Origin: Desulfuromonadales bacterium
GTDB lineage: Bacteria; Desulfobacterota; Desulfuromonadia; Desulfuromonadales; BM103
Assembly (NCBI GenBank): GCA_027065695.1
Contig: JAMONP010000089.1
Location: 1 to 64,000, forward strand
DNA length: 64,000 nt
Reading direction: 5' to 3'
The position numbers and the translations under genes were made by a program. The notes beneath the pieces are model-generated. The model had not been told where the DNA came from. It saw nothing but the letters and a program-made list of their open reading frames with translations, and did not search any database. This document shows, piece by piece, positions 1 through 64,000 of the stretch (within the stretch, counting starts at the first letter, position 1; the number at the start of each line of letters is the position of its first letter).

Positions 1-2
1 GC

Positions 3-511
3 CTCTTTGGCTTAACGCACGCTAGGCCTTCATCAGCACGCCTTGACAGCAACCAAAATGTCTCAGAATTATACGTCACGATTAACCACACGGGACACTA
101 GTAATCGACTATGAATATAAACAAGACGGTGATGTCTTTGAAATCCCAGGCCAGTTTGCGCTTAGTGACCATTATCAAATGAATTATGCTTATATCTCAA
201 GAATGTTTGTATATCTTTTCTTCATTGACGATGCCTCACGCGTTTTAGCAACGATAGCATTCCCCGGTATCTGGACCGGTAGCACGAGTGAAACCCAAGT
301 TTTCTCTCAATCTTACAAGCTCCCGGCAGGCACGACAGGAGTCTTCTTCGGCTACTCTGGAGATGTCAACGAGCGGGATGACAGGGCGTCTTTTTATGAG
401 TTGCCTCTGGAAAAGTTAGGAGCGATCCAGAGAACTGTCTGCTTTCAGGTACAGGTTATAACTACCCACAGACCTGTTAGAGAAGTTGACTGTTCTCCAG
501 TTGCTTTATAA
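3..511 (+). pseudogene. Partial, frameshifted protein-coding remnant
   Basis: I do not recognise this protein. Reading from base 3 in frame 3 gives a protein-like stretch ending YVTINHTG, which hits a TAG at 99-101. Continuing one frame over from about base 95 gives TLVIDYEYKQDGDVFEIPG and then an open frame to the TAA at 509-511. Joining the two across about 92-96 restores a continuous beta-strand-like sequence (YVTINHTG then TLVIDYEY), so one base appears to be missing. The 5' end lies outside the window. The 3' end overlaps the minus-strand gene at 477-890, so the true C-terminus may be lost too. It is either a pseudogene or a sequencing error. Confidence 0.4.
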
Positions 512-890
512 GAACTGGAATGAAATCGTTAACGGCTCCTTGCCTGGAGCCCTCGACTTTGACTTCCGAGAGGTTGGTCCAGACAGGCTTGTTGTTGCCC
601 ACCTCAAAAAGTTTTGTCGCTATAATGAAATATTCTGTGTCGTATTCCTTGCGGTAAAACGAACCATGGGCATAAGTTTGCCAGCCGTTGTCGTAGACAG
701 CTACACTGCCATAGTAAATACCACCGTATTGATGATTTACGATTTCTTTCTTATCGATCGAACGTGCCACCAATACGCTGCTGATTCCCATTTTCTTGAT
801 TTTTGCTAAGACGGTTTCCCGATCAATCTCCGCAATCGGTTGTGACAGAACTTTATTGCTTGGGAATGCTATTACACCTCGTTTAGACAA
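477..890 (-). pseudogene. 5'-truncated copy of the neighbouring lipoprotein gene
   Basis: This open frame (137 codons from a TTG) resembles the C-terminal two thirds of the lipoprotein encoded at 959-1594. Shared features are SVLVARSI against SVLITKII, a Tyr/Gly-rich middle, and a late IxSA/VWTN-like segment. The similarity continues upstream of the only possible start: the codons back to an in-frame TGA read FENIFSEQL, against FEDTFSRQL in the neighbour. The signal peptide and first 70 or so residues are missing, and the neighbour's stop lies only 68 bp upstream. It looks like the second half of a tandem duplication that lost its 5' part. Without a signal sequence the product could not be exported as a lipoprotein. 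Confidence 0.6.
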
Positions 891-958
891 TTGCTCAGAG
901 AAGATGTTTTCAAATCACGTTGTTGTCCTTTTTTATAGTGTCTTGTAGGTTTGGCAAT

Positions 959-1594
959 TTAGATCAGGCCTTTTTCTTTAAGGTCCTTTGTGACGGTTTC
1001 AACGTAATCCTGCATCATTTTTTCAAGGTTGCCCTCAACCACCGTTTCCAGTTGGGCCGACCAGATTATTTCCTCGGTTTTCAAGTCATACAGCACAGAC
1101 TCAATGGTGAGGACTACAAAATTAGTCGTGGTCGGAGGCTGATATACCACATCATAGCTGCGAGAATAATTGCCCCAACCCCCATAGCCATGACGTCCTC
1201 CGTAGCTACCGCGCCCATAGGAGGAGTACCCGGAAGCATATCCAGGAGTGGTGACCGTTTCAGAACGCTGACTTATTATCTTTGTGATCAGAACGGAATC
1301 GGAGCCATTCGCAACCATCCGCTGTTTAATCGATGCTTGATTCATCTCCTTGTCAGAAGGCAGGTCCTTGTAGCTGGCAGTACCCTTTATGCCGGAGTTG
1401 GCAAGCTGGCGGCTGAAGGTGTCCTCGAAAATTCGTCTATTAATCTCTTGTCTGGCAACGCCAATGATATACATATTCTTGATCTGGCCCTGATACGAAG
1501 TGTCTGTCCATGATCCGCTCATATAGGTGCTTGAGCAGGCCGCTATCGACAGTCCAGTCAGAGTCAGAAGCAAAAATTGCAAGGTCCCTTTCAT
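959..1594 (-). CDS. Putative lipoprotein of unknown function
   Basis: The protein has 211 residues. A signal peptide of hydrophobic residues runs to the lipobox LSIAAC, with Cys20 as the predicted lipidated residue, so it should be anchored to a membrane facing the periplasm. Residues of about 113-147 are rich in Gly, Ser and Tyr (for example GYSSYGRGSYGGRHGYGG) and look flexible. The remaining sequence is alpha/beta in character and resembles DUF4136-type lipoproteins in general layout, though I cannot assign the family. An AGGAG ribosome-binding site precedes the ATG. A truncated paralogue follows directly downstream. Function is not known. Confidence 0.8.
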   Translation of the reverse strand: MKGTLQFLLLTLTGLSIAACSSTYMSGSWTDTSYQGQIKNMYIIGVARQEINRRIFEDTFSRQLANSGIKGTASYKDLPSDKEMNQASIKQRMVANGSDSVLITKIISQRSETVTTPGYASGYSSYGRGSYGGRHGYGGWGNYSRSYDVVYQPPTTTNFVVLTIESVLYDLKTEEIIWSAQLETVVEGNLEKMMQDYVETVTKDLKEKGLI

Positions 1595-1740
1595 TTAGTA
1601 CTTTTCTCCTTAAAGATTGGTGATATTTTGTCTGCTTTATGAGTCTGTTGTAAATCTGCTCATAATGATCAGACAGGATTTAAGCATAGCAGATTATTCA
1701 ATAACCTCCAATTCCTCCAGTAGACAATAATTGATTGCCA

Positions 1741-2463
1741 TTATCTGCTCGGGCTCCTCATTTCGAAGCGTTTCCCAGAAAAGTCCAGTGTTACTCCACT
1801 CGGAGTTATTTCTATGACCTGTAAATCTTGATCTACCCAATCGTCCTCATGCAGCAATTGGTTATTGATCCGTACCAACCGGCGATCAGGATTAGTGGTG
1901 TAGTAGTGCATACTCATGGCCAGGTCTGGAATTCGGTTACGCAGTTCTCTTGATAAGTCGAGGTAGAGAGGTAATTGTACAGGCATTGGTTTGGGTGGCA
2001 TCACACCGATGGTATGCGGTTCCGTCACAGATCCACGGCTTTGATTCGATGTCGATACAGCTGTAGAAGGCTGTGCCAAGGGGGGTGGGGAGGAAACGAT
2101 AATGCGTGGCATTGGTGCTGGCTCTGTAACCGAGACAAGGCTTTGCGGGTCATTTGTTACCACAGATCTTGTTGTCTTTGGGGCACTTGTCGCAGGTTTG
2201 GATTGCCTGGTCTGGTTCGACGGAGTAGTGATCGACGGCCGGTTTACCAGTGAGGGGGGTGGCGGGGTTTGTTCCCTATTGCTGTAAAGCCACCAGCCAC
2301 AAAGCAGGGCAATGGACAAAAGTCCTGTCAGTATCCAGTAAAGTCGACGATTTGACTGGTGTGTTGGTAAAGAGAGGGTTCGCTTGCGCACTTTCTGTTG
2401 CGAAGGGTTCTTTTGCTGCCGTTGCTGCTCCGACTTCTTGATTGCTTCGAGAATAAAAGACAT
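1741..2463 (-). CDS. gspB: GspB-like type II secretion assembly protein
   Basis: The start is placed at the ATG at 2463, which has AGGAG eight bases ahead; the open frame extends further upstream but that part has no protein-like character. The 240-residue product begins MSFILEAIKKSEQQR, a typical GspB N-terminus, followed by one membrane helix (about residues 40-58) and a long Pro/Ser/Thr-rich periplasmic linker. The C-terminal domain of about 75 residues (LPLYLDLSRELRNRIPDL onward) matches the T2SS GspB domain, which binds peptidoglycan or helps place the secretin. The usual partner ATPase gene gspA/exeA is not next to it, and no other type II secretion gene lies in this window. Confidence 0.8.
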   Translation of the reverse strand: MSFILEAIKKSEQQRQQKNPSQQKVRKRTLSLPTHQSNRRLYWILTGLLSIALLCGWWLYSNREQTPPPPSLVNRPSITTPSNQTRQSKPATSAPKTTRSVVTNDPQSLVSVTEPAPMPRIIVSSPPPLAQPSTAVSTSNQSRGSVTEPHTIGVMPPKPMPVQLPLYLDLSRELRNRIPDLAMSMHYYTTNPDRRLVRINNQLLHEDDWVDQDLQVIEITPSGVTLDFSGKRFEMRSPSR

Positions 2464-2868
2464 CAACTGGCTCCTGATGGGTAAAGGCAATGGCTTGCCA
2501 GTACCGGAGGTGATTACATGCCTTGCTGCAAGTCTGATAAAATTGTCGCAGGCCATTGTGCCTAAAGTTATGAATAATGGCCGACCGTAAGCTGTTAAGT
2601 GTCACGTGTCAATCGTTTTACATTTGGTGTCGCATATAGTCTGACCTACTACTAAACAACTAAAGTGCTTGACTTTTTTTGAAACCTCATGGTAGAAGCC
2701 CCACATCATACAAAGTTTGTGTATTTATTTCGTTGCTTGACAGACAGATTAAAGATAGTCAGTTTGAGCAAATCACTCGGACCAACTTTGGCCGAGTGGT
2801 TTATTTTTTTGGGCTGGCGGAAGTGCACAACAAAGACACCTCCCTTTGGGGAGTGAAGGAGTTTCAAG
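2464..2868. other. Intergenic region with cold-shock gene leader
   Basis: This gap of about 400 bp separates the divergent gspB-like gene and the cold-shock gene. A TTGACT hexamer at 2669-2674 could be a -35 box for the cold-shock gene, but the -10 region 17 bases later is poor. A TTGACA at 2737-2742 also lacks a clear -10. If the first is used the leader would be about 170 nt, which fits cold-shock genes whose long 5' UTR controls translation. I see no protein-coding gene here. Confidence 0.4.
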
Positions 2869-3069
2869 ATGGCTGAAGGTACAGTAAAATGGTTCAACGA
2901 AGCTAAGGGTTTTGGATTCATCGAGCAGGACAACGGTCCTGACGTATTCGTCCACTTTTCCCAGATCATGGGTGATGGTTTCAAGGCTCTCGCCGAAGGT
3001 GAGCGTGTCAGCTTCGATGTGACCGAAGGTCAGAAAGGCCCCCAGTCGTCGAATGTAGTGAAACTCTAA
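2869..3069 (+). CDS. cspA: Cold-shock domain protein
   Basis: This 66-residue protein is a complete cold-shock domain and nothing else. The RNP1 motif KGFGFIEQ and RNP2-like VFVHFSQI, which stack on single-stranded RNA or DNA, are both intact. Members of this family melt RNA secondary structure and act as RNA chaperones or antiterminators in the cytoplasm. The gene is monocistronic: a GGAG-type ribosome site precedes the ATG and a strong hairpin terminator follows at once. Whether it is cold-induced cannot be told from the sequence. Confidence 0.95.
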
Positions 3070-3090
3070 TAGAGAGTCACTGTTTTAGAC

Positions 3091-3134
3091 AAAAAACAAA
3101 AGGGCGACCCGTTGGGGTCGCCTTTTGTTTTTTG
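3091..3134. terminator. Strong bidirectional terminator
   Basis: A long stem pairs AAAAAACAAAAGGGCGACCC with GGGTCGCCTTTTGTTTTTT around a GTTG loop, with one bulged G. It carries an A tract on one side and a T tract on the other, so it can end transcription of the cold-shock gene and of the converging tatD-radical SAM operon, whose last stop is at 3227. Confidence 0.9.
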
Positions 3135-3226
3135 TTGGCCCTTTTGTTTTTGTTGATAATCTGCAAAAAGTACAGCGTTCGCAAACGGTGGGGCTGCTTG
3201 CAAACCCTACGCAAAATAGATGGTTT

Positions 3227-4618
3227 TTACCCTACCTCGTTATAAATTCTCTCCCGAAATCCCACTTGCAAATCATCAGCAACTTTGCGACATGCATCAA
3301 TATCTATACCCGGCAGGGTCACCGCTGTGGCTGTAACCTCAGGGATATGTTGTCTGGCTTCGCGCAGGAAGTCTTTCAAGGCTATATATCCCTGTTCGCC
3401 GAATTCAGAGCGGCAGATCTTCTGGTAGGTTGCCGAATCAGGTGCGTTGAGTGATACGCTGATCGAGTCAACCAGTCCAGCCAGTTCCGGCAGGATATTA
3501 CGTTTGTGGACCAGGTTGGCCTGGCCGTCTGTGTTGATGCGCACAGTCATGTTGTTTTGTTTTAAATGTTTTGCAACGTTCTTGACAAGATCGAGGCGTA
3601 ACAAGGGCTCACCATAACCACAAAAGACGACTTCATCGTAGGTTGTAGGATCGCCGATTGCCGTAATCACATCATCGACTGTCGGCTCCCGTTCCAGGCA
3701 GAGTTGATGTCCTTTAACGGTAAAATTACTGAACTTTGCACAGAAAGTGCAGCTATTGGTGCAACGGTTTGTGATGTTGAGATAGAGACTGTTACGGATG
3801 ACGTAGGCGATACGTGTGCTCTGGTCAATATCACCGATACCGAACAGACGCCAAGCATTGAGACTAGTGATGCGGGCAACGTCTTCAAGAGTCAAACCTT
3901 TGATCTCGGCAAGTTTTTCAGCGGTTGCCCGAACATAGGCGGGTTCACAACGTTTGCCACGCCACTTCTGTGGTGAAAGGTAAGGGCAGTCTGTCTCTAC
4001 CAGCATAATGTCGATCGGTAGATTCTGGGCAATATTCCGCAGTGCATCGTTCTTCGGATAGGTCAAAGGTCCTGCAAATGATATATAGAAGCCCATATCT
4101 ACACATTTGCTGGCCATGGCCAGGTCGCCTGAGAAGCAATGCAGGACACCACCGATCTCAGAAGCTTGCTCTTCTTGCATGATCTGGATAACTTCAGCAT
4201 GGGCATCACGATCATGAATGATCAACGGCTTGCCAGTTTCTTTGGCTAATTGGATATGTCTGCGAAAGGAGTCTCTCTGCTGATCCCTCGGTGAGTGGTC
4301 GCGATAGAAGTCGAGCCCGGTTTCGCCAACGGCAACTACCTTGACTACCGATTCTATCATGCGGGCCAGTTCAGCAATAACATCGTCATTCACACTGTCA
4401 GCATCATGTGGATGTACGCCGACGCTGGCATAGATATTAGGGTAGCGCAGGGCGAGGTCAACACTGGCGCGGGAGCTTTTCAGATCACAACCGATCGTCA
4501 GAATGTGACCGATACCATTATCGCGGGCACGTCCGATGACTGTGTCCAGGTCATCAGAGTATGGCTTGGAATCGAGATGGGCGTGGGAGTCGACGAGCAG
4601 GGATTGTAAATTTTTCAT
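3227..4618 (-). CDS. TatD-family hydrolase fused to radical SAM domain
   Basis: The start is taken at the ATG at 4618; the open frame extends upstream into metG but that part is repeat-like. The 463-residue product has two halves. Residues 1-270 are a TatD metal-dependent hydrolase: DSHAHLD at 10-16, VGETGLDFY, IIHDRDA, LHCFSG and ETDCPYLSP supply the two-metal site. The second half is a radical SAM domain with CTNSCTFC (C-x3-C-x2-C) for a [4Fe-4S] cluster and FCGYGEPLLR as the glycine-rich SAM motif. A 'TatD-associated radical SAM' family is known, often as neighbouring or fused genes; its substrate is not established. The gene ends the operon holB-ricT-metG-tatD. Confidence 0.9.
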   Translation of the reverse strand: MKNLQSLLVDSHAHLDSKPYSDDLDTVIGRARDNGIGHILTIGCDLKSSRASVDLALRYPNIYASVGVHPHDADSVNDDVIAELARMIESVVKVVAVGETGLDFYRDHSPRDQQRDSFRRHIQLAKETGKPLIIHDRDAHAEVIQIMQEEQASEIGGVLHCFSGDLAMASKCVDMGFYISFAGPLTYPKNDALRNIAQNLPIDIMLVETDCPYLSPQKWRGKRCEPAYVRATAEKLAEIKGLTLEDVARITSLNAWRLFGIGDIDQSTRIAYVIRNSLYLNITNRCTNSCTFCAKFSNFTVKGHQLCLEREPTVDDVITAIGDPTTYDEVVFCGYGEPLLRLDLVKNVAKHLKQNNMTVRINTDGQANLVHKRNILPELAGLVDSISVSLNAPDSATYQKICRSEFGEQGYIALKDFLREARQHIPEVTATAVTLPGIDIDACRKVADDLQVGFRERIYNEVG

Positions 4619-4627
4619 GCAAAATTT

Positions 4628-4706
4628 CCGGAACGAGAAGCAAGGGACGCGGAACGCGAAGACCTTGAAATTGACTTTCTCGTCCCGCATTCCGCGTCCC
4701 TCGTCC
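4628..4706. repeat. GC-rich inverted repeat between metG and tatD
   Basis: GGACGCGGAACGCG at 4645-4658 pairs with CGCATTCCGCGTCC at 4686-4699 with one mismatch, giving a 14-bp stem around a 27-base loop. The same core (GGGACGCGGAACGCG, or its complement) occurs at 58990-59007, and a close relative lies in the 3' end of galE at 12347-12381. It may influence the relative expression of the two operon genes it separates. Confidence 0.75.
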
Positions 4707-4712
4707 TGGTTT

Positions 4713-6248
4713 TCAAGTTTCGATCCTTGGGAAAAGAGGCGTTGCCTTCTCAACCATAGTCCCCGGTTTCAGCAATCCCCAACTGTCATGCTTGTCAAGT
4801 TGCTGGTCTTCCGGGTCGATGCCGAGGATGGTGCAGATCCTGGCACCGGTATCCGGCATGAAGGGGGTGACGAGCAGGCTGATCAGACGGACCGCTTCGA
4901 GCAGGTTGTACATAACCGTGCCGAGTCGTTCACGCTGGTCGTCATCTTTAGCAAGCGTCCAGGGGGCAGAATCGTCGATATACTTGTTGGCGGCACTAAC
5001 CAGTTCCCAGATCGATTGCAAGGCTTTATTAAAGGCAAAAGCCTCCATGTGTTTGTAGACAACAGCGACTATCTGGATAAATTTATCCCGAAGGACCTTG
5101 TCAATATCTGTTTCTTTACAGGGTGTTGTTAGCTCACCTTTGAAGTATTTACTGAGCATCGCCGTAGAGCGGCTGACCAGGTTGCCAAGATCATTGGCCA
5201 GGTCGGAATTAATACGGTGTACCAGGGCACTGTGGGAAAAGTCGCCGTCCAAACCAAAAGGAACCTCGCGCAACAGGAAGTAGCGAATGGCATCAACACC
5301 GTACTTGTCGATGAGCATATTCGGTTCGACTACGTTGGCCAGGCTCTTGCTCATCTTCTGACCTTCGACAGTCCACCAGCCGTGAGCAAAGATTTTCTTG
5401 GGCAAAGGCAGTCCAGCCGCCAACAGAAAAGTCGGCCAGTAGATGGTATGGAATCGCAAAATGTCCTTACCTATGACATGGGCGTCACATGGCCAGAACT
5501 TGTTGAAATCGTCGTTACTGTCATTCGGGTAGCCGAGAGCACTGATGTAGTTGGTCAGAGCATCAAACCAGACGTAGATAACGTGCTTGTCATTGCCAGG
5601 AACCGGAATCCCCCAGGAGAAGGTCGTGCGCGAAATCGAGAGGTCGCGTAAGCCTTCACGGAGGAAGCTGAGAATCTCGTTACGCCGGGTCTTCGGTTGG
5701 ATGAAGTCGGGGTTGGCTTCAATGTGCTCCAGCATTTGGTCCTGATACTTGCTCATGCGGAAGAAATAGGACTCTTCCTTGAGTTTATCGGTCGGTCGAC
5801 CACAGTCAGGACAGTTGCCATCGAGCAGATTGGTTTCAGTCCAGAAGGTTTCGCAGGGCGTACAATACCAGTCTTCATATTCACCAAGGTAGATATCTCC
5901 CTTGGCTTCTATGGTGCGAAAAATCTCCTGAACAGCCAGTTTATGGCGCTCTTGAGAGGTGCGGATAAAGTCGGTATTCGAGATGTTGAGTTTTTCCCAG
6001 AGTGACTGAAAACGTTTGACGACACGGTCGGCCAATTCCAGGGGGGTCTCGCCCTTGGCGTGGGCAGCTTTCTCGACTTTCTGGCCGTGTTCATCTGTGC
6101 CGGTTAAAAAGCTGACTTCATACCCACGTGCGCGTTTGTAACGTGCCATGACATCGCAAGCCAGAGTGGTATAGGCGTGGCCGATATGGGGAACGTCATT
6201 GACGTAATAAATCGGGGTTGTCAGATAAAAACGTTTATCAACCGACAT
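4713..6248 (-). CDS. metG: Methionyl-tRNA synthetase
   Basis: This class I synthetase of 511 residues charges tRNA-Met. The HIGH motif is at 21-24 and KMSKS at 298-302. A connective-domain zinc site uses Cys129, Cys132, Cys146 and Cys149 (CTPC and CPDC). The anticodon-binding helical domain fills the C-terminal third. It lacks the C-terminal EMAP/Trbp-like tRNA-binding domain found in longer bacterial MetG, so it is the short form. The ATG lies two bases after the stop of ricT with GGGAGAA ahead of it, so the two genes are co-transcribed and probably translationally coupled. Confidence 0.97.
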   Translation of the reverse strand: MSVDKRFYLTTPIYYVNDVPHIGHAYTTLACDVMARYKRARGYEVSFLTGTDEHGQKVEKAAHAKGETPLELADRVVKRFQSLWEKLNISNTDFIRTSQERHKLAVQEIFRTIEAKGDIYLGEYEDWYCTPCETFWTETNLLDGNCPDCGRPTDKLKEESYFFRMSKYQDQMLEHIEANPDFIQPKTRRNEILSFLREGLRDLSISRTTFSWGIPVPGNDKHVIYVWFDALTNYISALGYPNDSNDDFNKFWPCDAHVIGKDILRFHTIYWPTFLLAAGLPLPKKIFAHGWWTVEGQKMSKSLANVVEPNMLIDKYGVDAIRYFLLREVPFGLDGDFSHSALVHRINSDLANDLGNLVSRSTAMLSKYFKGELTTPCKETDIDKVLRDKFIQIVAVVYKHMEAFAFNKALQSIWELVSAANKYIDDSAPWTLAKDDDQRERLGTVMYNLLEAVRLISLLVTPFMPDTGARICTILGIDPEDQQLDKHDSWGLLKPGTMVEKATPLFPRIET

Positions 6249-6250
6249 GA

Positions 6251-7420
6251 CTATTCTCCCTGCTTGTTTGGACTGGGCTGGTTGGAACCTGGATTGCCAG
6301 GGCCGGGTTTATTGCCACTACGGGGTCTGCGCCTGCCGCGTCGGCGACGCTTGCTTTGGCTTTTACCTTCCGGTGATTCATTTTTCGTCTGTTTGTTCTG
6401 TTTTTCTTTTGGCTTTTCGGCTTCGTCACTCGTTTTCTTTGCTTGTTTCTGGCCTCTGGCAGGCTGTTGCTTACCCTGCTTCTGACCCCGCCCAGTCTTC
6501 TGGCCCTGCCCGGTCTTCTGACCCTTTCCCGTTCTCTGTCTCTGACTTTGTGGCCGTTCCTTATTCAAACGGGTGGAAAGAGTCTCTCCTGATGTTTCCT
6601 CATCTGTGGTGGGTTGGCTGGCTTGGCCAGTGCGGAGTTCTTCCATAGTCACGCAGCAGCAGTTACCTTTTCCGTCGCGTAAAGTCACCTGTTGACGCAG
6701 GACATCTACCGAGGTAACGTTACATTCGTTCTCCTGCCACGTAACTTTCTTGCCGCACTTCGGCATGCCCTTCCTTAAACCTTTATAAGTTTCAAATTCA
6801 TAACCGAGACAGCAGAGTAGCCGACCACACTGACCGGAAATTTTGGAAGGATTCAGTGCTAAGCCCTGTTCCTTGGCCATTTTTACAGAAACCGGGTTGA
6901 ACTGCGTGAGAAAGCTGCAGCAGCAGAGCTCCCGACCACAGATCCCCAGGCCACCAACCCGCTTTGCTTCATCGCGCACACCGATCTGGCGCATCTCGAT
7001 GCGTGTGTGGAAATGATGGGCCAGGTCCTTGACCAGCTCCCGAAAATCGATACGACCATCGGCAGTAAAGAAGAAGATGATTTTAGAACCGTCAAAAGCA
7101 TACTCAGCACGCACCAGTTTCATCGCCAGTTGACGGGAATGAATTCGTTCCATACAGAAACGATGAGCATCTTTCTCCCGGGCAGTATTGGTTTCTGCCA
7201 TGGCAAGATCTTCTTCTGTGGCGATACGCTGAATGCTCTTCAGGCCATCAGGTGCTTTGCTTTCCTCCACATCATATGGAAGGATAACCACTGTAGCCAT
7301 GGCACGACCACGATCGGTTTCGATGATTACCTTGTCACCGGCCTTGAGTTCCAGAGCCAAAGCATTAAAGTTGTATTGACGACCGGCTTGCTGAAATTTA
7401 AGTGGAACGATACGTATCAT
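6251..7420 (-). CDS. ricT: PSP1-domain protein, RicT/YaaT family
   Basis: The 389-residue product has the PSP1 domain of the RicT (YaaT) family in its first 270 residues. The Cys-rich signature is intact: GGLGICGRELCCCSF and GQCGRLLCCLGYE. In Bacillus, RicT joins RicA and RicF in a complex with [4Fe-4S] clusters that promotes RNase Y cleavage; in Gram-negatives the role is unknown. The last 120 residues are a low-complexity basic tail rich in Lys, Gln, Gly and Arg (repeats of GQKTG type, then KRRRRGRRRPR), which would suit RNA or ribosome binding. The gene sits between holB and metG, a conserved order across many bacteria. Confidence 0.9.
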   Translation of the reverse strand: MIRIVPLKFQQAGRQYNFNALALELKAGDKVIIETDRGRAMATVVILPYDVEESKAPDGLKSIQRIATEEDLAMAETNTAREKDAHRFCMERIHSRQLAMKLVRAEYAFDGSKIIFFFTADGRIDFRELVKDLAHHFHTRIEMRQIGVRDEAKRVGGLGICGRELCCCSFLTQFNPVSVKMAKEQGLALNPSKISGQCGRLLCCLGYEFETYKGLRKGMPKCGKKVTWQENECNVTSVDVLRQQVTLRDGKGNCCCVTMEELRTGQASQPTTDEETSGETLSTRLNKERPQSQRQRTGKGQKTGQGQKTGRGQKQGKQQPARGQKQAKKTSDEAEKPKEKQNKQTKNESPEGKSQSKRRRRGRRRPRSGNKPGPGNPGSNQPSPNKQGE

Positions 7421-7436
7421 GAGTTCTCTATAGTAT

Positions 7437-8405
7437 TTAGGCTGCCAGCTTAAGGAGGAGAACCTCCAGGGCCAGTTGACGATTCACATTGCGATCCAGC
7501 TGACGACGGATTTCGATCAAGGCTTCCAGTTTGTCAAGGATTGTAGAGACATTCTCGCGACCTGAAACCATGAGGATCTTTTCCTTGAGATCCAGGTTGA
7601 CCAGCTCTTCGTCACTACGTCCCTGTAAGGTCATAAGAACGTCCCGATAAAAAGCCTGAAAAATCTCCAGGATATCAGGCAATACGGTCTTGTCTGCAGC
7701 CAATTGCTCGGCAAAATCCAGAATGGGCAAGATACTGCCTGAGGATAACCCCGTCAAGGTTTTTAGCAGTTGTCGGCGTTGTTCAAGGTAAAGATCGCGG
7801 TCTTTGCCAAAGGCTTTTTTGAAACTACCCTCCGAAAGAGCGGCAAGAACGTGAGACTCCGCCGAATCGATGCCAAGCTGCTTCTCAAGCTCTGCCTGAA
7901 TTCGGCTGTTCGGGTGCCGGATAAAGGGTAGGGGTTGACAGCGGGAGCGTATCGTTTCGAGCAGACGATTAGGTTGTGTAGATAATAGTATAATGAGAGT
8001 GTCACCGCGAGGCTCTTCAAGGGTTTTGAGCAGTGCGTTTGCAGCGCCAACTGTCATGGTGTCTGCCTGCTCAATTATGCAGATCTTACAAGGTGCTTCC
8101 AGCGGTTTGAGGTTGAGTTCTCTTTGCAAAACCCGGATTTGTTCTATTTTGATCGAGTTGCCGTCTGGTTCAAGAATGTGCAGGTCCGGATGGTTCTGAT
8201 GGTCAATCTTACGGCAAGCCCGACAATTTCCACAACCGCGCTGTTCAAGACAGACAATGGCACGTGCCAGGGCCATGGCCATCAGTCGTTTGCCGATGCC
8301 ATCTTGCCCGGAAAAGAGATAAGCGTGAGCAACCTTGCCATTAGCCAGCGCTCTGCGCAGGATTTCCTTCTGCTGCTCGTGGCCAAGAATCTGGTCAAAA
8401 GTCAT
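7437..8405 (-). CDS. holB: DNA polymerase III subunit delta prime
   Basis: The product is a 322-residue AAA+ clamp-loader subunit. Its P-loop reads SGQDGIGKR at 32-40, with Arg in place of Ser/Thr, so nucleotide hydrolysis is doubtful, as is common for delta prime. A zinc module follows with Cys52, Cys58, Cys61 and Cys64. The clamp-loader SRC motif is present (IRSRCQPL). It would work with delta and tau/gamma to load the sliding clamp. AGGAG precedes the ATG. It is the first gene of the operon; thymidylate kinase, which often precedes holB, is absent here. Confidence 0.93.
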   Translation of the reverse strand: MTFDQILGHEQQKEILRRALANGKVAHAYLFSGQDGIGKRLMAMALARAIVCLEQRGCGNCRACRKIDHQNHPDLHILEPDGNSIKIEQIRVLQRELNLKPLEAPCKICIIEQADTMTVGAANALLKTLEEPRGDTLIILLSTQPNRLLETIRSRCQPLPFIRHPNSRIQAELEKQLGIDSAESHVLAALSEGSFKKAFGKDRDLYLEQRRQLLKTLTGLSSGSILPILDFAEQLAADKTVLPDILEIFQAFYRDVLMTLQGRSDEELVNLDLKEKILMVSGRENVSTILDKLEALIEIRRQLDRNVNRQLALEVLLLKLAA

Positions 8406-8663
8406 GTCGATCTCCTACTGATTGAAGTGATAAAAAATAACATAAAAATAATAGGTTAGATAAGAGCTCAAGTAGTAATGGAAAGGGTATTAAACCATCT
8501 GGCATAATATAATGATTTCGTGACTCGGTGCAATTGATATATGTGAACATGTGGTGTAATATAACGAACTTTTGTGATACCGGTTCATTAATAACCTGAA
8601 TCCTCGGGAGATTGTCAGGCAGTCTCCTTGTGCAGCTTAACCCGAACATTAAGTACCCCTTTT

Positions 8664-9377
8664 ATGACCCCACCTGAGATTACAGAAAATGAGATCTGGC
8701 TAAGGCTGGAAAAGGCTCTGGGATACTCCTTCCAGGATCGTGCCCTGCTTGTTAAAGCTATGACACATAGATCCTATGCTAATGAATATCATGCTGTGGG
8801 TATTCCGGATAATGAGCGGATGGAGTTCCTTGGCGACGCGGTACTCGACCTGGTCATCAGCCAATACCTGATGAAAACTTTCCCCCGTGCCCGTGAGGGT
8901 GAACTGACACGCATCAGGGCAGAAGTTGTCTCTTTACCGAGCTTGGCACGGCTGGCATGGTCGCTCGATATTGGCTCCGATCTTCTGCTCGGCAAGGGAG
9001 AAGATCGGAGTGGTGGCCGCAATAAATCGAGTTTATTGGCGGATGCTCTGGAAGCTCTGTTTGGTGCTATCTTTACCGATGGCGGCTTTGAGGCAGCCAA
9101 GACAGCCATTCTGCCTTTGTTTGTGCCTCTGCTACAGCAGGCAGCGACAGACGAAAGCCAGGACTTTAAAAGCCGCTTACAGGAATTTCTGCAGTCAACA
9201 CAACGTGAATTGCCGGTTTATAAGCTGCTAGAGGCGGCAGGGCCTGCTCATGAACGTGTTTATCATGTTGATGTGCTGGTTGATAATCGCACCCATGGCT
9301 CGGGTCAGGGGCGCACCAAAAAAAGTGCAGAACAGGCTGCGGCAAAAGCTGCCCTGATTCGATTGGAAGATAATTAG
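8664..9377 (+). CDS. rnc: Ribonuclease III
   Basis: This double-strand-specific endoribonuclease matures rRNA and some mRNAs. The catalytic signature NERMEFLGDAVLD is near residue 50 and a second acidic site lies in LLADALEALFGAIFTDGG. The C-terminal double-stranded RNA binding domain runs from DFKSRLQEFLQ to the end (KKSAEQAAAKAAL). I place the start at the ATG at 8664 (237 residues), the usual RNase III length; a TTG at 8628 would add 12 residues, and neither has a convincing ribosome site. The stop overlaps the start of the next gene by one base (TAGTG), and era follows, giving the common rnc-era grouping. Confidence 0.95.
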   Translation: MTPPEITENEIWLRLEKALGYSFQDRALLVKAMTHRSYANEYHAVGIPDNERMEFLGDAVLDLVISQYLMKTFPRAREGELTRIRAEVVSLPSLARLAWSLDIGSDLLLGKGEDRSGGRNKSSLLADALEALFGAIFTDGGFEAAKTAILPLFVPLLQQAATDESQDFKSRLQEFLQSTQRELPVYKLLEAAGPAHERVYHVDVLVDNRTHGSGQGRTKKSAEQAAAKAALIRLEDN

Positions 9378-10435
9378 TGAGAATCTACCCGGTATTCATC
9401 CCCCATGCAGGATGCCCGCATCGTTGCCTTTTCTGTGCCCAGGATAGGTCTACAAGCCCATCCGTTGTTCCCGAAGTAACCGCTGTTCCTGATGTCAATA
9501 CGGTCTATAACTGGCTTGATAGTGCCCTGCCTTTACTGAAAGACATGCCTCGACACGAGGCCATACCCCTCCAGGATGGCAGCGAAATTGCTTTTTATGG
9601 CGGCACTTTCTCCTTGCTGCCATTGTCACAGCAGGCTCAGTATCTAGAGACCGCAAGACACTTTATCACCTGCGGAAGGGTTGCAGGTGTTCGAATTTCA
9701 ACGCGTCCTGATGCTCTTGATGACGAATGTATCAGCCGATTAATAGCTTGTGGTGTAACAACCATTGAAATCGGTTGCCAGAGTTTCGACAATTCTGTTT
9801 TGGCTGCTGCTGGACGTGGCCATACTGTTGCTGACAATTCTTCTGCAATCCAGCGTTGTCAAAATGCCGGGTTACAAGTTGGTGCTCAGTTGATGCCTGG
9901 TTTGCCGGGCGGCGATGACGACGAAGCCTTGATGTCGTTGCAGCAGGCGTTGGAACTTAAGCCCTCTTTCGTGAGGATCTATCCGACCGTTGTGATTGCT
10001 GGCACAGGACTGGCCGAACTCTGGGCGTCTGGAGGCTACAAATCCTGGACTCTGGACGAAGCTGTTGATGTTTGTGCCGATATGCTGCATCTCTGTCGTC
10101 GAGTTGATATTCCGATTATCCGCCTGGGTTTGCATGGTGATCCACAATTGGAAAAAAATCTTCTGGCCGGGCCTTATCACCCTGCTTTTGGACAACTGGT
10201 TCGTTCGCGACTCTGGCGGCGGGCCCTGTTTAAAACTTGCCCTAACAACGAACAACTCACTATTGATCACGTCGGTGTCAACCCTGACGACCTGAGTGAT
10301 GTTCTTGGTCATCGCGGCGAGAATCGTCAATGGCTCAAAACCACCAGACCGTTACTTCGTGTCATGGCCGACAAAGCTGTGGAGCGAGGTTTTTTACGTG
10401 TGAATGGGCAATGCCTGGGCTTGGTTGATCTGTAA
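9377..10435 (+). CDS. Elp3-like radical SAM protein
   Basis: A GTG start at 9377 shares a base with the rnc stop. The 352-residue protein carries CPHRCLFC (Cys13, Cys17, Cys20), the C-x3-C-x2-C motif for a radical SAM [4Fe-4S] cluster, followed by FYGGTFSLLP and IEIGCQSF, which are typical of the Elp3/COG1243-like branch. No acetyltransferase domain is attached, so it is a stand-alone Elp3-type radical SAM enzyme. Elp3 itself modifies tRNA wobble uridines, and the placement between rnc and era would suit an RNA-related role, but substrate and reaction are not known for this short form. Confidence 0.85.
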   Translation: MRIYPVFIPHAGCPHRCLFCAQDRSTSPSVVPEVTAVPDVNTVYNWLDSALPLLKDMPRHEAIPLQDGSEIAFYGGTFSLLPLSQQAQYLETARHFITCGRVAGVRISTRPDALDDECISRLIACGVTTIEIGCQSFDNSVLAAAGRGHTVADNSSAIQRCQNAGLQVGAQLMPGLPGGDDDEALMSLQQALELKPSFVRIYPTVVIAGTGLAELWASGGYKSWTLDEAVDVCADMLHLCRRVDIPIIRLGLHGDPQLEKNLLAGPYHPAFGQLVRSRLWRRALFKTCPNNEQLTIDHVGVNPDDLSDVLGHRGENRQWLKTTRPLLRVMADKAVERGFLRVNGQCLGLVDL

Positions 10436-10468
10436 GCATTTGGAATATAAAGAGTTTTGGAGAACAGT

Positions 10469-12404
<1,936 letters not shown>

Positions 12405-12452
12405 GACATTAATTGCGTTCCGTATTTACGCGTTGCGCACTTCGGGGGTTTT

Positions 12453-13787
12453 ATGAAAATAGCAGTCGTTGGAACAGGATATGTTGGTCTCGTTACCGGG
12501 GCCTGTTTTGCGGAGATGGGTCATCATGTGACCTGTGTTGATATTGATGCTGAGAAAGTTGCCAAGCTCAAAAAGGGCTGTATCCCGATCTACGAGCCTG
12601 GGTTGAAACAGATTGTGCTGCGTAATAGTGATGATGGACGCTTGTTGTTTACCACGTCTCTGACAGAGACCTCGGTGGAAGCTGAGATTATCTTTATTGC
12701 GGTTGGGACGCCTCCCGGCGAGGATGGGTCTGCCGATTTGCAATATGTTTTGGGTGTTGCCAGTGAAATAGGTGCCAATCTCATTGACTATACTGTCGTC
12801 GTTACCAAATCTACTGTGCCAGTTGGCACTGCAGAGAAGGTTAAGGCAGCTGTTAGCCAACAGCTGGAAAAGCGTGGTTCTGATGTCGCATTCGATGTGG
12901 TCAGTAATCCTGAGTTCCTCAAAGAGGGTGCTGCTGTTGAAGATTTTATGAAGCCGGATCGTATTGTTATCGGTGCAGAGTCTGATCGGTCCCGCGATGT
13001 TATGCGTGAGCTCTACAAAGATTTCAGCCGCAACCATGATCGAATCCTCTTTATGGGAGTCAAAGACGCCGAGATGACCAAATACACTGGCAACGCTATG
13101 CTGGCTACCAAGATATCCTTCATGAATGAAATTGCTAACCTGTGTGACTGTCTCGGTGTCGATGTAGAGAATGTGCGTCTCGGCATAGGTTCCGACAGTC
13201 GGATAGGCTATTCGTTCATCTATCCCGGTTGCGGTTATGGTGGCTCATGTTTCCCCAAGGACGTTCGCGCTCTCATTCATACCGCCAAAGAAAACAATTA
13301 TCAATCAATGCTCCTGCAGGCAGTGCATGAGCGTAATGAGGATCAGAAACATGTTCTTTTTCGTAAAATCACGGCTCGCTTTGGGGAAGATCTCTCCGGA
13401 TTGACCTTTGGTCTGTGGGGCTTGGCTTTCAAGCCCGGTACAGACGATATTCGTGAAGCGCCTGCGGTTGTCCTGTTAGGTGAGCTGATTACTGCAGGTG
13501 CCCAGGTTCGAGTCTATGATCCTGAAGCTCTTGACGCTGCACGTGCGGAACTCCCTCCCCTCTGGTTAGAGCGCGAGCTTGTGACTCTTGTTCGTCATCA
13601 GTATGAGGCTCTAGAACAAGTTGATGCTCTCGCCCTGGTGACCGAATGGAAGCCTTTTCGCCATCCAGATTTTCGTGTGATGAAAGAGATGATGAAACAA
13701 GCGGTTATTTTTGATGGTCGCAACCAGTATGATCCAGCCAATTTGAAAGAAGATGGTTTTGAGTATTTTGGCATAGGACGGCGTTGA
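12453..13787 (+). CDS. ugd: UDP-glucose 6-dehydrogenase
   Basis: The enzyme oxidises UDP-glucose twice to UDP-glucuronate, a precursor for capsule, lipopolysaccharide or exopolysaccharide. The Rossmann motif GTGYVGLVTG is at 7-16, and the catalytic Cys266 lies in YPGCGYGGSCFPKD. The full length of 444 residues is normal for the family. Together with galE directly upstream it supplies UDP-sugars; no glycosyltransferase genes lie beside them here. I see no clear terminator after it. Confidence 0.96.
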   Translation: MKIAVVGTGYVGLVTGACFAEMGHHVTCVDIDAEKVAKLKKGCIPIYEPGLKQIVLRNSDDGRLLFTTSLTETSVEAEIIFIAVGTPPGEDGSADLQYVLGVASEIGANLIDYTVVVTKSTVPVGTAEKVKAAVSQQLEKRGSDVAFDVVSNPEFLKEGAAVEDFMKPDRIVIGAESDRSRDVMRELYKDFSRNHDRILFMGVKDAEMTKYTGNAMLATKISFMNEIANLCDCLGVDVENVRLGIGSDSRIGYSFIYPGCGYGGSCFPKDVRALIHTAKENNYQSMLLQAVHERNEDQKHVLFRKITARFGEDLSGLTFGLWGLAFKPGTDDIREAPAVVLLGELITAGAQVRVYDPEALDAARAELPPLWLERELVTLVRHQYEALEQVDALALVTEWKPFRHPDFRVMKEMMKQAVIFDGRNQYDPANLKEDGFEYFGIGRR

Positions 13788-13960
13788 TTCAAGTATGTCG
13801 ATATGTTGCAAAGTGTCTGTGATATGATGGTACTTCCCCACTATGTTTAGGGCACAGAAATAACTCGAAAATCGTTATGAGAATTTAGTTCGCATCCTCC
13901 TTGGTCGTGGTGTACTCAACCATAAAGGTTTGGATGAGTTGATGTGATATTGAGGGTTTA

Positions 13961-14803
13961 ATGTCTGCTTTTTTTCGTGAAGTACTCTGGCAACGTTTAA
14001 GACACAATCGCATGGCCATGGCTGGTGCTGCAATTGTTCTGAGTATGTTTATCCTCGCGCTGCTGGCACCGGTTGTCGGTCGGGATCCTGGTGCTATCGA
14101 TATCGCTCACAGGTTGCAGGCTCCTGGATTTAAATACCCTCTTGGTACCGATGATCTGGGTCGCGACGTTCTGGTCAGGATTCTCTATGGGGCAAGGATT
14201 TCTCTACTGGTTGGTTTTGTTGCCGTCGGTATCGCCACATTTATCGGGATTCTGCTTGGGGCTCTGGCTGGTTATTATGGTCGCTGGATCGACTCTTTGA
14301 TCATGCGTTTTGTTGACATCATGCTATGTTTCCCGGCCTTCTTTTTGATCCTTGCCGTTATTGCTTTTTTAGAGCCTTCCATTTGGAATATCATGATCAT
14401 TATTGGCTTAACCAGCTGGATGGGAGTAGCACGGTTGGTGCGCGCTGAATTCCTTTCGCTAAGGGAACGTGACTTTGTTCTTGCCGCACAGGCTATCGGT
14501 GCACAGGACGCGAGAATTATTTTTCGACACATATTGCCCAACGCAATCTCGCCGATCCTGGTTTCGGCAACACTCGGTATTGCCGGTGCAATCCTGACAG
14601 AAAGTGCGCTTTCTTTTCTTGGTATTGGCGTGCAGCCACCGACACCATCATGGGGCAATATGCTAATTGCCGGTAAACAGACTCTGGGTACTGCCTGGTG
14701 GCTCTCGGTTTTCCCAGGGGTGGCTATTCTAATAACTGTGTTGGGTTACAATTTGCTGGGTGAGGGGATCCGTGATGCAATGGATCCCAGGATTAAGGAT
14801 TAG
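13961..14803 (+). CDS. Orphan ABC transporter permease, DppC/OppC type
   Basis: The 280-residue protein is an inner-membrane permease with about six helices. It has the DppC/OppC features: an N-terminal helix followed by the PLGTDDLGRDVL segment, and the EAA cytoplasmic loop QAIGAQDARIIFRHILPNAISP that docks on an ATPase. Such permeases form heterodimers with a DppB-type partner and use a periplasmic binding protein, but none of these genes is adjacent. Partners must be elsewhere, or the operon has been broken up. GAGGG precedes the ATG. The next gene begins four bases after the stop. Confidence 0.88.
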   Translation: MSAFFREVLWQRLRHNRMAMAGAAIVLSMFILALLAPVVGRDPGAIDIAHRLQAPGFKYPLGTDDLGRDVLVRILYGARISLLVGFVAVGIATFIGILLGALAGYYGRWIDSLIMRFVDIMLCFPAFFLILAVIAFLEPSIWNIMIIIGLTSWMGVARLVRAEFLSLRERDFVLAAQAIGAQDARIIFRHILPNAISPILVSATLGIAGAILTESALSFLGIGVQPPTPSWGNMLIAGKQTLGTAWWLSVFPGVAILITVLGYNLLGEGIRDAMDPRIKD

Positions 14804-14807
14804 CTGC

Positions 14808-15266
14808 ATGGACCTATCAAATATGACTGCTGATATGAACAAAAACAGTATCTCTGATTACTCTCCGGCAGAACTTATTCTCGCCCGCAGTGAAGCTTTT
14901 TCGCGTGGTGATTTCAGCTTTATCTATGATTCATATCATTCAGAATCGAATTTCCGGCGACAGTTCACTGAACGGGATGAGTATCTAGAATTTGCACAAT
15001 CAAGTCTTGGCCAGGATTACCAGATAAGCAGTTGTGAGGTTCTGCAACATCAACATAAAGATGATGAAGCCCAGGTGATTTTTCTTGTGGAGATGAAGGC
15101 TCATGGCATTATCCAGCGTTTTGCTGAGCTTGCCTGGCTGCGTCAGGAGAATAATGTATGGCATTATCATCGCGGGTTGAAAATAACCAACGAAGAACTC
15201 CCTGAAAGCTCGCAATCTCTGTCCTTTACAGATTTTGCCAGGCTGGATCAGTCCACAGTTTTTTGA
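14808..15266 (+). CDS. YchJ-like (UPF0225, NTF2-fold) protein
   Basis: The start is taken at the ATG at 14808 (AAGGAT ahead), giving 152 residues; Met codons at 14823 and 14835 are alternatives. The segment SPAELILARSEAFSRGDFSFIYDSYH through KAHGIIQRFAELAWLRQENNVWHYHRG matches the middle NTF2-like domain of YchJ proteins. The Cys-rich SEC-C zinc motifs that flank this domain in YchJ are missing. The biochemical role of the family is not established. It lies between a permease and mutM. Confidence 0.7.
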   Translation: MDLSNMTADMNKNSISDYSPAELILARSEAFSRGDFSFIYDSYHSESNFRRQFTERDEYLEFAQSSLGQDYQISSCEVLQHQHKDDEAQVIFLVEMKAHGIIQRFAELAWLRQENNVWHYHRGLKITNEELPESSQSLSFTDFARLDQSTVF

Positions 15267-15328
15267 AAGTTGTTGATTGTGTATGACTAAATATTTACCG
15301 CGTTTCGAATTACGCGCCGTGGATCCTT

Positions 15329-16144
15329 ATGCCAGAACTTCCCGAAGTAGAAACAATTCGCTGCGGTATTGAACCTCATGTTGTCAAGAAAACCGTTGAT
15401 CATGTGCGGATTCATAATGGCTCGTTGCGATGGCCGGTTGCAGAGGCCCTCATTGAAGTGTTACCGGGGCAGAAGGTAAATTCTGTTAAACGTCGTTCAA
15501 AGTACCTGCTTTTTACTTGTGATCATGGAACACTTATCGTGCATCTGGGTATGACAGGCCATTTGCGACTAACCTCACATAGCGATGCAAGGCGTAAACA
15601 CGATCATGTCGAGATCGTCTTCACGGATGGATCAGCGCTTTGTTATAACGACTCCCGTCGTTTTGGGGCCATCTTGTGGACGGAGAATGATCCGTTAGAG
15701 CATGTCCGCCTGGTGGATTTAGGCCCAGAGCCTTTCAGCCCAGAATTTAACGCAGCTTATTTGTACCAGATGTCCCGTGGCCGCAAAGTTGCCGTCAAGA
15801 CGTTCCTTATGAACGCTCATGTAGTAGTTGGAGTCGGCAATATTTACGCCAGTGAGGCACTTTTTCGTGCGGGTATTACGCCTGCCAGACCTGCGGGCAA
15901 TGTCTGTAAGGTCGATTACGAACGGCTAGTCCAATCTGTCATAGAAATTCTCAAAGAAGCGATTGCTGCTGGCGGTACCACGATCCGTGATTTCTCTGAC
16001 AGCGAGGGTCGTCCAGGTTATTTTAAGCAACAGTTGTGCGTCTATGGACGGGCAGGGCAGAAGTGTGTTTCCTGCGAAACTCTCATCAAGCAGATCAAAC
16101 TTGGCCAACGTTCTACTTATTACTGTCCCGTTTGTCAGAAATGA
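15329..16144 (+). CDS. mutM: Formamidopyrimidine-DNA glycosylase
   Basis: This 271-residue base-excision repair enzyme removes 8-oxoguanine and related lesions and nicks the abasic site. The N-terminal PELPEVE gives the catalytic Pro2 and Glu3. The C-terminal zinc finger CVSC-x16-CPVC is complete, as are the helix-two-turn-helix residues before it (VVGVGNIYASEALF). Length is normal. The 4HBT thioesterase gene starts 11 bases after its stop. Confidence 0.97.
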   Translation: MPELPEVETIRCGIEPHVVKKTVDHVRIHNGSLRWPVAEALIEVLPGQKVNSVKRRSKYLLFTCDHGTLIVHLGMTGHLRLTSHSDARRKHDHVEIVFTDGSALCYNDSRRFGAILWTENDPLEHVRLVDLGPEPFSPEFNAAYLYQMSRGRKVAVKTFLMNAHVVVGVGNIYASEALFRAGITPARPAGNVCKVDYERLVQSVIEILKEAIAAGGTTIRDFSDSEGRPGYFKQQLCVYGRAGQKCVSCETLIKQIKLGQRSTYYCPVCQK

Positions 16145-16154
16145 AGGTGATTTT

Positions 16155-16565
16155 ATGGAAGGATTCAACTTCACAATTCCCTATACAGTACGTATTGTCG
16201 ATGTGAATTATGGCGGTCATGTCGCTAACTCTGCCGTTCTGAATTTCTTTCAGGATGCACGCATCGCTTACCTGGAGAAACTTGGTGGCTATTCTGAACA
16301 CGATATCGGCAACCAGTGTGGCGTTATCATGCCAGAAGCTCATCTTAAATATCTGGCGGAGATGTTTCATGGTGATGAGTTGGTGATTGGAGTAAGGATC
16401 AGCAAGCTTGGACGTTCATCATTTACGATGGTATATCGGATAGAACGAGATAGTGAAGCAACGGCAGAAGGGGAGACGGTTCTGGTTTGTTTTGATTATG
16501 ACAAGCGTAAGCCGCGGCGTCTGGATGTGGCGTTTCGGGAGATGGTTGAGGTTTTTGAAGGGTAG
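16155..16565 (+). CDS. Acyl-CoA thioesterase, hotdog (4HBT) fold
   Basis: The 136-residue product starts at the ATG at 16155 with an AAGGTGA site ahead; the open frame extends into mutM but not as protein-like sequence. It has the 4HBT pattern of the YbgC/FadM group: VRIVDVNYGGHVANSAVLNFFQDARIAYL, where a Asp/Asn-Tyr-x-Gly-His motif forms the active site, then GDELVIGVRISKLGRSSF. It is expected to hydrolyse acyl thioesters in the cytoplasm. The natural substrate cannot be told from sequence. Confidence 0.85.
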   Translation: MEGFNFTIPYTVRIVDVNYGGHVANSAVLNFFQDARIAYLEKLGGYSEHDIGNQCGVIMPEAHLKYLAEMFHGDELVIGVRISKLGRSSFTMVYRIERDSEATAEGETVLVCFDYDKRKPRRLDVAFREMVEVFEG

Positions 16566-16669
16566 TTGAAAATATTTGCAATCCTGTCTTTCCCATGACC
16601 CCGGTTTTTTTATGTGACCACCAGGCGACAGCTCTCCTTTCTGGATCAGACAATCACCATTAAAAAACA

Positions 16670-16688
16670 GTGTCGGAATTTCTTACAC
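16670..16688. promoter_or_regulatory. 19-bp dyad upstream of the PEP-CTERM gene
   Basis: The sequence has the symmetry GTGT-N2-GAA-N-TTC-N2-ACAC, exact in all seven paired positions of each arm. It lies about 90-100 bases upstream of a sigma-54 promoter, the place where an enhancer-binding protein dimer would sit. PEP-CTERM/exosortase systems often come with the PrsK-PrsR pair, where PrsR is such an activator; that link is inference. Confidence 0.55.
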
Positions 16689-16777
16689 GCCTAAGAGAAA
16701 CTTCATGTTTTTTGCACCAGGAACATTTTGTCACGTTAAGGTGCCGAAGATAAAGGGGAATACAACAATAAGCATAA

Positions 16778-16793
16778 CGGCACATTATTTGCT
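16778..16793 (+). promoter_or_regulatory. Sigma-54 (-24/-12) promoter
   Basis: GGCAC-N5-TTGC at 16779-16792 has the GG and GC dinucleotides ten bases apart, the defining spacing of an RpoN promoter (consensus TGGCAC-N5-TTGC). Transcription would start near 16804, about 70 bases before the PEP-CTERM start codon. Confidence 0.7.
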
Positions 16794-16876
16794 TGTATGA
16801 ACGATAGTTATATATCTTTTTTATGGTTGTAGATATACATACAATCCTTTTATATTGGTTTTTTTGGGAGCCCCTC

Positions 16877-17650
16877 ATGAAGAAAATATTGCGCTTAATC
16901 CCGCTAGTACTCATTAGTATGTTTATATTCAGCAGCACCTCACAAGCTTTAACTTTGGGCAACGACATTACCATCTGGGATCGAATGGGTGAATATCATG
17001 GTGACGGTGCCGCTAATGAGGACAATGAGGTAGAACCTGGTTGTGTACGAAACCAGATATGGGATCTTGAAGGTTTTTTTCTAAAGGAAAGCACCTTGAC
17101 AATGGTTGGTGGCTTTAACTTTGTCACTGGTGCAGGTGCACGGGACTACGATTCTGGCGACCTTTTTATAGATATAGGCTACGTCAGATCAAGCGATGAA
17201 AGCACCTTTGGCTATGATTATGTTCTCGATATCGATTTTGCGGAAAAAAAGTATAATGTTATACGGCTTTTCGATACCCCAACAGTGGTCATCACAACAC
17301 TGCCTGTATATTACGCTATGAACGGAGCGGCCAATCCCTGGAAATATAATAGTGGCGGCGTTGCTGTTGCTGGCCTTCAGAATATATCTTTTACGGACAG
17401 CTATTGGGCCGGGCTGGTCGATGCTGATGTTGCAGGTTTAAGTGGCTGGAGTACAGGCGTTCATTATGCAGCTGCTTTCGATTTGAGCTTTCTTGGGCCT
17501 AAGACTGAATTCGTATCTCATTTCACTATAGAATGTGGTAATGACAATCTTAGGGGGGCTGGCATCTTGCCGGTACCGGAACCTGCTAGCATAATCCTGG
17601 TGGGTATTGGCCTGCTTGGCCTAGTCGGCTTACGTCGATTTAAAAAATAA
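16877..17650 (+). CDS. PEP-CTERM sorting domain protein
   Basis: The start is the ATG at 16877 with GGGAG ahead (257 residues). A signal peptide runs MKKILRLIPLVLISMFIF to about SQA. The C-terminus is a textbook PEP-CTERM signal: VPEPAS, then a hydrophobic helix (IILVGIGLLGLVGL) and a basic RRFKK end. Such proteins are exported, cleaved and anchored by exosortase (EpsH/XrtA) and are associated with exopolysaccharide and biofilm matrix. The central domain is beta-rich and I do not recognise it; two Cys (in EPGCVRN and IECGND) may form a disulfide. No exosortase gene lies in this window. A sigma-54 promoter and dyad lie upstream. Confidence 0.9.
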   Translation: MKKILRLIPLVLISMFIFSSTSQALTLGNDITIWDRMGEYHGDGAANEDNEVEPGCVRNQIWDLEGFFLKESTLTMVGGFNFVTGAGARDYDSGDLFIDIGYVRSSDESTFGYDYVLDIDFAEKKYNVIRLFDTPTVVITTLPVYYAMNGAANPWKYNSGGVAVAGLQNISFTDSYWAGLVDADVAGLSGWSTGVHYAAAFDLSFLGPKTEFVSHFTIECGNDNLRGAGILPVPEPASIILVGIGLLGLVGLRRFKK

Positions 17651-17668
17651 TTACTGAAGGGCAGGCTT

Positions 17669-17832
17669 AGGAGACTGTCGGACTATACGGGCCGAAGCGA
17701 AAATTCGGAAGTTTGAGACCAGATTTTGGCTCGTTTGAGAGTAATAGCTGTAGCTATTGGTAGAAAAGGAGCTAAAATATGGGCCAAACAGCCGGATTTG
17801 CAGCCGGGCCATGGATAGTCCGACAGCCTCCT
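17669..17832. repeat. 164-bp foldback (MITE-like) repeat
   Basis: The ends are inverted repeats: AGGAGACTGTCGGACTAT at the left and its near-complement ATAGTCCGACAGCCTCCT at the right, one mismatch in 18. The symmetry continues inwards (GGCCGAAGCGAAAATTCGG against CCGGATTTGCAGCCGGGCC; CCAGATTTTGGCTC against GAGCTAAAATATGG) to a perfect core AATAGCT-GT-AGCTATT. The whole element would fold into one long imperfect hairpin. It carries no transposase and is flanked by TA on both sides. It looks like a non-autonomous transposable element or a large palindromic repeat. Confidence 0.75.
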
Positions 17833-17833
17833 A

Positions 17834-17851
17834 GAGCCTGTCGAACAGGCT
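17834..17851. repeat. Short hairpin next to the foldback repeat
   Basis: AGCCTGT-CGA-ACAGGCT forms a 7-bp stem directly after the foldback element, on its right side. It shares the CTGTCG core with the element's ends. It could be part of the target or a terminator for the fmdB-like gene on the minus strand, although no T tract follows. Confidence 0.45.
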
Positions 17852-17982
17852 ATTAGTTTACATAAATGCTCTCTTGGTCAACTGTTGAACCGGTTCGGTC
17901 ACAATTGTCACCATCGCTTGACAGAGCCCAAAAGCTCTTTTATATGTTTGTTGAGCGACACGCGCTCAAAGAATCAAGCTCG

Positions 17983-18159
17983 TCAGCCAAAACCTGAGCC
18001 AGAAGGTGCTGCACAACTTGCGCTGGATGAGGCAAAAACAGATACAGTCTTTTGGGATGGTTGTCCGCAATAAGGGCAGGGTGCTTCAGGCTCTTGCTTT
18101 TTAAGAAGTTTCTCAAATGTCTTACCGCATGATTCACAATGATATTCAAATAATGGCAT
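17983..18159 (-). CDS. FmdB-family zinc ribbon protein
   Basis: This 58-residue gene is short but clear. It starts MPLFEYHCESCGKTFEKLL and has a zinc ribbon of two CxxC pairs (CESC and CPYC), followed by a Ser/Ala-rich tail ending GSGFG. This is the standard FmdB regulatory protein family (named after a putative regulator of formamidase); the role is not proven. GGGAGATCAACC precedes the ATG. It lies downstream of hcp on the same strand, but a strong terminator separates the two. Confidence 0.88.
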   Translation of the reverse strand: MPLFEYHCESCGKTFEKLLKKQEPEAPCPYCGQPSQKTVSVFASSSASCAAPSGSGFG

Positions 18160-18260
18160 GGTTGATCTCCCTATAACTGTAGGTGCTCAATATATACGGT
18201 ATATACGATTAAAGCAAGACAGTTGATAAAAAATTTTGATCAGTTTTGAGTGGTTAACAA

Positions 18261-18289
18261 AAATGGCAGCCCGTAGTTGGCTGCCATTT
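18261..18289 (-). terminator. Terminator of hcp
   Basis: AAATGGCAGCC and GGCTGCCATTT form a perfect 11-bp stem with a 7-base loop. On the minus strand the stem is followed by TTTGTTAACC, giving a rho-independent terminator 28 bases after the hcp stop. Confidence 0.85.
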
Positions 18290-18317
18290 GTTGTTACTTT
18301 ACAGATTGTTAAGATGC

Positions 18318-19940
18318 TTAGCCAAGGATTTCCTTGAGGTCTTCTTCGGCCGTTGTGATCGGTGCAATGTTGTAGTTCTCAACCAGGAAGTTGAGTACAT
18401 TCGGCGTAACGAAAGCTGGCAGTGATGGGCCGAGCTTGATGTTCTTGATGCCGAGATGAAGCAGGGTGAGCAGTATAGCTACGGCTTTCTGCTCATACCA
18501 GGAGATGATCATGGAGAGAGGCAGATCGTTAACGCCACACTCAAAAGCATCTGCCAGGGCAACCGCAACCTGAATGGCACTGTAAGCATCGTTGCATTGG
18601 CCAACGTCGAGGAGGCGCGGGATGCCGCCGATATCACCGAAGTCAAGCTTGTTGAAACGGTACTTGCCGCAGGCAAGAGTCATAATAACCGTGTCCTGAG
18701 GAGCTTGTACGGCGAAGTCGGTGAAGTAGTTACGTCCAGGTTTGGCACCATCGCAACCGCCAACCAGGAAAAAGTGCTTGATGTCACCGCCCTTGACTGC
18801 AGCAATGATCTTATCGGCTACGCCAAGAATGGCGTTGTGGCCAAAACCGGTGAGGATTTCTTTGCCCGGGCTCTCTTCGAGGTCATCACACTCTTTGGCT
18901 TTTGCGATAACTTCAGAGAAATCCCAACCTTCCATATGCTTGACGCCAGGCCATTGGACCAGGCCCCAGGTGAAGAGACGATCTGTGTAGCTTTCTGAAG
19001 GCTTCTGAATACAGTTGGTGTTAAAAATGATTGCTCCGGGGAATGCAGCAAATTCCTTGTGCTGATCCTGCCAGGCACCGCCATAGTTGGCAACCAGGTG
19101 GGTGTACTTTTTCAGGCCGGGATAACCATGAGCAGGCAGCATCTCGCCGTGAGTGTAGATATTGATGCCTGTTCCCTCAGTTTGCTTGAGCAGCTCTTCG
19201 AGGAATTTGAGGTCATGACCGGAGACCAGAATACCTTTGCCCGCCTTGGTGCCAAGTTGTACGGGAGTCGGAACCGGATGGCCGTAGGCTTCGACATGGG
19301 CCTGATTGAGCAGTTCCATGGTAACGTAGTTGATGCGACCCGCTTCGAGTGCGATGCCGACATTGGCCGTCAGGTCAAGACTGTCATCAAGTTGCGCCGC
19401 CAGTGCTTTGTGAGTGAAGGCATAAATTTCATCTGATTCCTTGCCGAGGGTGCGTGCATGATCGGCATAAGCCGCGTAGCCTTTGATACCGTAAGTAATG
19501 AGTTCACGCACTGAATGGACATCGGCATCCACTTTGAAGTCTTTAACTCCATGCAGCTCACCCAGCTTGACTTGCTCTGCCAGGGTGGCAGGCAGGGTCC
19601 AGGCCTGAGCTGCTGCCGGGACATCACCGTCATAAGCACCGGCAAGTTGCTTGGCTTTATCGCGTAGGCGCACACCTTCAGCAACGAATTTGGCAACAGC
19701 TTCAGGGTCGAAATCAACATTGGTGACAGTTGTGAAGAGGCTATCGATCATGAAACGATCGATTTCCTGATCTTTGGCACCGTTGGCGCGAGCTTTGTCG
19801 GCCCAGAAAGCAATGCCTTTGAGAGTGTAGACCAGCAGATCCTGCAGGGCCGCTACATCAGGTTGTTTGCCACAGACTCCGACAACAGTACAGCCGGTTC
19901 CTTTAGAAGCTTGTTCACACTGGTAACAAAACATGGACAT
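18318..19940 (-). CDS. hcp: Hybrid cluster protein (hydroxylamine reductase)
   Basis: This 540-residue cytoplasmic Fe-S protein reduces nitric oxide or hydroxylamine and protects anaerobes from nitrosative stress. The N-terminal [4Fe-4S] ligands are Cys5, Cys8, Cys17 and Cys23 (C-x2-C-x8-C-x5-C), the spacing of the class I proteins of strict anaerobes. The hybrid-cluster ligands are seen in GHDLKFLEEL, NTNCIQ, LVGGCDGAKPGRNYF and LDVGQCNDAYSA. AGGAGG-type site (cggaggaaaaaacc) precedes the ATG. Its long upstream region contains a TTTGAC-N4-GTCAAA palindrome likely to bind a Crp/FNR-type regulator. Confidence 0.97.
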   Translation of the reverse strand: MSMFCYQCEQASKGTGCTVVGVCGKQPDVAALQDLLVYTLKGIAFWADKARANGAKDQEIDRFMIDSLFTTVTNVDFDPEAVAKFVAEGVRLRDKAKQLAGAYDGDVPAAAQAWTLPATLAEQVKLGELHGVKDFKVDADVHSVRELITYGIKGYAAYADHARTLGKESDEIYAFTHKALAAQLDDSLDLTANVGIALEAGRINYVTMELLNQAHVEAYGHPVPTPVQLGTKAGKGILVSGHDLKFLEELLKQTEGTGINIYTHGEMLPAHGYPGLKKYTHLVANYGGAWQDQHKEFAAFPGAIIFNTNCIQKPSESYTDRLFTWGLVQWPGVKHMEGWDFSEVIAKAKECDDLEESPGKEILTGFGHNAILGVADKIIAAVKGGDIKHFFLVGGCDGAKPGRNYFTDFAVQAPQDTVIMTLACGKYRFNKLDFGDIGGIPRLLDVGQCNDAYSAIQVAVALADAFECGVNDLPLSMIISWYEQKAVAILLTLLHLGIKNIKLGPSLPAFVTPNVLNFLVENYNIAPITTAEEDLKEILG

Positions 19941-20038
19941 GGTTTTTTCCTCCGTTTGGTGTGGTTGAGTCGTTAGTTTTAGCTCAGATGGACCGAAACA
20001 CTAAAACTCTAACAGATATTTTGAAAATGACAGTCTAA

Positions 20039-20080
20039 ACTTGCTCGATGATTTGCTATACTTGATTTTCGTGAGCAAGT
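20039..20080. repeat. Inverted repeat in the hcp upstream region
   Basis: ACTTGCTC at 20039-20046 and GAGCAAGT at 20073-20080 are exact complements separated by 26 bases. The pair lies in the expected 5' leader of hcp and could form an RNA stem or be a second regulator site. Confidence 0.4.
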
Positions 20081-20117
20081 ATTTCGGTAACTTTACCCTT
20101 ACATGCGCTGTATTCAC

Positions 20118-20133
20118 TTTGACAGAGGTCAAA
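20118..20133. promoter_or_regulatory. Crp/FNR-type operator (candidate HcpR site)
   Basis: TTTGACAGAGGTCAAA is a perfect palindrome with a 4-base spacer, the layout of an FNR box (TTGAT-N4-ATCAA) but with GAC/GTC half-sites. The FNR-like regulator HcpR is known to control hcp in deltaproteobacteria. If it activates at about -41.5, transcription of hcp would start near 20084 with TAAAGT as -10. It also lies 66 bases upstream of the divergent EVE-domain gene. Confidence 0.6.
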
Positions 20134-20199
20134 AAAATAAAAAAAATATACTGGAGTCTGGTTAAAACATCCCAGTCCTTAAGTCTTGGAGCTTAAATA

Positions 20200-20685
20200 A
20201 TGAATCACTGGTTGATGAAATCTGAGCCTTCCTGTTTTTCTCTCGATGATCTGAAGCAGATGCCGAATGCAACAGAACATTGGGATGGCGTGCGCAACTA
20301 TCAGGCTCGCAATTTCTTGCGCGATGCAATCAAGGTTGGTGATGGAGTACTGTTTTATCATAGTAACTGTCCAGAACCGGCTATTGTTGGCTTGGCAAGG
20401 ATTGTTCGTGAGGGCTACCCTGATCATACGGCTCTTGATCCACGTGAGAAGCATTTTGATCCGAAATCCACCGATGATAAGCCGATCTGGTTTATGGTAG
20501 ACGTCAGATATATTTGTTCTCTGCCTAACCCTTTAACCCGCAATGATTTGCGCCAACATCCGTTATTGTCAGGTATGGGGGTGTTGCGTAAAGGAAACCG
20601 CCTGTCGGTTCAACCGGTGACTGCTGAAGAGTGGAAAGCCGTCCTTGAGATTAATCAGCAGGATGATCCCCTTGTAAAGGCTTGA
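20200..20685 (+). CDS. EVE-domain protein
   Basis: This 161-residue protein is a single EVE (PUA-like) domain: MNHWLMKSEPSCFSLDDL at the start, WDGVRNYQARNFLRD, GVLFYHSNCPEPAIVGLARI in the middle. EVE domains bind modified bases in RNA or DNA (for example 5-methylcytosine). The bacterial stand-alone form has no fixed function. It is divergent from hcp and shares the control region with it. Confidence 0.9.
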   Translation: MNHWLMKSEPSCFSLDDLKQMPNATEHWDGVRNYQARNFLRDAIKVGDGVLFYHSNCPEPAIVGLARIVREGYPDHTALDPREKHFDPKSTDDKPIWFMVDVRYICSLPNPLTRNDLRQHPLLSGMGVLRKGNRLSVQPVTAEEWKAVLEINQQDDPLVKA

Positions 20686-20743
20686 AAATGCTTTGAACAG
20701 TCATGAAAACTAGGTTTTTGATAACAGTTAGCTGAATGTAATT

Positions 20744-23197
20744 ATGAAAAAATTGAAGAAAATCTTTGCTGTTGTGGCCGTATTGCTGGCTGGCTTGGTG
20801 GTCGCTTTACTGGTGTTGGCTAATGTCCTGATTACCCCTGAAAGGGTAAGACAGACGATTTTGCCGCTGGCTGAGGAAAATCTACAGCGTAAAATAGACC
20901 TCGGTGATGTCAAGGTCAGCTTGCTTTCCGGGGTTGAAATACACGGTTTAACAATCTACGAGAAGGATAGTGACGATATCTTTATAGCGACAGATCTGGT
21001 TAGACTCAAGTACCAACTTCTGCCTTTGCTGGCAATGAAGGTGGTTATCGATGAGGTCCGTCTTGAAAAGCCGATCATCAGGGTGGTTAGGTTCGTCAAT
21101 GGCCAGTTTAACTTCAGCGACCTTCTCGTTGAGACCGATGCGGATGGTATCAACCTGGATCCTACTTCAGATAGGTCCTCTCAGGATACTGCTGCTAAGG
21201 ATACAGGAAGTACACCGATCACTCTGCTAGTTTCGCAAATACTGGTACAGGATGGTCAATTGACATTTCTGGACCGTGTACTTAATGACCAGGCTCCATA
21301 TCGTTATGAGATTTCGAACTTGCAGCTTGCGGCCAAAGGTGTGTCTTTAACTGGCCAGGTCCCTTTAGCTATAAAGTGTGAGATCAACGGTAGCCCGCTG
21401 ACTATTGATGGTCAGATTAGTCTTCAGCCGCTGGGTGGGGATTTCAATATCGAATTGCAGAACCTGGATGTCGTTGCATTCAAGCCTTATTTTCAAGAAT
21501 ATTTACCAGGCGAACTGGGTGGTATAAAGTTGAATTTCAAGTCAACTCTCGCCGGGACTCTTGATGAGGTTTTACTCAAAGGGAAAGTGTCCATATCAGA
21601 ACTTGATATGCGCCTTGATGTCATACCTGATATGCCATTGAATAATGCTCAACTGAGTGTGAATTATGGTCTGGTATTCACTCCAAAACAGGATGAATTG
21701 CTGATCCATACTCTTGACTTCGATTATAACGGTATAAAGGTCAACACCAAAGGTGAGGTCTCTGAATTAAAGAATAAACTTGTCTTTGATCTGACTATTA
21801 TCATCCCCAAGTTGCAGATCCGTCAGGCGCTCAACGCGATTCCGCAGGGACTTGTGGCTGATGTCAGTGCACTTGACCCCGCCGGTTCACTTTCTGTAGA
21901 AGCAAGCGTGTCAAGCCGTACGGAAAACCCTGCAGAGGGTCTTGCGGGGTTATTGAAGTTCGCAACTATTGATTTGGAAAACGTTCAGGCAACGGCAGGA
22001 GGTCAACGACCTGCGTTTACAGGACGTCTGTTTATCATCGATGACCAATTGTCATCTAAAGGGTTAAAGGTAAGACTTGGAGATAACGAGGCAAATATCA
22101 ACATCAAAGTAAATGGAATTTATTCCAGACCGATTGTTGTCAGGGCCGATATATCATCAGACCACTTCTTGCTGGAACCACTACTACAGGGTAGCGCCGG
22201 GTCGGCGCTGGCTGCAGATCAGAGCAATAGTGGCACAGAGGAGAAAAGGTCGGTAAAAGAGGCAGAGGAGGTTGGCCCTTTTGACATCCCCTTGTATGCT
22301 ACAGGTGCTATTACTGTCGCCGAAACGACCTGGAAAGGTTTAGCAGTTAAAAACTTTCTGGCACAATACGAATTGAAAGATAATGTTCTCAACCTTATCC
22401 GCATAGATGGCCAAGTTGCTGGCGGAACATTCAACAACAGTGCCCGTGTTGACCTTGGTGAAAAGGGCTTAGCGTATTCAGCAAAGCTTGACTTGAAAGC
22501 GGTACAGACGGACCAGTTGTTGACAGCTTTTATTCCGGGGGCTGCCGGCAGCCTGTCCGGAGCCATGGACTTGACACTTGCTCTGGACGGACGTGGCAGC
22601 CAATGGCAGTTTCTCAGCCACAATCTCTCTGGACTTGGTAAAATGCAAATCGCTGGTGGGCGGCTGATCAGCCCGGCTCTGGTCGAAGGGCTGAGTTCGT
22701 TTCTACAACTTCCAGAGCTGAATGACATCCAGTTTGATGACTTTGCGGCACAGTTCAAAATTCTTGATGGCAAGATCATGCTGGACAGTCAGATGCTCAG
22801 CAGCAAACTGAAACTTTTTCCAAAAGGGACAGTTGGTCTGGATGGTTCTTTAAACCTGGGGCTTGATACGCGTCTAAGTCCGGAGTTATCATCGAAGCTG
22901 GACCATAAAGGAGGCGTTACAAGCTATCTGGCAGATAAAGATGGTTGGACCCGGATGCCATTATTACTCAAGGGAAGTTTTGCGTCGCCGAGTTTCGGAC
23001 TGGACCTTAAAGGAGTTCAGGAGCAAGCCGCAAAGGCGGTAACTAATGAACTGGGTCGCCAGCTTGACAAACTCCTTAATCGCCAGAGTTCTTCGCAAGG
23101 CTCTGATCAGCAACCAATTGATGGAAAGACCTCGTCAGAAAAAGATTCAACACGAAAACTCTTACAGGATTCACTGCAAAAGTTGTTTGGGAATTAA
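20744..23197 (+). CDS. AsmA-family envelope protein
   Basis: The 817-residue protein has an N-terminal membrane helix (about residues 8-28) and a very long periplasmic part. It begins with the AsmA pattern ITPERVRQTILPLAEENLQRKIDLGDVKVSL, followed by repeated beta-strand blocks, and ends in an AsmA C-terminal domain (LDLTLALDGRGSQWQFLSHNLSGLGKMQIAGGRL). AsmA-like proteins are now thought to form bridge-like grooves that carry phospholipids between inner and outer membranes. The last 60 residues are hydrophilic and rich in Ser, Gln and Lys. It stands alone, between the EVE gene and a rubrerythrin-like gene. Confidence 0.88.
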   Translation: MKKLKKIFAVVAVLLAGLVVALLVLANVLITPERVRQTILPLAEENLQRKIDLGDVKVSLLSGVEIHGLTIYEKDSDDIFIATDLVRLKYQLLPLLAMKVVIDEVRLEKPIIRVVRFVNGQFNFSDLLVETDADGINLDPTSDRSSQDTAAKDTGSTPITLLVSQILVQDGQLTFLDRVLNDQAPYRYEISNLQLAAKGVSLTGQVPLAIKCEINGSPLTIDGQISLQPLGGDFNIELQNLDVVAFKPYFQEYLPGELGGIKLNFKSTLAGTLDEVLLKGKVSISELDMRLDVIPDMPLNNAQLSVNYGLVFTPKQDELLIHTLDFDYNGIKVNTKGEVSELKNKLVFDLTIIIPKLQIRQALNAIPQGLVADVSALDPAGSLSVEASVSSRTENPAEGLAGLLKFATIDLENVQATAGGQRPAFTGRLFIIDDQLSSKGLKVRLGDNEANINIKVNGIYSRPIVVRADISSDHFLLEPLLQGSAGSALAADQSNSGTEEKRSVKEAEEVGPFDIPLYATGAITVAETTWKGLAVKNFLAQYELKDNVLNLIRIDGQVAGGTFNNSARVDLGEKGLAYSAKLDLKAVQTDQLLTAFIPGAAGSLSGAMDLTLALDGRGSQWQFLSHNLSGLGKMQIAGGRLISPALVEGLSSFLQLPELNDIQFDDFAAQFKILDGKIMLDSQMLSSKLKLFPKGTVGLDGSLNLGLDTRLSPELSSKLDHKGGVTSYLADKDGWTRMPLLLKGSFASPSFGLDLKGVQEQAAKAVTNELGRQLDKLLNRQSSSQGSDQQPIDGKTSSEKDSTRKLLQDSLQKLFGN

Positions 23198-23248
23198 CCG
23201 GTTTTCAGCCTGAATTACAATAACACTTAACAGGAAGGATATATTCTT

Positions 23249-23740
23249 ATGAGCAGTATTAAATATTTCAGCGGTTTTGAGGTTATCAGGGCGGCCAAGG
23301 AAGTCGAAAAAAACGGCCATCGTTTTTACTCCACTATGGCTGAGCGTGCATTAGATCCCTTGCTGAAAGATCTCTTCGCCGGGCTTGCTCACGATGAAAT
23401 TGAACATCTCCGGCGTTTGAATCAGTTGGAGTCGCAGTATCAGGATGGTGCTTTTGACGATTGCGAAGAAGAGTTTCTGCCTTATCTCAGCCAGTTCTCT
23501 GATACGAAGATTTTTCCGGACGCTGAGCGTCTGGAGGCGGTCCTGAAAACTGATACAGCCGATCTCCAGGCGTTGGATATGGCAATTGAGGCAGAAGAAA
23601 AGTTTGCAGAATATTTTCTCAAAGCCAGTTCCCTGGCACAGTCGGAAGATGGCAAGGAAGTCTTTGGCTGGCTGGCTGAAGAAGAGGCCAGACATGCAAA
23701 AATTTTAAATGAACGTCGTGCCAACTATTCTGGCAAGTGA
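23249..23740 (+). CDS. Rubrerythrin-like diiron protein
   Basis: This is a four-helix ferritin-like protein of 163 residues. Candidate iron ligands are Glu in AAKEVEKNG, HDEIEHLR (E-x2-H), EAEEKFAEYF and EEEARHAKI. It lacks the C-terminal rubredoxin domain of classical rubrerythrin, so electrons would come from a separate partner. Proteins of this type reduce peroxide in anaerobes. AGGAAGG precedes the ATG, and a hairpin terminator follows. Confidence 0.88.
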   Translation: MSSIKYFSGFEVIRAAKEVEKNGHRFYSTMAERALDPLLKDLFAGLAHDEIEHLRRLNQLESQYQDGAFDDCEEEFLPYLSQFSDTKIFPDAERLEAVLKTDTADLQALDMAIEAEEKFAEYFLKASSLAQSEDGKEVFGWLAEEEARHAKILNERRANYSGK

Positions 23741-23750
23741 TGTATAGTGA

Positions 23751-23785
23751 AAGGCCTGCCACTTGCTGCGCAGGCCTTAAATTTA
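23751..23785 (+). terminator. Terminator after rubrerythrin-like gene
   Basis: AAGGCCTGC at 23751-23759 pairs perfectly with GCAGGCCTT at 23770-23778 across a 10-base loop, followed by AAATTT. Confidence 0.65.
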
Positions 23786-24051
23786 CCTATCATCTTTCCC
23801 TAATCACGGGCTATTCCGACGATATTAACCGCCGGTTCGTTTGAAAATATTCACAATGATCAGGCCTTTTATCGATAGGCAGAACCTCCTTGTGAGGGGT
23901 TAATGAGACGAGCAACGTTGCTTGACTTAAAGTATAACCGAGATTCAATAATTTTCATCCTGCAGGATCTTTTTTTATTCATATTGGCCGGTTTCGAAAT
24001 GCTGGCCACTACGCCCCATGAAGGTTGGTAAAAACTAATCATCGTTGACCA
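23786..24051. other. Intergenic stretch without a recognised gene
   Basis: About 270 bases between the rubrerythrin terminator and the riboswitch promoter. It holds a 12-base palindrome ATCCTGCAGGAT followed by CTTTTTTTATTC (near 23958-23981), which might be a weak terminator or the end of a small RNA. I see no protein-coding frame. Confidence 0.35.
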
Positions 24052-24080
24052 TTGACATAGTAAAAGCTTTTGTTTATTAA
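24052..24080 (+). promoter_or_regulatory. Sigma-70-type promoter of the riboswitch transcript
   Basis: TTGACA at 24052-24057 and TATTAA at 24075-24080 are separated by 17 bases. Transcription would start near 24087, directly ahead of the aptamer. Confidence 0.6.
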
Positions 24081-24088
24081 TAAGTTAT

Positions 24089-24205
24089 AGAGTGTGAAAG
24101 CCATCCCTATCGTAAGGTAGGCGCGGAAAGCTACGGATCCGCCCTCAAACACTTCCTCGGACAGCCGGGTTGCCATCAAAATTGGCCCCGGCTTTTCTTG
24201 TTCAG
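24089..24205 (+). promoter_or_regulatory. GEMM-I-type (cyclic dinucleotide) riboswitch with terminator
   Basis: The hallmarks of the GEMM-I aptamer are here: CCTATC-GTAA-GGTAGG is a 6-bp stem with a GNRA tetraloop, then GCGGAAAGCTACGG (the tetraloop receptor side), a second stem from GGATCCG to CGGACA, and the conserved GGACAGCCGGGTTGCC end. GEMM-I RNAs bind c-di-GMP, or cGAMP in the Geobacter-type variants. The 5' side before the first stem is less standard. The 3' strand GCCGGG-TTGCCA also pairs with TTGGCCCCGGC at 24182-24192, followed by TTTTCTTG, forming a terminator. Ligand binding should therefore block termination (an ON switch). It controls the small membrane protein gene at 24237. 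Confidence 0.8.
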
Positions 24206-24236
24206 GTCGGGGAAATGGAACGGGAAGGAGGTACCC

Positions 24237-24587
24237 ATGGACGTTTTTCTCTTAGGTGTCGTCAGTGCTTTTCTGCTTTTCACTGTGCTCCTGCCATTGA
24301 TTGGAGTTGTGCTTGGCTTGTTCTGTTACTATGTCCTGCCTTATGTTTTCGGTGGCTTGGTTTCACTCGCTCTGCTTCTGGTCGTTGGTGTGAAAGTCCT
24401 GCTTACCTGGTGGGTCTGGATTGTTGCTCTGCTGTGGGCTTCTGCTGTATTCATTGTGAAACTGAAGTTTCGCAAACTTGGCGAAGAGATTGAGCATTAC
24501 CAGGCTGCCCATGTAGCGTTGCTCTGTGGGGTGCCATACCGTCGCAAGCGGAACCAGCTGCGTGAAGCTATAGCAGGGGACTGTTAA
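24237..24587 (+). CDS. Small membrane protein under riboswitch control
   Basis: I do not recognise the family. The start at 24237 has an unusually strong AAGGAGG site. The 116-residue product has about three hydrophobic helices (roughly residues 3-27, 33-47 and 51-70), rich in Leu and Val with several Trp, followed by a charged cytoplasmic tail that includes KFRKLGEEIEHYQ and a Cys (LLCGVPYRRKR). Control by a cyclic dinucleotide riboswitch suggests a role in the surface, biofilm or extracellular electron transfer lifestyle. It is alone in its transcript. Confidence 0.75.
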   Translation: MDVFLLGVVSAFLLFTVLLPLIGVVLGLFCYYVLPYVFGGLVSLALLLVVGVKVLLTWWVWIVALLWASAVFIVKLKFRKLGEEIEHYQAAHVALLCGVPYRRKRNQLREAIAGDC

Positions 24588-24670
24588 TTTACTCACTTCA
24601 CCCAGAATAGTTCTATCTTTCCAGCGTTTAAATGCTTTTAAAGCGTAATACCGCAGAAGCGCTTGGACTG

Positions 24671-25201
24671 TTATGTAGAAATGGTGATTTCTATATTAAG
24701 CTCTTCAGCGACTGCGTCCAGCTCTCCTTCGATAATTTCTAACAAGACTGATTCAGGCACCTGAATTTGAATATCCATCAGATAAAGGGTCGTGCCGCTC
24801 TCAGGTGTAGCTTTTACTGTTGATTTCAGATCGACGATATTCATTTTGTTACCAGAGAGATAACGGCTTATCTTGAAAACGATGCCCGCCTGATCCATCC
24901 CCTCAACGTGTAATGTATAGAGTGGGAGGTCTTCCTGGTTTGTCTGGCGAGGTTCTTTAAGAGGGCGAATAAAAGCTGTAATATTTTTTTGAGTCTCCAG
25001 GTTGCGACACTCGTCAAGCAGGACAGCTTCGACATTATCGTTGCTGCACGAAAAAAGCAGATTGATGGTAAATTCATCGGACAACATCGACATACTGGTG
25101 TCTTCCAGATTACAGCCGTTCTCATACAATACTTCTGTCACGTCGGCAACTATCCCAGGTCTGTCCTTGCCAAAAGCGGTCATAATGTAGCGATTTTGCA
25201 T
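24671..25201 (-). CDS. Two-ACT-domain regulator, GcvR-like
   Basis: The start is set at the second Met (25201), since GGAGGG lies five bases ahead of it and inside the codons following the first Met (25213). The 176-residue product has two ACT domains: YIMTAFGKDRPGIVADVTEVL at the start and YTLHVEGMDQAGIVFKISRYL from about residue 95. This matches the GcvR family of small ligand-sensing regulators. In E. coli GcvR represses glycine cleavage by binding GcvA in the absence of glycine. Neither gcvA nor gcv genes are nearby, so the regulated process is open. Confidence 0.85.
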   Translation of the reverse strand: MQNRYIMTAFGKDRPGIVADVTEVLYENGCNLEDTSMSMLSDEFTINLLFSCSNDNVEAVLLDECRNLETQKNITAFIRPLKEPRQTNQEDLPLYTLHVEGMDQAGIVFKISRYLSGNKMNIVDLKSTVKATPESGTTLYLMDIQIQVPESVLLEIIEGELDAVAEELNIEITIST

Positions 25202-25367
25202 ATTACCCTCCATAAATCTAATTTAGAAGTTTCATTATTCTCGCATGTTCTGTTTTTTTCTTCAATTGTTTGTAAAATATGTACTTCACAGGATATCAGC
25301 AACCACTCATTTGTGGTAGTCTTTACAGGGGGTGACACAGGCCATATTTATCCAGGGAGAGAAAATT

Positions 25368-25859
25368 ATGAATGATCAAAATGATAAGCGAGAAGAACAG
25401 GAAGAGATTGGTCTTTATGAAAAGCTGGCTTCCCGTACAGCGGACCTTCTGGAAGAGGGCAAAAAGACCTTCGATGAAGCACTCAAAAAAGCTAAAGATG
25501 AACTTGCCTCTGCGGGAGATTTTTCACGTGAGCAAACTGATAAGCTTGGTGAATTTGTTCGTCGAGATCTGAAAGAGAACGCCGAAAAAGCCAAAGACGC
25601 TGTTGTAAAAGCTGTAGAACCGCAGCGCCTGGCTGCCGGTGTGCAAAGCGCCTTCTCGCGTATTCTGACCAGCACTGCGGAAACACTTACGGAGCTTGCG
25701 GCTAAATCTGAAAAACACCTGGAGTATAAAACCGGTGAAGTCACCAGTCCAGGCACCTTGACCTGCAAAGAATGCGAAACTGAAATGCATATGACCAAAA
25801 CCACGCGAATTCCTCCTTGTCCAAAATGTCACAAAACGCTTTTCCGTAAATCTTATTAA
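25368..25859 (+). CDS. DUF1451 (YbeL-like) zinc-ribbon protein
   Basis: The start is the ATG at 25368 with GGGAGAG ahead (163 residues). A long charged helical region (YEKLASRTADLLEEGKKTFD... FVRRDLKENAEKAKD) is followed by a C-terminal zinc ribbon with CKEC and CPKC pairs. The layout, including the HLEYKTGEV lead-in to the ribbon, matches E. coli YbeL. The function of the family is not known. It is followed 12 bases later by rbgA. Confidence 0.85.
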   Translation: MNDQNDKREEQEEIGLYEKLASRTADLLEEGKKTFDEALKKAKDELASAGDFSREQTDKLGEFVRRDLKENAEKAKDAVVKAVEPQRLAAGVQSAFSRILTSTAETLTELAAKSEKHLEYKTGEVTSPGTLTCKECETEMHMTKTTRIPPCPKCHKTLFRKSY

Positions 25860-25871
25860 AGGGCCTGCTTA

Positions 25872-26732
25872 ATGACAATAGAATGGTATCCAGGGCATAT
25901 GGCGAAAGCCAAACGGCAAATAGCCGAGGTGATGCCAAAGATCGATATTGTGATTGAAGTGCTTGACGCACGCCTGCCGGTTTCAAGCGCCAACCCGATG
26001 TTGGAAAAGCTCCGTGGCAACAAGCCCTGCATCAAAGTTCTGAATAAGAGCGATCTCGCAGATCCTGATGTAACCGCATCATGGGTTGAATATTTCGACC
26101 AACAGAAGGGCGTGAAGGCAATTCCTCTTGACGCTAGGGATCGTTCCGCGACAGGACAAATCCCCAAGCTTTGCCGTCGTATTGTGCCTCATAAAGGCAA
26201 GCCCGGTAAAACCTTGCGTGCCATGGTTGTCGGCATTCCAAATGTTGGTAAGTCAACACTTATCAATACTCTTGCAGGCAGGAAAATGGCTCGCGTAGGT
26301 GATAAGCCTGCTATTACGACCTGTCCGCAACAGATCGATTTGCGTAATGGTATTCACCTCGCGGATACTCCCGGTTTGCTCTGGCCGGATATCCGCAACC
26401 AGAAGAGCGCCTATCGATTGGCAGCCAGTGGGGCGATAGGCGAGGGTGGCATGGATTATGTGAGTGTTGCCCTGTTTGCTGCAGAGTATCTGATGGATCG
26501 CTATGCCGAAGCGCTGGCCAGCCGTTATAAGCTTGCTGAAATCCCAGAGAGTGCCTCTGCCCTGGTTGAGCAGGTCGGTCGCAAGCGCGGTTGTTTGATC
26601 GCTGGAGGCAAGGTGGACCTGCAACGAGCGTCAGAACTGCTTTTGCGTGAATTGCGAGCCGGATTGATTGGCCTGGTCAGCCTGGAAACACCAGGGGAAA
26701 TTTTAGAGGTAGAGGGTGGTCGTGACCGCTGA
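25872..26732 (+). CDS. rbgA: Ribosome biogenesis GTPase RbgA/YlqF
   Basis: This 286-residue GTPase has the circularly permuted motif order of the family: NKSD (G4) comes first, then GIPNVGKST (G1), and DTPG (G3). The N-terminal WYPGHMAKA is diagnostic. It assists late maturation of the 50S subunit. A C-terminal ANTAR-like helical part ends the protein. It overlaps the following rhodanese gene by about 11-17 bp, so the two are coupled. Confidence 0.95.
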   Translation: MTIEWYPGHMAKAKRQIAEVMPKIDIVIEVLDARLPVSSANPMLEKLRGNKPCIKVLNKSDLADPDVTASWVEYFDQQKGVKAIPLDARDRSATGQIPKLCRRIVPHKGKPGKTLRAMVVGIPNVGKSTLINTLAGRKMARVGDKPAITTCPQQIDLRNGIHLADTPGLLWPDIRNQKSAYRLAASGAIGEGGMDYVSVALFAAEYLMDRYAEALASRYKLAEIPESASALVEQVGRKRGCLIAGGKVDLQRASELLLRELRAGLIGLVSLETPGEILEVEGGRDR

Positions 26733-27033
26733 GGAGTTTGAAGAACTTATTAAGTCAGGGCCGACTCATGTTCTGCTGGATGTTCGCAGCAGCTTTGAAT
26801 TCAAAGCTGGCCATATTCGTGGAGCCGTTCATGCGCCTTTAAGCAATGTCTTAATGGCAACCAAAGCTGCCTCTAAAAACAAAGAGGTTCTGTTGCTTCT
26901 TATTTGTGAACATGGACCTCGTGCCCAGTTTGCTAAGGTTTTGCTCAAATGGAACGGTTATAAAAATCTTGAATTACTGAATGGACATATGGCTTATTGG
27001 CGTCAATCGGGACGACCTGTTGAAAAGGGTTAA
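26716..27033 (+). CDS. Rhodanese-domain protein
   Basis: A 105-residue single rhodanese domain. LLDVRSSFEFKAGHIRGAVHAPL is the family pattern, and the active-site loop ICEHGPRAQ carries the catalytic Cys, so sulfur transfer is plausible. No signal peptide is visible, so it is cytoplasmic. Two GTG codons, at 26716 and 26722, are possible starts; both have AGAGG-type sites. It overlaps the end of rbgA. Confidence 0.85.
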   Translation: MVVTAEEFEELIKSGPTHVLLDVRSSFEFKAGHIRGAVHAPLSNVLMATKAASKNKEVLLLLICEHGPRAQFAKVLLKWNGYKNLELLNGHMAYWRQSGRPVEKG

Positions 27034-27222
27034 TGTCCTGTGACCTGATCTCACATCCATGTAACACCTCTTGGTAAGATTGTGTAAGACAAGGATAGCT
27101 GGGGCAAGGAACTCATGTAAGATAAATTTGCGCATGGATCCCCGATAAAACAATGCGAAGATGACAGACGTTTTACCAGCATTTCAGATTGTGATGAAGT
27201 TACCTTTTGATAAACTTATCTC

Positions 27223-29286
27223 ATGAATCATCTAAATACAGAAAAAAGCCCTTATCTTTTACAACATATAGATAACCCTGTTGACTGGTATCCATGGGCA
27301 GAGCCTGCTTTCAAACGTGCCCGTGAAGAAGGCAAACTGGTTTTTCTGTCCATCGGTTATTCGACCTGTCACTGGTGTCATGTCATGGCTCACGAATGTT
27401 TTGAAGATGAAGAGGTCGCCGGGCTACTTAACCAGCATTACATCTCTATCAAAGTGGACCGCGAAGAACGCCCGGATATCGACCAGGTTTATATGGAGGT
27501 TTGTCAGAGAATGACAGGCAGTGGTGGTTGGCCGTTGACCATTATCATGACGCCGGAAGCACAGCCTTTCTATGCTGCAACTTATCTCCCCAAACATGGC
27601 CGTCATGGCCGCCATGGCATGATGAACCTTCTGCCATGGGTTGCAAACAAATGGCAGGAGGATCCAGATTCTTTACTTCGTGCTGCTGGAGAGATTGTTG
27701 GTCAAATGCAGGGCGGCGGCAGTCACGATCTCGGCAGCCCTGTCAACCTTGAGTTGCATGCAGCAGCTGAGCAAGCGCTAAAAACAACCTTTGACAGACA
27801 CTATGGTGGTTTTGGTAAAGCCCCGAAGTTCCCACGGCCACATGATCTGACCTTTCTTTTGCAGCGATACAGATTGACAGGGGATGAACAATGCTTGTCG
27901 ATGTCTGAACAGACGTTGCAGATGATGCGCGACGGCGGAATTTACGATCATCTGGGGTTCGGTTTCCATCGTTATGCAACTGATGCGAAGTGGCTCGTGC
28001 CACACTTTGAAAAGATGCTTTACGATCAGGCTGGCTTGATAGCTGCTTATCTTGAATCCTGGCAGCTCACCGGCAACGAGATATACGCCGGAACAATACG
28101 AGAAATACTGACTTACCTGTTGCGTGATCTGGTTGCCCCTGAAGGTGCCTTTTACTCTGCTGAAGATGCTGATTCCGAGGGCGTTGAAGGCAAGTTTTAC
28201 CTTTGGACAGAAGCGGAAATAAGAACTCTTCTGGGTGGCGAGACCGAAGCTTTCTGCAAAAAATACAACGTCACCAAGGCAGGCAACTATCACGATGAAA
28301 TGACCGGTAAAGTCACCGGTAGCAATATCCTTCACGTAACCTCATCGTCAGTTTATGAGACTGATAATCCTGGTTTGACTGAAAAATTTACTGCGTATCG
28401 AAAACGCCTGTTCGCAGAACGTGAAAAACGCATCAGACCTCACCTTGATGATAAGATCATTACAGCTTGGAACGGCATGGCGATATCAGCCCTTGCCGAG
28501 TCTGGCAGGGTGCTTGGAGAGGATAAATATATCGATAGCGCGCGCCGTTCCGCCGATTTTATCCTGACAAGGATGCTCAACAAGGATGGACGTCTATACC
28601 GCCGATATCGCCAGGGAGAAGCTGCGGTTAGTGCTTTCTCCGAAGACTATGCGTTTCTGGCCCGCGCTCTACTCGATCTTTACGCGGCCGATTTTGATCC
28701 GCAACGTTTGCATCAGGCTATTGGACTCTCAAAGATACTGCGGCAGTTTTTTCAGGACCCTAAAAGTGGGCGACTCTACGATACTCCACATGACGGCGAA
28801 AAACTCCTGATAAGGCCATCAAGCACCTTTGATGGAGCCATGCCGTCAGCCAGTTCGATCGCACTGGATGTTTTTTCCAGACTGTTCCTGCTGACAGGAG
28901 ATGCATCGTGGCAGGCTGCGGCGGACCAACTGCTGCAGTCGCTTTCTTTCGAATTGTCCAGATATCCAGCGGGATATACCCAATTGCTACAATCTTCGAG
29001 CTGGTTATTGCAACCAACCCGTGAAGTTGTGATTGTCGGAACTTTAGGGGAGGCCTCAACGGAAGAAATGTTGTCTATTGCCCGTAGCAGTTCTCTGCAG
29101 CAAACGGTCTTCATCTTTAAGTCGCAGGACGATTCAGCAGAGATTACCCGTTTGGCACCATTCATAGAACAAATGCAAACAGTGAATGGATGTGCGACTG
29201 CCTACGTTTGTCAGAATTTCACATGCAGAGAGCCGTTTAATGGTGCGGCTGAACTTCAAACGATATTGACTTTATTACCATGCTGA
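27223..29286 (+). CDS. Thioredoxin-fold/six-hairpin glycosidase-fold protein, YyaL (DUF255) family
   Basis: The 687-residue protein starts with a thioredoxin-like DUF255 domain: [11 protein letters not shown], then STCHWCHVM with a CxxC motif, then [13 protein letters not shown]. The rest is an alpha/alpha toroid domain like that of N-acylglucosamine 2-epimerases and glycosidases ([30 protein letters not shown]). The family (bacterial YyaL, human SPATA20) is widespread; its reaction is unknown. No signal peptide. No good ribosome site precedes the ATG at 27223, which is unusual for this window. Confidence 0.92.
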
Positions 29287-29394
29287 ATTACCAGGTTGAT
29301 TGCTGAGATTACAGATTGCACACAATGCATCCTTGGCTGTGGGCTACAGCCCAAAATCATGCTACAATCCATAATCATTTTTATGAGGCAAAAG

Positions 29395-29943
29395 ATGCAT
29401 AATTTAACAGTGATTTTCGCACATGGGCGCGAAAGCGGCCCCTGGGGAACAAAGATCAGGGCACTCACCAAAGTGGCAGAGAAGTTAGGCTGCCGGGTAA
29501 TCAGCCGTGATGATAGCGATAACCGGGACCCCGAATTGCGGGTTACCAGGTTGATCGATGAGGTTAAGTCAATAGACGGCCCGGTTGCATTGGTTGGCTC
29601 AAGCATGGGAGGTTATGTGGTGACTGTAGCATCCCAGGTGGTGAGGCCGGCGGGTTTGTTCCTCATGGCACCTGCCTTCGGTTTGCCCGGTTACACGGAG
29701 CAGACACCACAGCCGATCTCTCGTGAGTTAACAGTTGTCCATGGCTGGAATGACGATATTGTACCGTTTGAGGCTGTTTTTCACTTTGCCAGAACGCATC
29801 AGGCAAGGTTCCATCTGGTTCCCGCTGGACACGCACTTCTTGAACAGGTCGAGTGGTTGACAGAGGTTTTTGAATTATTTATGAAGCGATGCCTGCAACG
29901 AGAAAGTAGTACGGCAAAACAACGTCTTCTGGCCACCCTTTAG
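29395..29943 (+). CDS. Small alpha/beta hydrolase
   Basis: The start is placed at the ATG at 29395 (GAGG ahead; 182 residues). It has the hydrolase fold: FAHGRESGPWG forms the oxyanion region, VGSSMGGYV carries the nucleophile Ser (G-x-S-x-G), WNDDIVPF the acid and AGHALL the catalytic His. It resembles the YcfP/UPF0227 and YqiA-type small esterases. The substrate is not known. Confidence 0.82.
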   Translation: MHNLTVIFAHGRESGPWGTKIRALTKVAEKLGCRVISRDDSDNRDPELRVTRLIDEVKSIDGPVALVGSSMGGYVVTVASQVVRPAGLFLMAPAFGLPGYTEQTPQPISRELTVVHGWNDDIVPFEAVFHFARTHQARFHLVPAGHALLEQVEWLTEVFELFMKRCLQRESSTAKQRLLATL

Positions 29944-29978
29944 CTTTTACTGAACATTTATCTGTATTGAAAATTTTT

Positions 29979-30725
29979 ATGGCTGCCAAAGAAAGAATTG
30001 ATAAACTGCTGGTTCAACGGCAGCTTGCCGGATCACGTGAGAGAGCTAGAGCCCTGATCCTGGCTGGCCGCGTCCTGGTCGATGATCAGACTATTGATAA
30101 AGTTGGTACACAGGTTGATACCACTGCTGCTATTCGTCTGCGAGGTGAAGATATACCCTTTGTTTCACGCGGTGGATTGAAGCTTGCCAAGGCTTTAAAT
30201 GCTTTTGATCTGGTTGTCTCCGGACGTACTGCGATTGATGTCGGAGCTTCAACCGGTGGTTTTACTGACTGTTTGCTGCAAAATGGCGCAGCAAGGGTCT
30301 TTGCTGTTGATGTCGGCTATGGCCAGTTAGCATGGAAACTGCGTGAAGATAAACGCGTTGTCAATCTGGAACGCACCAATATCAGACACCTGGCTGCTGA
30401 GCAGCTCGATGCCGTCCCCGATCTTGCCGTCATTGATGCCTCATTTATTTCTCTCGATAAGGTTTTGCCTGTCACCCTGCCGCTACTGAAGTCTGGGAGT
30501 GATATCGTTGCTTTGATTAAACCGCAATTTGAAGTCGGCAAAGGCAAGGTGGGTAAGGGTGGTGTGGTTCGCGACCCGGAACAGCATGTCCAGGTTGTCG
30601 AGAAGATCAAACTTCTGGCAGAGCAACTCGGTTGCCAGGTCATGGATGTTTGTGAAAGCCCTCTCCTTGGACCTAAGGGCAATCATGAATTCCTGATTCA
30701 TCTGCATAAGGAGACGGTCACATGA
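29979..30725 (+). CDS. tlyA: TlyA-family rRNA 2'-O-methyltransferase
   Basis: The 248-residue protein has an N-terminal S4 RNA-binding domain (RIDKLLVQRQLAGSRERARALILAGRVLV) and an FtsJ-like methyltransferase domain with the SAM motif AIDVGASTGGFTDCLL and VIDASFISL. TlyA methylates 16S and/or 23S rRNA on ribose; it is often annotated as haemolysin. The likely start is the ATG at 29979; a TTG lies four codons upstream. It overlaps the next start by four bases (ATGA) and opens a tightly packed run of genes. Confidence 0.92.
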   Translation: MAAKERIDKLLVQRQLAGSRERARALILAGRVLVDDQTIDKVGTQVDTTAAIRLRGEDIPFVSRGGLKLAKALNAFDLVVSGRTAIDVGASTGGFTDCLLQNGAARVFAVDVGYGQLAWKLREDKRVVNLERTNIRHLAAEQLDAVPDLAVIDASFISLDKVLPVTLPLLKSGSDIVALIKPQFEVGKGKVGKGGVVRDPEQHVQVVEKIKLLAEQLGCQVMDVCESPLLGPKGNHEFLIHLHKETVT

Positions 30726-31501
30726 ATCATCAGGTTTATTTTCTTGGCGCTGGCCCTGGAGACCCGGAGCTGTTGACCCGGCGTGCCGAGAGATTGCTCA
30801 GGGAGTGTCCGGTTGTTTATGTGCCAGCTCTTTATGACCAGCCATTTGCTGAGTTTTTGCATGGCAAAGAGCTGTTTGTCCCTTTTAATTATTATTTTGC
30901 TGATCTGATTGCTCTTATCAAAGATCAGTTGATCGATGGCCCGGTTGCTTTTCTGGTGCCGGGAGACTTGACTTTCTATTCACCTTTCCAGGCCCTGGTT
31001 GATGCCTTGGGCGATCTGGCCGTTGTTGTTCCTGGTGTCGGTACTGCCAACGCGGCTTCGGCACTTCTGAAGAAGACCCTTGATCTCCCAGGCATTTGTA
31101 GCCGTGCTATCGTTGCATCGCCGCGCACACTCGGCGATGATCCCGATGCACCAACCATGGGTGATTTCGCCGCACCTGGTGTTACACTCCTGATCTATAT
31201 GAATAATCTGCCTTTGCCAGAGTTGGTTTCTCAGTTGCGCAAAGGTTATGGTAGCAATGTACCGATTGCTTTGGCTCACCGGGTTGGCTTGCCGGACGAA
31301 GAGATCATTGTGGCGACCCTGGATACGATTGTAGCAACGGTCGGTTCCAGGGATTTCTTTAATCTCGACAGCCCGAACCCGCGACCCGCTCTGACATTGC
31401 TTCTAGTAGGTGAAAGTCTGACAGCCGACGCTGACCCAATCTGGTGGGATTATCGACGCGATCACATCTGGAAATACCAGGATAACAGCTTGCCTGGATA
31501 A
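30722..31501 (+). CDS. Tetrapyrrole-methylase-fold protein, CobM/CbiF-like
   Basis: The 259-residue protein has the SAM-binding start YFLGAGPGDPELLTRRAERLL and the glycine-rich LVPGDLTFYSPF and VVPGVGTANAASALL of class III methyltransferases, closest in pattern to precorrin-4 C11-methyltransferase. No cobalamin gene is adjacent, so it may act outside the B12 pathway (some relatives methylate rRNA or peptides). The position, translationally coupled to the rRNA methyltransferase tlyA, is suggestive but not proof. The C-terminus is extended with several Trp residues. Confidence 0.78.
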   Translation: MNHQVYFLGAGPGDPELLTRRAERLLRECPVVYVPALYDQPFAEFLHGKELFVPFNYYFADLIALIKDQLIDGPVAFLVPGDLTFYSPFQALVDALGDLAVVVPGVGTANAASALLKKTLDLPGICSRAIVASPRTLGDDPDAPTMGDFAAPGVTLLIYMNNLPLPELVSQLRKGYGSNVPIALAHRVGLPDEEIIVATLDTIVATVGSRDFFNLDSPNPRPALTLLLVGESLTADADPIWWDYRRDHIWKYQDNSLPG

Positions 31502-31509
31502 GGGTCGAT

Positions 31510-32490
31510 ATGCGCATTCTCTCACCGGTCGATAATTTTCAAGAAGCTGGCCTGCTTTTGGAGGCCGGTGCTGATGAGCTTTATGGTGGCTATATTCCTG
31601 CTGAATGGCATGATTACAGCCTCTCTGCTTCGCTTAATCAACGGACTTTTGCAGAGGCGCAAATTGCTTCTGAAGAGGAGCTTGCTGAGATCATAGCTCT
31701 TGTTCATGGCTATGAATGTACCTTTGCCCTCACGTTGAATACTCCTTTTTATACGAACGAACAGTTACCCTTGTTGCTTGAATATCTTGATCGCATGGTA
31801 ACGCTAGGTATTGATAGTCTGATCCTTGCCGATCCTGGATTATTGAGGCTACTGAAAAAACGTCATGGACATATCGAGTATCATGCCAGTACTCTTGCTC
31901 ATCTGACAAACTCCGGTGCGGTTCGTTTTATGGCATTGCAGGGCATACAGCGCGTTGTTTTGCCACGGCATTTGAGTGTGTCTGATATGGCATCAATTGT
32001 ACAGCGAACGCCTGGCATCCTTTGTGACGCGTTCCTGCTGGTCGGCAAATGCCCTAATAGTGAAGGGCTGTGTACTTTTCATCATTCCAGCTCTGAAAAA
32101 ATCTGGCCTTGTGAGATTCCATATGAGATTAACCCGCTTGCTGACGGGGCTTCTTTGCGTTTACAGCAAGTGATACAGCGGCAGAACAGCTGGTCGAAAA
32201 CTAACCGTCGTCACGGTTGCGGCCTTTGTGCTATTCCTGCCTTACAAAAATCTGGTATTCATGGTTTGAAGCTGGTTGGCCGTGGGGCACCTGCCGCACA
32301 TAAGGTCAGGAATGTCACATTAACAAGAGAGTTTCTCGATTTGGCAAGTCGTATCACTGATTTTGACGAATACCGTAAAAAAGCAATGGCCGCTCACAGG
32401 AAAAGATTCGGTGCGGTCTGTCACCAGAACGTTTGTTACTATCCAGAATTTTTTAATGGGCCAGGGGTTTATGATGGGGGAGAAACATGA
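31510..32490 (+). CDS. Peptidase U32-family protein
   Basis: The 326-residue protein is of the U32 family: SPVDNFQEAGLLLEAGADELYGGY at the start, then EYHASTLAHLTNSGAVRF and RVVLPRHLS. Cys residues in GKCPNSEGLC, HGCGLCA and CHQNVC are arranged as possible [4Fe-4S] ligands, as in UbiU/UbiV and the RlhA/TrhP hydroxylation enzymes. Most studied U32 proteins serve in hydroxylation of RNA or quinones, not proteolysis. It overlaps the following 61-residue gene by four bases (ATGA). Confidence 0.85.
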   Translation: MRILSPVDNFQEAGLLLEAGADELYGGYIPAEWHDYSLSASLNQRTFAEAQIASEEELAEIIALVHGYECTFALTLNTPFYTNEQLPLLLEYLDRMVTLGIDSLILADPGLLRLLKKRHGHIEYHASTLAHLTNSGAVRFMALQGIQRVVLPRHLSVSDMASIVQRTPGILCDAFLLVGKCPNSEGLCTFHHSSSEKIWPCEIPYEINPLADGASLRLQQVIQRQNSWSKTNRRHGCGLCAIPALQKSGIHGLKLVGRGAPAAHKVRNVTLTREFLDLASRITDFDEYRKKAMAAHRKRFGAVCHQNVCYYPEFFNGPGVYDGGET

Positions 32491-32672
32491 GGTATTTGCT
32501 GGGTAGTGCGGACATCAAGACCTTGTCTCAGGAAGACAGTGTTCGTGGTGTTCTTGTCCGCATGGTTATGGAACAGGCAGAAAATGCTGATAGCGAAGAG
32601 ATTGAATCGTTGGAAAATGCTTTGCAGTTGCTTCTGACGCGGTTCAAGGTCATGGAGGACGACGCCTCATGA
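32487..32672 (+). CDS. 61-residue protein between U32 and YhaN-like genes
   Basis: A small acidic, helical protein (MRYLLGSADIKTLSQEDSV start; EEIESLENALQLLLTRF towards the end). Both ends overlap the neighbouring genes by four bases (ATGA), which argues it is translated. I do not recognise it with confidence. The pattern ED-x-V ... VR ... LExALxLLLxRF reminds me of the C-terminal tail of SbcD/YhaO-type metallophosphoesterases, the usual nuclease partners of the ATPase encoded next. It may be the remnant of that nuclease, or a separate small partner of the ATPase. Confidence 0.75.
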   Translation: MRYLLGSADIKTLSQEDSVRGVLVRMVMEQAENADSEEIESLENALQLLLTRFKVMEDDAS

Positions 32673-34900
32673 TACTGCGCAGCGTGGAACTGGAAAGCTT
32701 CGGCAGATTTCGTGGTCAGACCATCGAGTTCAGGCGTGGCATGAACCTGGTAATCGGCCCTAACGAGGCAGGGAAATCGACCCTGGCTGAGGCTATTCCT
32801 GCGGTGCTTTTCGGTACAGACCGTTTGGAGAGATTCAAGCCCTGGGGGCGCAATGTATGCTCAGCTGCACTCTTTTTTGAAGGTCAGGGACGCACGGTTC
32901 AGATAAAACGCAACCTGATTACAGATGAAGTTGAGTTGCTTGAAAAAAATGACCTTTATCACATCTTGTCACAATTCTCTGGAAAGGTGCCACTTCGGGG
33001 ACGTAGCGCGTCTTATCGCAAATATCGAGCGCTCCTGGAATCCTTGCTTGGAGTTGCTGATGAAGGGTTGTTTCGAGCCACTTATTTCTTTGGTCATCAT
33101 CCGCAAGAATGGAGTGGTGAAGACCTCGCACAGAAACTGCGAACACTGGTCAGTGGCTCTGCGGAAGCAGATTATGCAGAGATCCTTGATGATCTTCTGG
33201 ATGAGCATTTTCAGCTGACACGCATTAACCCGTGGGGCCGGGATAAAAAGCGTGATCGCGAATATGAGAATATTTGCCAGCAGGTGGCACCAGAGGGCGG
33301 AACTGAAGCTGTACCTACTTTTGTTGAGATTGACAACTCTGCTGACCTTAAGGCAGAGATAGAAAAACTTTCCGGTGAGTTGGAAAATGACCGTCATGAA
33401 CATGAAAAGGGGCGGTTGTATATTAAAAGTGTCCGCCATCAAATGATGGTAGATCTGCCAGGGAAGGCATCCCTGGTTAACGAAGAACCCTCGGATAAAG
33501 AGTCCTCAACTGTTATTGAGAAACCGTCGATAGATAAAAAAACTCCGATCAATGATGTTGCTTTGTCTGAGCAACTTGCAGCCGTGGGTTTGCCGCAAAA
33601 CCCACCACGTGAGCTACCGGAACTTCTGGCTGAGGCAGCACAAATCAGACAGGAACTTGCTACGTTTCAGCAACCTTTCTCTGCACTCAATAATCGTGAG
33701 AAAAAAATCCCCAAGGTGCCATGGACTGTCCTCTTATCACTTTGCATGATCCTTGTAGCAGGAACAGCAGTTAGCTGGTGGCAGAGTTTTTATTCCCAAT
33801 GGATCTCGCTTGGGGCTGGGGTATGCTGTACTCTTTTACTGAGTTGGGGCGGCTGGCAACATATATCGAGGAAAAAGGCTCTGGATGATTGCCAGGATAA
33901 GCGTAATCGTCTTGACCATAAAAAACTGGAAGTGCAAAAAAAACAGGCTTTTTTAAGTGAACGCTGTGAAGCTTTTGGCTTGCCATCCTCTGCTATTGAT
34001 CTGGTCAGATTGCACAAGCTGGTTACAGCAAACCATGATTTGCTTGAGAGTTGGTGGAAGCAGACTGCCCTCTCTGTAGAGGATCTTGAGGTGTGTCAAA
34101 ATAAGAGTGTCACTGATGATGGTGGTGCCAGTAGCCATAATGATACTTCCGAAGGTGGCGAAGAACCCGAAGAGAAAAACAGTTCAATAAAAGTTGGTGA
34201 GGATGAGAGGGAACTGCACCAACTGGAATCTCGCATGGCTGAATTTGAAACAGAGCTAAAACAGAAAGAAACGTGTTTGCAAAACTTGCGGTTGCAGCTC
34301 AAGGCTGTGCCTGCCGAGAAAAACTCGAAGGTTGTGACCCCGGAAGCGACTTTACAATATCGCAAACATGAATTAGAAAAGCGTATACTTGTATTACGCA
34401 AGTCTGTCAATTTACTGGCTGGCGCTGTCGATGAATTTGGTCGTTTACACCTCTCAAGCTTAAATAATGAAGCCAGCAAGCTGTTAAGCAAGATAACTGG
34501 CGGTCGATATTCTGCTATGAGGCTCGATGAGAATATGGCACCATCGTTACAGGTAGATGGTCAGCGCTGGGTGCCAGCTGAATCCTTCAGCAAGGGAACC
34601 GTTGATGCAATCTATATTGCATTGCGTATCGCCTTGGCGAAGGTCCGTAATGATGGCCGTTCCTTGCCCTTGATGCTTGATGACCCTTTTGTTCATCTTG
34701 ACCAGAAGCGCTTATCGACCGCCCTTAACATGGTTGATCTGGCCTCAACGGATGGACAATTGATCCTGTTTAGCCATAATCTGGACCTAGGCAAGCGTGC
34801 TGCTCGCGAGAGATGGCATGTTGTTGCCCTGGATGGAGGGGCTGCTGATACTGCACAGAAAGAAGGAAGTGATCATGCCAGACAACTGCATCTTCTGTAA
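32669..34900 (+). CDS. SMC/Rad50-type ATPase, YhaN/SbcC-like
   Basis: The 743-residue protein starts with an ABC ATPase half: GPNEAGKST (Walker A, 31-39) and a long coiled coil. Two hydrophobic helices lie in the middle (about residues 351-367 and 376-394), as in Bacillus YhaN. The C-terminal half has the signature FSKGTVDAIYIALRIAL and Walker B LPLMLDDPF with SHNLDL. YhaN/SbcC ATPases work with an SbcD/YhaO nuclease in DNA end processing. No such nuclease is encoded next to it here. The membrane helices suggest the complex sits on the inner membrane. Confidence 0.88.
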   Translation: MILRSVELESFGRFRGQTIEFRRGMNLVIGPNEAGKSTLAEAIPAVLFGTDRLERFKPWGRNVCSAALFFEGQGRTVQIKRNLITDEVELLEKNDLYHILSQFSGKVPLRGRSASYRKYRALLESLLGVADEGLFRATYFFGHHPQEWSGEDLAQKLRTLVSGSAEADYAEILDDLLDEHFQLTRINPWGRDKKRDREYENICQQVAPEGGTEAVPTFVEIDNSADLKAEIEKLSGELENDRHEHEKGRLYIKSVRHQMMVDLPGKASLVNEEPSDKESSTVIEKPSIDKKTPINDVALSEQLAAVGLPQNPPRELPELLAEAAQIRQELATFQQPFSALNNREKKIPKVPWTVLLSLCMILVAGTAVSWWQSFYSQWISLGAGVCCTLLLSWGGWQHISRKKALDDCQDKRNRLDHKKLEVQKKQAFLSERCEAFGLPSSAIDLVRLHKLVTANHDLLESWWKQTALSVEDLEVCQNKSVTDDGGASSHNDTSEGGEEPEEKNSSIKVGEDERELHQLESRMAEFETELKQKETCLQNLRLQLKAVPAEKNSKVVTPEATLQYRKHELEKRILVLRKSVNLLAGAVDEFGRLHLSSLNNEASKLLSKITGGRYSAMRLDENMAPSLQVDGQRWVPAESFSKGTVDAIYIALRIALAKVRNDGRSLPLMLDDPFVHLDQKRLSTALNMVDLASTDGQLILFSHNLDLGKRAARERWHVVALDGGAADTAQKEGSDHARQLHLL

Positions 34901-35222
34901 GATTATAGCCGGAGAGATACCGGCGAAATTCGTTTATCAGGATGATCAGGTGGTTGCTTTTGAGGACGTCAACCCTCAAGCCCCGTGTCACATCTTGATT
35001 ATCCCGCGTAAGCATATCCGTACGACTCTCGACCTGACGACTGCTGATAATGAAATGATTGGCCATCTCTACCATGTTGCAGGTAAAATAGCTCATGACA
35101 AGGGGATTTCCGAGGACGGTTTTCGAATTGTCAATAATTGTAACGAAGCGGGTGGTCAGATTGTCTGGCATATCCACTTCCATCTACTTGGCGGACGTGA
35201 CATGATCTGGCCTCCAGGCTGA
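34875..35222 (+). CDS. HIT-family nucleotide-binding protein
   Basis: The start is the ATG at 34875, with GAAGGAAG ahead and 26 bases inside the ATPase gene. The 115-residue protein has CIFCKIIAGEIPAKFVYQDD at the start and the histidine triad HIHFHLLGG near the end, the HINT branch. Such enzymes hydrolyse nucleoside phosphoramidates and acyl-adenylates. The Cys pair CIFC may bind zinc together with later His. Confidence 0.95.
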   Translation: MPDNCIFCKIIAGEIPAKFVYQDDQVVAFEDVNPQAPCHILIIPRKHIRTTLDLTTADNEMIGHLYHVAGKIAHDKGISEDGFRIVNNCNEAGGQIVWHIHFHLLGGRDMIWPPG

Positions 35223-35268
35223 TTTCTGGACATAATAGACAACCTTTTTCATGGAAGCATAGTTTCAC

Positions 35269-36759
35269 ATGGACGCTCTTCATAAACCGATAGCCCAGAC
35301 GGACGCACCAGAGAACTACGATGAAAAGCGTCTGCAGCGCCTGGTCAATGAGATTATGGAGTTGCTGGTAACGCATTATGGTGGCAGCCTTAGTGAAAAT
35401 GTTCTCGACGAATCGATTGATGCTCTGCAAAGGGCATTGAATCTTGCCCAGAAAGCCCACCGTCAACAGGTTCGCAAGTCAGGGGAACCCTATTTCTTCC
35501 ACCCACTGCGGGTTGCCCATATGGCTGCTCGACATTGGATGGATTTTGCCTCGGTGAATGCGGCTCTTCTGCACGATGTCGTCGAAGATACGCCAACGAC
35601 TCTCGCTGCTGTCACTGAAATGTTCGGTACAGAGACGGGCCTGTTGGTTGATGGTCTAACCAAGGTTGATGATGACCTCCTCAACCGCAATGCTCTGAAG
35701 GAACAGACGTATCGTAAGCAGGTTCTCCTGGCAGTTAAAGATATCCGGGTCCTCTGTTTGAAATTCTGGGATCGGATCGATAACCTGCAGACCATCCAGG
35801 CGTTGAACCCTGAGAAACAACGGCTGATAGCCGAAGAGACAAGAACCATCTATGTTCCTCTGGCCAGGCATCTCGGCATGGGCCGTGTCAGCACGGAACT
35901 GGACGCACTCTCCCTGACGATTCTTTATCCGACCAGGGCAGAGCGTTATGCTGCAGCGGTCAATGAAGTGCACAAGTCTTCTGAAGCCACTCTCGGCCAC
36001 ATTCGTTCAGAAGTCCATAATATTCTCAAACATCACAAGATTGATGTCCTGGTCAAGGATCGTTGGCGGCCGTTTTCCATTGCTGCCGCTCGTATGGTTG
36101 CTCGTGGCCTGCCGTCACTTTATACTATGGATATTCTGGTCGATCGTTCCATGGATGCTTACCACACCCTTGGTCTGCTACACCGTCTGTACCCGCCGAT
36201 CCCTGGAAAGTTACGTGATCATCTGAATCTGCCGTCACAATATGGCTATCAGGCATTAAAAACCAGTGTGCAAGCTGGTGAAGTCCGCTTGCGGGTTGAG
36301 ATAACCACACGCAAGTTATCACGATTCAATGAATCCGGTGTGTTAGCTCCAGGATTCGAGTTCCGCAGCTCAAACTTTAAAGACTTGATGCAGTCGTTGA
36401 TTGAGGGTGAATCTGTCTTCGATATGGAGAGCCTGCGGCTGGCTTCTGCGTCAATTCAGGTTTACACACCTCTTGGAGATGTCCACTCGCTTCCAGAAGG
36501 GAGCAGCGCCCTGGACTTTGCTTTCAATATCCATGAACAGTTGGGTTTACATGCAGTTCGGGTGCGTATTAATGGCAAAACCCGTCTGCTTAAAGCTCGC
36601 CTATTAGACGGAGACCAAATCGATGTTGAAACAGCTGATCGCCCAACAGTGCTACCGAAGTGGCTTGAATGGGCGGTTACGCCGCGTGCCCGTAATAGCA
36701 TCCGTCGCTACTTGCGCTCGAAAGTCAAACAGTCGCGAGCTATCAAGGACAAGTCGTAG
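35269..36759 (+). CDS. RelA/SpoT-like protein with degenerate synthetase domain
   Basis: The 496-residue protein has three parts. An HD hydrolase domain (HPLRVAHMAARH, LLHDVVEDTP, FWDRIDNLQT) with its metal ligands intact, able to break down (p)ppGpp. A synthetase-like domain follows, in which conserved residues differ: the region equal to DVRAVRVIVD reads SLYTMDILVD, and GYQSLHT reads GYQALKT. A TGS domain ends it (IQVYTPLGDVHSLPEGSSALDFAF). No ACT/RRM domain is present; full-length RSH proteins have about 720 residues. I infer a hydrolase-only second RSH enzyme. The deacetylase frame overlaps its 3' end. Confidence 0.85.
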   Translation: MDALHKPIAQTDAPENYDEKRLQRLVNEIMELLVTHYGGSLSENVLDESIDALQRALNLAQKAHRQQVRKSGEPYFFHPLRVAHMAARHWMDFASVNAALLHDVVEDTPTTLAAVTEMFGTETGLLVDGLTKVDDDLLNRNALKEQTYRKQVLLAVKDIRVLCLKFWDRIDNLQTIQALNPEKQRLIAEETRTIYVPLARHLGMGRVSTELDALSLTILYPTRAERYAAAVNEVHKSSEATLGHIRSEVHNILKHHKIDVLVKDRWRPFSIAAARMVARGLPSLYTMDILVDRSMDAYHTLGLLHRLYPPIPGKLRDHLNLPSQYGYQALKTSVQAGEVRLRVEITTRKLSRFNESGVLAPGFEFRSSNFKDLMQSLIEGESVFDMESLRLASASIQVYTPLGDVHSLPEGSSALDFAFNIHEQLGLHAVRVRINGKTRLLKARLLDGDQIDVETADRPTVLPKWLEWAVTPRARNSIRRYLRSKVKQSRAIKDKS

Positions 36760-36763
36760 CTTT

Positions 36764-37822
36764 TTGTTGTTCGTCTTGCTGGTTTTTTGTATGTCGCTTG
36801 GTACACCAGTGTTTGCCGATCAGGCGAACGTGTTTGTTTATCACCGCTTTAACGATTCACGCTTCCCTTCAACCAATATATCTATTCAGGATTTTAAAGC
36901 ACATCTGGATCTCCTGCATCAGCAGGAGTTTACAGTCCTCACACTAGGTCAGGTGGTTGACAGATTGCAAAAAGGAACCAGCCTGCCACAACGTTGCGCT
37001 GTTATAACCGTTGATGACGCTTACCGTTCTTTTCTTAGTGATGGCTGGCCTCTGCTGAAACGCTATGGCTACCCTGTAACGCTCTTTGTCAGCACGGATA
37101 CTGTTGGAGGCGGGGACTACCTCAATTGGCAGGAACTTGGGCAGTTACAGGATGAGGGGGTTGAAATCGGTAGCCACTCAGCCAGTCATGCCCATCTGCT
37201 CGACAGGTTAGACGCTGAAAGTACTGCTGATTGGAGCGCTCGGGTTTTAGAGGATATCCGACGTGCTCAGCAGGCATTTGATAACCATCTAGGTCTGTCG
37301 CCAGATCTGTTTGCTTATCCCTATGGTGAGTTTTCCCCGCAATTGCTTGACCTGATTAAAAATGCCGGTTTTGTGGCAGCATTCGGTCAACAGTCAGGCG
37401 TTATAACCGCAAGCCAGGATTTCTTTAGCCTGCCGCGTTTTCCTGTAGGTGGAGTCTATTCAGCTCTCTCCGGGTTTCGCAGTAAGCTATTCATGAAAAG
37501 TTTACCTGTTAATATTGTGTCACCTGAAACTACTGTTATTAAAGATGAAAACCCACCAAAGCTAAGGTTTTACTTGAACATGAATGGCCTTGACAAAAAC
37601 TCTTTGCATTGTTTTGTGCCGGGGCAATCAGATTGCCTGCTTAGGTTGGTAAATGAAGATGCTGGGCTCTACGAAGTTGAAGCGTCGCGACCTATCAGCG
37701 GCCGGCGAAGTAAGTACACTCTAACGACCTCGGATATAAGCGGTAAGTCATGGTATTGGTTCAGTCAATTATGGGTTATGCCGCACCGGGGGGATGTGGC
37801 CGATCAACCTGTTTCTCGTTGA
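36764..37822 (+). CDS. Exported polysaccharide deacetylase
   Basis: The protein has a signal peptide (LLFVLLVFCMSLGTPVFA) and a NodB-type carbohydrate esterase 4 domain: VFVYHRFND, ITVDDAYRS with the metal-binding Asp pair, GSHSASHAHL (His ligands) and AYPYGEFSPQ. About 120 residues follow as a beta-rich C-terminal part of unknown type with Cys pair CFVPGQSDC. The start is not certain: the frame is open back to 36623 inside the RSH gene, and TTG at 36764 is the likeliest initiation point just before the signal helix. The 3' end overlaps the converging gene by 54 bp. Confidence 0.85.
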   Translation: MLFVLLVFCMSLGTPVFADQANVFVYHRFNDSRFPSTNISIQDFKAHLDLLHQQEFTVLTLGQVVDRLQKGTSLPQRCAVITVDDAYRSFLSDGWPLLKRYGYPVTLFVSTDTVGGGDYLNWQELGQLQDEGVEIGSHSASHAHLLDRLDAESTADWSARVLEDIRRAQQAFDNHLGLSPDLFAYPYGEFSPQLLDLIKNAGFVAAFGQQSGVITASQDFFSLPRFPVGGVYSALSGFRSKLFMKSLPVNIVSPETTVIKDENPPKLRFYLNMNGLDKNSLHCFVPGQSDCLLRLVNEDAGLYEVEASRPISGRRSKYTLTTSDISGKSWYWFSQLWVMPHRGDVADQPVSR

Positions 37823-38767
37823 GAGGAGACCGCTGCCAGTCGTGCTGATACTGGTAAGTATTTCTATCTTCGGTCGACGCAAAAAGGCAGTATCTACACG
37901 CGCCAATTTATTATGACGAATCATCGCCTGGATTTCTCTAATATATTCCTCGCCACGCTGTGAGTACTTCTGTAGACCTTTTGCTAAAGCCATTCCAGTG
38001 ACCGGTTGTCCCGATTTACGCAGCTCTCTTCTGATTTCTCTCAATTTGCGGTAAGCTCCATGTCTATTAAGGTTGTTCATGTAGCTGCGGATTGATTCGT
38101 AAATGCTGGGGAACTTACGTACTTCATAAATTTCCCCCGACGGGCGACCTCTCGGCACGATGCCGGTGCCAGGCTTGAACGTCCATTCACCAAAGAGATT
38201 ATTTCCTAACTGTGCAAACCTGGAGGTTCCCCACGATGATTCATTCGCCGCCTGGGCCAGAACTAGAGCCGGTGGAATAGTGTCAACCCTCTGTAGCAGT
38301 CGAGACCTGGCACGATGGTCAGTCAATGGGTTACCGCGTAAGCCATAGCGTTTCGATATCTCTTCAAGTCGTTCTCTGTCGCTGGCGTTTGTTGCTCTTT
38401 TATTATGCCTTTCAAGAATTTTCAGAAGCTCCTCGCGCTCCTCTTTAATCTCATGGTTGGCCAGTAAAATCATGGGGAGAAGCCCCATGAAAAAAGTATG
38501 CTTTTTTGATATTGTACTGACAGTGCTATTGATATCAGCAGGAATTTTCCCCAGGATAAATGGTGGAGTCCCATTCTCCAGTTGCATCCAGTTATAATCG
38601 AGTGCTTTAAAAAAAGCCTGCAGGCCAGCAGTTGTTTTCGGTGTTATCGTCTGTGTGTTCTCTCGATCAATGAGTTGGGTAGCTGTTACAGACACCGGTG
38701 CAAAGAAGACGCTGAATGCGAGCAGAACCGGGATAAACAAAGATGATTTTTTGGAAAAGATAAACAT
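37769..38767 (-). CDS. Bax-like glucosaminidase
   Basis: The start is placed at the ATG at 38767 (332 residues), which opens a signal peptide ending near SVTA; a TTG at 38809 would add 14 residues. The C-terminal half matches the Bax/mannosyl-glycoprotein endo-beta-N-acetylglucosaminidase domain: LVLAQAANESSWGTSRFAQLGNNLFGEW, with the catalytic Glu in NESSWG. It is expected to cut peptidoglycan in the periplasm. The region of about residues 95-150 is helical and highly charged. It converges on and overlaps the deacetylase gene. Confidence 0.87.
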   Translation of the reverse strand: MFIFSKKSSLFIPVLLAFSVFFAPVSVTATQLIDRENTQTITPKTTAGLQAFFKALDYNWMQLENGTPPFILGKIPADINSTVSTISKKHTFFMGLLPMILLANHEIKEEREELLKILERHNKRATNASDRERLEEISKRYGLRGNPLTDHRARSRLLQRVDTIPPALVLAQAANESSWGTSRFAQLGNNLFGEWTFKPGTGIVPRGRPSGEIYEVRKFPSIYESIRSYMNNLNRHGAYRKLREIRRELRKSGQPVTGMALAKGLQKYSQRGEEYIREIQAMIRHNKLARVDTAFLRRPKIEILTSISTTGSGLLSTRNRLIGHIPPVRHNP

Positions 38768-38872
38768 CAAATCGTCGTGGATCCTTGTGGTCAAATTTGT
38801 GTTTAACAAAATAACGGTACCATTTTAACATGCTTGTTTCTGCCGCCACAAGTTTTAGAACTTTCCCAACCC

Positions 38873-38901
38873 TTGACATTCTCCTATATCATAACTATCT
38901 T
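38873..38901 (+). promoter_or_regulatory. Sigma-70-type promoter of htpG
   Basis: TTGACA at 38873-38878 and TATCTT at 38896-38901 are 17 bases apart, about 30 bases before the start codon. No CIRCE element is visible. Confidence 0.55.
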
Positions 38902-38932
38902 CCTTGCGAACTCAAAATAGTCCGGAGGTTTT

Positions 38933-40780
38933 ATGACAAAAAATAAATCGACAGAGCAGGGAACAATTTCAATCCATTCGGAAAATATTTTCCCAATCAT
39001 AAAAAAATGGCTCTACAGTGAAAAAGAGGTCTTTCTTCGTGAGCTCGTTTCTAATGCAGTTGATGCAATCCACAAGATGCAACATGTCAACCTGGTTGAG
39101 GGGTTGCAGATAGCCGATGAGTATCGAGTTGATGTCCTGCTGGATAAAGACAATAAGACATTGACAATTAAGGATAATGGCATCGGTATGACTGCCGACG
39201 AAATCCGTCGATATATAAACCAGATTGCATTCTCTTCAGCTGAGGAGTTTGTGGAGAAATTTAAAGATCTGGAAGATAAAAGTCAGATCATCGGTCATTT
39301 TGGTCTTGGTTTCTATTCGGCGTTTATGGTTTCAAAGAAAGTCGAAATTCGTTCTCTCAGCTACCAGACTGACGCGTCAGGTGCCCACTGGTCCTGTGAT
39401 GGATCGACGAGCTATGAACTTGCCGAGGTTGACAAAAATGAACGCGGTACGGAAATTATTCTAAACCTTGACGACGATGAACTTGAGTTTCTTGAACCGG
39501 TCCGCGTACGTGAAGTTCTAACCAAATATTGTAATTTCCTGCCAATTGCAATCCATCTGGATGGGGATGTGGTTAATGATCAGAACCCTCTCTGGACGCG
39601 CATGGCCTCGGAACTCAGTGATGATGATTACAAGGACTTTTATCGTAAGCTTTATCCGTTCTCCGATGACCCCCTTTTCTGGATTCATCTCAACATAGAT
39701 TTTCCTTTTAATCTGAAAGGGATTCTCTATTTCCCTAAGCTGACCACTGAATTTGATGTCACCAAGAGCCATATAAAGCTCTTCTGTAACCAGGTCTTTG
39801 TCAGCGACAACTGCGCAGAGTTGATCCCGGAGTTTTTAACGCCTCTACAGGGTTGTCTGGATGCTCCTGACCTGCCGTTGAATGTCTCACGCAGTTATCT
39901 GCAGAACGATCCTCAAGTTCGTAAAATTCGCGATGTGATTACCAGCCGTGTTGCCGGTAAGTTGATTGAACTCGACAAACTGGATCGCAAGGCATTCTCT
40001 GCCATCTGGGCTGACATCCATACATTCGTCAAGTTTGGCATGATGAGAGACGATAAGTTTTATGAAAAGCTCAACGATCACATGCTCTTTGCCTTGAGTG
40101 GTTCTGATGAGTGGACCACCTTGCCGGAATATCTCGAAAACAGTTCCGCTGCGAAAGCCACCTCGATTTATTATACCAATGATGAAGTGGCCCAGGCGAC
40201 TTACCTCAAATTATTCAAGGCGCAAGGGCTTGATGTCCTGGTTCTTGATGATCAGATAGATTCCCATTTCATGCAGTTTTTGGAGATGAAGAACTCGGAG
40301 ATACACTTTGCCCGGGTGGATGCAGATGTTACTGAAAACCTGCTTGAACAGACTGCGGCCAGTGATCTGGTTGACGATGAGGGTAAGACACGTGACGAGA
40401 GAATAACTGCACTGTTTAAAGAGACTCTTCAGGATGAGAACTTGGAAATACGAGTGGAAAGACTCAAGGATGAATCTGTTCCGGCAATGGCACTTTTCTC
40501 TGAGCAGGATCGTCGTTTCCAGGAGATGACACGTACCCTCGGTAAGGAGATCTCCATTCCGGATAAGGCCCCATCTTTATTGATCAACGCCTCCAGTCCG
40601 GTGGTCCAGAATATCCTTGATTTACATGCAAAGCAGAAAACTGAGGACGTTGAATTGCTTGTTGCCCAAGTGTATGACCTGGCGATGTTGACTTGCCGGG
40701 CTTTTGATCAGGAGCGCATGGTTCGTTTCTTGGACAGGAGCAATCAACTGCTGGCCAGGGTTAGCCCTGACGAGGGGTGA
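38933..40780 (+). CDS. htpG: Molecular chaperone HtpG (Hsp90)
   Basis: This 615-residue chaperone has the GHKL ATP-binding domain at its N-terminus (ELVSNAVDAI, DNGIGM, GHFGLGFYSAFM), the middle domain with the catalytic Arg region SRSYLQND, and a C-terminal dimerisation domain. The protein acts in the cytoplasm to remodel client proteins with DnaK. GGAGG precedes the ATG at 38933. It is monocistronic, with its own promoter and a GC-rich hairpin after the stop. Confidence 0.97.
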   Translation: MTKNKSTEQGTISIHSENIFPIIKKWLYSEKEVFLRELVSNAVDAIHKMQHVNLVEGLQIADEYRVDVLLDKDNKTLTIKDNGIGMTADEIRRYINQIAFSSAEEFVEKFKDLEDKSQIIGHFGLGFYSAFMVSKKVEIRSLSYQTDASGAHWSCDGSTSYELAEVDKNERGTEIILNLDDDELEFLEPVRVREVLTKYCNFLPIAIHLDGDVVNDQNPLWTRMASELSDDDYKDFYRKLYPFSDDPLFWIHLNIDFPFNLKGILYFPKLTTEFDVTKSHIKLFCNQVFVSDNCAELIPEFLTPLQGCLDAPDLPLNVSRSYLQNDPQVRKIRDVITSRVAGKLIELDKLDRKAFSAIWADIHTFVKFGMMRDDKFYEKLNDHMLFALSGSDEWTTLPEYLENSSAAKATSIYYTNDEVAQATYLKLFKAQGLDVLVLDDQIDSHFMQFLEMKNSEIHFARVDADVTENLLEQTAASDLVDDEGKTRDERITALFKETLQDENLEIRVERLKDESVPAMALFSEQDRRFQEMTRTLGKEISIPDKAPSLLINASSPVVQNILDLHAKQKTEDVELLVAQVYDLAMLTCRAFDQERMVRFLDRSNQLLARVSPDEG

Positions 40781-40782
40781 AG

Positions 40783-40823
40783 GGGGCAGGGGCAGGGGGA
40801 AGATTCCCTTGCCCCTGAGCCCT
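40783..40823. terminator. GC-rich hairpin between htpG and fxsA
   Basis: GGGGCAGGGGGA pairs with TCCCTTGCCCC around an AAGAT-type loop. It lies between the convergent ends of htpG and fxsA and probably ends both transcripts, though no long T run follows. Confidence 0.5.
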
Positions 40824-41214
40824 ATTGTCGATGAATTCTGACCGAACCCTGCCGTACTTGTTTCTCCAGCCAGAGACTAAGTGTTGCTCGCCATACGTCT
40901 CTGGTTAATGGGACCAGAAAACTGAAGCCAAGCAGGTCTGTGAAAAACCCCGGAGTCAGCAATAGCAGACCGCCGACCAGTACCAGTGCCCCGTCAATTA
41001 AAGTGGCAGTTGGCATTTGTCCGCGTGATGTTTCTTCTTGTATCCTGCTCAGTATCGCCACACCCTGGCTGCGTGCCAGCCAGGCCCCGGCAACGCCGGT
41101 CAGCAGAATGAGAGCGATTGTTGGCCCAATACCGATGATTTGTCCGGCTTCAATCAGTATATAGAGTTCCATAACTGGTACAAATATGAAGATTAGAAGT
41201 AGTTTTATAAACAC
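40822..41214 (-). CDS. fxsA: FxsA-family membrane protein
   Basis: The 130-residue inner-membrane protein has the FxsA pattern: an N-terminal helix with FIFVPVMELYILIEAGQIIG, a second helix IALILLTGVAGAWLARSQG, and a third hydrophobic block LVLVGGLLLLTPGFFTDLLGF. In E. coli overexpression of FxsA relieves F exclusion of phage T7; its normal role is not known. It converges on htpG. Confidence 0.9.
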   Translation of the reverse strand: MFIKLLLIFIFVPVMELYILIEAGQIIGIGPTIALILLTGVAGAWLARSQGVAILSRIQEETSRGQMPTATLIDGALVLVGGLLLLTPGFFTDLLGFSFLVPLTRDVWRATLSLWLEKQVRQGSVRIHRQ

Positions 41215-41854
41215 GTACCCTCGCTTAATAGCCGATTTTCAATGAGATAACTCACAAGAAACATCACATCTGACTTGTCCTGTGGTTTATTTTGTAAGTA
41301 GTTGATTTTACACGAATAAATTGTGTGCTTAAATATTGGGCATATGGTGGAAGTGGTTGTTGTTAGGTTTTGGTGTTGGTCTGCACACATACTTTTCAAC
41401 GGCTTGTCCACATCTTTTGTGGACAAGAGCTGAAGAGGCCCGAAACAATTTGTTTTTTTTGTTTTTAGCAAAACTCTTGCTACTCCTCAATCCCTGTAAA
41501 TCTGATCTCAAACCATCTTTTCCGACTACATTTTGTTTCGTTCGACAAGTTTCTGGTCGAGCTTGCGGATGGTTTTTCTGGTTAGTTTGCGTAGGGCTGA
41601 CGCTGCATAACATGGGCACTATTCGGTACCCTGAGATCCGGCATGATTTTTAGTTAATAATCTACACTATTGCGGGTGTCTTTATGGGCCATTGTTAATC
41701 TTTTCCCAATCATGTGTTGCATCGTTCTACCGCAGCTCCCGGAAGATTGCAAGGGCCCCCAACCAGAGGACAAACAGGAGGCACTAAAGTCTTGCAAATT
41801 TATTGTTAATACGTTAATAGAGGGGACTTAATTCTGGACATAGATGAAAATCTC
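41215..41854. other. Long intergenic region without a recognised gene
   Basis: About 640 bases separate fxsA and the yceD promoter. Frames of about 100 codons exist on both strands around 41329-41653 but have no start signals or protein-like composition. The only clear element is a perfect inverted repeat at 41403-41427. The right part (41690-41850) is AT-rich with a purine-rich patch (GGACAAACAGGAGGC near 41770). Confidence 0.5.
41403..41427. repeat. Perfect inverted repeat made of two DnaA-box-like 9-mers
   Basis: CTTGTCCACA and TGTGGACAAG are exact complements around a TCTTT loop. Each arm contains TTGTCCACA, which is one base from the E. coli DnaA box TTATCCACA and equal to the high-GC actinobacterial form. 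It could be a DnaA-binding site or simply a hairpin. Confidence 0.6.
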
Positions 41855-41882
41855 TTGACTGTTGCTTGAAGGCCCCTATACT
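41855..41882 (+). promoter_or_regulatory. Sigma-70-type promoter of the yceD-rpmF-plsX-fab run
   Basis: TTGACT at 41855-41860 and TATACT at 41877-41882 are 16 bases apart, a strong match. Transcription would start near 41889, about 30 bases before the yceD GTG. Confidence 0.7.
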
Positions 41883-41918
41883 GGCGCTTTGCCTGATTTA
41901 TCATGAGAGTAGATTGTC

Positions 41919-42464
41919 GTGCTGATAAAGATCGACAAACTTAAAAGACGACCACGCCAGATTGTTATCGATAAGCAAGCAATGGACTCTCCGGCACTGC
42001 AAGAGACTATTGCAAAAGGGATTGTTACTTTCAATAAAGCTATTATCGGTACTCTTGAGGTAACCAGGGCTGGCCAGGTCATTGAGGTGGCTGGTCATCT
42101 GGCGACGACGATAACCTCCCCATGTAGTCGATGCCTGTTGCCAGTAGTTGGTCAACTGGAGGTTCCTGTTGCGCTTTGTTATTCAGACTGCGACAGTATT
42201 GAGGAGATCCCGTTCGCTGAGGAAGTTGAAATCCAGAAAGAGGAAATCAGCTTGATTCCATTCTCTGGTGCCGAAATTGATTTGCAGCCGGATATTGATC
42301 AAGAGATTATCATGGCTTTGCCGCAGCAACCGTTGTGTCAAGAGACATGCTTGGGCCTTTGCCCTGTTTGTGGTCATAATCTGAACCAGGGCAGCTGTGA
42401 TTGTGAAGCGCCGATTTTTCATGCCGGTTTGGCGACTCTGAAGAAGTTTAAAGCTAAACATTGA
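41919..42464 (+). CDS. yceD: YceD-family (DUF177) protein
   Basis: The 181-residue protein starts with GTG at 41919. It has the DUF177 core (GHLATTITSPCSRCLLPV) with CxxC at the middle, then a Cys-rich end (CLGLCPVCGHNLNQGSCDC) that is likely to bind zinc. YceD is nearly always encoded ahead of rpmF and has been linked to 23S rRNA accumulation in plants and bacteria. Gene order here is the usual one. Confidence 0.92.
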   Translation: MLIKIDKLKRRPRQIVIDKQAMDSPALQETIAKGIVTFNKAIIGTLEVTRAGQVIEVAGHLATTITSPCSRCLLPVVGQLEVPVALCYSDCDSIEEIPFAEEVEIQKEEISLIPFSGAEIDLQPDIDQEIIMALPQQPLCQETCLGLCPVCGHNLNQGSCDCEAPIFHAGLATLKKFKAKH

Positions 42465-42591
42465 CGTACTCATAATAAGTTTCAAGATGGCTATGAGTTT
42501 GTCCGACAATAAAGATAGTGACTTTGGTAAGTAATAGCTCGTAATAAACAATAAAGGCCGGATACACCGGTGCTAAGGAGACATTCAGACA

Positions 42592-42771
42592 ATGGCAGTA
42601 CCTAAGAAAAAAACCTCAAAATCCAAGCGCGACATGCGCCGTTCCCACGATGGCTTGAAAACCCCAGGCATCTCTCTCTGCCCCCAATGTAAGGAACCAA
42701 AGCAGTCTCATCGTGCTTGCCCTTCCTGCGGAAGCTATAAGGGCAAGGATGTTCTTGGCGCCGAAGATTAG
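42592..42771 (+). CDS. rpmF: Ribosomal protein L32
   Basis: This 59-residue protein begins [19 protein letters not shown], the L32 signature, and has a zinc ribbon with CPQC and CPSC pairs (the zinc-binding, C+ form). AAGGAG precedes the ATG by 15 bases. It lies between yceD and plsX as in most bacteria, which couples ribosome and lipid synthesis. Confidence 0.97.
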
Positions 42772-42782
42772 AGGCGCATCTT

Positions 42783-43829
42783 TTGAGTAAACACCCCATA
42801 GTCGCGGTTGATGCCATGGGAGGCGATCATGCTCCCGCTCATGAGGTTGCTGGTGCTGTCATGGCTGCCAGGCAGTGGCAGATCCCTATTGTGCTGGTCG
42901 GCCAGACTGAGACTATTGAAAAGGAGCTGGCAAATCACGTTGTTCAAGGGTTGAATATCCGCATAGAGCAAGCCAGTGAAGTTGTCGGCATGCATGATTC
43001 GCCGTCCTATGCGTTGCGTAAAAAGAAGGATTCGTCTATCCGGGTAGCATTTAACCTGGTCAAGCAGGGGGTAGCCAACGCTGTCGTCAGTACTGGTAAT
43101 TCCGGGGCCACAATGGCTGTGGGAATGTTTGTCTTAAAGCGTATCTCTGGTATTGACCGCCCGGCAATTGCGACAGTGCTTCCAAACCTCAAGGATCAGA
43201 CAATCATTCTGGATGCCGGTGGTAATGTTGACTGTAAACCGCCACATTTGGTTCAATTTGCCTTGATGGGCAGTGTCTATGCTTCACATATGCTCGATAA
43301 GGTTGCGCCTCGCGTCGGTCTTTTGTCGAATGGGGAGGAGGCTTCCAAGGGCAATGAATTGACGCGTGAAGCGAACCAGGCTCTCAGGAAGACCCAGCTT
43401 AACTATATCGGCTATATTGAAGGTCGTGACATCTATAATGGTCACACTGATGTCGTTGTCTGTGATGGTTTTGTCGGCAATGTTGTCATAAAAGTTTCAG
43501 AAGGGCTTGCAGAAGCGATCGGCTCTATGCTGCGTAAGGAATTCAGCTCAAGGCTGTTGTCCAAGATCGGATATCTCCTTGCCAAGCCTGCCCTTAAGGC
43601 TTTTCGCAAGAAAGTCGATTATGCTGAATATGGTGGTGCTCCGTTGCTGGGGATCAAGGGAACTGCAATGATTTGTCACGGCAGTTCCAGTCCCAAAGCT
43701 ATTATGAATGCCATCAGGATGGCTCATGACACCGAGATACACCAGATCACCAGACAATTGACCGAACGCCTTGATGGCCTTCGCACAGAAAATAAAGAAG
43801 AAACCGATACATCGGATGTTGTCGTCTAA
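42783..43829 (+). CDS. plsX: Phosphate acyltransferase PlsX
   Basis: This enzyme converts acyl-ACP to acyl-phosphate, the donor for PlsY in glycerolipid synthesis. The 348-residue protein starts at a TTG (42783) and begins [13 protein letters not shown], the family hallmark, with [14 protein letters not shown] and [15 protein letters not shown] further on. The rare TTG start may lower its expression relative to rpmF. The gene that normally follows, fabH, is present only as fragments. Confidence 0.96.
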
Positions 43830-43854
43830 CAGGTGTTTGTGAGTAATATTTGTC

Positions 43855-43957
43855 ATGTCTGCTGAAGATGTCGATATGTTTATTCCTCATCAGGCCAATA
43901 TCCACCTTCTGTGATGCCTTCGGTGGTTTTAGTTGGGCGGCAACTCTGTTGCGTTGA
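43855..43957 (+). pseudogene. fabH: Relic of fabH (3-ketoacyl-ACP synthase III)
   Basis: Two short pieces of a FabH C-terminus remain between plsX and fabD. From 43855 the frame reads SAEDVDMFIPHQANIHLL and then TGA; this contains the catalytic-His motif DVDWFIPHQAN of FabH. From 43913, one frame over, it reads DAFGGFSWAATLLR and then TGA, matching the FabH end (DAFGGGFTWGSALIRW in general form). The first 240 or so codons and about 45 codons between the pieces are gone. The position is exactly where fabH lies in the common rpmF-plsX-fabH-fabD order. Confidence 0.85.
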
Positions 43958-43989
43958 TAAACTGAATATTTTATAGGTATCAGGCTAAA

Positions 43990-44910
43990 ATGGTTGCTTT
44001 TATATTCCCAGGACAGGGTTCTCAATTTGCTGGCATGGGTAAGGAGTTGGCTGATAATTTTTCAGTTGCCCGCCATGTTTTTGAAGAGGCGAATGATGTG
44101 CTCGGTTTCGACTTGTCCTCACTCTGCTATAATGGTCCTGAAGAAACCCTCAAGTTGACAGCTAACACGCAGCCAGCAATACTTACAACTAGTATAGCGT
44201 CTTTGCGGGTTCTCGAGAGTGAAACCGGTCTGGTGCCGGATTTTGTCGCAGGGCATTCGCTTGGCGAGTTCAGTGCTCTGGTTTGTGCTGGTGCCTTGAG
44301 TTTTGCTGATGCTGTCCATACTGTTCGTCAGCGCGGCACTTTCATGCAGGAAGCCGTTCCGGTTGGGACAGGCTCCATGGCTGCCATTCTTGGTCTTGAT
44401 CCTGAGCTGCTGGCTGCCGTCTGTGAAGAAGCAGCCGAGGGCCAGGTGGTTTCACCGGCCAATTACAACAGTGCCGGTCAGGTGGTCATTGCTGGCCATA
44501 CTGAGGCTGTTGCCCGTGCCGTTGACCTGGCCAAGGAAAAGGGTGCTAAAAGGGCCATGTTGTTGCCGGTCAGCGCGCCTTTTCATTGTAGCCTGATGGC
44601 CCCCGCCGGTGAACGTCTGGTAGAGGTCCTGGCTGATATCAATGTGAATGAGCTGGCTTTGCCGGTTGTCACTAATGTTGAGGCCACACCTAATCAGGAG
44701 GCTTCTCATGTAAGTGACCTGCTGGTTCGTCAAGTTTGTGCGCCGGTACGTTGGCAAGAAACTATTACTTGTATGGTCAACCTTGGTGTGACGCGTTATA
44801 TTGAGGTAGGCCCTGGCAAAGTCCTGTCTGGTCTGGTCAAACGTATGGCGAAGGGCAGCACTATTCAGAATGTTCAGAATTCTACTGATGTAAGTGCCCT
44901 TGCGAGTTAA
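43990..44910 (+). CDS. fabD: Malonyl-CoA:ACP transacylase
   Basis: The 306-residue enzyme moves malonyl from CoA to ACP for chain elongation. It starts MVAFIFPGQGSQFAGMGKEL, has the nucleophile Ser90 in GHSLGE and the catalytic His in SAPFHCSLM. The length is normal. No clear ribosome site is seen ahead of the ATG; the region upstream is the fabH relic, so the original intergenic context has been rebuilt. Confidence 0.97.
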   Translation: MVAFIFPGQGSQFAGMGKELADNFSVARHVFEEANDVLGFDLSSLCYNGPEETLKLTANTQPAILTTSIASLRVLESETGLVPDFVAGHSLGEFSALVCAGALSFADAVHTVRQRGTFMQEAVPVGTGSMAAILGLDPELLAAVCEEAAEGQVVSPANYNSAGQVVIAGHTEAVARAVDLAKEKGAKRAMLLPVSAPFHCSLMAPAGERLVEVLADINVNELALPVVTNVEATPNQEASHVSDLLVRQVCAPVRWQETITCMVNLGVTRYIEVGPGKVLSGLVKRMAKGSTIQNVQNSTDVSALAS

Positions 44911-44981
44911 TGTAGGATTAGGATAACAACTCGGGCCTGGAAAACAACAGGGGCTGAACAACTAACAGGAAGTCTTGAAAT

Positions 44982-45719
44982 ATGCTGTCTGATAAAGTTG
45001 CCATTGTTACAGGAGCATCACGCGGGATCGGTCGTTTAATTGCTGTTGCACTTGCCGGGCAAGGCGCTAAAGTTGTTGTGTCGGCCCGCAATCTGGAAGC
45101 TCTGCAAAGTCTGGCGGCTGAGATCAAGGCACAAGGCGGTGAAGCTCTGGCTGTTGCTGGTGATGTCGCTATAGAAGATGATGCAAACAATCTCATCAAG
45201 CAGGCAGTTGCAACCTATGGTCAGGTCAATATACTCATTAACAATGCCGGGATCACTCGTGACGGTTTGTTGTTGCGAATGAAAGATGTTGATTGGGACG
45301 CTGTTCTCGATACAAACCTGAAGGGAGCTTTCCACTGTATTCGCGCGGCTGCGAAATTCATGAGTAAGCAGAGGTCAGGACGCATTATTAATATCTCATC
45401 GGTAGTTGCTGAGATGGGTAATCCCGGTCAGGTAAACTATTGCGCCAGTAAGGCAGGATTGCTCGGTTTGACCAAGTCTGTTGCCCGTGAACTTGCCCGG
45501 CGCAATGTGACTGTTAACGCAATTACCCCCGGCTTTATTGTCACTGACATGACTGCTGATATGACGGACAATGCTCGCGAAGCTTTGACCGAACAAATCC
45601 CACTAGGTCGCCTGGGTGAAGCGGAAGATGTTGCTAACGCCGTGCTATTTTTGGCCTCTGATCAATCAGCTTACATAACCGGTCAGGTGCTTGGTGTTAA
45701 CGGCGGAATGTATATGTAA
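44982..45719 (+). CDS. fabG: 3-oxoacyl-ACP reductase
   Basis: This NADPH-dependent short-chain dehydrogenase of 245 residues catalyses the first reduction in each elongation cycle. TGASRGIG at 10-17 binds the cofactor, NNAG follows, and the catalytic Ser/Tyr/Lys are in ISSVVAEMG and YCASKAG. The ending VLGVNGGMYM is typical. CAGGAAG lies ahead of the ATG. Confidence 0.96.
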   Translation: MLSDKVAIVTGASRGIGRLIAVALAGQGAKVVVSARNLEALQSLAAEIKAQGGEALAVAGDVAIEDDANNLIKQAVATYGQVNILINNAGITRDGLLLRMKDVDWDAVLDTNLKGAFHCIRAAAKFMSKQRSGRIINISSVVAEMGNPGQVNYCASKAGLLGLTKSVARELARRNVTVNAITPGFIVTDMTADMTDNAREALTEQIPLGRLGEAEDVANAVLFLASDQSAYITGQVLGVNGGMYM

Positions 45720-45732
45720 ATGAATTGCTCCT

Positions 45733-45762
45733 AGGGACTGGAGACTGGGATCTGGGGGCTGG
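45733..45762. repeat. Dispersed CTGG-rich repeat, copy 1
   Basis: The sequence GGGACTGGAGACTGGGATC followed by TGGGGGCTGG lies between fabG and acpP. Its complement, slightly varied, occurs at 61402-61433. It has no coding role here. Confidence 0.65.
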
Positions 45763-45874
45763 TATGGTAAAACTACAGGGAATTTGACCCTAAGATTTAG
45801 ATTGATGGCTGTTTTTACAAATCATAAATGAGACGATCCATAGATCGTATCTAAACCAAGAGGAGGAAATGATA

Positions 45875-46108
45875 ATGTCTAATGTTGCAGATCGTATCAA
45901 AAAAATTGTTGCTGAGCAGTTGGGTGTCGATGAGGACCAGGTTACGGTAGAAGCATCTTTCATGGATGATCTGGGTGCCGATTCGCTGGATACTGTGGAA
46001 CTTGTTATGGCTCTTGAAGAAGAATTTGACGTCGAAATTTCCGATGAAGACGCTGAAAAAATTCAGACCGTTCAGAACGCCATCGACTACATCAGTAAGA
46101 GCACCTAA
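45875..46108 (+). CDS. acpP: Acyl carrier protein
   Basis: The 77-residue carrier holds acyl chains on a phosphopantetheine arm attached to Ser37 in [18 protein letters not shown]. It is strongly acidic, as expected. The start is set at 45875: an AGAGGAGG site lies nine bases ahead, whereas the ATG at 45869 would be only three bases from it. It has its own stretch of 150 bases upstream, and a separate promoter is likely. Confidence 0.97.
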
Positions 46109-46222
46109 ATTGTTGTCAGTTGCGGAGGATTGATCCGTAGCTGTCGTTTATAACAGAACCTGCTCCGGCAGCCTTGATTGGGTTGCCGAGGGCTGGCTTT
46201 GTGTTGGGAGGAAAAGAGCCTC

Positions 46223-47455
46223 ATGCGCAGAGTTGTTGTAACCGGTCTGGGGATTACTTCTCCTTTAGGAACCGGTCTGGAAAAAAACTGGGATGCATTG
46301 ATCAACGGACGTTCCGGTATTGCATCTATTACTCGATTTGACACTTCAGACTGTCCGGTTAAGTTTGCCGGTGAAGTCACTGATTTCCCTGCGGAAGAGT
46401 ATTTCAACAAAAAAGAGGCCCGCAAAATGGATCTCTTCATTCATTATGCTCTTGGTTCAGCAGCAATGGCTCTTGCTGATTCCGGTCTTGAAATCAATGC
46501 AGACAATGCCGAACGTGTCGGTGTTGTGGTTGGCTCCGGAATGGGTGGATTGCCTGCTATCGAAAAATATCATGACGCTTTTTCTAAAGGTGGCTATCGC
46601 AAGGTAAGCCCCTTTTTCATTCCGATGACGATTATCAATCTGGCTGCTGGTCAGATTTCCATAAAATGCGGAGCCAAAGGTCCCAATATTGCGCCGGTGT
46701 CTGCATGTGCCTCTGGCACACATGCGATCGGTGACGCCTTTCGTATGATCCAGCGTGGCGATGCTGACGCTGTTCTTGCCGGTGGTACCGAGTCGACAGT
46801 CTGTTCGCTTGGTATCGGTGGCTTCGCGGTCATGAAAGCACTCTCAACCCGCAACGATGATCCGCAGGCGGCCAGTCGTCCCTTTGACAAAAACCGTGAC
46901 GGTTTCGTCATGGGTGAGGGATCTGGTATTGTTGTCCTTGAAGAGTATGAGGATGCGAAGAAGCGCGGCGCTAAAATTTATGGCGAAGTTATCGGCTATG
47001 GATTAACGGGTGATGCTTACCACTTAACGGCCCCGGCCCCTGGCGGGGAGGGTGCTGCCCGCTGTATGCAAATGGCTTTGGATACGGCTGGTGTTAACCC
47101 TGAGGATGTCGATTATATTAATGCCCACGGTACTTCGACGCCATTTAATGATCTCTATGAGACCATGGCAATCAAATCTGTCTTTGGTGAGCATGCCCGA
47201 CAGTTGATGATCAGTTCAACCAAAAGTATGACCGGTCATCTGCTTGGTGCAGCAGGTGGTGTTGAAGCCGCCTATTCACTTCTGACCATGAGTCGTGGCG
47301 TTGTACCTCCAACCATCAATTATACAGAACCTGACCCTGAATGTGATCTTGATTATGTACCCAACGAAGCGCGTCAGGCCGAGGTGAAGATCGCACTTTC
47401 AAATTCACTTGGGTTTGGTGGTACTAACGCGACCCTGTTGTTCCGCAAGGTGTAA
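46223..47455 (+). CDS. fabF: 3-oxoacyl-ACP synthase II
   Basis: This 410-residue condensing enzyme elongates acyl-ACP. The catalytic Cys162 is in [11 protein letters not shown], and the two His lie in NAHGTST and [13 protein letters not shown], so it is a normal Cys-His-His enzyme. The start is the ATG at 46223 with GGGAGGA ahead. With the local fabH lost, FabF or another enzyme elsewhere must provide chain initiation. rpiB follows five bases after its stop. Confidence 0.97.
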
Positions 47456-47460
47456 TCATA

Positions 47461-47934
47461 ATGATTTTCATTGGTAGCGATCATGGCGGGTTGGAGTTAA
47501 AGGAAGTTATCAAGGCTGCACTCATTTCACGTGGTATAGATGTTAGAGATTGCGGAACTGACAACAGTGATTCTGTTGATTATCCCGATTTTGCCGAGAA
47601 GGTTGCCAGAGCCGTCTCTCGTGGTGAAGCAGGCCCCTGTAATGAGGCAGACCAAGGTATTCTGATCTGTGGCACAGGTATCGGCATGTCGATTGTCGCT
47701 AATAAATTCCCTGGAGTTCGGGCAGCTTTAGTGACCGATGAGTTCATGGCACAAATGGCAAAGCAACATAACAATGCCAATGTCCTTGTTTTGGGCGGAC
47801 GGGTCCTGGCTGCAGAAATGGCTGTCAAAATGGTGAATACCTGGCTGGATGCGGCCTATGAAGGTGGCCGTCACCAACGAAGACTCGACAAAATCTCCCA
47901 ACTGGAAGAGGCCGTTCGTGGCGGTGAGTTATAA
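47461..47934 (+). CDS. rpiB: Ribose-5-phosphate isomerase B
   Basis: This 157-residue enzyme interconverts ribose 5-phosphate and ribulose 5-phosphate. It has SDHGGLELK at the start, LICGTGIGMSIVANK with the catalytic Cys and phosphate loop, and HNNANVLVLGGR. It is the last gene before a strong terminator. Confidence 0.95.
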   Translation: MIFIGSDHGGLELKEVIKAALISRGIDVRDCGTDNSDSVDYPDFAEKVARAVSRGEAGPCNEADQGILICGTGIGMSIVANKFPGVRAALVTDEFMAQMAKQHNNANVLVLGGRVLAAEMAVKMVNTWLDAAYEGGRHQRRLDKISQLEEAVRGGEL

Positions 47935-47947
47935 ACCGTATTTGCTT

Positions 47948-47980
47948 CGGGCAGGCCATTCGCCTGCCCGTTTTTACTTT
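47948..47980 (+). terminator. Terminator after rpiB
   Basis: CGGGCAGGC and GCCTGCCCG form a perfect 9-bp stem with a 5-base loop, followed by TTTTTACTTTT. Confidence 0.9.
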
Positions 47981-48027
47981 TCAAAATAGTACGCTATCAA
48001 TAAATTAACCTGGAGGCTAGCGTTACC

Positions 48028-49278
48028 ATGTCTGATAATCTTGCCCAATTCGACCCGGAAATCACTGCGGCTATTCGCAAAGAGACTGAGCGTCAGGAAT
48101 ACAGCCTGGAGTTTATTGCATCGGAAAACTTTGTCAGTGAGGAAGTTCTCGCAGCTCAAGGTTCAGTTCTTACGAACAAATATGCTGAGGGTTATCCTGG
48201 CAAAAGGTATTATGGCGGCTGTGAATTTGTCGATGTTGCCGAACAGTTGGCGATTGATCGTGCCAAGGAACTCTTTGGCGCCGAGCATGCCAATGTCCAG
48301 CCTCATTCCGGCTCCCAGGCCAACATGGCTGTTTATTTTGCTAGTTGCAAGCCTGGTGACACGGTCCTGGGGATGAACCTCGCTCATGGTGGCCACCTGA
48401 CTCACGGCTCTCCAGTTAACTTTTCCGGCAAGCTTTTCAATATAGTGCCTTACGGTATTCGCAAAGATACCGGCAGAATTGATTATGACGAAGTAGAGCA
48501 GTTAGCCAAAGAGCATCAGCCGAAACTGATCGTGGTGGGCGCCAGTGCTTATCCACGGACCATCGATTTTGAAGCGTTCAGGCGTATCGCTGATCAGGTT
48601 GGAGCACCAGTCATGGTTGATATGGCTCATATCGCCGGCCTGGTTGCTGCCGGTGTTCATCCGTCCCCGGTTCCACATTCAGAGTATGTTACAACCACAA
48701 CACACAAAACGCTGCGTGGCCCGCGTGGTGGCATGATCCTCTGCCGTGAAGAGTATGCCAAAAAGATCAACAGCAATATCTTCCCAGGTATTCAGGGTGG
48801 GCCGTTGATGCATGTGATCGCTGCCAAGGCAGTTGCCTTCAAAGAGGCGCTTTCTCCTGACTTCAAAGTCTATGCCGCACAGGTGGTTAAAAATGCCCAG
48901 GCCCTTGCCGAAGAACTGGTGACTCGAGGTTACAACCTGGTGTCTGGTGGCACCGACAATCATCTGTTGTTGCTTGACTTTGTCGGTACTGAACTGACTG
49001 GCAAAGTAGCTGAGGCAACACTTGAAACAGCTGGAATTACAGTCAATAAGAATGCTGTTCCTTTTGATACCCGTTCGCCATTTGTGACCAGTGGAGTGCG
49101 TATCGGCACGCCGGCAAGTACGACGCGCGGTCTCAAAGAGAATGAAATGCGCCAGATTGGTGCCTGGATTGATGAGGCTTTGCAGAATATCGAAAATGAG
49201 GCGATACTTGCCAGAATCCGTGGTGAAATTCGCGAACTCTGTCAGCAGTTTCCCCTTTACGCGCACAGGCTTGTTTGA
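48028..49278 (+). CDS. glyA: Serine hydroxymethyltransferase
   Basis: The PLP enzyme makes glycine and 5,10-methylene-THF from serine. The 416-residue product has the cofactor Lys227 in [14 protein letters not shown] and the ENFVSEEVL and [14 protein letters not shown] segments. The gene starts a new transcription unit after the rpiB terminator and its stop overlaps the comEB start (TGATG). The one-carbon units fit with the downstream deoxynucleotide and riboflavin genes. Confidence 0.97.
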
Positions 49279-49742
49279 TGGAAAGGCCGTCCTGGGACGA
49301 ATATTTCATGGACATCACCCTTGTGGTGGCGCGACGTTCTACCTGCATGCGCCGTCAGGTCGGTGCTGTGATGGTCAAAGATAAGAATATTCTTACCACC
49401 GGTTATAACGGCACGCCTAGCGGTATCACGCACTGTAATGTGACTGGATGTCTGCGTGAACAACTAAATGTTCCTTCCGGTGAGCGGCATGAACTCTGTC
49501 GAGGTTTGCATGCTGAGCAGAATGCCATTATACAGGCGGCAAGCCAAGGTGTGAATATCTCTGGTTCAGTGCTCTACTGTACAGACTCGCCTTGTATTAT
49601 CTGTACGAAAATGTTGATCAATGCCGGCATACGCAAGGTTATTTATCTGAAAGGCTACGCAGATAAGCTCTCCATGGAAATGCTGGAAGAGTCTGGCATC
49701 GAGACTTATCTCTATGCTGATGTAGTTTCTGGAGGTTGTTGA
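49278..49742 (+). CDS. comEB: dCMP deaminase (ComEB-like)
   Basis: The 154-residue zinc deaminase converts dCMP to dUMP. Motifs are HAEQNAII (zinc His and catalytic Glu) and [13 protein letters not shown] (two zinc Cys). Two more Cys and a His in the HCNVTGC insertion may bind a second zinc. The ATG at 49278 overlaps the glyA stop by one base; the next start overlaps its own stop in the same way. Confidence 0.93.
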
Positions 49743-50206
49743 TGAAATGCCCGTTCTGTAGTCATGACGATACGCGAGTCGTTGACTCTCGTGTCGGTAA
49801 AGAGGGCAATAATATTCGCAGACGCCGTGAATGTATTGATTGCGAACGTCGTTTCACGACCTATGAGCGGGTTGAAGAAACTTTACCTCTGGTTATTAAG
49901 AAAGATGGCCGCAGGGAAGCTTTTGAGCGTCAAAAGATCATTTCTGGAATTCAGCGTGCTTGTGAAAAACGACCGGTCTCCATTGCTACTATAGAAAAAG
50001 TTGTTGATCAGATAGAGCGTTCTCTTCAGGAATGTGGTGAAAAAGAAATCAACGCCAGCCGCATTGGCGAAGCTATCATGGAAGCATTGCAGTCGCTTGA
50101 TGAAGTCGCTTATGTCCGTTTTGCCTCAGTCTATCGCCAGTTTCGCGATATAAACGAATTCATGGCCGAGTTAACAGATATCCTGGCCAAAGGTTCTGCC
50201 AAGTAG
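49742..50206 (+). CDS. nrdR: Transcriptional repressor NrdR
   Basis: This 154-residue repressor controls ribonucleotide reductase genes in response to ATP/dATP. It has an N-terminal zinc ribbon ([17 protein letters not shown], then CIDC) and an ATP-cone domain ([20 protein letters not shown]). It would bind paired NrdR boxes elsewhere in the genome. Its start overlaps the comEB stop by one base. Confidence 0.97.
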
Positions 50207-50244
50207 TTCTGTTCCCGTCTTCCGGTAACGCATAGCGAGCCGCA

Positions 50245-51360
50245 ATGTCAATCCAGACTGAACAATTCATGCAAAGAGCTATCGTCCTGGCCCGCAAGGG
50301 CCTGGGCAGGACTGCACCCAACCCTCCGGTAGGCGCTGTTCTTGTACGTGATGGCAAGATCATAGGCGAGGGGTTTCACCCTGCGGCCGGTCAACCACAC
50401 GCGGAAGTGTTTGCTTTGCGCGAGGCCGGAGAACTGGCTCTGGGTGCCGATCTTTATGTCACACTTGAGCCTTGCTGCCATCATGGCCGGACCGGTCCCT
50501 GCACCGAGGCTTTGATTAATGCCGGGGTCTCCAGAGTTTATATCGGTACGCAGGATCCAAATCCGCTGGTTGCTGGCAAGGGTACCGAATCCTTACGACA
50601 GGCTGGTGTTGACGTTATCTGTGAAGTGCTTACAATGGAGAGTCAGAGGCTGATTGCTCCGTTTACTAAATCGATATCCAAAGGCTTGCCCTATGTTATT
50701 TTCAAGGCAGCAATGACTCTGGATGGCAAGACAGCGACTTCTGCTGGCGATTCAAAATGGATTTCCTGTGCTGCAAGCCGGGAGCTTGTTCATCAATTGA
50801 GGAATCAGGTTGATGGCATCGTGGTTGGCTCCAGGACTGTGAAAGCAGATGATCCACGTCTCACAACACGGCTTGCAGACGGGGATGGTCGTGACCCTGT
50901 TCGTATCGTATTCGATGGGAGTCTCAAAACTTCACCACAAGCAACTTTATACACACAACCTTCCGAGGCAAAAACCGTACTGGTGACGGCGTCCGATCAT
51001 GCTGAAGCAGTTTTGCAGCCTTATCGTGTTGTTGGTGCAGACATTATTCAGGTGTCTAGAAATGACGATGGCCTCGACTTGTCTGCGGCAATGATTGAAC
51101 TCGTCAAAATGAACCTGCACTCTATTTTGCTGGAAGGAGGCAGTGTTCTTGGTGGCGCCATGCTTCGTGCTGACCTGGTCGACCAAGTAATGGTCTTTGT
51201 TGCGCCGAAGATGATCGGTGGCAAGGGCCGTGACCTGTTGGCCGGCGATGGAGTTACCAGCATCAGTGATGCCTGGTCGTTAATTAACTTACGCGCACGC
51301 CAGATTGATACGGATATCCTGATTGAAGGGGAGGTGCAGCATGTTCACCGGCCTGATTGA
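50245..51360 (+). CDS. ribD: Riboflavin biosynthesis deaminase/reductase
   Basis: The 371-residue bifunctional enzyme carries out the second and third steps of riboflavin synthesis. The N-terminal deaminase has HAEVFAL and LEPCCHHGRTGPC for zinc; the reductase domain begins near YVIFKAAMTLDGKTAT. It is followed by ribE, with a 20-bp overlap. No FMN riboswitch is present upstream. Confidence 0.97.
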   Translation: MSIQTEQFMQRAIVLARKGLGRTAPNPPVGAVLVRDGKIIGEGFHPAAGQPHAEVFALREAGELALGADLYVTLEPCCHHGRTGPCTEALINAGVSRVYIGTQDPNPLVAGKGTESLRQAGVDVICEVLTMESQRLIAPFTKSISKGLPYVIFKAAMTLDGKTATSAGDSKWISCAASRELVHQLRNQVDGIVVGSRTVKADDPRLTTRLADGDGRDPVRIVFDGSLKTSPQATLYTQPSEAKTVLVTASDHAEAVLQPYRVVGADIIQVSRNDDGLDLSAAMIELVKMNLHSILLEGGSVLGGAMLRADLVDQVMVFVAPKMIGGKGRDLLAGDGVTSISDAWSLINLRARQIDTDILIEGEVQHVHRPD

Positions 51361-51988
51361 AGATCTCGGTACATTGCAAGAAATTCGCACAGGTACAGAC
51401 CAGGCTCAGCTAACCGTTGCAACTGGTCTGCCAATGTCTGAGCTAACACTTGGAGAAAGTATTGCTGTCAATGGCGTCTGCCTGACAGTGACATCCTTTG
51501 GTGGTGGTGCCTTTTGCGCTGATGTTTCTCCTGAAACCTTGAACTGTACCTCGCTTGGTCGTTTGTCACGGGGGGATCGCGTCAACCTTGAACGCGCCTT
51601 ACGCCTTTCAGACCGACTGGGAGGACATTTGGTGACAGGTCATGTTGATGGCCTTGGCCGAATCGTTGAACATCGAAAACACGGCAATGCATGGCTTTTT
51701 AAGTTTCAGATAGATGCCGCGGTCAACTCGTTTCTTGTGGCGAAAGGGAGTGTTACTATTGATGGCATCAGTTTGACAGTGAATGAAGTGTTCGAAGATT
51801 GTTTTTCGTTAACCATTATTCCTCATACTCTGACAATGACCACTTTGCAGGATCGCAAGATCGGTGATGAAGTCAATATTGAAACGGACCTGATTGGCAA
51901 ATATGTTGCACGATTTCTGCAAGATGGGGCCGCCGATAAACCGCAAGGGGTAACGATGGATATCCTTGCCAAACATGGTTTTTTGTGA
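51341..51988 (+). CDS. ribE: Riboflavin synthase alpha chain
   Basis: The start is set at 51341, MFTGLIEDLG, with GGGGAGG ahead and inside ribD. The 215-residue protein has the two repeated lumazine-binding domains: NGVCLTVTSF... in the first half and DGISLTVNEVF... in the second, each with a GHLVTGHVDG-type linker. It dismutates lumazine to riboflavin. Confidence 0.96.
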   Translation: MFTGLIEDLGTLQEIRTGTDQAQLTVATGLPMSELTLGESIAVNGVCLTVTSFGGGAFCADVSPETLNCTSLGRLSRGDRVNLERALRLSDRLGGHLVTGHVDGLGRIVEHRKHGNAWLFKFQIDAAVNSFLVAKGSVTIDGISLTVNEVFEDCFSLTIIPHTLTMTTLQDRKIGDEVNIETDLIGKYVARFLQDGAADKPQGVTMDILAKHGFL

Positions 51989-52094
51989 GATATTTTAAAG
52001 TCTTACTAACTCCTGAATCCGTGAGTAGCTGACACTCTTTACCCATTGTTTGCTCACGAATCCAGCCAAACTTTATAGCTTGCCAGGACACTTT

Positions 52095-53300
52095 ATGCCA
52101 TTAACTCGTGTTAAAGAAGCTCTCGAAGATATCCGTCAGGGTAAGATGGTCATTCTGGTTGATGACGAAGATCGTGAAAACGAAGGCGATCTTTGCATGG
52201 CCGCAGAGATGGTCACCCCTGAAGATGTAAACTTTATGGCCAAAGAAGGTCGTGGTTTGATCTGTCTGTCTTTGACTGAAGATCGTGCTGATCATCTTGG
52301 TTTGCCGTTGATGGTTCAGGATAATTCCTCTTCATTCGGTACTGCATTTACTATCTCAATTGAAGCACGTCGTGGTGTAACAACCGGTATTTCCGCAGCT
52401 GATCGCGCACATACAATCCAGGTGGCTATTGCCGATGAAACCACTGCAAAAGATCTGGCACGTCCGGGTCATGTCTTTCCATTGCGTGCCAAGAAAGGCG
52501 GTGTCATGGTCCGCGCGGGCCAAACCGAAGGCTCTGTCGACTTAGCACGTATGGCTGGGTTGAAACCCTCTGGTATGATCTGCGAGATTATGAATGATGA
52601 CGGCACCATGGCGCGCATGCCTGAACTACGCAAGTTCGCTGAGAAGCACCAGTTGCGCATTGTCACAATTGCTGACATGGTTGCCTATCGAATGCGCAAG
52701 GAACTTCTGATTACACGAGCGGCGGAGACTCACGTGCCAACCAGGTCTGGTGGTGATTTCCAAACAGTTGTTTACGACAATGATGTTGATAACTGTCAGC
52801 ACCTGGCGCTCTACAAAGGGGATATCAGTCCAGACAAACCGATTCTGGTCAGAGTTCACTCCGAATGTCTTACGGGTGATGTGTTCGGCTCAGAACGTTG
52901 CGATTGCGGTGATCAATTACATGCTTCGATGCGCATGATCGAAAAAGAGGGCACCGGTGTCATATTGTATATGCGCCAGGAAGGACGAGGAATCGGATTG
53001 GTCAACAAACTCAAGGCTTATGCCTTGCAGGATGAGGGCCATGATACCGTTGAAGCCAATGAGGTTCTCGGTTTTCAGGCTGATTTACGTGATTACGGTA
53101 TCGGTGCCCAGATTCTAAATGAATTGGGAGTGCGTAAAATCCGTTTGCTGACCAATAATCCACGTAAAATCATCGGTCTCGAAGGCTATGGCCTGGAAAT
53201 TGTTGAACGTGTACCAATTGAAATGCCTGCCACTAAAAACAACTTGAAATATCTCAAAACCAAGCAGGAAAAGCTTGGCCACTTGCTTGAAAATCTTTAA
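52095..53300 (+). CDS. ribBA: Bifunctional DHBP synthase/GTP cyclohydrolase II
   Basis: The start is the ATG at 52095 (401 residues). The N-terminal half is dihydroxybutanone phosphate synthase with [11 protein letters not shown]; the C-terminal half is GTP cyclohydrolase II with the zinc triad [21 protein letters not shown] and active-site RQEGRGIGL. Both halves look intact, so it supplies both precursors of the riboflavin pathway. A 106-bp gap separates it from ribE. Confidence 0.97.
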
Positions 53301-53322
53301 TCTGCTTTATGGGAGAGCTGAG

Positions 53323-53787
53323 ATGCCCAAAATAATTGAAGGAAACCTGGACGCCAAGGGCCTACGCGTTGGCTTGTTGGTAAGTCGCTTCAACAGTTTT
53401 ATCAGTGACCGTCTTGTCGAGGGAGCTATTGATGCTTTGCTGCGTCACGGTGCTGAGAAAGAGGATATCAACATCGTTCGTGTCCCCGGTGCTTTTGAAA
53501 TACCACCTGCGGCGAAACAGATGGCTGAGTCCGATCGTTTTGATGCTATCGTCTGCTTAGGCGCTGTCATTCGCGGGGCAACACCTCATTTTGACTATGT
53601 AAGTGCTGAAGTCTCCAAGGGAATAGCCAGCGTTTCAATGGATGCTGGCATCCCGGTAGCTTTCGGTGTCCTTACTACGGATTCCATTGAACAGGCGATC
53701 GAACGAGCTGGCAGCAAAGCTGGTAACAAAGGTTTCGATGCTGCAATGGCAGCTGTTGAGATGGCCAACCTCTACAAGGCTCTTTGA
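53323..53787 (+). CDS. ribH: 6,7-dimethyl-8-ribityllumazine synthase
   Basis: This 154-residue enzyme joins the two branches of riboflavin synthesis and assembles in large shells. The protein has [30 protein letters not shown] and [16 protein letters not shown], all family hallmarks. The start at 53323 has GGGAGAG ahead. nusB follows after six bases, the usual ribH-nusB pair. Confidence 0.97.
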
Positions 53788-53793
53788 TTCAAA

Positions 53794-54267
53794 ATGTCAA
53801 GTGGGATAAGACGTCAGGGGCGCGAAATGGCCCTGAAATTACTATATAGCCTGGCTGATCACGAAGGTGGTTCTCTGGAAAATCTGCTGGGAAGCTTCTG
53901 GAAAAGCTTCCAGTTTCGTAATGATATCCTGGGAGAAGCTGTCGAAGATGAGCCTTTGCCATTAAAACCTGAAGTCAGGCATTTTGCAGAACGCCTGGTC
54001 TGTGGTGTCTCAGATAACCTTGAGCGGATTGATCTTGAGCTCAACTCCTACACCACCAATTGGGCACTAGATCGTATGGCCAGAGTGGACCTTGCGATCC
54101 TCAGGTTAGCGTCATATGAGTTACTCTACTGCCCGGATGTCCCGCACAATGTGGTGATCAACGAGGCTATTGAACTTGGCAAGCGCTTTGGCACTGAGGA
54201 TACACCGTCGTTTATTAATGGCATTCTGGACCACCTCTCACAACAACAACGTAATGCAACACCATGA
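53794..54267 (+). CDS. nusB: Transcription antitermination factor NusB
   Basis: This 157-residue all-helical RNA-binding protein works with NusE (S10) at boxA during rRNA transcription. It has the family sequence RRQGREMALKLLYSL at the start and VDLAILRLASYELLY and NVVINEAIELGKRFG further on. Its stop overlaps the next start by four bases (ATGA). Confidence 0.95.
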   Translation: MSSGIRRQGREMALKLLYSLADHEGGSLENLLGSFWKSFQFRNDILGEAVEDEPLPLKPEVRHFAERLVCGVSDNLERIDLELNSYTTNWALDRMARVDLAILRLASYELLYCPDVPHNVVINEAIELGKRFGTEDTPSFINGILDHLSQQQRNATP

Positions 54268-54725
54268 GCCGACTGGAGCGAGTGACGCTACCAACTGATT
54301 CCCTATCTGGGGATTCTGTTGTGGCGCTTTACTTTATTGACCAGAAACCACTTAATGGACCTGCTGCATTGCTGGATTGGCGTCTTGATGGAAAGTTAAC
54401 CAGGATGTTGCTTAGTCGAGAAATCCAGGGACGTGCCGGTGAGCATGTGATGATGCAGAACAACGGTAAGCTCAAGGCGGATTGGGTCCTTTTTGTTGGC
54501 GGTGGCAAGTGGCATGGGCTCTGTCAAGAAACTCATGCAAGCCTGGTTAGGCATATGTTGAGCGTCGCCCAGCAAGCGGGGTTCAAAGATGTTTCCCTGG
54601 CATTCATGCCTCACGAAGAGGTAAGTCAGGATGTTTTACAGCAACAGGTCAACGATGCCTTAACTCTTGAAGGCGCAGGGATAAGTACCTGTCGCTTTTC
54701 CTGTGTACCGATAGCCTCAACTTGA
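54264..54725 (+). CDS. Leucyl aminopeptidase N-terminal-domain-like protein
   Basis: The 153-residue protein resembles the macro-like N-terminal domain of M17 leucyl aminopeptidases (ALYFIDQKPLNGPAALLDWRLDGKLTRML and KADWVLFVGGGK). The catalytic metallopeptidase domain is not attached, so it cannot be a peptidase. Small proteins of this type occur in relatives as 'hypothetical'. It is translationally coupled to nusB by a four-base overlap and followed by hom. Confidence 0.7.
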   Translation: MSRLERVTLPTDSLSGDSVVALYFIDQKPLNGPAALLDWRLDGKLTRMLLSREIQGRAGEHVMMQNNGKLKADWVLFVGGGKWHGLCQETHASLVRHMLSVAQQAGFKDVSLAFMPHEEVSQDVLQQQVNDALTLEGAGISTCRFSCVPIAST

Positions 54726-54742
54726 AATTCAAGGTAAATGTT

Positions 54743-56053
54743 ATGCAAACTATCAAAGTAGGATTACTCGGATTTGGTACCATCGGTACTGGAGTTGTGA
54801 AGGTTTTTCAACAAAATGGGGATCTTCTGGCCAGCCGACTTGGGGCCAATCTTGAATTAGTCCGTATTGCTGACCTTGATACGACAACTGACCGAGGTGT
54901 GCAGCTTGCTCCTGGTTTGCTTACTGATGACGCACAAGCATTATTGAATGATCCGGAAATCAAGGTTGTCATTGAGTTGATTGGTGGGTATGAACCTGCC
55001 CGTACTTTTGTGTTGCAGGCGATTCGCAATGGCAAACATATTGTGACTGCCAATAAGGCTCTGCTCGCTATGCATGGTGAGGAGATTTTTCGTGCCGCTG
55101 AAGAAGCTGGAGTTACGGTTATGTTCGAAGCCGCTGTCGGTGGTGGCATCCCAATTATTTCGGCAATTAAGGAAAATCTCGGGGCCAATAATTTCTCAGC
55201 TCTTTACGGTATTCTCAACGGCACCTGTAACTACATTCTGACTCAAATGGATGAGGAAGGGGCGGCTTTTGCTGATGTGCTGGCCGATGCTCAGAAGCAG
55301 GGCTATGCCGAAGCTGACCCAACCTTTGACATTGAAGGGGTTGATACTGCGCATAAGCTTGCACTGTTGATAGGCCTCTGCTTCGGTACAAGGGTGAATT
55401 TCGACCAGATTTATACAGAAGGCATCAGTAAGGTGACAGCCCTTGATATAGAGTTTGCACATGGTTTTGGCTACAAACTTAAACTTCTGGCGATCGGTAA
55501 AAAAGATGGTGAGAAGATTGAAGCCAGGGTGCACCCGACGATGATTCCTGAAGACTATCCCTTATCGTCTATCAACGGCGTCTTCAACAGTGTTCGCATG
55601 GTCGGAGACTTCTCTGGGCCAGTCATGCTTTCCGGTTATGGTGCTGGGATGGACGCCACTGCAAGTGCCATCATGGGGGATGTCCTGGCGGTTGCCCGTG
55701 ATTTGCAAAGCAATATCGGCATTAGATCTCCGGCTCTTGGGTGCCCACAGGTGCAAATGACTTCATGTGAAATAAAGCCTATGGATCAAGTCGTTAGTGC
55801 TTATTATCTAAGATTTATGGTAAAGGATCAGCCTGGTGTCCTGGCACAAATTGCCGGTATTCTTGGCAATCACGAAATAAGTATCGAGTCAATGGTTCAG
55901 CCCCATCGTCATGCAGCTGAAGCTGTACCGATTGTCTTTATGACTCATGAAGCCGAAGAGCGTGATGTAACCGCTGCTTTGGCTGAAATTGATCAACTGG
56001 ATGCGATTCAAGAGGATACTTTGTTGATCAGGATAGAAGAGAATTTGGAATAA
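54743..56053 (+). CDS. hom: Homoserine dehydrogenase
   Basis: This 436-residue enzyme makes homoserine for methionine and threonine. The NAD(P)-binding GLLGFGTIGTG is at the start, AVGGGIPIISAIKENLGAN in the middle, and an ACT domain ends it (YYLRFMVKDQPGVLAQIAGIL), the site of feedback control. The start at 54743 has AAGGTAA ahead. Two genes downstream, on the other strand, the product's acetyl ester is used for sulfhydrylation. Confidence 0.97.
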   Translation: MQTIKVGLLGFGTIGTGVVKVFQQNGDLLASRLGANLELVRIADLDTTTDRGVQLAPGLLTDDAQALLNDPEIKVVIELIGGYEPARTFVLQAIRNGKHIVTANKALLAMHGEEIFRAAEEAGVTVMFEAAVGGGIPIISAIKENLGANNFSALYGILNGTCNYILTQMDEEGAAFADVLADAQKQGYAEADPTFDIEGVDTAHKLALLIGLCFGTRVNFDQIYTEGISKVTALDIEFAHGFGYKLKLLAIGKKDGEKIEARVHPTMIPEDYPLSSINGVFNSVRMVGDFSGPVMLSGYGAGMDATASAIMGDVLAVARDLQSNIGIRSPALGCPQVQMTSCEIKPMDQVVSAYYLRFMVKDQPGVLAQIAGILGNHEISIESMVQPHRHAAEAVPIVFMTHEAEERDVTAALAEIDQLDAIQEDTLLIRIEENLE

Positions 56054-56079
56054 AGGCGTGGGGCCAGGGGGGCGTCCCC

Positions 56080-56550
56080 TTAATTTTCTTCATCCAACAG
56101 CCCTGTCTGACGCAAAGCTTCGAAAAGCACGATACCAGCGGCATTTGATAAGTTCAGGCTCCGTACAACTGGACTGTGAATCGGTATACGGATCGAATAA
56201 TCCTCATTGTTTTGTAACAACTCTTCAGAAAGACCAAAAGACTCTTTTCCAAAAACCATAAAATCGCCCGGCAGAAAGTCCGCCTGAATATATGTTTTAC
56301 GTGCTTTTTTCGAGGTATACCAAAAACGTCCGTCGGGAAAGGCTGCCTTCAATTCTTCCAAATCTCTCCACTGACGCACATCTACAGCATCCCAGTAATC
56401 CAGACCAGCACGTTTTAAATGCTTGTTATCAATAGAAAATCCGAGTTTTCCGACCAGGTGTAATACTGCACCCGTGGCTCCACAAAGACGAGCAATGCTG
56501 CCAGTGTTTGGCGGAATTTCCGGTTCTATGAGAACTATATGAAAGGTCAT
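56080..56550 (-). CDS. trmL: tRNA (cytidine34-2'-O)-methyltransferase
   Basis: This 156-residue SPOUT methyltransferase modifies the wobble base of tRNA-Leu species. It has IVLIEPEIPPNTGSIARLC at the start, FGKESFGLSEELL in the middle and NLSNAAGIVLFEALRQ at the end, the SAM-binding knot. The ATG at 56550 is chosen for this match; the open frame extends upstream into lpxL. Only 10 bases separate it from the lpxL stop. Confidence 0.94.
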   Translation of the reverse strand: MTFHIVLIEPEIPPNTGSIARLCGATGAVLHLVGKLGFSIDNKHLKRAGLDYWDAVDVRQWRDLEELKAAFPDGRFWYTSKKARKTYIQADFLPGDFMVFGKESFGLSEELLQNNEDYSIRIPIHSPVVRSLNLSNAAGIVLFEALRQTGLLDEEN

Positions 56551-56560
56551 AGCAATAGGA

Positions 56561-57442
56561 CTATTTTTCACAACAGCGCCTCCATCGTCTATGCAGCCAG
56601 AACCATTGACTGATGTCATGGCGGATTCCGACTTCTATCTGCTGGTTGATCAAGGTGGTGTTAGCCAGAATATTCTCTGCACTCAAATCGCCTTCCAGGA
56701 GAAACATTTTTGAAAAATGACACTGGTAGGTGTTGTCCGGTTGACGATATGAGAATGCCGCAATGAGAGGTATCTGATATCTGGTTGCCATCTGCGTGAT
56801 GATGGTTGTGGTATGTGCCGGCCGACCAAAGAACGGCGCGGCAATTGATCCCTGACCCTTGAGGTGTTGATCGAGTAAGATGCAGACGGCACTGTTTTGC
56901 TGTAATGATTTAAGGATGCCGCGAGCACCATTGCGGCTGTTAATGACGTGATTACCTTTGGACTCGCGTATACGTCTGAAAAAAGTATCGACCAGAGGGT
57001 TGCGCATTGGCTTGGTAACCACATTGGTCTTAAACCCCAACTGCGGCATAAAGAAGCTCCCAGCCTCCCAGAAACCGACATGAGCGGAGAGGACAATGCA
57101 GCCGCGACCCAACTCGAGAGCCTCGCTCAGGTTTTCCTGGCCATTGATCTCGAAATAGAGGTCAAGATCTTGTTGCCCGCGGTACTGATCGATACGCAAC
57201 ATATCAATAAAGCTAATACCCAGATGTTTGAACATTGCGCTGATGGTTGCGGTGACTTCAGGGTCCGACATCTCTGGAAATGCTTTATGTAAATTATCGC
57301 GGGATATACTTACACGTCGGCCCTGGAAGCACTGGGCCAACTGTCCAAGTCGCTTGCCAAGATTGAGCGCCCACGATCTAGGTAGCACCCTTACAAAGCT
57401 TGCAATACAGATAAAGGGAATATATTCCAGCCAGTTACGCAT
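56561..57442 (-). CDS. LpxL/HtrB-type lysophospholipid acyltransferase
   Basis: The 293-residue inner-membrane protein adds a secondary acyl chain to lipid A or a related lysolipid. It has the HX4(D/E) catalytic motif in SAHVGFWEAGSF, the N-terminal membrane anchor (LEYIPFICIASFVRVLP) and LLDQHLKGQGSIAAPFFGRPA as the substrate-site block. This marks a Gram-negative with an outer membrane. It is transcribed ahead of trmL. Confidence 0.9.
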   Translation of the reverse strand: MRNWLEYIPFICIASFVRVLPRSWALNLGKRLGQLAQCFQGRRVSISRDNLHKAFPEMSDPEVTATISAMFKHLGISFIDMLRIDQYRGQQDLDLYFEINGQENLSEALELGRGCIVLSAHVGFWEAGSFFMPQLGFKTNVVTKPMRNPLVDTFFRRIRESKGNHVINSRNGARGILKSLQQNSAVCILLDQHLKGQGSIAAPFFGRPAHTTTIITQMATRYQIPLIAAFSYRQPDNTYQCHFSKMFLLEGDLSAENILANTTLINQQIEVGIRHDISQWFWLHRRWRRCCEK

Positions 57443-57512
57443 GAATGCTAATCCTGAATGAAGCCTGCTTGAAGTGCTGAAACGATAGCACGGACCATGA
57501 CGTTGAGCAAAA

Positions 57513-57540
57513 GAAAAGCGGGCATAAATGCCCGCTTTTC
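57513..57540 (-). terminator. Terminator of the O-acetylhomoserine sulfhydrylase gene
   Basis: GAAAAGCGGGCA and TGCCCGCTTTTC are perfect 12-bp arms around a TAAA loop; the minus strand continues TTTTGC. Confidence 0.93.
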
Positions 57541-57561
57541 AAGGTTAGTTTAACAAATGTT

Positions 57562-58854
<1,293 letters not shown>

Positions 58855-58989
58855 TTATCTCCTTTTTCTTCAATAAAATTGAGCCTCAATCATGACAAAT
58901 TTATCTGTTAAGTCAAGAAGAAAATGGCTGTATTGTACGGTGTTTTGCAGTTGAATTGTGGCCTTGTATTGAATGTAGTTTTTGTTTTT

Positions 58990-59007
58990 CGCGTTCCGCG
59001 TCCCTCG
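58990..59007. repeat. Dispersed GC-rich repeat, third copy
   Basis: CGCGTTCCGCGTCCCTCG is the complement of the sequence at 4642-4658 over 16 or more bases and belongs to the same family as the galE-tail copy at 12347-12381. Confidence 0.7.
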
Positions 59008-59026
59008 CTACTGTTTTAAGGTCAAA

Positions 59027-59133
59027 ACCGTCGGTCCCGGCCGACAGCCGGGTAACTTTCTTTCCAAAGCCAAAGAAAGTAACCAAAGAACGCTTTGCGC
59101 GGCGCTGGGCACTTCTTTCGCCAGTGGTCGGTG
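59027..59133. repeat. Inverted 107-bp repeat, left copy
   Basis: This copy starts ACCGTCGG and ends with a 27-base block (GGGCACTTCTTTCGCCAGTG then GTCGGTG) that is identical, in reverse, at 59343-59369. The middle is diverged in sequence but keeps its length and contains its own palindrome (ACTTTCTTT-N-CAAAG... AAAGAAAGT). Confidence 0.8.
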
Positions 59134-59342
59134 AGTTAATTGCTGGCGGTTCTTGATGAGCAAGGCCCGCTGTTGTTTTGTTTATGCTCCTGAGAAGCTG
59201 TGATACGCAAGCTTTTCGTCAGGACTGAGACAATGGGCTACTAGGTTGCAGGGCAAAGACCATACATGCCGCAAAAAAACGTCCTGTTTATTCGTTGCCA
59301 CACAGCACAAACGTAATCATTAACTTTTACAGCTGCACAAAA

Positions 59343-59448
59343 CACCGACCACTGGCGAAAGAAGTGCCCTCCGCAGGAGAAAAGCCTTTTTGCATACTTT
59401 TTTGGCGTTGTAAAAAGTATGGCGTCTGTCGGGACGCGACCCGACGGT
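59343..59448. repeat. Inverted 106-bp repeat, right copy
   Basis: This is the reverse-oriented partner of 59027-59133. The outer ACCGTCGG and the inner 27 bases match exactly; the middle forms ATACTTTTT-N-AAAAAGTAT-type pairing. The two copies enclose 209 bases of unique sequence. Confidence 0.8.
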
Positions 59449-59713
59449 CTTGATTGGTCTTAAGGTTGATCTTGGTCTTACAGGGTTAGCCTTGCTTTTG
59501 ATTACCTCACAAATCAACAAAAAGAAATTAACTTCAGCACATGCACTTAAACCATTAAGAACACCCCCCTGCTCGTTCTACTCACTTCCCCCCTGTAAAA
59601 CAAGGGGGATTGAAGGTCTGTATTATTGGTAAATGTACGTCATCCCCAATTGAAAAATGAATACAAAAAGAGATTCCTTGCCGAACCACAGCAAAATGAA
59701 ATAACCTCATCCC

Positions 59714-61372
59714 ATGGACAGTCTAATATTTCAAGCCATAGCAGTAGAACTCAACCAAAAACTCGCCAACAATCGCCTCGACCGGGTGATTCAGATCACC
59801 GCCGGAACGTTGATCTTAAGATTCTGGACCGGTCGCGAGAAGCTGCATCTACTCTTGAAAGCCGACGGGCAGGGTGCTTTCTACCATACTCGTCAAACTC
59901 ATCCAGCACCGGCCAGCCCACCACGTTTTTGTCAATTATTGCGAGCACGCCTGCGCCGCTTGCTTGGAGTCCAACCCGAGCCGCTTGATCGCATCGTTCA
60001 CTTCATCTTTGCCGGGCCCGACAACGAGCGTTACGATCTGATTCTGGAAGCATTTGGTGCGCAAGGCAATCTGATTCTAACTGATGACACGGGACGTATC
60101 GTCGATCTCCTCCGGCGTGTGGATGGATCACGAAAACTCCTGCCCGGCGAAAGCTACCTTTTGCCTGAACAGAAAGAACGTTTATCGCTATTTGCCGCCA
60201 GGGCAGATGTTGTTTCTCTTTTAGATACAGCCGTGGATTCTAAAGCTATGGCACGAGCCGACATTGCGCCAATGTCACCAGTTTTGGCACAGGCTATCTG
60301 TAACGAAAGAACAGAGGGCCGCTCCTCTGACGCAATTCTCGAAAGTATACAGGAAACGTTCAGTGCCGGGACTTTCGCTGCCTTGCGAGTTGCATGGGAT
60401 GGTCAGACCGGTTTATTGCCACTGTCACTCGGTTTGAATGCTTTCGAGAAGGTCGAAAGATTCGTAGATCTTTCCGAGTTGCTGGAAACTTCCATGGCAG
60501 AGGAAGGCCAGGAATCCGTGAAGGATTTGACGGATCGCCTGACAAATCTTGTAACCAGACAGTGTAAAAAGCTCAAAAAGAGGCTCGAAAATATCGCCAG
60601 AGAGAGTGATCGGCAATCTGATCCTGAGAAATTGCGTATCACGGGTGATCTGCTGTTGGCCAATCTGCATAATATCAAGCGTGGTGATGAATCTGTTGAG
60701 GTTGATGACTACTATCAGTCGCCTGTGGTGCAACTGAAAATCATCCTTGATAGCAAGCTGTTACCCCAGGAAAATGCCGAACGTTACTTCAAACGCTATC
60801 GCAAGGCCAAGCGGGCTGGTGCTCATCACAAACGTCGCCTGCACGAAACCAGTCAGGAAATTGACTGGTTGGAACAGGTTGAACTTGCCCTAGATGAAGC
60901 TGAAGGTGGTGAAGATCTCTACCAGGTACAGCTTGAACTGGAATCCGCTGGCTTGTTGAAGAAAACCAAGGGTCAGCTTGGCAAACGCAAGGCCGTTTCT
61001 CCAGAAGATCAGCTCCATCAGGCCGTTACGCCGGGTGGTTTCAAGCTTTTTTGGGGCAAAAACAGCCGTACCAACGATTATGTCAGTCGTCGACTCACCG
61101 GGCCGAATGACCTCTGGTTTCATACGCATGGCATGCCGGGTGGTCATCTGGTGCTGAAATGTGGAGATGAGAGCGGCCAGGTCCCGGAGGAAGATGTTTT
61201 GTTTGCTGCGTCATTTGCTGCCGGTTATTCCAAAGGTAAGGACGCCAGCAAGGTCGAAGTCATTGTTGCGCAGGGCAGGGATGTTAAAAAACCGAAAGGT
61301 GCAAAGCCGGGGCTGGTGACCGTCAATAGTTACCGGACAGTGATGGTTGCTCCCTCAAGGCTGAACGAATAG
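59714..61372 (+). CDS. rqcH: NFACT-family protein, RqcH-like
   Basis: The 552-residue protein has the NFACT-N domain at the start (MDSLIFQAIAVELNQKL... LDRVIQITAGTLILRF), a middle coiled coil (about residues 275-405) and the NFACT-R domain at the end (GGFKLFWGKNSRTNDYVSRRLTGPNDLWFHTHGMPGGHLVLK). RqcH binds obstructed 50S subunits and adds Ala tails to stalled peptides. The same family was first described as fibronectin-binding. No RqcP gene lies beside it. Confidence 0.92.
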   Translation: MDSLIFQAIAVELNQKLANNRLDRVIQITAGTLILRFWTGREKLHLLLKADGQGAFYHTRQTHPAPASPPRFCQLLRARLRRLLGVQPEPLDRIVHFIFAGPDNERYDLILEAFGAQGNLILTDDTGRIVDLLRRVDGSRKLLPGESYLLPEQKERLSLFAARADVVSLLDTAVDSKAMARADIAPMSPVLAQAICNERTEGRSSDAILESIQETFSAGTFAALRVAWDGQTGLLPLSLGLNAFEKVERFVDLSELLETSMAEEGQESVKDLTDRLTNLVTRQCKKLKKRLENIARESDRQSDPEKLRITGDLLLANLHNIKRGDESVEVDDYYQSPVVQLKIILDSKLLPQENAERYFKRYRKAKRAGAHHKRRLHETSQEIDWLEQVELALDEAEGGEDLYQVQLELESAGLLKKTKGQLGKRKAVSPEDQLHQAVTPGGFKLFWGKNSRTNDYVSRRLTGPNDLWFHTHGMPGGHLVLKCGDESGQVPEEDVLFAASFAAGYSKGKDASKVEVIVAQGRDVKKPKGAKPGLVTVNSYRTVMVAPSRLNE

Positions 61373-61401
61373 ACCTATCACCCTGTTTTTATCAGGTTTT
61401 G

Positions 61402-61433
61402 CCAGCCTCCATCCCCCAGTCTCCAGCCTCCAG
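61402..61433. repeat. Dispersed CTGG-rich repeat, copy 2
   Basis: CCAGCCTCCATCCCCCAGTC followed by TCCAGCCTCCAG is the varied complement of 45733-45762. It lies between the rqcH-like gene and tRNA-Leu. Confidence 0.65.
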
Positions 61434-61486
61434 ATTTTTTTATTGCATTGGTTTACCCCTTTTGCTATAAATTGCCCTCGCTTCAT

Positions 61487-61573
61487 GCCGAAGTGGTGGA
61501 ATTGGTAGACACGCTAGGTTCAGGGTCTAGTGCTCGTATGGGCGTGGGAGTTCGAGTCTCCCCTTCGGCACCA
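61487..61573 (+). tRNA. tRNA-Leu (anticodon CAG)
   Basis: The acceptor GCCGAAG pairs with CTTCGGC, followed by A and an encoded CCA. The anticodon stem CTAGG/TCTAG holds TTCAGGG with anticodon CAG at 61521-61523. A long variable arm marks a class II tRNA, and the T arm reads GGGAG-TTCGAGT-CTCCC. It decodes CUG. Confidence 0.98.
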
Positions 61574-61669
61574 ATTAACAGTAAAGGCTCTGCTATCTGT
61601 CTAAGATGGTGGAGCTTTTTGTTTTTCAGCTATTTGTCTCACCTTAACAATAGAAACAGGAAAGAGATA

Positions 61670-62020
61670 ATGATCAATCGAGCCGCAGTTATTCTCAAAA
61701 ATAAAACACCAGCAGTGCAGTGGATCAAAGATGCTGACCCTTGTCACGATGGTTCGCAGATCACTCTTGAAGAGGCTAACCATGAATGCACGGTCTATCT
61801 GATCAGCGTCCAGGATGCTGATGATGACAAAGCTTTAGCCCGCTGGATCAAGGCTAACTTTGCAGCACTGTTTGAGGCGGAGTTGGAAGGGTGGTATACC
61901 GACGAGACTCTTTGGCCACAGAGACGAACCCTTAAATTGTTCTACGAATGGTTTGCCGTGGAGTGTCATACTGTAATTGAAGATACTGTAGGAATGCCGA
62001 TCAAGGATGAGGAGGGGTAG
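61670..62020 (+). CDS. Small acidic protein of unknown function
   Basis: I do not know the family. The open frame extends upstream through the tRNA, so the start is set at the ATG at 61670 with AGGAAAGAG ahead. The 116-residue protein is acidic and rich in Trp (PAVQWIKDADP, WIKANF, ELEGWYTDETLWPQRR, FYEWFAVE). No signal peptide or membrane helix is visible. Its compact alpha/beta character suggests a soluble cytoplasmic protein. It precedes rtcB in the same direction. Confidence 0.75.
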   Translation: MINRAAVILKNKTPAVQWIKDADPCHDGSQITLEEANHECTVYLISVQDADDDKALARWIKANFAALFEAELEGWYTDETLWPQRRTLKLFYEWFAVECHTVIEDTVGMPIKDEEG

Positions 62021-62092
62021 AGTATAGCTGAACGCATCATCAGCTTGACGAATTTAATACGAAGTAAAAATGGTGAAAATCAGGAATAAATA

Positions 62093-63214
62093 ATGAGAAA
62101 TACTGATAAGGTTACTTCACTCATTCCGTTCCATCTGATCGAAAAGAACGCACAACAACAAATTCTCGACAACCTCTCAGACGAGCGTTTGGTTCGTATG
62201 GCGATTATGCCGGATGTACATGCAGGATATGATCTGCCGATTGGCGCAGTGGCGCTCGTCGATAGCCATGTCTGTCCCAGTTACGTAGGGTATGATATCG
62301 GTTGTGGAATGTGTTCGGTGAATACCGGTATTCAGGTCGTTGACATACTGCCTGGAAAGCCCGAACGCGTTGAGTTATTCAATAAACTTCTGCAAGCGAT
62401 CCCGCATGGCAAGGGACGTGGTCATAAGCAGGTCTGTGATTTTCCTGCCTTTACTTCGGCACAGGGTGACTCAAAACTTGATGACAAGGTCAACCGCGGA
62501 GTGTCGACCCAGCTAGGAAGTCTCGGCTCTGGCAATCATTTTCTTGAGATCTCTGCCGATGAGAATGGGTCCTGTTGGGTCACTATCCATTCCGGATCGC
62601 GTAATCCCGGCCATTCTGTCGGTGAGTCTTATATGGCACAAGCGCAACGGCAGCGGGACAAATTCCTTGCAATCGATTCCGATCTGGGGCGTGCCTACCT
62701 TGCGGATATGGATTATTGTCTTCGATTCGCTCTCGAAAACCGTCGCCGGATGTTGGCGGTCGCATTGCATCTCATAGGGATCCCTTACTCAGAAGTGTAT
62801 CGTCTGCTCAGTGATGAGATGATCAATGAGAATCACAATCACGCCGTGTTGCAGACGGACGGGACAGTGTTGCATCGTAAGGGGGCAACTCCTGCGGATG
62901 AGGGACAGATTGGCATTATCCCAGCCAATATGCGTGACGGTATCGTTGTGACCATAGGACTTGGGAATACTGACTTCCTCAGTTCCTCATCTCATGGTGC
63001 CGGCAGGATTATGAGCCGCCAACAAGCCAGAAAAAGGGTGCAGATGGCTGAGTTCAAGGACACCATGAAGGGGATTGTTGCACGGGTTGATCGCTCGACT
63101 CTCGATGAGTCACCGGCGGTTTACAAAGATATCAATACCGTTATAGAGGCACAGGGAGGTGTTGTGATCAACGTGGTCGGGCAATTGAAGCCGTTGATTA
63201 ATGTTAAAGGATAG
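62093..63214 (+). CDS. rtcB: RNA ligase RtcB family
   Basis: This 373-residue enzyme joins 2',3'-cyclic phosphate and 5'-OH RNA ends using GTP and manganese. Metal and guanylate sites are seen in PDVHAGYD, GYDIGCGMC, GSLGSGNHFLE, HSGSRNPGHSV, NHNHAVLQ and SSSHGAGRIMS, where His is the GMP attachment site. It is shorter than E. coli RtcB (408) and closer in length to the RtcB2 group. No rtcA or rtcR gene is visible nearby, so the target RNA is unclear; it may serve tRNA or rRNA repair. Confidence 0.94.
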   Translation: MRNTDKVTSLIPFHLIEKNAQQQILDNLSDERLVRMAIMPDVHAGYDLPIGAVALVDSHVCPSYVGYDIGCGMCSVNTGIQVVDILPGKPERVELFNKLLQAIPHGKGRGHKQVCDFPAFTSAQGDSKLDDKVNRGVSTQLGSLGSGNHFLEISADENGSCWVTIHSGSRNPGHSVGESYMAQAQRQRDKFLAIDSDLGRAYLADMDYCLRFALENRRRMLAVALHLIGIPYSEVYRLLSDEMINENHNHAVLQTDGTVLHRKGATPADEGQIGIIPANMRDGIVVTIGLGNTDFLSSSSHGAGRIMSRQQARKRVQMAEFKDTMKGIVARVDRSTLDESPAVYKDINTVIEAQGGVVINVVGQLKPLINVKG

Positions 63215-63242
63215 GCACCCTTGGTGAGTCATCCTGGACATC

Positions 63243-63256
63243 TTACACTTGTGTAA
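63243..63256. promoter_or_regulatory. Palindrome ahead of the MFS gene
   Basis: TTACACTTGTGTAA is a perfect 14-base palindrome 42 bases before the MFS start codon, a plausible operator for a dimeric repressor. Confidence 0.4.
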
Positions 63257-63297
63257 ACAGTAGATTAACTTCACCATTATAAAAGGATTCCTATTGC

Positions 63298-64000
63298 ATG
63301 CACGCTAAGACACTTCCTCCTGCTCGCCTGGCCTGGACTGTATGGGGCCTCGGAGCAGCGCTTTACTTCATAGGCTTTTTCCAGCGGGTTGCTCCAGGTA
63401 TCATGACTGCGGAACTGATGGGTGATTTCAACCTCACCGCTGCCGCTATGGGTAACCTGTCGGCTTTCTATTTTTACAGCTATGTAGCCATGCAAATTCC
63501 GACCGGCCTGCTTGCCGATGGTTGGGGGCCGCGTCGTTTGTTGACTGCTGGCGCGCTGGTAGCCGGGGTTGGCAGCCTCAGCTTTGCTCTCTCTGACGGC
63601 ATGCTATGGGCCTGCACCGGACGTTTACTCATTGGCGGTTCGGTGGCAGTCGCTTTCGTCGCCATGATGAAACTCTCCAGCCACTGGATGGCACCCAGGC
63701 ATTTTGCTCTCGCTTCCGGGATGGCTCTATTCCTCGGTATTATTGGAGCAGTTTTCGCTGGCATGCCATTGAGGTTGCTGGTGGTCGCTTACGACTGGCG
63801 ATCTGTCATGCTGGTTTCAAGCATCTTCCCCTTTGTCGTTGCTGCGTTGATCTGGATTGTCGTTCGTGACGATCCGAGCGAGCGGGGATATTTAAGCTAC
63901 GCGCCCAAGGTTACGGTTGATACACCTCGAATTGGGATCATATCGGGGTTGAGGCAAGTCTTGAGCTATCGCAATACTTGGTTGTTGTTTATCGCCCCCG
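63298..64000 (+). CDS. MFS transporter (partial, runs off the window)
   Basis: The start at 63298 has AAAAGGA ahead. The 234 codons visible have no stop. The protein is of the major facilitator type: helices alternate with the loop DGWGPRRLLTAG (the G-x-L-x-D-x-x-G-x-R-like motif A) between helices 2 and 3, and GRLLIGGSVAVAFVAMMKLSSHW in helix 4. The LPPARLAWTVWGLGAALYFIGFFQRVAPG opening resembles the sugar-phosphate/anion and nitrate-type transporters, but the substrate cannot be called. Confidence 0.85.
   Translation, partial: MHAKTLPPARLAWTVWGLGAALYFIGFFQRVAPGIMTAELMGDFNLTAAAMGNLSAFYFYSYVAMQIPTGLLADGWGPRRLLTAGALVAGVGSLSFALSDGMLWACTGRLLIGGSVAVAFVAMMKLSSHWMAPRHFALASGMALFLGIIGAVFAGMPLRLLVVAYDWRSVMLVSSIFPFVVAALIWIVVRDDPSERGYLSYAPKVTVDTPRIGIISGLRQVLSYRNTWLLFIAP

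Follow-up and report, generated by a model that had tools for sequence, protein, structure and literature searches.

A GEMM-I riboswitch with an aptamer-overlapping terminator ahead of a gene for a predicted small membrane protein in a Desulfuromonadales genome

The leader and its gene

The window analyzed here is a 64,000-nucleotide stretch of a Desulfuromonadales genome, and within it a probable promoter, an aptamer, a terminator, and a ribosome-binding site follow one another between positions 24052 and 24231, ahead of the ATG at 24237 of a small gene (Table 1). This is the order given in the original prediction, which had been made from the letters of the sequence, and all four elements could be placed. 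The list of a consensus scan for such elements contains neither this promoter nor this terminator; the promoter is missing because the scan rule wants a −10 element ending in T.

Table 1. Features of the leader and the target gene (positions in the window)
Feature	Position	Strand	Remark
Probable sigma-70 promoter	24052–24080	+	TTGACA 24052–24057, 17-base spacer, TATTAA 24075–24080; read by eye, moderate confidence
GEMM-I (c-di-GMP-I) aptamer	24090–24177	+	RF01051 match, 44.4 bits; 18 pairs, nine leaders
Pocket base G20	24100	+	Ligand-selecting position; G in 9/9 leaders
First stem	24101–24126	+	C21–G46, C22–G45, then variant loop AUC (24103–24105) / CGC (24122–24124); consensus AAA / GAC
Pocket base A47	24127	+	Invariant across nine leaders
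Switching strand (aptamer 3′ strand)	24160–24175	+	24164–24175 doubles as terminator 5′ arm; holds C92 (24173)
Terminator 3′ arm and T-run	24183–24200	+	Arm 24183–24192; TTTTCTTG at 24193–24200
GTCGGGG	24206–24212	+	Possible partner of terminator 3′ arm after read-through; weak
Ribosome-binding site AAGGAGG	24225–24231	+	Read directly
Target gene, 116-residue predicted membrane protein	24237–24587	+	ATG 24237, stop 24585–24587; hydrophobic residues 1–79, polar tail with PYRRKRN

We scanned the whole window with the Rfam covariance models and obtained two matches over cut-off, one to a tRNA and one to RF01051 (GEMM-I, c-di-GMP-I) at the aptamer on the forward strand, with an E value of 2e-5 for the whole window and 44.4 bits against the gathering score of 35 bits, so the GEMM-I-type aptamer first proposed from the letters is recovered by its covariance model. 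On a 401-base stretch, the top model of the clan was RF03167 (c-di-GMP-I-GGC) with 51.6 bits. Membership in RF03167 calls for at least 59 bits, its cut-off, and a G at position 47, where the window aptamer has A; the "GGC" in the name probably gives the letters at positions 20, 47, and 92. Assignment to RF01051 agrees with both the score and the letters of the pocket, which are G at 24100, A at 24127, and C at 24173, the last of these lying five bases before the end of the match. We call them G20, A47, and C92 after the Vc2 structure, from which we also take the roles of the pocket bases, with A47 presumably stacking between the bases of the ligand. The first stem is capped by a GNRA loop (GUAA), and its internal loop reads AUC/CGC in place of the RF01051 consensus AAA/GAC, a loop that is usual in the family rather than an established requirement for membership. 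The variant region is made up of the closing pair and the internal loop of the lower first stem (24101–24105 / 24122–24126). The deviation that had been noticed in the sequence before the first stem is therefore real, and it sits less before the stem than inside its lower part.

The target gene stands alone as a single-gene target, and the hydrophobic part of its product would be long enough to cross a membrane two or three times. In the alignment of the target protein, which has ten rows with one duplicate record and one fragment among them, the invariant residues include P35, Y36, W61, W67, H87, A90, A91, G98, and P100. An AlphaFold2 model of the protein consists of long helices with good local and poor overall confidence (pLDDT 79, pTM 0.34), and a Foldseek search with this fold against the PDB gave no match at E values up to 10. 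The target profile gave no match among PDB sequences at E values up to 1, the NCBIfam search gave none, and the Pfam search gave only an insignificant match to Mntp (E 0.071, 13.3 bits vs a cut-off of 24.4). The description of a single target, a predicted membrane protein of 116 residues outside the known families, thus holds against Pfam, NCBIfam, and the PDB. We also considered an out-of-frame ORF (frame +2) that begins at an ATG 22 bases before the target ATG, and it is most likely due to chance: synonymous-codon shuffles reach its openness in 12 to 209 of 500 trials in seven homologues, and the frame closes immediately in an eighth (L013).

The riboswitch–gene pair among relatives

A search for homologues of the 116-residue protein, as the original prediction had suggested, covered 58 genomes and found matches in nine: the window's own, six others of its genus, and two from other genera of the same family. 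The same nine genomes were matched in the family set of 22 genomes, where weak matches within much longer open frames were also seen in G015, G018, and G004 (E 0.015 to 0.098). In a phylum sample of 395 genomes, an even sample that contains the window's genome as the one member of its genus, the target profile matched only the window's own genome and 0 of the 394 others, and we therefore regard the target as confined to one bacterial family within the sets searched.

A GEMM-I aptamer lies directly upstream of the target in each of the eight other genomes, and with the window this makes 9/9. The eight other leaders are L006–L009 and L011–L014; L010 is the second piece of a split gene in G008 and comes without upstream sequence. 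In all eight the top model is again RF03167, below its cut-off, and among the matches listed RF01051 is over its cut-off in at least seven of the eight, with the eighth (G001) reaching 48.3 bits with RF03167. Over the nine-leader alignment, 94.4% of cells are consistent with the 18 aptamer pairs, compared with 28–50% in slid controls, and in 7/9 leaders a single third-stem pair is non-standard. Four pairs are changed on both sides, a covariation score reached by 0 of 500 shuffles; since all four lie in the first stem and all come from the divergent leader of G006, they count as one event. The number of GEMM-I matches per genome, among the matches listed, is 38 in G001, 27 in G004, and 36 in G006, as against 4 in the window's genome, a wide spread within a single genus.

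The terminator hairpin is likewise found across the nine leaders. A hairpin on the same aptamer strand, with −17.1 to −17.8 kcal/mol, is present in 9/9, including that of G006, whose partner arm differs in sequence and which has a T-run. Three leaders have a broken or short T-run (L006, UUUGAUUGUC; L011, UUGUUUUAUU; L012, GUUUGUCGUU), and the terminator helix displays no two-sided covariation over the nine leaders.

The surroundings of the pair vary. A rubrerythrin-like gene upstream adjoins the target in G001, G004, G007, G008, and G009, and an ACT-domain gene lies downstream on the opposite strand in G001, G007, G008, and G009, whereas the 5 kb downstream that were covered in G004 (L047) lack it. 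A search with eight other window genes matched none of them at L011, L012, or L013 within flanks of about 0.9 to 1.5 kb per side, and the neighbors there differ from those in the window. We conclude that the riboswitch and the gene stay paired while their surroundings change. At one locus of a relative (L046:4060–4413), a gene for a PilZ-like protein (E 2.3e-4, 21.9 bits, narrowly under the Pfam cut-off of 22.5) separates the rubrerythrin gene from the riboswitch, and the window's ORF list has no such frame in the corresponding stretch. In relatives, a small minus-strand ORF lies between the target and the ACT gene at L045:5478–5846 and L046:5465–5962, the L046 copy having no Pfam match; it is absent from the window, where target and ACT gene are only 83 bases apart.

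The variant first stem follows the target gene. In a survey of 56 aptamers (four from the window's genome and 52 from relatives, chosen for high score rather than at random, with positions counted at a fixed distance from the ends of each match), the loop is AAA/GAC in 42, AAA/GGC in nine, an AAC variant in four, and AUC/CGC in one, that of the window. Among the leaders linked to the target, 8/9 have an AUC/YGC loop. A first pattern with one mismatch allowed was found in 9 of 136 genomes of the order, once in each, and a looser pattern matched exactly at 11 places in 277 genomes of the class, where a reversed control pattern matched at none. Eight of the 11 places precede the target gene, two (L092, L093) are without Rfam support, and one is a GEMM-I aptamer in G051 (L057, AUC/UGC) that precedes a different gene and scores 44.5 bits to RF03167, below its cut-off. 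As far as these patterns see, the AUC/YGC arrangement appears nearly confined to the target gene, and its retention across the target-linked leaders argues that it is kept by selection.

Switching direction and ligand

The aptamer and the terminator draw on the same strand. The 3′ strand of the aptamer is paired at 24160–24171, and the terminator pairs 24164–24169 with 24187–24192 and 24172–24175 with 24183–24186, giving a hairpin that spans 24164–24192 and is followed by the T-run TTTTCTTG. The two structures have bases 24164–24171 in common and the terminator also pairs C92, so the overlapping terminator claimed at the outset is present and the two structures are mutually exclusive. An arm complementary to the aptamer strand together with a T-run arose in 179 of 20,000 shuffles of 24175–24236, which were single-base shuffles that do not preserve dinucleotides. 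For the transcript 24086–24195, with an assumed start at 24086, the free fold has −37.0 kcal/mol and the fold with the aptamer enforced −23.3 kcal/mol, 13.7 worse; for a transcript ending at 24180, before the terminator arm is made, enforcing the aptamer costs 6.6 kcal/mol. In the absence of ligand, the terminator should prevail.

Folding energy as such was ruled out as support. Among 200 shuffles of the free RNA, 31 fold as well as the original (z −1.14), and in the absence of ligand the lowest-energy structure differs from the aptamer; the support for the riboswitch is the covariance model and the comparison among relatives. Three other structures were set aside or given little weight. A helix of 24090–24095 with the third-stem loop, seen in the free fold, is not kept in all leaders by a reading of the alignment by eye. 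An alternative hairpin GCGGA/UCCGC, also from the free fold, is made of invariant letters in only eight leaders and is missing in the ninth and in L057. A hairpin that the terminator arm might form with 24206–24212 after read-through is retained only as possible: a complement of 6–8 bp near this place occurs in 8/9 leaders and is missing in the divergent ninth, and single-sequence shuffles match it in 26 to 411 of 1000 trials. This partner lies beyond the T-run and therefore should not decide termination.

We consider it probable that the leader acts in cis on transcription as a GEMM-I ON riboswitch, with c-di-GMP as its most likely ligand, ahead of a predicted membrane-protein gene. With ligand absent, 24164–24175, C92 included, would be captured by the arm at 24183–24192, and the resulting intrinsic terminator would stop transcription before the gene. 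A cyclic dinucleotide, most likely c-di-GMP, would sit between A47, G20, and C92 and hold the 3′ strand in the aptamer so that the terminator could not form, and read-through would then allow the 116-residue protein to be translated from its good ribosome site. Since the aptamer 3′ strand, including C92, is the terminator arm, bound ligand should block termination, and the original claim that ligand turns expression on stands as a prediction, drawn from the exclusive structures and from a layout that matches the pilM switch. The opposite direction, in which the ligand-bound aptamer accompanies termination, has a precedent in Cd1 of Clostridioides difficile, an OFF switch with a homologous aptamer, but the Cd1 aptamer and terminator can coexist (PMC9262584), whereas here both need the same bases, and we hold an OFF switch to be extremely improbable. 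It also seems highly improbable that the leader is a constitutive attenuator whose aptamer has decayed and no longer senses ligand. This would fit the score of the window aptamer, the lowest of the four GEMM-I matches in its own genome, and the loss of the usual AAA/GAC loop; against it, AUC/YGC recurs in eight leaders from three genera with invariant pocket letters, which looks like selection, and the ninth leader retains its first stem through paired changes.

For the ON switch, the ligand is read from the pocket. G20, A47, and C92 are identical in 9/9 orthologous leaders, and among the 56 surveyed aptamers positions 20-47-92 are G-A-C in 42, A-A-C in 12, and G-A-U in two. The Gmet_0970 cGAMP riboswitch has A20 at the ligand-selecting position, and its A20G variant shifts selectivity from cGAMP to c-di-GMP (PMC6456294); in the crystallized cGAMP riboswitch the ligand-selecting position is A14. 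The A at position 20 that marks GEMM-Ib is replaced by G in all nine leaders, and the invariant pocket therefore predicts c-di-GMP rather than cGAMP. The choice between the two, left open originally, is in this way narrowed to c-di-GMP, and it stays a prediction because point changes in the lower first stem (lower P2) are reported to alter both affinity and selectivity (PMC9262584). That same finding lends something to the idea that in the cell the switch responds to cGAMP, alone or alongside c-di-GMP, with the altered lower stem compensating for G20. With 11 GGDEF matches, the window's genome likely supports c-di-GMP synthesis. Of the nine GGDEF domains read by a motif script, two (L065, G000:C67:60241–60702, and L066, G000:C98:8164–8634) carry serine in GHxxGSxxL together with a GGDEF motif, the Hypr signature, the other seven having aspartate in place of the serine. 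This signature marks cGAMP-making enzymes (PMC6456294), which suggests that this organism may make cGAMP as well and that the two dinucleotides may coexist in the cell. Two of the four GEMM-I riboswitches of the genome (L002, L003) are moreover of the A20, cGAMP-like type. Against cGAMP stand G20 in 9/9 leaders and the A20G conversion of a cGAMP riboswitch into a c-di-GMP one, and we judge a cGAMP or dual ligand unlikely. In a related and similarly doubtful proposal, the AUC/YGC stem with its inverted C21–G46 pair would define a naturally occurring subtype of GEMM-I that serves a single gene and tunes affinity or preference (for cGAMP, or for c-di-GMP and cGAMP) despite G20.

The other aptamers of the genome have features of their own. 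Those at L002:1501–1582 and L003:1501–1588 precede a YadA-head-repeat protein and a protein with a weak GEVED match, respectively. The aptamer at L001:1501–1583, like L090 in G008, combines G20 and A47 with U92, giving an uncommon pocket in which adenine might be paired; with the c-di-GMP-I-UAU model, L001 reaches 65.2, narrowly short of the cut-off of 65.9.

With c-di-GMP as the most likely ligand, we take the target to be a membrane protein that would be made at high c-di-GMP. The riboswitch is a conserved one of ordinary kind, its stem variation is conserved, and its target is an orphan restricted to one lineage. Such a riboswitch shows when a protein of an unknown family is wanted, and the conserved pair ties a small, predicted membrane protein to the way one bacterial family responds to cyclic dinucleotides, in an organism whose genome seems to provide for synthesis of c-di-GMP as well as cGAMP. 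In addition, the variant stem offers a natural test of which parts of GEMM-I, besides position 20, set affinity and selectivity.

Comparison with known systems

Among open-licence papers, a search for a c-di-GMP riboswitch in Desulfuromonas returned no match, a result that describes those papers and does not imply absence. The pilM riboswitch of Geobacter metallireducens has been studied as an ON switch: its aptamer and terminator exclude each other, and C75, which pairs with the ligand, is sequestered (PMC9262584). By our own reading, C75 corresponds to C92 here. The window switch resembles pilM in its aptamer fold, in its exclusive states, and in that a 3′ strand with the ligand-pairing C is the terminator arm; the ON direction comes from the literature for pilM and is predicted by analogy for the window. 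Unlike pilM, which senses cGAMP, belongs to GEMM-Ib, and serves a pilus operon, the window switch has a G20 pocket, a single orphan gene, and the internal loop AUC/CGC. RF01051 of the Vc2 type is like the window aptamer in that the latter scores over the curated cut-off, has G20, A47, and C92, and caps its first stem with a GNRA loop, and is unlike it in having AAA/GAC rather than AUC/CGC and G–C rather than C–G at pair 21–46. RF03167 is the top-scoring model of the clan, yet below its cut-off, and its consensus has G where the window RNA has A47.
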